DNA from: Streptomyces caelestis
Lineage (GTDB): Bacteria > Actinomycetota > Actinomycetes > Streptomycetales > Streptomycetaceae
Direction of reading: 5' to 3'
Length of the DNA stretch: 10,361 bases
Assembly: GCF_001279005.1 (NCBI RefSeq)
Contig: NZ_LGCN01000226.1
Span: 1 to 10,361 of the forward strand
Positions 1 through 10,361 of this stretch are shown here, piece after piece (within the stretch, counting starts at the first letter, position 1; each line of letters opens with the position of its first letter). The position numbers and the translations under genes were made by a program. The notes beneath the pieces are model-generated. The model saw only the letters and a list, made by a program, of their open reading frames with translations. It did not search any database and was not told where the DNA came from.

Positions 1-234
1 TACCTGAAGGTCAACGCCGACAGCTCGGTCCAGGCGTGGATCAACGGCGGACCCAACCCCAAGGAACCGGTCGGCAGCGACTGGCTGTGGTACCCGCAGG
101 AAACCGTCGCCAGCGGCGTCCTCGTCGACGGAGCGCGTATCCAGTTCGCCGACCTCAACGACGACGGCCGGGCCGAGTACCTCGACGTCAATCCTGAGAA
201 CGGCGCCACCCGGGCCTGGATCAACTACGGCTGA
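1..234 (+). CDS. C-terminal fragment of an FG-GAP/VCBS-repeat protein
   Basis: The reading frame is open from the first base and ends at TGA 232-234, giving the last 77 residues of a longer protein whose start lies outside the window. Two similar blocks are visible: Y-L-K-V-N followed by Q-A-W-I-N near the start, and Y-L-D-V-N followed by R-A-W-I-N at the very end. The second block is preceded by D51-L-N-D-D-G-R-A-E59, the Dx[ND]xDGxx[DE] calcium-binding loop typical of FG-GAP/VCBS beta-propeller repeats. In actinobacteria such repeats usually form the C-terminal part of secreted or cell-surface proteins, often behind an enzymatic domain; that domain, if any, cannot be seen here. The gene converges on the minus-strand operon and shows no functional link to it. 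Confidence 0.8.
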   Translation, partial: YLKVNADSSVQAWINGGPNPKEPVGSDWLWYPQETVASGVLVDGARIQFADLNDDGRAEYLDVNPENGATRAWINYG

Positions 235-290
235 GGACACCGCGGCCGTCGAAGCCGCTCTCCGCTTCCGTAGCCGAAGGCACTGATCCG

Positions 291-332
291 CCGGGGGCGG
301 GCGACGGGGTCCGCCCCGCTGCCCGCCCCCGG
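291..332. terminator. Probable bidirectional terminator between convergent genes
   Basis: Perfect 12-bp arms CCGGGGGCGGGC (291-302) and GCCCGCCCCCGG (321-332) enclose an inner 5-bp stem, CGGGG (305-309) with CCCCG (314-318), and a 4-nt TCCG loop. The structure lies between the plus-strand stop (234) and the minus-strand stop (371), where a terminator serving both directions is expected. There is no T-tract on either side, which is common for high-GC actinobacterial terminators, so the call rests on stem strength and position. Confidence 0.7.
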
Positions 333-370
333 AGGTTCACCGTCCCACTCCCACCGGACCGGCCGGAGGC

Positions 371-1594
371 TCAGCTGCCCCCGGCCGCCCCGGTCAGCAA
401 CTCGTCGGGCGACGCGGTCAGTTCGCGGCCGGTCAGGCCGCGCAGCACCGGGTAGGCGCGGGTGTCGCCGGCCAGGACGCCGCCGAGCAGCGTGCGGCCG
501 TCCGCGGCCAGGACCACCTTCGCGTAGGTGCCGGCCCGCCGGTCCTCCCGTACGTACTCGATCGCCCCCGGCGCGCGCGCGTGCGCGTCGCCGAAGCCGG
601 CCACCTCGACGCCGAGGAGCTTGAGCTTGGCGGAGCCGTCCGCCCCGGCGAACGGCTCGCCCGCCCCGTCCACCAGCTGCCGGGCCACCGTCTCGGCCAT
701 CCGGAAGCCGGGGACCACCAGCCCGTGGCAGCGGCCCTCCACGGCCGCGCACTCGCCGATCGCCCAGATGTGCTCGTCCGCGGTCCGGCACCAGCCGTCC
801 ACCAGGAAGCCCCCGCGCCCACCGCGCTCGAGCCCCAGCGGGGCGGCGAGTTCGTCGCGCGGCCGCACCCCGGCGGCGAAGACGACGAGCGCGGCGTCCA
901 GCACCGTGCCGTCGGCCAGTTCGACCCGGTCGGCCCGGCCGTCCGGGCCCGCGCCGACCGCGTGCAGCGCGCTGGAGCAGTGCACGCCCACCCCGAGCCG
1001 TTCGATCGCCCCGGCCAGCACCCGGCCGCCGCCCTCGTCGATCTGCTGGGCCATCAGCCACGGCGCCATCTCCACCACGCGGGGCCGCATGCCCAGCAGC
1101 CTCAGGCCGTTCGCGGCCTCCAGGCCGAGCAGCCCGCCGCCGACCACCACCGCCTCCCGGCCCGCTACGGCGGCCGCGCGGATCGCCGCGACGTCCTCCA
1201 CCGTCCGGTACACGAAGCACCCCGGCAGGTCGCGTCCGGGCACGGGGGGCACGAACGGCCGCGAACCGGTGGCCAGCACCAGCGCGTCGTAGCCGGTCTC
1301 GGTGCCGTCGTCGCAGGTCACCGTTCTGGCCCGGCGGTCGACGCCGGTCACCGTCGTGCCCGGGCGCAGCCGCAGGCGGCCGTCGCCGAGGACGTCGGGC
1401 CCGGCGAGGGCGAGGTCGTCGGGCGTGGCGCCGTCGAGCAGGGAGGACAGCGCCACCCGGTCGTAGGCGGCGCGCGGTTCCTCGCCGAGCACGACGACGC
1501 GCCACCGGCCGTGCCGGTCGTGCGTGAGCATCTCCTCGACGAGTCGGTGGCCCACCATGCCGTGGCCGGCCACGACCAGGGTGCGCGTTGTCAC
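371..1594 (-). CDS. NirB-like FAD/NAD(P)-dependent oxidoreductase lacking Fe-S and siroheme domains
   Basis: This 407-aa protein matches the N-terminal flavin part of NirB/NasB. It has the FAD Rossmann motif V-V-A-G-H-G-M-V-G (7-15), the AYDRVALS segment (43-50), A-L-V-L-A-T-G (104-110), the NAD(P)H Rossmann motif G-G-G-L-L-G-L-E-A (152-160), the V-V-E-M-A-P-W-L-M block (173-181), the FAD-contacting A-I-G-E-C (278-282), and a rubredoxin-reductase-like C-terminal domain with KLKLLGVEVAGFGD (323-336). Full NirB is about 800-870 aa and continues into BFD [2Fe-2S], siroheme and [4Fe-4S] domains; this protein stops exactly where they would begin, with no CxC...CxxC. The GTG start (1594-1592) shares a GTGA with the upstream stop and has AAGGAG 7 nt before it, so coupled translation is likely. 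As the last operon gene it probably passes NAD(P)H electrons toward the nitrate reductase, alone or with its paralogue at 1591-3018. A role as a free-standing NAD(P)H oxidoreductase is the alternative. Confidence 0.85.
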   Translation of the reverse strand: MTTRTLVVAGHGMVGHRLVEEMLTHDRHGRWRVVVLGEEPRAAYDRVALSSLLDGATPDDLALAGPDVLGDGRLRLRPGTTVTGVDRRARTVTCDDGTETGYDALVLATGSRPFVPPVPGRDLPGCFVYRTVEDVAAIRAAAVAGREAVVVGGGLLGLEAANGLRLLGMRPRVVEMAPWLMAQQIDEGGGRVLAGAIERLGVGVHCSSALHAVGAGPDGRADRVELADGTVLDAALVVFAAGVRPRDELAAPLGLERGGRGGFLVDGWCRTADEHIWAIGECAAVEGRCHGLVVPGFRMAETVARQLVDGAGEPFAGADGSAKLKLLGVEVAGFGDAHARAPGAIEYVREDRRAGTYAKVVLAADGRTLLGGVLAGDTRAYPVLRGLTGRELTASPDELLTGAAGGS

Positions 1595-3018
1595 GGCGTC
1601 GCTCCTTCCGCGGGGGTGTCGTCGCCGTCGTCGGCGAGGGTGGTGCACAGCCGCCGTACGACCGAGGCGCAGCCGCCGCACCCCGTCGTCGCCCGGGTCG
1701 CCCGGGCCAGCGCCGCCTCGTCGTGCGCGCCGCGGTGCCAGGCGTCCTTCAGGGCCTTCCCGGTGACGTTGTTGCAGTGGCACACCACGGCCTCGTCCGG
1801 CAGCGTCCCGTCGCCCGCGTACGCGCCGTCGGCGCCGGTCAGCAGCGCGAGCAGGTCGGCGGGGACCGGCTCGTCGCGGGCGTAGAGCCGGCTCACGGCG
1901 GCGACGGCGGACGGCGAGCCGATGACGGCCCCTTCGTGGAGGCGCCCGTCGCGCAGCACGAGGCGGGCGTGGCGGCCCCCCGCCCGGTCCAGCAGCGAGA
2001 CCGTCCCGTCGATGTCGTCCGTCCCGTCGGTGTTGTCCGGCCGGGCGGGGCCGGCCGGCGGGAGGACGACCATGTCCTTGCCCGGGGTGCGCGGCCGCAG
2101 CACGCGCCGCCCGGGCGCGTACGGCCGCTGCCGCCCGGTGAGGGTCAGGGCGAGCGCCTCCGCCTGCTCCCACGCCTGGAGCACGGTCGTGCCGACCGCG
2201 CCCGCGTGCTCGGCACAGTCGCCGATCGCGTGGACGCGCGGATCGCCGGTGCGCAGCAGGGCGTCGACGACGACCCCTTCGCGCACGTCGAGGCCGCTCG
2301 CGCGGGCCAGCGCGGTCTCCGCCACCGTGCCCGTGCACAGCAGCACGGTGCCCGCCGCCAGGACCTGGCCGTCGTCGAGGACGACCTTGCCCGGCGTGTA
2401 CTCGGCGGCCCGGCGGCCCAGGTGCAGCGTGACGCCCCGGCCGGCGAGCCACGCGGCGGGCACCGCGGCGCCCGCCGCGTCCAGGTGGCGCTCCATCAGG
2501 TGCCCGGCGGGGTGGACGAGCGCCACCTCCTGACCGGTGCCGCTCAGCGCCCAGGCCGTCTCGACGCCGCGGATCCCGCCGCCGAGGACCACGACGGGCC
2601 CCTCGGACAGGGGACGGCAGTCGGCCGCGGTGCGCACCGCGCGCACCCCTTCGGCGAGCCGGCCGGGTCCGGTCTCCAGACCCGGCACCGGCGGCACCCT
2701 CGGCCGGGCCCCGGTGGCCAGCACCAGGACGTCGTAGGGCAGTGCGCGGCCGTCGCCCGTGCGCACCGTGCGGCGGGCCCGGTCGACGGCGGTGACCCGC
2801 ACGCCGGTCAGCTGCCGCACCTCGGCGGGCAGCGCGGGCAGCGCCAGCCGGCCGGCGTCGAGCGTGCCGTCCAGGACCGAACCGAGCAGGGCCCGGTGGT
2901 AGGCGGGCCGCGGCTCGGCGCCGACCACGGTCACCCCGCCCGGGTGTCCGTACCCCACCAGCCGGGCGGCCAGCCGGTGCGCGGCCGGGCCGCCGCCGAC
3001 GATGACGACCCCGGTCAC
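1591..3018 (-). CDS. FAD-dependent oxidoreductase with C-terminal BFD-like [2Fe-2S] domain, likely electron-transfer subunit of the nitrate reductase (NasB-like)
   Basis: This is a 475-aa flavoprotein. The FAD motif is V-I-V-G-G-G-P-A-A (5-13), A-L-V-L-type strand and A-T-G lie near 97-103, the NAD(P)H motif is V-L-G-G-G-I-R-G-V-E (144-153), and the second FAD motif is A-I-G-D-C-A (264-269). A rubredoxin-reductase-like segment follows (about 340-395), then a BFD-like [2Fe-2S] domain with C413-x-C415 and C447-x-x-C450. The same order occurs in the electron-transfer subunit NasB of Bacillus subtilis, which feeds the NasC catalytic subunit, and in the N-terminal half of NirB. It is therefore the best candidate for delivering NAD(P)H electrons to NasA, encoded just upstream with a GTGA stop/start overlap. 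The GTG start (3018-3016) is supported by GGTGA 6 nt upstream. An aspartate-rich linker (about 326-340) interrupts the usual alignment. The protein is clearly paralogous to its downstream neighbour. Confidence 0.87.
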   Translation of the reverse strand: MTGVVIVGGGPAAHRLAARLVGYGHPGGVTVVGAEPRPAYHRALLGSVLDGTLDAGRLALPALPAEVRQLTGVRVTAVDRARRTVRTGDGRALPYDVLVLATGARPRVPPVPGLETGPGRLAEGVRAVRTAADCRPLSEGPVVVLGGGIRGVETAWALSGTGQEVALVHPAGHLMERHLDAAGAAVPAAWLAGRGVTLHLGRRAAEYTPGKVVLDDGQVLAAGTVLLCTGTVAETALARASGLDVREGVVVDALLRTGDPRVHAIGDCAEHAGAVGTTVLQAWEQAEALALTLTGRQRPYAPGRRVLRPRTPGKDMVVLPPAGPARPDNTDGTDDIDGTVSLLDRAGGRHARLVLRDGRLHEGAVIGSPSAVAAVSRLYARDEPVPADLLALLTGADGAYAGDGTLPDEAVVCHCNNVTGKALKDAWHRGAHDEAALARATRATTGCGGCASVVRRLCTTLADDGDDTPAEGATP

Positions 3019-5120
3019 GGCCGCTCACCCGCCGGCGTGACGCGCACCGCGCTCACCTTGAACTCGGGCATGCGGCTGCGCGGGTCGAGCGCGTCGCCGG
3101 TGAACAGGTTGGCGCGGCCGGCGCCCGGGAAGTGGAACGGCACGAACACGGTGTCGGGGCGCACCGTACGGGTCAGCCGCACGCGCGCCAGGGTGGCGCC
3201 GTGCACCGAGCCGACCTCGGCCGTCTGCCCGTCGGCCAGGCCGAAGCGGCGGGCGGTGTCCGGGTGCATCTCGACGACCGTCTCCGGCGCGGCCTCGACC
3301 AGCTCGGGCACCCGGCGGGTCTGCGCGCCCGACTGGTACTGGGCCAGTACCCGGCCGGTCGTCCCGTACAGGGGGAAGGTCTCGTCGGGTTCCCGGGCGG
3401 ACGGCCGGTGGTCCACGGAGGCGAACCGGGCGCGCCCGTCCGGGTGCGCGAACCGGTCCAGGAACAGCCGCGGCGTTCCCGGATGGGCGGCGCCGTCACC
3501 GCCGGCCGGGCAGGGCCAGTACAGGGCCTCGCCCGCGTCCAGGCGCGCGTAGCTGACGCCCGAGTAGTCCGCGCGGGCGCCGGCCGAGGCCCGGCGCAGC
3601 TCGTCGAAGACCTCCCGGGGCCGGACGGGGAAGCGGCCGGCGTCCTGGCCGAGCCGGACGGCGAGCGCGTGCAGCACCTCCAGGTCGGTGCGCACGCCGG
3701 GCGGCGGGGTCAGATGGGCGCGGCGGCGCAGCACCCTGCCCTCCAGACTGGTCAGCGTGCCCTCCTCCTCGGCCCACTGCGCCACGGGCAGCACCACGTC
3801 GGCGAGCGCGGCCGTCTCGGACGGCACGAAGTCGGCCACCACCAGCAGGTCGAGGGCCTTCAGCCGCTCGGTGACGTGGGCGGCCCGGGGCGCCGAGACG
3901 ACCGGGTTAGACCCGAACACCATCAGCGCCCGCGGCCCCCCGTCCCCGCCGAGGGCGTCCAGCAGTTCGTAGGCGCTGCGGCCGGGGCCGGGCAGTGCCC
4001 GCGCGTCCACGCCCCACACGGCGGCCACGTGCGCGCGGTCGGCGGGGTCGGCGAGCGAGCGGTAGCCGGGCAGCTGGTCCGCCTTCTGGCCCATCTCGCG
4101 GCCGCCCTGCCCGTTGCCCTGTCCGGTCAGCGTGCCGAAGCCGCTGCCCTCCCGGCCGGGCAGCCCCAGGGCGAGGGCCAGGTTGACGAAGGCGGCGACC
4201 GTGTCGGAGCCCTTGCTGTGCTGTTCGGCGCCCCGGCCCGTCAGCACGTAGGCCCGGCGGGCGCCGCCCAGCAGCCGCACCGCCGTGCGCAGGTCGTCCG
4301 CCGGCACGCCGGTGACCTCCTCCACGCGCTCCGGCCACCAGGCGGCGCAGGTCTCCCAGGCCGCGTCGAAGCCGGTGGTGCGCGCGTCCACGTACTCCTT
4401 GTCGACCAGCCCCTCGGTGACCGCCAGGTGCAGCAGGCCGAGGGCCAGGGCGAGGTCGGTGCCGGGGGCGGGGCTCAGGTGCAGCGCGGCCCGTTCGGCG
4501 GTGCGGGTGCGGCGCGGGTCGACGACGACGAGGTCCGCGTCCTCCAGGTGGCGCAGCAGCGGCGGCATCGTCTCCGCCGGGTTGGCCCCGGCCAGCAGGA
4601 TCACGTCGGCCCCGTCCAGGTCGGTGACCGGGAACGGCAGCCCGCGGTCGAGCCCGAAGGCCGCCGTGGTCGCCGCGGCCGCCGACGACATGCAGAACCG
4701 GCCGTTGTAGTCGATCTGGCTGGTGCCCAGGGCCACGCGGGCGAACTTGCCGAGCGCGTACGCCTTCTCGTTGGTCAGCCCGCCGCCGCCGAACACCGCG
4801 ACCGCGTCGGCGCCGTGCCGTGCGCGGAGCTCCCGCAGCCGGCCGGCCACCAGGTCGAGCGCCTCGTCCCACCCGGCCGGCGCGAGCACGCCGTCGGCCC
4901 CGCGCACCAGGGGGGTCAGCAGCCGGTCGGGGACGGCCAGCACGGAGGGCGCCGTCCACCCCTTCTGGCACAGCCCGCCCCGGTTGACCGGGAAGTCGGC
5001 CGAGGGCCGCACCGCCACACCGCCCCGTTCGCCCGACAGCACGGTGGAGCACTGCAGCGCGCAGTACGGGCAGTGGGTGGTGCTCTCCCGCTGCCGTCCG
5101 GGCCTCCCCTCACCGGACAT
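3015..5120 (-). CDS. nasA: Assimilatory nitrate reductase catalytic subunit (molybdopterin, [4Fe-4S])
   Basis: This 701-aa member of the molybdopterin oxidoreductase (DMSO reductase) family reduces nitrate to nitrite in the cytoplasm. The N-terminal [4Fe-4S] domain has C17-P-Y-C20-A-L-Q-C24 and C51-Q-K-G. The probable Mo-ligating cysteine is C143 in D-Y-N-G-R-F-C-M-S-S. Residues of the type G-x-G-N-G-Q-G-G-R-E-M-G-Q-K-A-D-Q, typical of NasA/NarB, are present mid-protein. The C-terminal molybdopterin-dinucleotide-binding domain (about 583-695) ends in N-L-F-T-G-D-A-L-D-P-R-S-R-M-P-E-F-K, the usual nitrate-reductase terminus. There is no twin-arginine signal and no C-terminal [2Fe-2S] domain like that of Klebsiella NasA, so electrons must come from partners, presumably the two flavoproteins downstream. 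ATG 5120 lies inside the end of the transporter gene (11-bp overlap) without a clear Shine-Dalgarno, implying coupled translation; the only upstream in-frame ATG (5246) would give an unlike, Cys/Pro-rich extension. Formate dehydrogenase is less likely given the NarK neighbour. Confidence 0.9.
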   Translation of the reverse strand: MSGEGRPGRQRESTTHCPYCALQCSTVLSGERGGVAVRPSADFPVNRGGLCQKGWTAPSVLAVPDRLLTPLVRGADGVLAPAGWDEALDLVAGRLRELRARHGADAVAVFGGGGLTNEKAYALGKFARVALGTSQIDYNGRFCMSSAAAATTAAFGLDRGLPFPVTDLDGADVILLAGANPAETMPPLLRHLEDADLVVVDPRRTRTAERAALHLSPAPGTDLALALGLLHLAVTEGLVDKEYVDARTTGFDAAWETCAAWWPERVEEVTGVPADDLRTAVRLLGGARRAYVLTGRGAEQHSKGSDTVAAFVNLALALGLPGREGSGFGTLTGQGNGQGGREMGQKADQLPGYRSLADPADRAHVAAVWGVDARALPGPGRSAYELLDALGGDGGPRALMVFGSNPVVSAPRAAHVTERLKALDLLVVADFVPSETAALADVVLPVAQWAEEEGTLTSLEGRVLRRRAHLTPPPGVRTDLEVLHALAVRLGQDAGRFPVRPREVFDELRRASAGARADYSGVSYARLDAGEALYWPCPAGGDGAAHPGTPRLFLDRFAHPDGRARFASVDHRPSAREPDETFPLYGTTGRVLAQYQSGAQTRRVPELVEAAPETVVEMHPDTARRFGLADGQTAEVGSVHGATLARVRLTRTVRPDTVFVPFHFPGAGRANLFTGDALDPRSRMPEFKVSAVRVTPAGERP

Positions 5121-6489
5121 GGGAGGCCCGGCTCTGCTGTGCGGCGGGCAGGGGGTCGCTCGGACGCTCGCCGCGCAGGTACACGGCCCGCAGCACCACG
5201 GCGCACAGCCCGTAGAAGGCGAGGAAGGACCAGAACGCGGGCGCACCGCCGCCCGCGCCGCCGTACGCCGAACGGAAGGCGAGGTTGATGGCGACCCCGC
5301 CGAGCGCGCCCGCCGCGCCGGCGATGCCGATGACGGCCCCGGACAGGCGGCGGGAGGCCGCGAAGGCCGCCGTCGCGTCGCGGCCGGAGGTGATGGCGTC
5401 CTCCGCCTGCCGGGCGAAGACCGCCGGGATCATCTTGTACGTCGAGCCGTTGCCGACGCCGCTGACCACGAACAGCCAGGTGAACCCGGCCACGAACAGC
5501 GCGAACGAACCGTTCTCGCCGGCCCACAGCAGGACGCCGGCGCCGACCGCCATCCCGGCGAACGCCCACATCGTCACGCGCGCCCCGCCGAACCGGTCGG
5601 CGATCCTGCCGCCGAGAGGACGGGCCACCGAGCCGAGCAGCGGCCCGAGGAAGGTGAACGAGGCGGCCTGGAGCGGCGTGGACCCGAACTGGCTCTGCAG
5701 CACCAGCCCGAAGGCGAACCCGAAGCCGATGAAGGAGCCGAACGTGCCGATGTACAGCAGTGAGATCCACCAGGTGTGGGGGTTCGCCGCGGCCTCGCGC
5801 TGGGCGCCCGGCTCGGCGCGCACCATGGCCACGTTGTCCATGCGCAGCGCGGCCAGCAGCGCGGTCAGCGCGATCAGCGGCAGGTAGAACGCGGCGACGT
5901 ACGCCGGATGGGTGTCCCCGGCGACGGAGATCACCAGCAGGCCGAGCAGCTGCACCGCGGCGACGCCCAGGTTGCCGCCGCCCGCGTTCAGACCGAGCGC
6001 CCAGCCCTGCTTGCGCTGCGGGTAGAAGGCGGTGATGTTGGTCATCGAGGAGGCGAAGTTGCCGCCGCCCGCCCCGGCCGCCGCGCCGATCAGCAGGAAC
6101 ACCCACAGCGGGGTGCCGGGCCGCTGCACGAAGTACACCGTCGCCGCCGCCGGCACCAGGAGCACCAGTGAGGAGAACAGGGTCCAGTTGCGTCCGCCGA
6201 AGCGGGTCACGGCACTGCTGTAGGGAAGTCTCAGCAGGGCGCCGACCAGCGTGGGCACCACCACCATCAGGAACTTCTCGTCGGGCGCGAAGTCCAGTCC
6301 GATCTTCGGCGACATGAACAGCACCAGGACCGACCACATGCTCCACACGGAGAACCCGACGTGCTCCGCGAGCACCGACAGCACCAGGTTGCGCCGGGCG
6401 ACGTGCTTCCCTCCCCGCTCCCACGCCTCCTCGTCCTCGGGGTCCCAGTTCTCGATCCACCGCCCTCGGGCGGCTCGTGCACTGGCCAT
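5110..6489 (-). CDS. narK: NarK-type nitrate/nitrite transporter (MFS)
   Basis: This 459-aa, highly hydrophobic protein has about 12 predicted membrane segments. The nitrate-signature motifs are clear: G-A-G-G-G-N-F-A-S-S-M (139-149) and G-L-N-A-G-G-G-N-L-G (166-175). The substrate-binding arginines of the NarK family appear as R87 in R-L-P-Y and R290 in A-R-P-L-G-G. The hydrophilic N-terminus (W-I-E-N-W-D-P-E-D-E-E-A-W) is typical of actinobacterial NarK proteins. It should import nitrate, or exchange nitrate and nitrite, across the plasma membrane for NasA, which follows with an 11-bp overlap. The start was set at ATG 6489, preceded by GAGGAG with a short 3-nt spacing; the longer frame from 6582 would run into the upstream lyase gene and add a Pro-rich, unlike stretch. 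Because nitrite may also be made by the upstream gene pair, nitrite export is a possible extra role. Confidence 0.9.
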   Translation of the reverse strand: MASARAARGRWIENWDPEDEEAWERGGKHVARRNLVLSVLAEHVGFSVWSMWSVLVLFMSPKIGLDFAPDEKFLMVVVPTLVGALLRLPYSSAVTRFGGRNWTLFSSLVLLVPAAATVYFVQRPGTPLWVFLLIGAAAGAGGGNFASSMTNITAFYPQRKQGWALGLNAGGGNLGVAAVQLLGLLVISVAGDTHPAYVAAFYLPLIALTALLAALRMDNVAMVRAEPGAQREAAANPHTWWISLLYIGTFGSFIGFGFAFGLVLQSQFGSTPLQAASFTFLGPLLGSVARPLGGRIADRFGGARVTMWAFAGMAVGAGVLLWAGENGSFALFVAGFTWLFVVSGVGNGSTYKMIPAVFARQAEDAITSGRDATAAFAASRRLSGAVIGIAGAAGALGGVAINLAFRSAYGGAGGGAPAFWSFLAFYGLCAVVLRAVYLRGERPSDPLPAAQQSRASHVR

Positions 6490-6515
6490 CTTCTCCTCGG
6501 CTTTCTCCGGGTCGT

Positions 6516-6550
6516 GCCGCCGCGGCCCGGTGGCTCCGGGCCGCGGCGGC
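6516..6550 (-). terminator. Intercistronic stem-loop between lyase and transporter genes (terminator or attenuator)
   Basis: The arms GCCGCCGCGGCCCGG (6516-6530) and CCGGGCCGCGGCGGC (6536-6550) are perfectly complementary over 15 bp with a 5-nt loop (6531-6535). The hairpin sits in the 77-bp gap after the lyase stop (6566) and 26 bp before the transporter ATG (6489). No T-tract follows in the minus-strand direction. It could end or weaken transcription from the first two genes, protect a processed 3' end, or act as an attenuator for the nitrate genes. I see no promoter-like TANNNT element in the gap. Confidence 0.6.
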
Positions 6551-6565
6551 GGGTGGGGTGGGGGG

Positions 6566-7966
6566 TCAGTGCCGTAGCGCACGGTCCACCAGGGCGGCGG
6601 CGGCTCCGGTGTAACCGGCCGGGTCGCACAGGCCGGCGAGCTCGCCCACGGCCGCGGGCGGCAGGCCCGGCAGGCCGGCGAGCACCTCGGCCAGCGGGCG
6701 GCCGGTGCTGCCCGTCACCCGTGCGGCCTCGGTCGTCAGCTCCCTGGCCGCGGCCTTGCCGAGCAGCGGGGCGAGGCGGGCGGCCAGCCGCTCCGAGACG
6801 ATCTGGCTGCCCGTCAGGGCGAGGTTGTCCCGCATCCGCCCGGGCCTGACCTGGAGACCTTCGGTGAGCTCGACCGCCGTGTGGGCCGCGCCGCCGGCCA
6901 GCCGCAGGCACTCGCGCAGCGGCTGCCACTCCGCGTGCCAGGCGCCGGCGGACCGCTCGTCCTCCGAGACCAGGCACTGGGTGAGCGCGGCGGCCAGGGC
7001 CGGCACCTGCAGGGCCGCGCTGCGCAGCAGGGTGGCGAGCACCGGGTTGCGCTTGTGCGGCATGGCGGAGGAGCTGCCGCGGCCGTCCGGACCGGGCTCG
7101 GCGACCTCGCCGACCTCGGTGCGGACCAGCGACTGCACGTCGACGGCGATCTTGCCGAGCGCGCCGGCCGTGAAGGCCAGCGCGGCCGCCAGGTCGGCGA
7201 CGGGGGTGCGCAGCGCGTGCCAGGGCAGCACGGGCCGGGCGAGGCCGGTCTCGGCGGCGTACGCGTCGGCCAGCCGGTCCAGGTAGTCGCCCGGATCGGG
7301 CCGCCGGCCGTCGTCGCCGACGGCCGCGTACTCCAGGTAGCCGGCCAGCGTGCCGGCCGCCCCGCCGAGCGAGACGGGCAGCCCGCCCTCGTGGACGCGG
7401 GCCAGGCGCGCCTCCGCGTCCAGGACCAGCTGCCGCCAGCCCGCCGCCCTCAGCCCGAACGTCGTCGGCACGGCGTGCAGGGCGAGGGTGCGGCCGACGG
7501 CCGGCGTGTCCCGGTGCCGGGCGGCGAGCTCCGCCAGGGCCCGCGCGCTGCGCGCGAGGTCGGCCCGGACGATGCCGAGCACCCGGTGGGCGACCAGCAT
7601 GGTGCCGGTGTCGAGGACGTCCTGGCTGGTGGAGCCCCGGTGCACGTACTCGGCGGCGTGGGCGTCCTGTTCGGCCACCACCGCGGTGAACGCCTTCACC
7701 AGGCCGACCACCGGGTTGGCGGTCTCCCGGGCCGCGAGCGCCAGCGCCCGCAGGTCGAGCCGGCCGGCGTCGGCGGCCCGCGTGATGGTCTCGGCGGCCT
7801 CCTTCGGCACGGTGCCGAGCGATGCCTGCGCCCGGGCCAGGGCGGCCTCGGCGTCCAGCATGGCCTGCAGCCAGGCCCGGTCGCCGGTGGCCGCCTCGAC
7901 GGGGGTGCCGGCCCTGACCGGCGACAGCAGCCCGGCGTCCGTGAGTCCGTCGGAGGCCGCGGTCAC
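6566..7966 (-). CDS. creD: Fumarase/aspartase-superfamily lyase, probable nitrosuccinate lyase (CreD/FzmL-like)
   Basis: This is a 466-aa lyase of the PcaB/adenylosuccinate-lyase branch. Conserved regions are H109-R-G-S-T-S-Q-D-V-L-D-T120, G158-R-T-L-A-L-H-A-V-P-T-T-F-G171, and the superfamily signature G297-S-S-S-A-M-P-H-K-R-N-P308, whose flexible loop carries the serine base and anion-binding Lys/Asn. The family includes 3-carboxymuconate cycloisomerase (PcaB), adenylosuccinate lyase and CreD, which splits nitrosuccinate into fumarate and nitrite in cremeomycin biosynthesis. The CreD assignment rests on the partner: the gene begins in a GTGA overlap with the CreE-like monooxygenase, and no other pca or purine genes are present. 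The GTG start (7966-7964) is preceded by GGTGATC, matching the extended anti-Shine-Dalgarno. PcaB-type activity remains the main alternative; the superfamily call is near certain, the substrate less so. Confidence 0.68.
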   Translation of the reverse strand: MTAASDGLTDAGLLSPVRAGTPVEAATGDRAWLQAMLDAEAALARAQASLGTVPKEAAETITRAADAGRLDLRALALAARETANPVVGLVKAFTAVVAEQDAHAAEYVHRGSTSQDVLDTGTMLVAHRVLGIVRADLARSARALAELAARHRDTPAVGRTLALHAVPTTFGLRAAGWRQLVLDAEARLARVHEGGLPVSLGGAAGTLAGYLEYAAVGDDGRRPDPGDYLDRLADAYAAETGLARPVLPWHALRTPVADLAAALAFTAGALGKIAVDVQSLVRTEVGEVAEPGPDGRGSSSAMPHKRNPVLATLLRSAALQVPALAAALTQCLVSEDERSAGAWHAEWQPLRECLRLAGGAAHTAVELTEGLQVRPGRMRDNLALTGSQIVSERLAARLAPLLGKAAARELTTEAARVTGSTGRPLAEVLAGLPGLPPAAVGELAGLCDPAGYTGAAAALVDRALRH

Positions 7967-9942
7967 ACGATCACCCCGGACAGGTCGCCTTCGGTGTCCA
8001 CCGGCCGCACGCCGACGGGCACGTGGGCCACCGGCGGCAGCGCCAGCACCGAGCGGGCGATCGCGTCGGAGTCGCCGAGGGTCACCGAGTCGACGCCGGG
8101 CCGGATGCCGGCCGCGGTCACCCAGTGCACCGATTCCGTGGGCACGCCGTAGGCGAAGCGCCGCGGGTGGGCGCGGCCCCGGCCGTCGAGCAGCCGGTAG
8201 GGGCGCTCGGTGACCGCGAGTCCGCCCGTCTCGTAGCTGGTGCCGCCCGCGCCCGCGATCCGGTACGGCGTCGCCTGGTCGGTGTCGAGCAGGTGCTGCA
8301 GCAGGGGGTCGTCGGTGCGGCGCAGGTCCGGCTCGGGCAGCCGGGCCTCGATCAGCGCGGTGGCCCGCACCGGCTCGCCCGGCACCGCCGTCGACGTCGC
8401 GACGTACACCTGGGCGGTGGTGTCGATGCGGACCTGCGTGCCCGGACCGGTCAGCGTCAGCACGCCCGCCTCGATCAGCGCGACCATCTCCTCGATGCGG
8501 GAGGACGGCGGGCCGATCGACAGGAACGCGTTGAGTGGCGTGTACCAGCCCTCCAGGTCGTCGCGGTGCGAGTCGCCCTCGAGACCGCCGTGGTCGACCG
8601 CGAGCCGGATCTCGTTGCGCAGGTCGCGCAGCACGTCCAGGGCGGCCTTGAGCGGACCGCTGACGTTGCCCTTGCGGGACTCCTCGACGTCGCGCCGCAG
8701 GTATCCGAGCAGCCAGCCGGTGAACTCCCCGCGGTCGGCGAACTCCCGCTCCCCGTACGGCCGCGACAGGCGCTCCCAGTCCCAGCGCTCCCCGGCCGGG
8801 ATGCCGTAGGAGTCGAGGAGGGCGGCCGGGTCGGCCGCCGGGTCCAGCGCGAGCAGCCGGTCGGTGAACTCCTCCCGGAGCTCCCCGTCGCCGCGCTCGC
8901 TCAGCAGCGCGCCGTAGTAGACGCTCTCCACCTCGCGGGAGATCAGCGGCCACAGGTCCTCGCCGAAGCGGACCGGCCGGCCGGCGGCGGAGCGCTCCTG
9001 GAGCGTCGCGATGTACTCGGCGGTCAGCAGGCGGGGGTAGTAGCGGCCGGTGGCGCCCTTCTCGTTCTCGCCGCGCGCGTGGTACGGGACGCCGCGCCGG
9101 GAGAAGGCGTACAGCTTCGGCTCGTTCCCCGAGGGGCGGTAGTGGAGCCCGCCGCCCGGCGTGCGCTGGAAGCGGCCGCCGCGGCCCAGCGTGAACAGGG
9201 CCATGTGGTCGAAGAAGTTCAGGCCGAGCCCGCGCAGCAGCACGTTCTGGCCCGGCCGGATGCCGGTCAGGTCCAGGTCGGCCGGGTTGGCCGGGGTGAC
9301 GTAGGTGAGGTGGTGGATGCGCGCGAGGCTCGCGGTGCGCGCCTCGCGCGCCGACAGCCGGGCCGGGACGTGGCCCTGGGCCATCACGACGGCGTCCAGC
9401 TCGTTGAGCCGGGTGCCGTCCTCCAGGCGGACGCCCTGCGGGCCGCCGGGCACGCCGTGCGTGTCGGCCGCGGCGACGGCGCGCGAGCGGTGCACCCGGA
9501 CCTCGACGTGGGCGGGCGCGGACCGCACGATGCGCTCGAAGCAGTCCTGGAGGTAGCGGCCGTAGAAGGCGCGCGTGGGGTAGGAGTCGGGGCCCAGGCG
9601 CCGGGCCTCGGCGAGGGCGACGGGGTCGACCTCGGCCGGGTCGCCGAGCAGGGCCAGGGTCTGCGCCCACTCGTGGAGGCTGGGGCCGGACTCGACGGGG
9701 CCGTCGATCCGGGCGCTGTCGTCGGTGAAGACGGTGATCTGCGACGCCACCGTGTTCATCAGCAGGTGCTGCGACTGCCCGGTGCGCCACACCATGCCGG
9801 CGCCGGGCGCCGAGGGGTCGACGACGTGGACCGTGACCGCGCTGTGCGCCGGGGCGCCGCGCTCGTTGGCCAGCAGCCGTTCCAGCACCGACAGCCCGCG
9901 GGGGCCGGCGCCGATGATGCAGACCTCGAGGGTGCTGCTCAT
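7963..9942 (-). CDS. creE: FAD/NAD(P)-binding monooxygenase, probable L-aspartate N-monooxygenase forming nitrosuccinate (CreE/FzmM-like)
   Basis: This 659-aa soluble protein begins with an FAD Rossmann motif, C-I-I-G-A-G-P-R-G-L-S (8-18). A second dinucleotide motif, V-L-L-R-G-L-G-L-N-F-F-D (234-245 region), is followed by G-R-G-G-R-F, L-H-Y-R-P-S-G-N-E-P-K and F-S-R-R-G-V-P-Y-H-A-R, hallmarks of the NAD_binding_9 (FAD-NAD(P)-binding) family. CreE and FzmM, the enzymes that oxidise the amino group of L-aspartate to nitrosuccinate, are large flavoproteins of this kind and are paired with a fumarase-family lyase, as here. No signal peptide or membrane segment is seen. The ATG at 9942 is preceded by CGGAG with 7-nt spacing, the best ribosome site in the region. 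It is the first gene of the minus-strand block; its upstream region contains strong inverted repeats. Other NAD_binding_9 hydroxylases acting on other amines are possible, so the substrate is inferred from the gene pair. Confidence 0.68.
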   Translation of the reverse strand: MSSTLEVCIIGAGPRGLSVLERLLANERGAPAHSAVTVHVVDPSAPGAGMVWRTGQSQHLLMNTVASQITVFTDDSARIDGPVESGPSLHEWAQTLALLGDPAEVDPVALAEARRLGPDSYPTRAFYGRYLQDCFERIVRSAPAHVEVRVHRSRAVAAADTHGVPGGPQGVRLEDGTRLNELDAVVMAQGHVPARLSAREARTASLARIHHLTYVTPANPADLDLTGIRPGQNVLLRGLGLNFFDHMALFTLGRGGRFQRTPGGGLHYRPSGNEPKLYAFSRRGVPYHARGENEKGATGRYYPRLLTAEYIATLQERSAAGRPVRFGEDLWPLISREVESVYYGALLSERGDGELREEFTDRLLALDPAADPAALLDSYGIPAGERWDWERLSRPYGEREFADRGEFTGWLLGYLRRDVEESRKGNVSGPLKAALDVLRDLRNEIRLAVDHGGLEGDSHRDDLEGWYTPLNAFLSIGPPSSRIEEMVALIEAGVLTLTGPGTQVRIDTTAQVYVATSTAVPGEPVRATALIEARLPEPDLRRTDDPLLQHLLDTDQATPYRIAGAGGTSYETGGLAVTERPYRLLDGRGRAHPRRFAYGVPTESVHWVTAAGIRPGVDSVTLGDSDAIARSVLALPPVAHVPVGVRPVDTEGDLSGVIV

Positions 9943-9949
9943 GCGGATA

Positions 9950-9954
9950 CTCCG
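9950..9954 (-). promoter_or_regulatory. Ribosome binding site of the CreE-like gene
   Basis: The minus strand reads CGGAG here, leaving 7 nt to ATG 9942. It fixes this start over the open but low-complexity frames that continue upstream toward 10351. Confidence 0.7.
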
Positions 9955-9968
9955 TTTCTGGGCAGGGG

Positions 9969-10009
9969 ACGGCGGGCGGCCGGAGCGACGGGGACCGGCC
10001 GCCCGCCGT
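9969..10009. promoter_or_regulatory. Strong stem-loop just upstream of the CreE-like gene
   Basis: The arms ACGGCGGGCGGCCGG (9969-9983) and CCGGCCGCCCGCCGT (9995-10009) are perfectly complementary over 15 bp around an 11-nt loop. The structure ends 26 bp before the CreE-like ATG, so in a transcript starting further upstream it would form in the 5' leader. It may be an attenuator or an operator; the sequence alone does not decide. Its right arm overlaps the first 7 bases of the 94-bp repeat. Confidence 0.5.
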
Positions 10010-10096
10010 GCAGGACGGTGAGAGGGGCGCCGGGCCGGGGACCGGAGGACCGCGGACACCGGGGTGTGCGAACCGTCGGGTCGCACACCCCGGTGT
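10003..10096. repeat. 94-bp direct repeat, copy 1
   Basis: This stretch is identical base for base to 10268-10361, with a 265-bp period and a 171-bp spacer. It starts CCGCCGTGCAGGACGGTGAG and ends in the right arm of an internal inverted repeat. Upstream of both copies a shared ccggcc element suggests that similarity extends leftward with a 4-base indel. It may be part of a tandem array or a duplicated regulatory block. Confidence 0.9.
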
Positions 10097-10099
10097 CCG
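10053..10099. repeat. 19-bp perfect inverted repeat (stem-loop or operator-like palindrome) in repeat copy 1
   Basis: The left arm CGGACACCGGGGTGTGCGA (10053-10071) and right arm TCGCACACCCCGGTGTCCG (10081-10099) pair perfectly around a 9-nt loop, ACCGTCGGG. No T-tract follows on either strand. The structure is long enough for a terminator, a dimeric-repressor operator or an extragenic palindromic repeat. Its presence in both copies of the direct repeat makes chance unlikely. Confidence 0.85.
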
Positions 10100-10170
10100 G
10101 GCCCGGACCGGGGCACGGCGCCCGGGAACCACCGGCGTGTGGGGCCGGGGGGCGTCACGGGCGGGACGGT

Positions 10171-10263
10171 GGGGCGGTGGGGCGGGGATGCGGCGGGGGG
10201 GGGCCGGGCGGCCGGGGGGGGGTGGGGGGTCGCACGGGGGGCCGACCCGGCGGGGGGGCGGGG
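10171..10263 (+). other. G-rich tract with G-quadruplex potential
   Basis: The plus strand carries repeated runs of four to nine G. The first four (10171-10174, 10179-10182, 10184-10187, 10195-10203) are separated by loops of 4, 1 and 7 nt, which fits the canonical four-tract quadruplex pattern. More runs follow at 10214-10222, 10252-10258 and 10260-10263. The tract fills most of the spacer between the two 94-bp repeats. Two 9-G runs also make it prone to sequencing or assembly error. Confidence 0.6.
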
Positions 10264-10267
10264 CCGG

Positions 10268-10361
10268 CCGCCGTGCAGGACGGTGAGAGGGGCGCCGGGC
10301 CGGGGACCGGAGGACCGCGGACACCGGGGTGTGCGAACCGTCGGGTCGCACACCCCGGTGT
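10268..10361. repeat. 94-bp direct repeat, copy 2 (runs to window edge)
   Basis: This is an exact copy of 10003-10096. It includes the left arm of the inverted repeat (10318-10336), the same 9-nt loop, and the first 16 bases of the right arm before the window ends. The true repeat may be longer, and further copies may lie beyond the edge. Confidence 0.9.

Follow-up and report, generated by a model that had tools for sequence, protein, structure and literature searches.

A Streptomyces operon predicted to combine aspartate and nitrate routes to nitrite, probably for a diazotising natural-product cluster

The six-gene operon of the window, a 10,361-nucleotide stretch of Streptomyces caelestis DNA that makes up one whole contig (C225), is probably one half of a diazotising natural-product cluster, the half that supplies nitrite, and would offer two routes to it. 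In the aspartate-nitrosuccinate (ANS) route, AnsE would convert L-aspartate to nitrosuccinate at the expense of three NADPH and three O2, and AnsD would cleave nitrosuccinate to fumarate and nitrous acid. In the nitrate route, NarK would import nitrate and NasA would reduce it to nitrite with NAD(P)H electrons delivered via two NirB-N-like flavoproteins. Since the operon encodes no nitrite reductase, both routes should stop at nitrite, which a CreM/Pzm18-like ligase would activate with ATP to diazotise an arylamine; in many relatives this arylamine is probably 3-hydroxyanthranilate. The first-pass annotation had offered a diazotising or nitrosating pathway, NO signalling and a nitrogen loop as possible purposes. 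Diazotisation is favoured because a gene for such a ligase lies ahead of ansE in relatives and at the end of contig C246 of the same genome, and nothing was found in favour of the other two.

The ORF map places all six genes on the minus strand. ansE (7963..9942, 659 aa) and ansD (6566..7966, 466 aa) share a 4-base GTGA overlap, and the annotated pairing of an NAD_binding_9 gene with a fumarase-family lyase gene was confirmed by this map and by domain matches (Lyase_1 and ADSL_C in AnsD). They are followed by narK (5110..6489; nitrate/nitrite MFS transporter, 459 aa), nasA (3015..5120; molybdopterin assimilatory-type nitrate reductase catalytic subunit, 701 aa), fdrBFD (1591..3018; pyridine-nucleotide flavoprotein with a BFD [2Fe-2S] domain) and nirBN (371..1594; NirB N-terminal-like flavoprotein, 407 aa, without a siroheme domain), with successive overlaps of 11, 4 and 4 bases. 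The annotation had rightly placed NarK, NasA and two flavoproteins downstream on the same strand, although the flavoprotein genes, which belong to the locus, lie outside the interval it gave, and the ansD-narK spacing is 76 bases (6490-6565) rather than 77. Short overlaps thus join the genes inside each half, whereas the halves are separated in the window by this gap, which holds a perfect 15-bp hairpin (6516..6550, minus strand; z -4.2 relative to mononucleotide shuffles) that is possibly a terminator, an attenuator or a processing site. The same gap contains perfect stems of 8-11 bp in L036/L138, L142, L148 and L044/L189, and L039, L041, L046 and the relic locus L112 show a 4-base overlap of ansD with narK; the six genes may be co-transcribed. 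The contig terminates at a 128-nt direct repeat with a 23-bp palindrome (9969..10361; copies at 9969-10096 and 10234-10361).

By sequence, AnsE is a CreE/FzmM-type FAD- and NADPH-dependent enzyme predicted to act as an L-aspartate N-hydroxylase that forms nitrosuccinate. It matched PF13454 NAD_binding_9 (Pfam, E 2.2e-43) and no NCBIfam model, and its alignment with 8cp2, a solved L-aspartate N-hydroxylase, gave E 3.6e-204, with 354 of 595 aligned residues (59%) identical. All nine catalytic and entry-chamber residues listed in PMC10404684 are retained (R13, N62, R266, R276, R409, R412, N413, R416 and R577 in 8cp2 numbering); of the outer aspartate-contact arginines, R593 is conserved and R597 is replaced by Ala. 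AnsD is likewise a CreD/FzmL-type enzyme predicted to be a nitrosuccinate lyase yielding fumarate and nitrous acid. It passed the nitrosuccinate lyase model NF052556 with 778 bits (NCBIfam cut-off 650) and matched the CreD structure 5xny at E 2e-179. It also passed the PcaB model TIGR02426 (376 bits, cut-off 356), with about half the nitrosuccinate lyase score. The CreD residues E49/H118, D125/H253 and R341 are conserved, but since this set occurs also in PpCMLE and PaFlcC (PMC13411527) it does not discriminate against those enzymes. Profile search, structure matches and conserved residues therefore bear out the kinship with CreE/FzmM and CreD/FzmL that the first-pass annotation had proposed, and its alternative, grouping with PcaB or adenylosuccinate lyase and with unrelated hydroxylases, failed in silico (778 against 376 bits for AnsD). 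A second NAD_binding_9 protein of the genome, encoded on C239 next to an aminotransferase gene and a condensation-domain gene, was set aside as a second ANS enzyme at 30-35% identity.

NarK aligned with the PDB structure of NarK (4u4t, E 6e-83) and conserves R89 and R305, which we take to be the substrate arginines, although it scored below the cut-offs of TIGR00886 (280 against 312 bits) and NF011608. NarK-family proteins are able to export nitrite. NasA carries the domains PF04879, PF00384 and PF01568 (Pfam), and its best NCBIfam model, NF047855 NasC, was missed at 730 bits (cut-off 1100). It contains a CPYCALQC motif, with the [4Fe-4S] cysteines, and CMSS at the Mo-ligand position, where Cys-Met is a mark of assimilatory nitrate reductases of the NasA/NasC kind; the nearest solved chains by sequence were formate dehydrogenases, followed by periplasmic nitrate reductase. 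FdrBFD (PF07992 and PF04324) resembles the N-terminal half of NirB (TIGR02374, 226 bits) and is presumed to be part of the electron donor chain to NasA, and NirBN (PF07992 and PF18267) matched TIGR02374 over positions 1-396 of 794. No NIR_SIR siroheme domain was found by Pfam in the window proteins, so the operon should end at nitrite.

That the nitrate genes form a nutritional assimilation operon lying by chance beside a diazotising cluster appears very unlikely, even though NarK and NasA are of assimilation types and Streptomyces nitrate assimilation (nasA, nirB) draws on the same NasA and NirB N-terminal families. The siroheme half of NirB is missing from the window, and the genome has its NIR_SIR matches on two other contigs, C107 and C209, of which C209 also carries a separate nasA close to a full-length nirB. 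The NasA encoded there is only 67% identical to that of the window, which the NasA tree separates with full support from its own C209 homologue and from those of G013 and G366. Moreover, a scan of 18 sequences, drawn from 17 clusters of the window type, found no GlnR-like box between the operon genes; the few matches in such clusters fell in coding parts or outside the operon, whereas control loci L087, L122 and L123 gave matches ahead of genes of the nirB or nasA type. The pattern, a 9-position consensus scanned over 24 sequences, is weak, since it gave 25 matches in 454 kb. The NasA tree also placed NasA of alanosine-like and other contexts among those of the window's cluster type, and a single clade for the latter was rejected (p-AU 0.007), so we dropped a reading by one acquisition. 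NarK-like proteins at 44-45% (L042, L053 and L054) were left out of the cassette counts.

The presumed diazotising half is represented in this genome by C246. The last genes of this contig encode a CreM/Pzm18-like ligase, an SRPBCC protein and a quinone reductase, and the same three genes lie ahead of ansE in relatives. The C246 ligase shares 92% identity with its counterpart upstream of ansE in G367, and in Streptomyces pilosus (L148) the nine genes are consecutive and in order, with an open ligase frame and an ansE 95% identical to that of the window. C246 ends in low-complexity G/C and shares no stretch longer than 13 bases with C225; the link between the two contigs is drawn from gene content and the S. 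pilosus arrangement. The ligase is presumed from its sequence to be a diazotase. It scored 86 bits against the AvaA6 diazotase model NF058622 (cut-off 975), and general acyl-CoA ligase models scored higher while still below their cut-offs; the assignment thus follows from kinship with Pzm18 and CreM, Pzm18 itself being a proposed diazotase. Genes for 3-hydroxyanthranilate, probably the ligase substrate in many relatives, lie within the cluster in those relatives and on a separate contig (C224) in this genome.

The ligase also bears on whether the nitrite instead feeds NO, for signalling or for NO-dependent N-nitrosation as proposed for alanosine. As cited in PMC10831120 and PMC11705231, nitrate-nitrite reductase genes (alnP/Q/R) are tied to the N-oxide nitrogen of alanosine in clusters without ANS genes, and the reductases are reported as NO makers; nitrate-derived nitrogen replacing the aspartate route has thus already been reported. 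On C219 the genome itself carries an alanosine-like cluster accompanied by a related cassette; there, SbnA/SbnB diaminopropionate genes passed their models (TIGR03945, 378 against 350 bits; TIGR03944, 391 against 327 bits) beside genes for an acyl-CoA dehydrogenase-like N-hydroxylase, an AMP-binding protein and a thioesterase (Pfam); another such cluster, in G080, has the ANS pair. Nevertheless, the window's cluster has a CreM-like ligase, a kind reported to use nitrite and ATP, and none of the six window genes encodes an NO-forming reductase or an NO synthase. As those sources describe it, alanosine obtains a diazeniumdiolate via NO, whereas the window type is proposed to form an aryl diazonium via an ATP-dependent ligase, and an NO role here seems most improbable.

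The combination of the two routes recurs well beyond this genome, to which the first-pass annotation had allowed it might be confined. Among 40 close CreE loci from congeners, 13 have the order ansE-ansD-narK-nasA (nasA of L047 is cut by the contig end). The pairing was also found in 21 loci of a named set of 80 that carry this ligase, the best 80 of 212 relatives, some of whose genomes are shared with the 40-locus set. These ligase loci are actinobacterial and many come from the same genomes as the G-numbered sample. Scored by presence in the locus rather than adjacency, within one tblastn stretch and at identities of at least 55% for ansE and ansD and at least 66% for nasA, the best 80 of 212 comprised 21 loci with both routes, 25 with ANS only (five with less than 6.5 kb of contig downstream), 14 with the nitrate cassette only and 20 with neither (four with less than 3 kb downstream). 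In 12 of the 14 nitrate-only loci the cassette lies behind the ligase on the same strand (the other two are arranged otherwise), which also argues against a chance neighbour with a nutritional role; the S. albogriseolus type (L156) is one nitrate-only example. L149 was scored as ANS only; L169 (ansE without ansD), L153 (a 42% ansD-like frame without ansE) and L182 were scored as neither, the L182 contig ending 1.2 kb past the ligase while G331, taken as the same genome, has both on a different contig (L047). L158 and L159 are sisters of nitrate-only loci, and their contigs stop directly past the ligase. Two of the four nitrate-only genomes in the genus sample (G009 and G239) also contain a match in the CreE range at another genomic location.

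Relics of one route were found beside the other. In two further nitrate-only loci, ansD remnants sit between the ligase and narK with the cassette intact: a gapped 268-aa ansD without ansE in L112, and ansD fragments (E 4e-6) in L105. Conversely, L149 retains a narK stump (105 of 459 aa) without nasA beside an intact ANS pair, while its sister L150 has both routes. Together with the both-route, ANS-only and nitrate-only states, these relics suggest that the two routes are most likely interchangeable nitrite suppliers for one diazotisation step.

The same observations could mean that a single route counts in the strain of the window, the other being a leftover on its way out or a newcomer on its way in. 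In addition to the relics, nasA is split over two frames in S. toxytricini (L044/L189), each trait (ANS, nitrate) changed 17 times on the ligase tree, and S. tagetis (L145), inside the window's nearest-relative group, has the ANS pair only. A smaller tree was labelled manually according to the locus maps, with L055 and L057, in which ansE but no ansD turned up, assigned to ANS. However, the window genes of both routes are all open with conserved residues, and all but one of the six other rows that share the window's group on the ligase tree have both routes. Both routes are under purifying selection: dN/dS, computed against five relatives, was 0.23-0.45 for ansE, ansD, narK and nasA (20 comparisons), and 0.38-0.59 for fdrBFD and 0.24-0.38 for nirBN in the retained rows, 2 of 30 rows (nirBN against L142 and L034) having been dropped because they aligned to a paralogue. 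A strain in which a single route matters is therefore unlikely. We give about an even chance to a bolder reading, in which the operon has two chemically independent, dedicated nitrite sources, one dependent on O2, NADPH and aspartate and the other on molybdenum and external nitrate, and in which, among clusters whose states shift and decay in either direction, the dual state is a working hub that would sustain diazotisation under differing oxygen and nitrogen supply.

Several known systems share parts of this arrangement. The cremeomycin and fosfazinomycin pathways (CreE/CreD, FzmM/FzmL) use the same two enzyme families with conserved catalytic residues, but in the window a nitrate cassette directly follows, and the parts of the sources available mention no nitrate reductase for those pathways. 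The pzm (penzonemycin) cluster, as given in the gene table of PMC9323291, shares CreE, CreD, a CreM-type ligase, SRPBCC and quinone reductase genes with the window and its relatives and includes 3-hydroxyanthranilate genes; that table has no nitrate reductase, whereas the window's relatives add the cassette or substitute it for ANS. The aha (tasikamide) cluster has CreE, CreD and CreM homologues according to the review PMC11705231, in its available part. Pyrrolomycin pyr18/pyr19 are nitrate reductase components inside a natural-product cluster, as in the window, linked to nitro-group formation in the portion available of PMC10831120, which mentions no ANS pair. A literature search that did not include the primary alanosine paper found no description of both routes in one operon.

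According to PMC10777205, about half of the ava-type diazotising clusters surveyed there (72 of 134) have no ANS genes, which leaves the origin of their nitrite open. A portable nitrate-to-nitrite cassette beside a diazotase-like gene would be a concrete candidate source for such ANS-less clusters, and it may help to mine genomes for N-N bond clusters overlooked by searches that start from ANS genes. It also yields a prediction for the growth medium, namely that nitrate supplied to nitrate-only strains should contribute to the product. Finally, the locus states would form a natural series in which to study how one precursor route replaces another.

The window is one entire contig (C225, 10,361 bp) of an 8.6-Mb genome in 287 contigs, and all six of its genes are read from the minus strand. 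They are ansE, ansD, narK and nasA, followed by genes for two pyridine-nucleotide flavoproteins (fdrBFD and nirBN). ansE and ansD overlap at GTGA and each gene of narK-nasA-fdrBFD-nirBN, hereafter the nitrate cassette, overlaps the next, while the ansD-narK gap is 76 bases and holds a perfect, GC-rich 15-bp hairpin without a T run (window 6516-6550). Because of this hairpin, the two halves of the operon may be separately expressed; ansD and narK overlap by 4 bases in three related loci (L039, L041 and L046). At the contig end (window 9969-10361) a 128-nt direct repeat, which encloses a 23-bp palindrome, occurs twice.

The first-pass annotation had read the first two genes as a CreE/CreD-like pair that may produce nitrite from aspartate (the ANS pair), and sequence searches bore out the CreE/CreD-like identity. 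AnsD scored 778 bits against the NCBIfam nitrosuccinate lyase model (cut-off 650) and matched CreD in the PDB with an E value of 2e-179, and AnsE, which had no match among NCBIfam models, matched the solved L-aspartate N-hydroxylase 8cp2 (E 4e-204, 59% identity). Since AnsD passed the cut-off of the PcaB model TIGR02426 (376 bits, cut-off 356) and failed that of the other PcaB model (378 bits, cut-off 595), its kinship to PcaB is, on these scores, real but second-best. E49, H118, D125, H253 and R341 of AnsD, residues discussed in PMC13411527, are all conserved, although that paper describes them as also common to some relatives with other functions. All 9 of the 9 catalytic and entry-chamber residues listed in PMC10404684 are conserved in AnsE, and Ala replaces R597, one of two outer arginines.

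NasA has all three molybdopterin domains together with a CPYCALQC motif, and its molybdenum position is occupied by Cys-Met; it scores under the cut-off of its best model. NarK likewise scores under its family cut-offs; it aligns with the solved NarK, and it retains the two substrate arginines. Both flavoproteins are similar to NirB in its N-terminal half, and domain and model searches found no siroheme domain in either. In this genome NIR_SIR domains lie on other contigs (C107 and C209), so the window cassette should make nitrite and stop there. C209 has a separate nasA (67% identical) near a full-length nirB (868 aa), and the 116-aa frame after this nirB is presumably nirD.

In relatives, three genes usually precede the ANS pair, encoding a quinone reductase of the zinc type, an SRPBCC protein and an AMP-binding ligase. 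Some relatives also have a gene for a 3-hydroxybenzoate-6-monooxygenase-like protein there, and DAHP synthase, DhbA, isochorismatase and PhzE-like genes are often nearby. According to PMC9323291, the penzonemycin cluster has the same kinds of genes; there the ligase, Pzm18, is described as homologous to CreM, and 3-hydroxyanthranilate is the proposed product of Pzm6-9. In S. caelestis, the ligase, SRPBCC and quinone reductase genes lie at the end of C246, pointing outward, and PhzE-like and DhbA-like genes lie on C224; sequence comparison of the contig ends found no overlap between C246 and C225. The C246 ligase, 92% identical to that of another Streptomyces genome (G367), scores 86 bits on the AvaA6 model (cut-off 975) and from its sequence can be called only CreM/Pzm18-like. 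S. pilosus JCM 4403 has all nine genes consecutive and in order, with an open ligase frame and with ansE, ansD and narK 95% identical to those of the window.

AnsE matches at E <= 1e-60 occur in 316 of 392 genomes of the genus, many of these being much weaker matches (E near 1e-60 to 1e-115) that may represent other N-hydroxylases. Gene order was examined at 40 of the best AnsE matches and at 15 that scored lower. In the first set 13 loci have narK and nasA after ansD, in the second none, so the pairing noticed in this one sequence extends beyond its own genome. A NasA search of the 392 genomes returned 40 at E <= 1e-280. At 16 inspected NasA loci without a close ANS pair (15 of 20 retrieved loci plus C219 of the window's genome, the other five of the 20 being more distant NasA), the cassette lies behind the same ligase in four (L104, L105, L108 and L112). 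L104 and L108 also contain asparagine-synthetase-like and arylamine N-acetyltransferase genes (by similarity and by Pfam, respectively), a hint that the aryl product may be amidated or acylated.

When named genomes were scanned with ten aligned ligases, 212 relatives emerged. Analysis covered the best 80 of them, and each route was called by tblastn against the window proteins. Both routes were present in 21, the ANS pair only in 25, the cassette only in 14 and neither in 20, with contigs short downstream in 9 of the 45 ANS-only and neither loci. These 80 span genera including Streptomyces, Kitasatospora, Micromonospora, Nocardiopsis, Kutzneria, Longimycelium and Kibdelosporangium. The order ansE-ansD-narK-nasA holds in 21 of 21 dual loci (20 by gene calls, L150 by tblastn), and 12 of the 14 nitrate-only loci have the cassette downstream of the ligase gene and co-directional with it, a monooxygenase gene intervening in L187. 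The exceptions have the cassette upstream (L178) or on the other strand (L212), and this varied placement argues for repeated joining of cassette to cluster. Each trait requires 17 changes when mapped on an 85-row ligase tree (comprising the 80, the window's own and four loci of the genus sample, with some genomes represented twice), and 8 and 7 changes suffice on a smaller tree of 38 rows, counts that cannot separate gain from loss.

Relics mark both routes. In L112 (G069), which lacks ansE, a decayed ansD of 268 aa survives between the ligase gene and narK, and L105 (G009) has two ansD fragments (E 4e-6) in the same place; the cassette is intact in both. Genome-wide searches found no match near the CreE range in G069 and G356 (best E 7e-90 and 3e-94). 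G009 and G239 have CreE-range matches elsewhere (7e-205 and 3e-203), so aspartate-derived nitrite may still be made there. Conversely, in Streptantibioticus ferralitis (L149) the ANS genes are intact and narK is reduced to a stump of 105 residues, while both gene sets are complete in its sister L150. In S. toxytricini, nasA lies in two frames (L044 13704-15784, L189 17714-19794), reflecting damage or sequencing error. Given dN/dS values of 0.23-0.45 for ansE, ansD, narK and nasA (window versus five relatives), both routes look maintained in the window's own lineage; S. tagetis (L145), within the window's group, has the ANS pair only. In G108, dual-operon ansE and nasA (L034) are each present twice on the 11.33-Mb C1, at ~0.10 Mb and 11.22 Mb. 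The two copies score equally and lie near opposite chromosome ends, as terminal inverted repeats would.

A second narK-nasA-fdrBFD-nirBN cassette of S. caelestis (C219:16000-54900; L086, L133) adjoins acyl-CoA dehydrogenase, AMP-binding, thioesterase and SbnA/SbnB (diaminopropionate) genes in a cluster without ANS genes, content that, by pathway logic and PMC11705231, fits an alanosine-type cluster. In contrast, eight of this cluster's genes recur in G080 (L219) at 64-84% identity, where ansE-ansD adjoin them and the 19.9-kb stretch shows no cassette. This contrast agrees with the alternative reductase route reported for alanosine, cited second-hand from PMC11705231 and PMC10831120. Three loci without a cassette have a NarK-like transporter (44-45%) divergent from ansE (L042 11488-12591, L053 13026-14297, L054 12988-14244), which may export nitrite or the product. 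Related nasA genes of one NasA clade occur in other gene contexts (L106, L110, L111, L109, L113). A distant NAD_binding_9 protein of S. caelestis (C239:6064-8337; L088), whose gene adjoins that of an aminotransferase and lies close to a condensation-domain gene, is a possible N-hydroxylase.

A literature search, with most subscription journals outside its scope, found no description of both routes in one operon and no paper in which "nitrosuccinate lyase" and "nitrate reductase" appeared together. Already known are the ANS pathway, diazotising clusters with such gene content and, from the same second-hand accounts, the use of nitrate reductase as a substitute in alanosine. What seems new is the joining of the ANS pair and the nitrate cassette in one array, the apparent substitution by the cassette in clusters of aryl-diazotising type, and the relics showing loss of either route.
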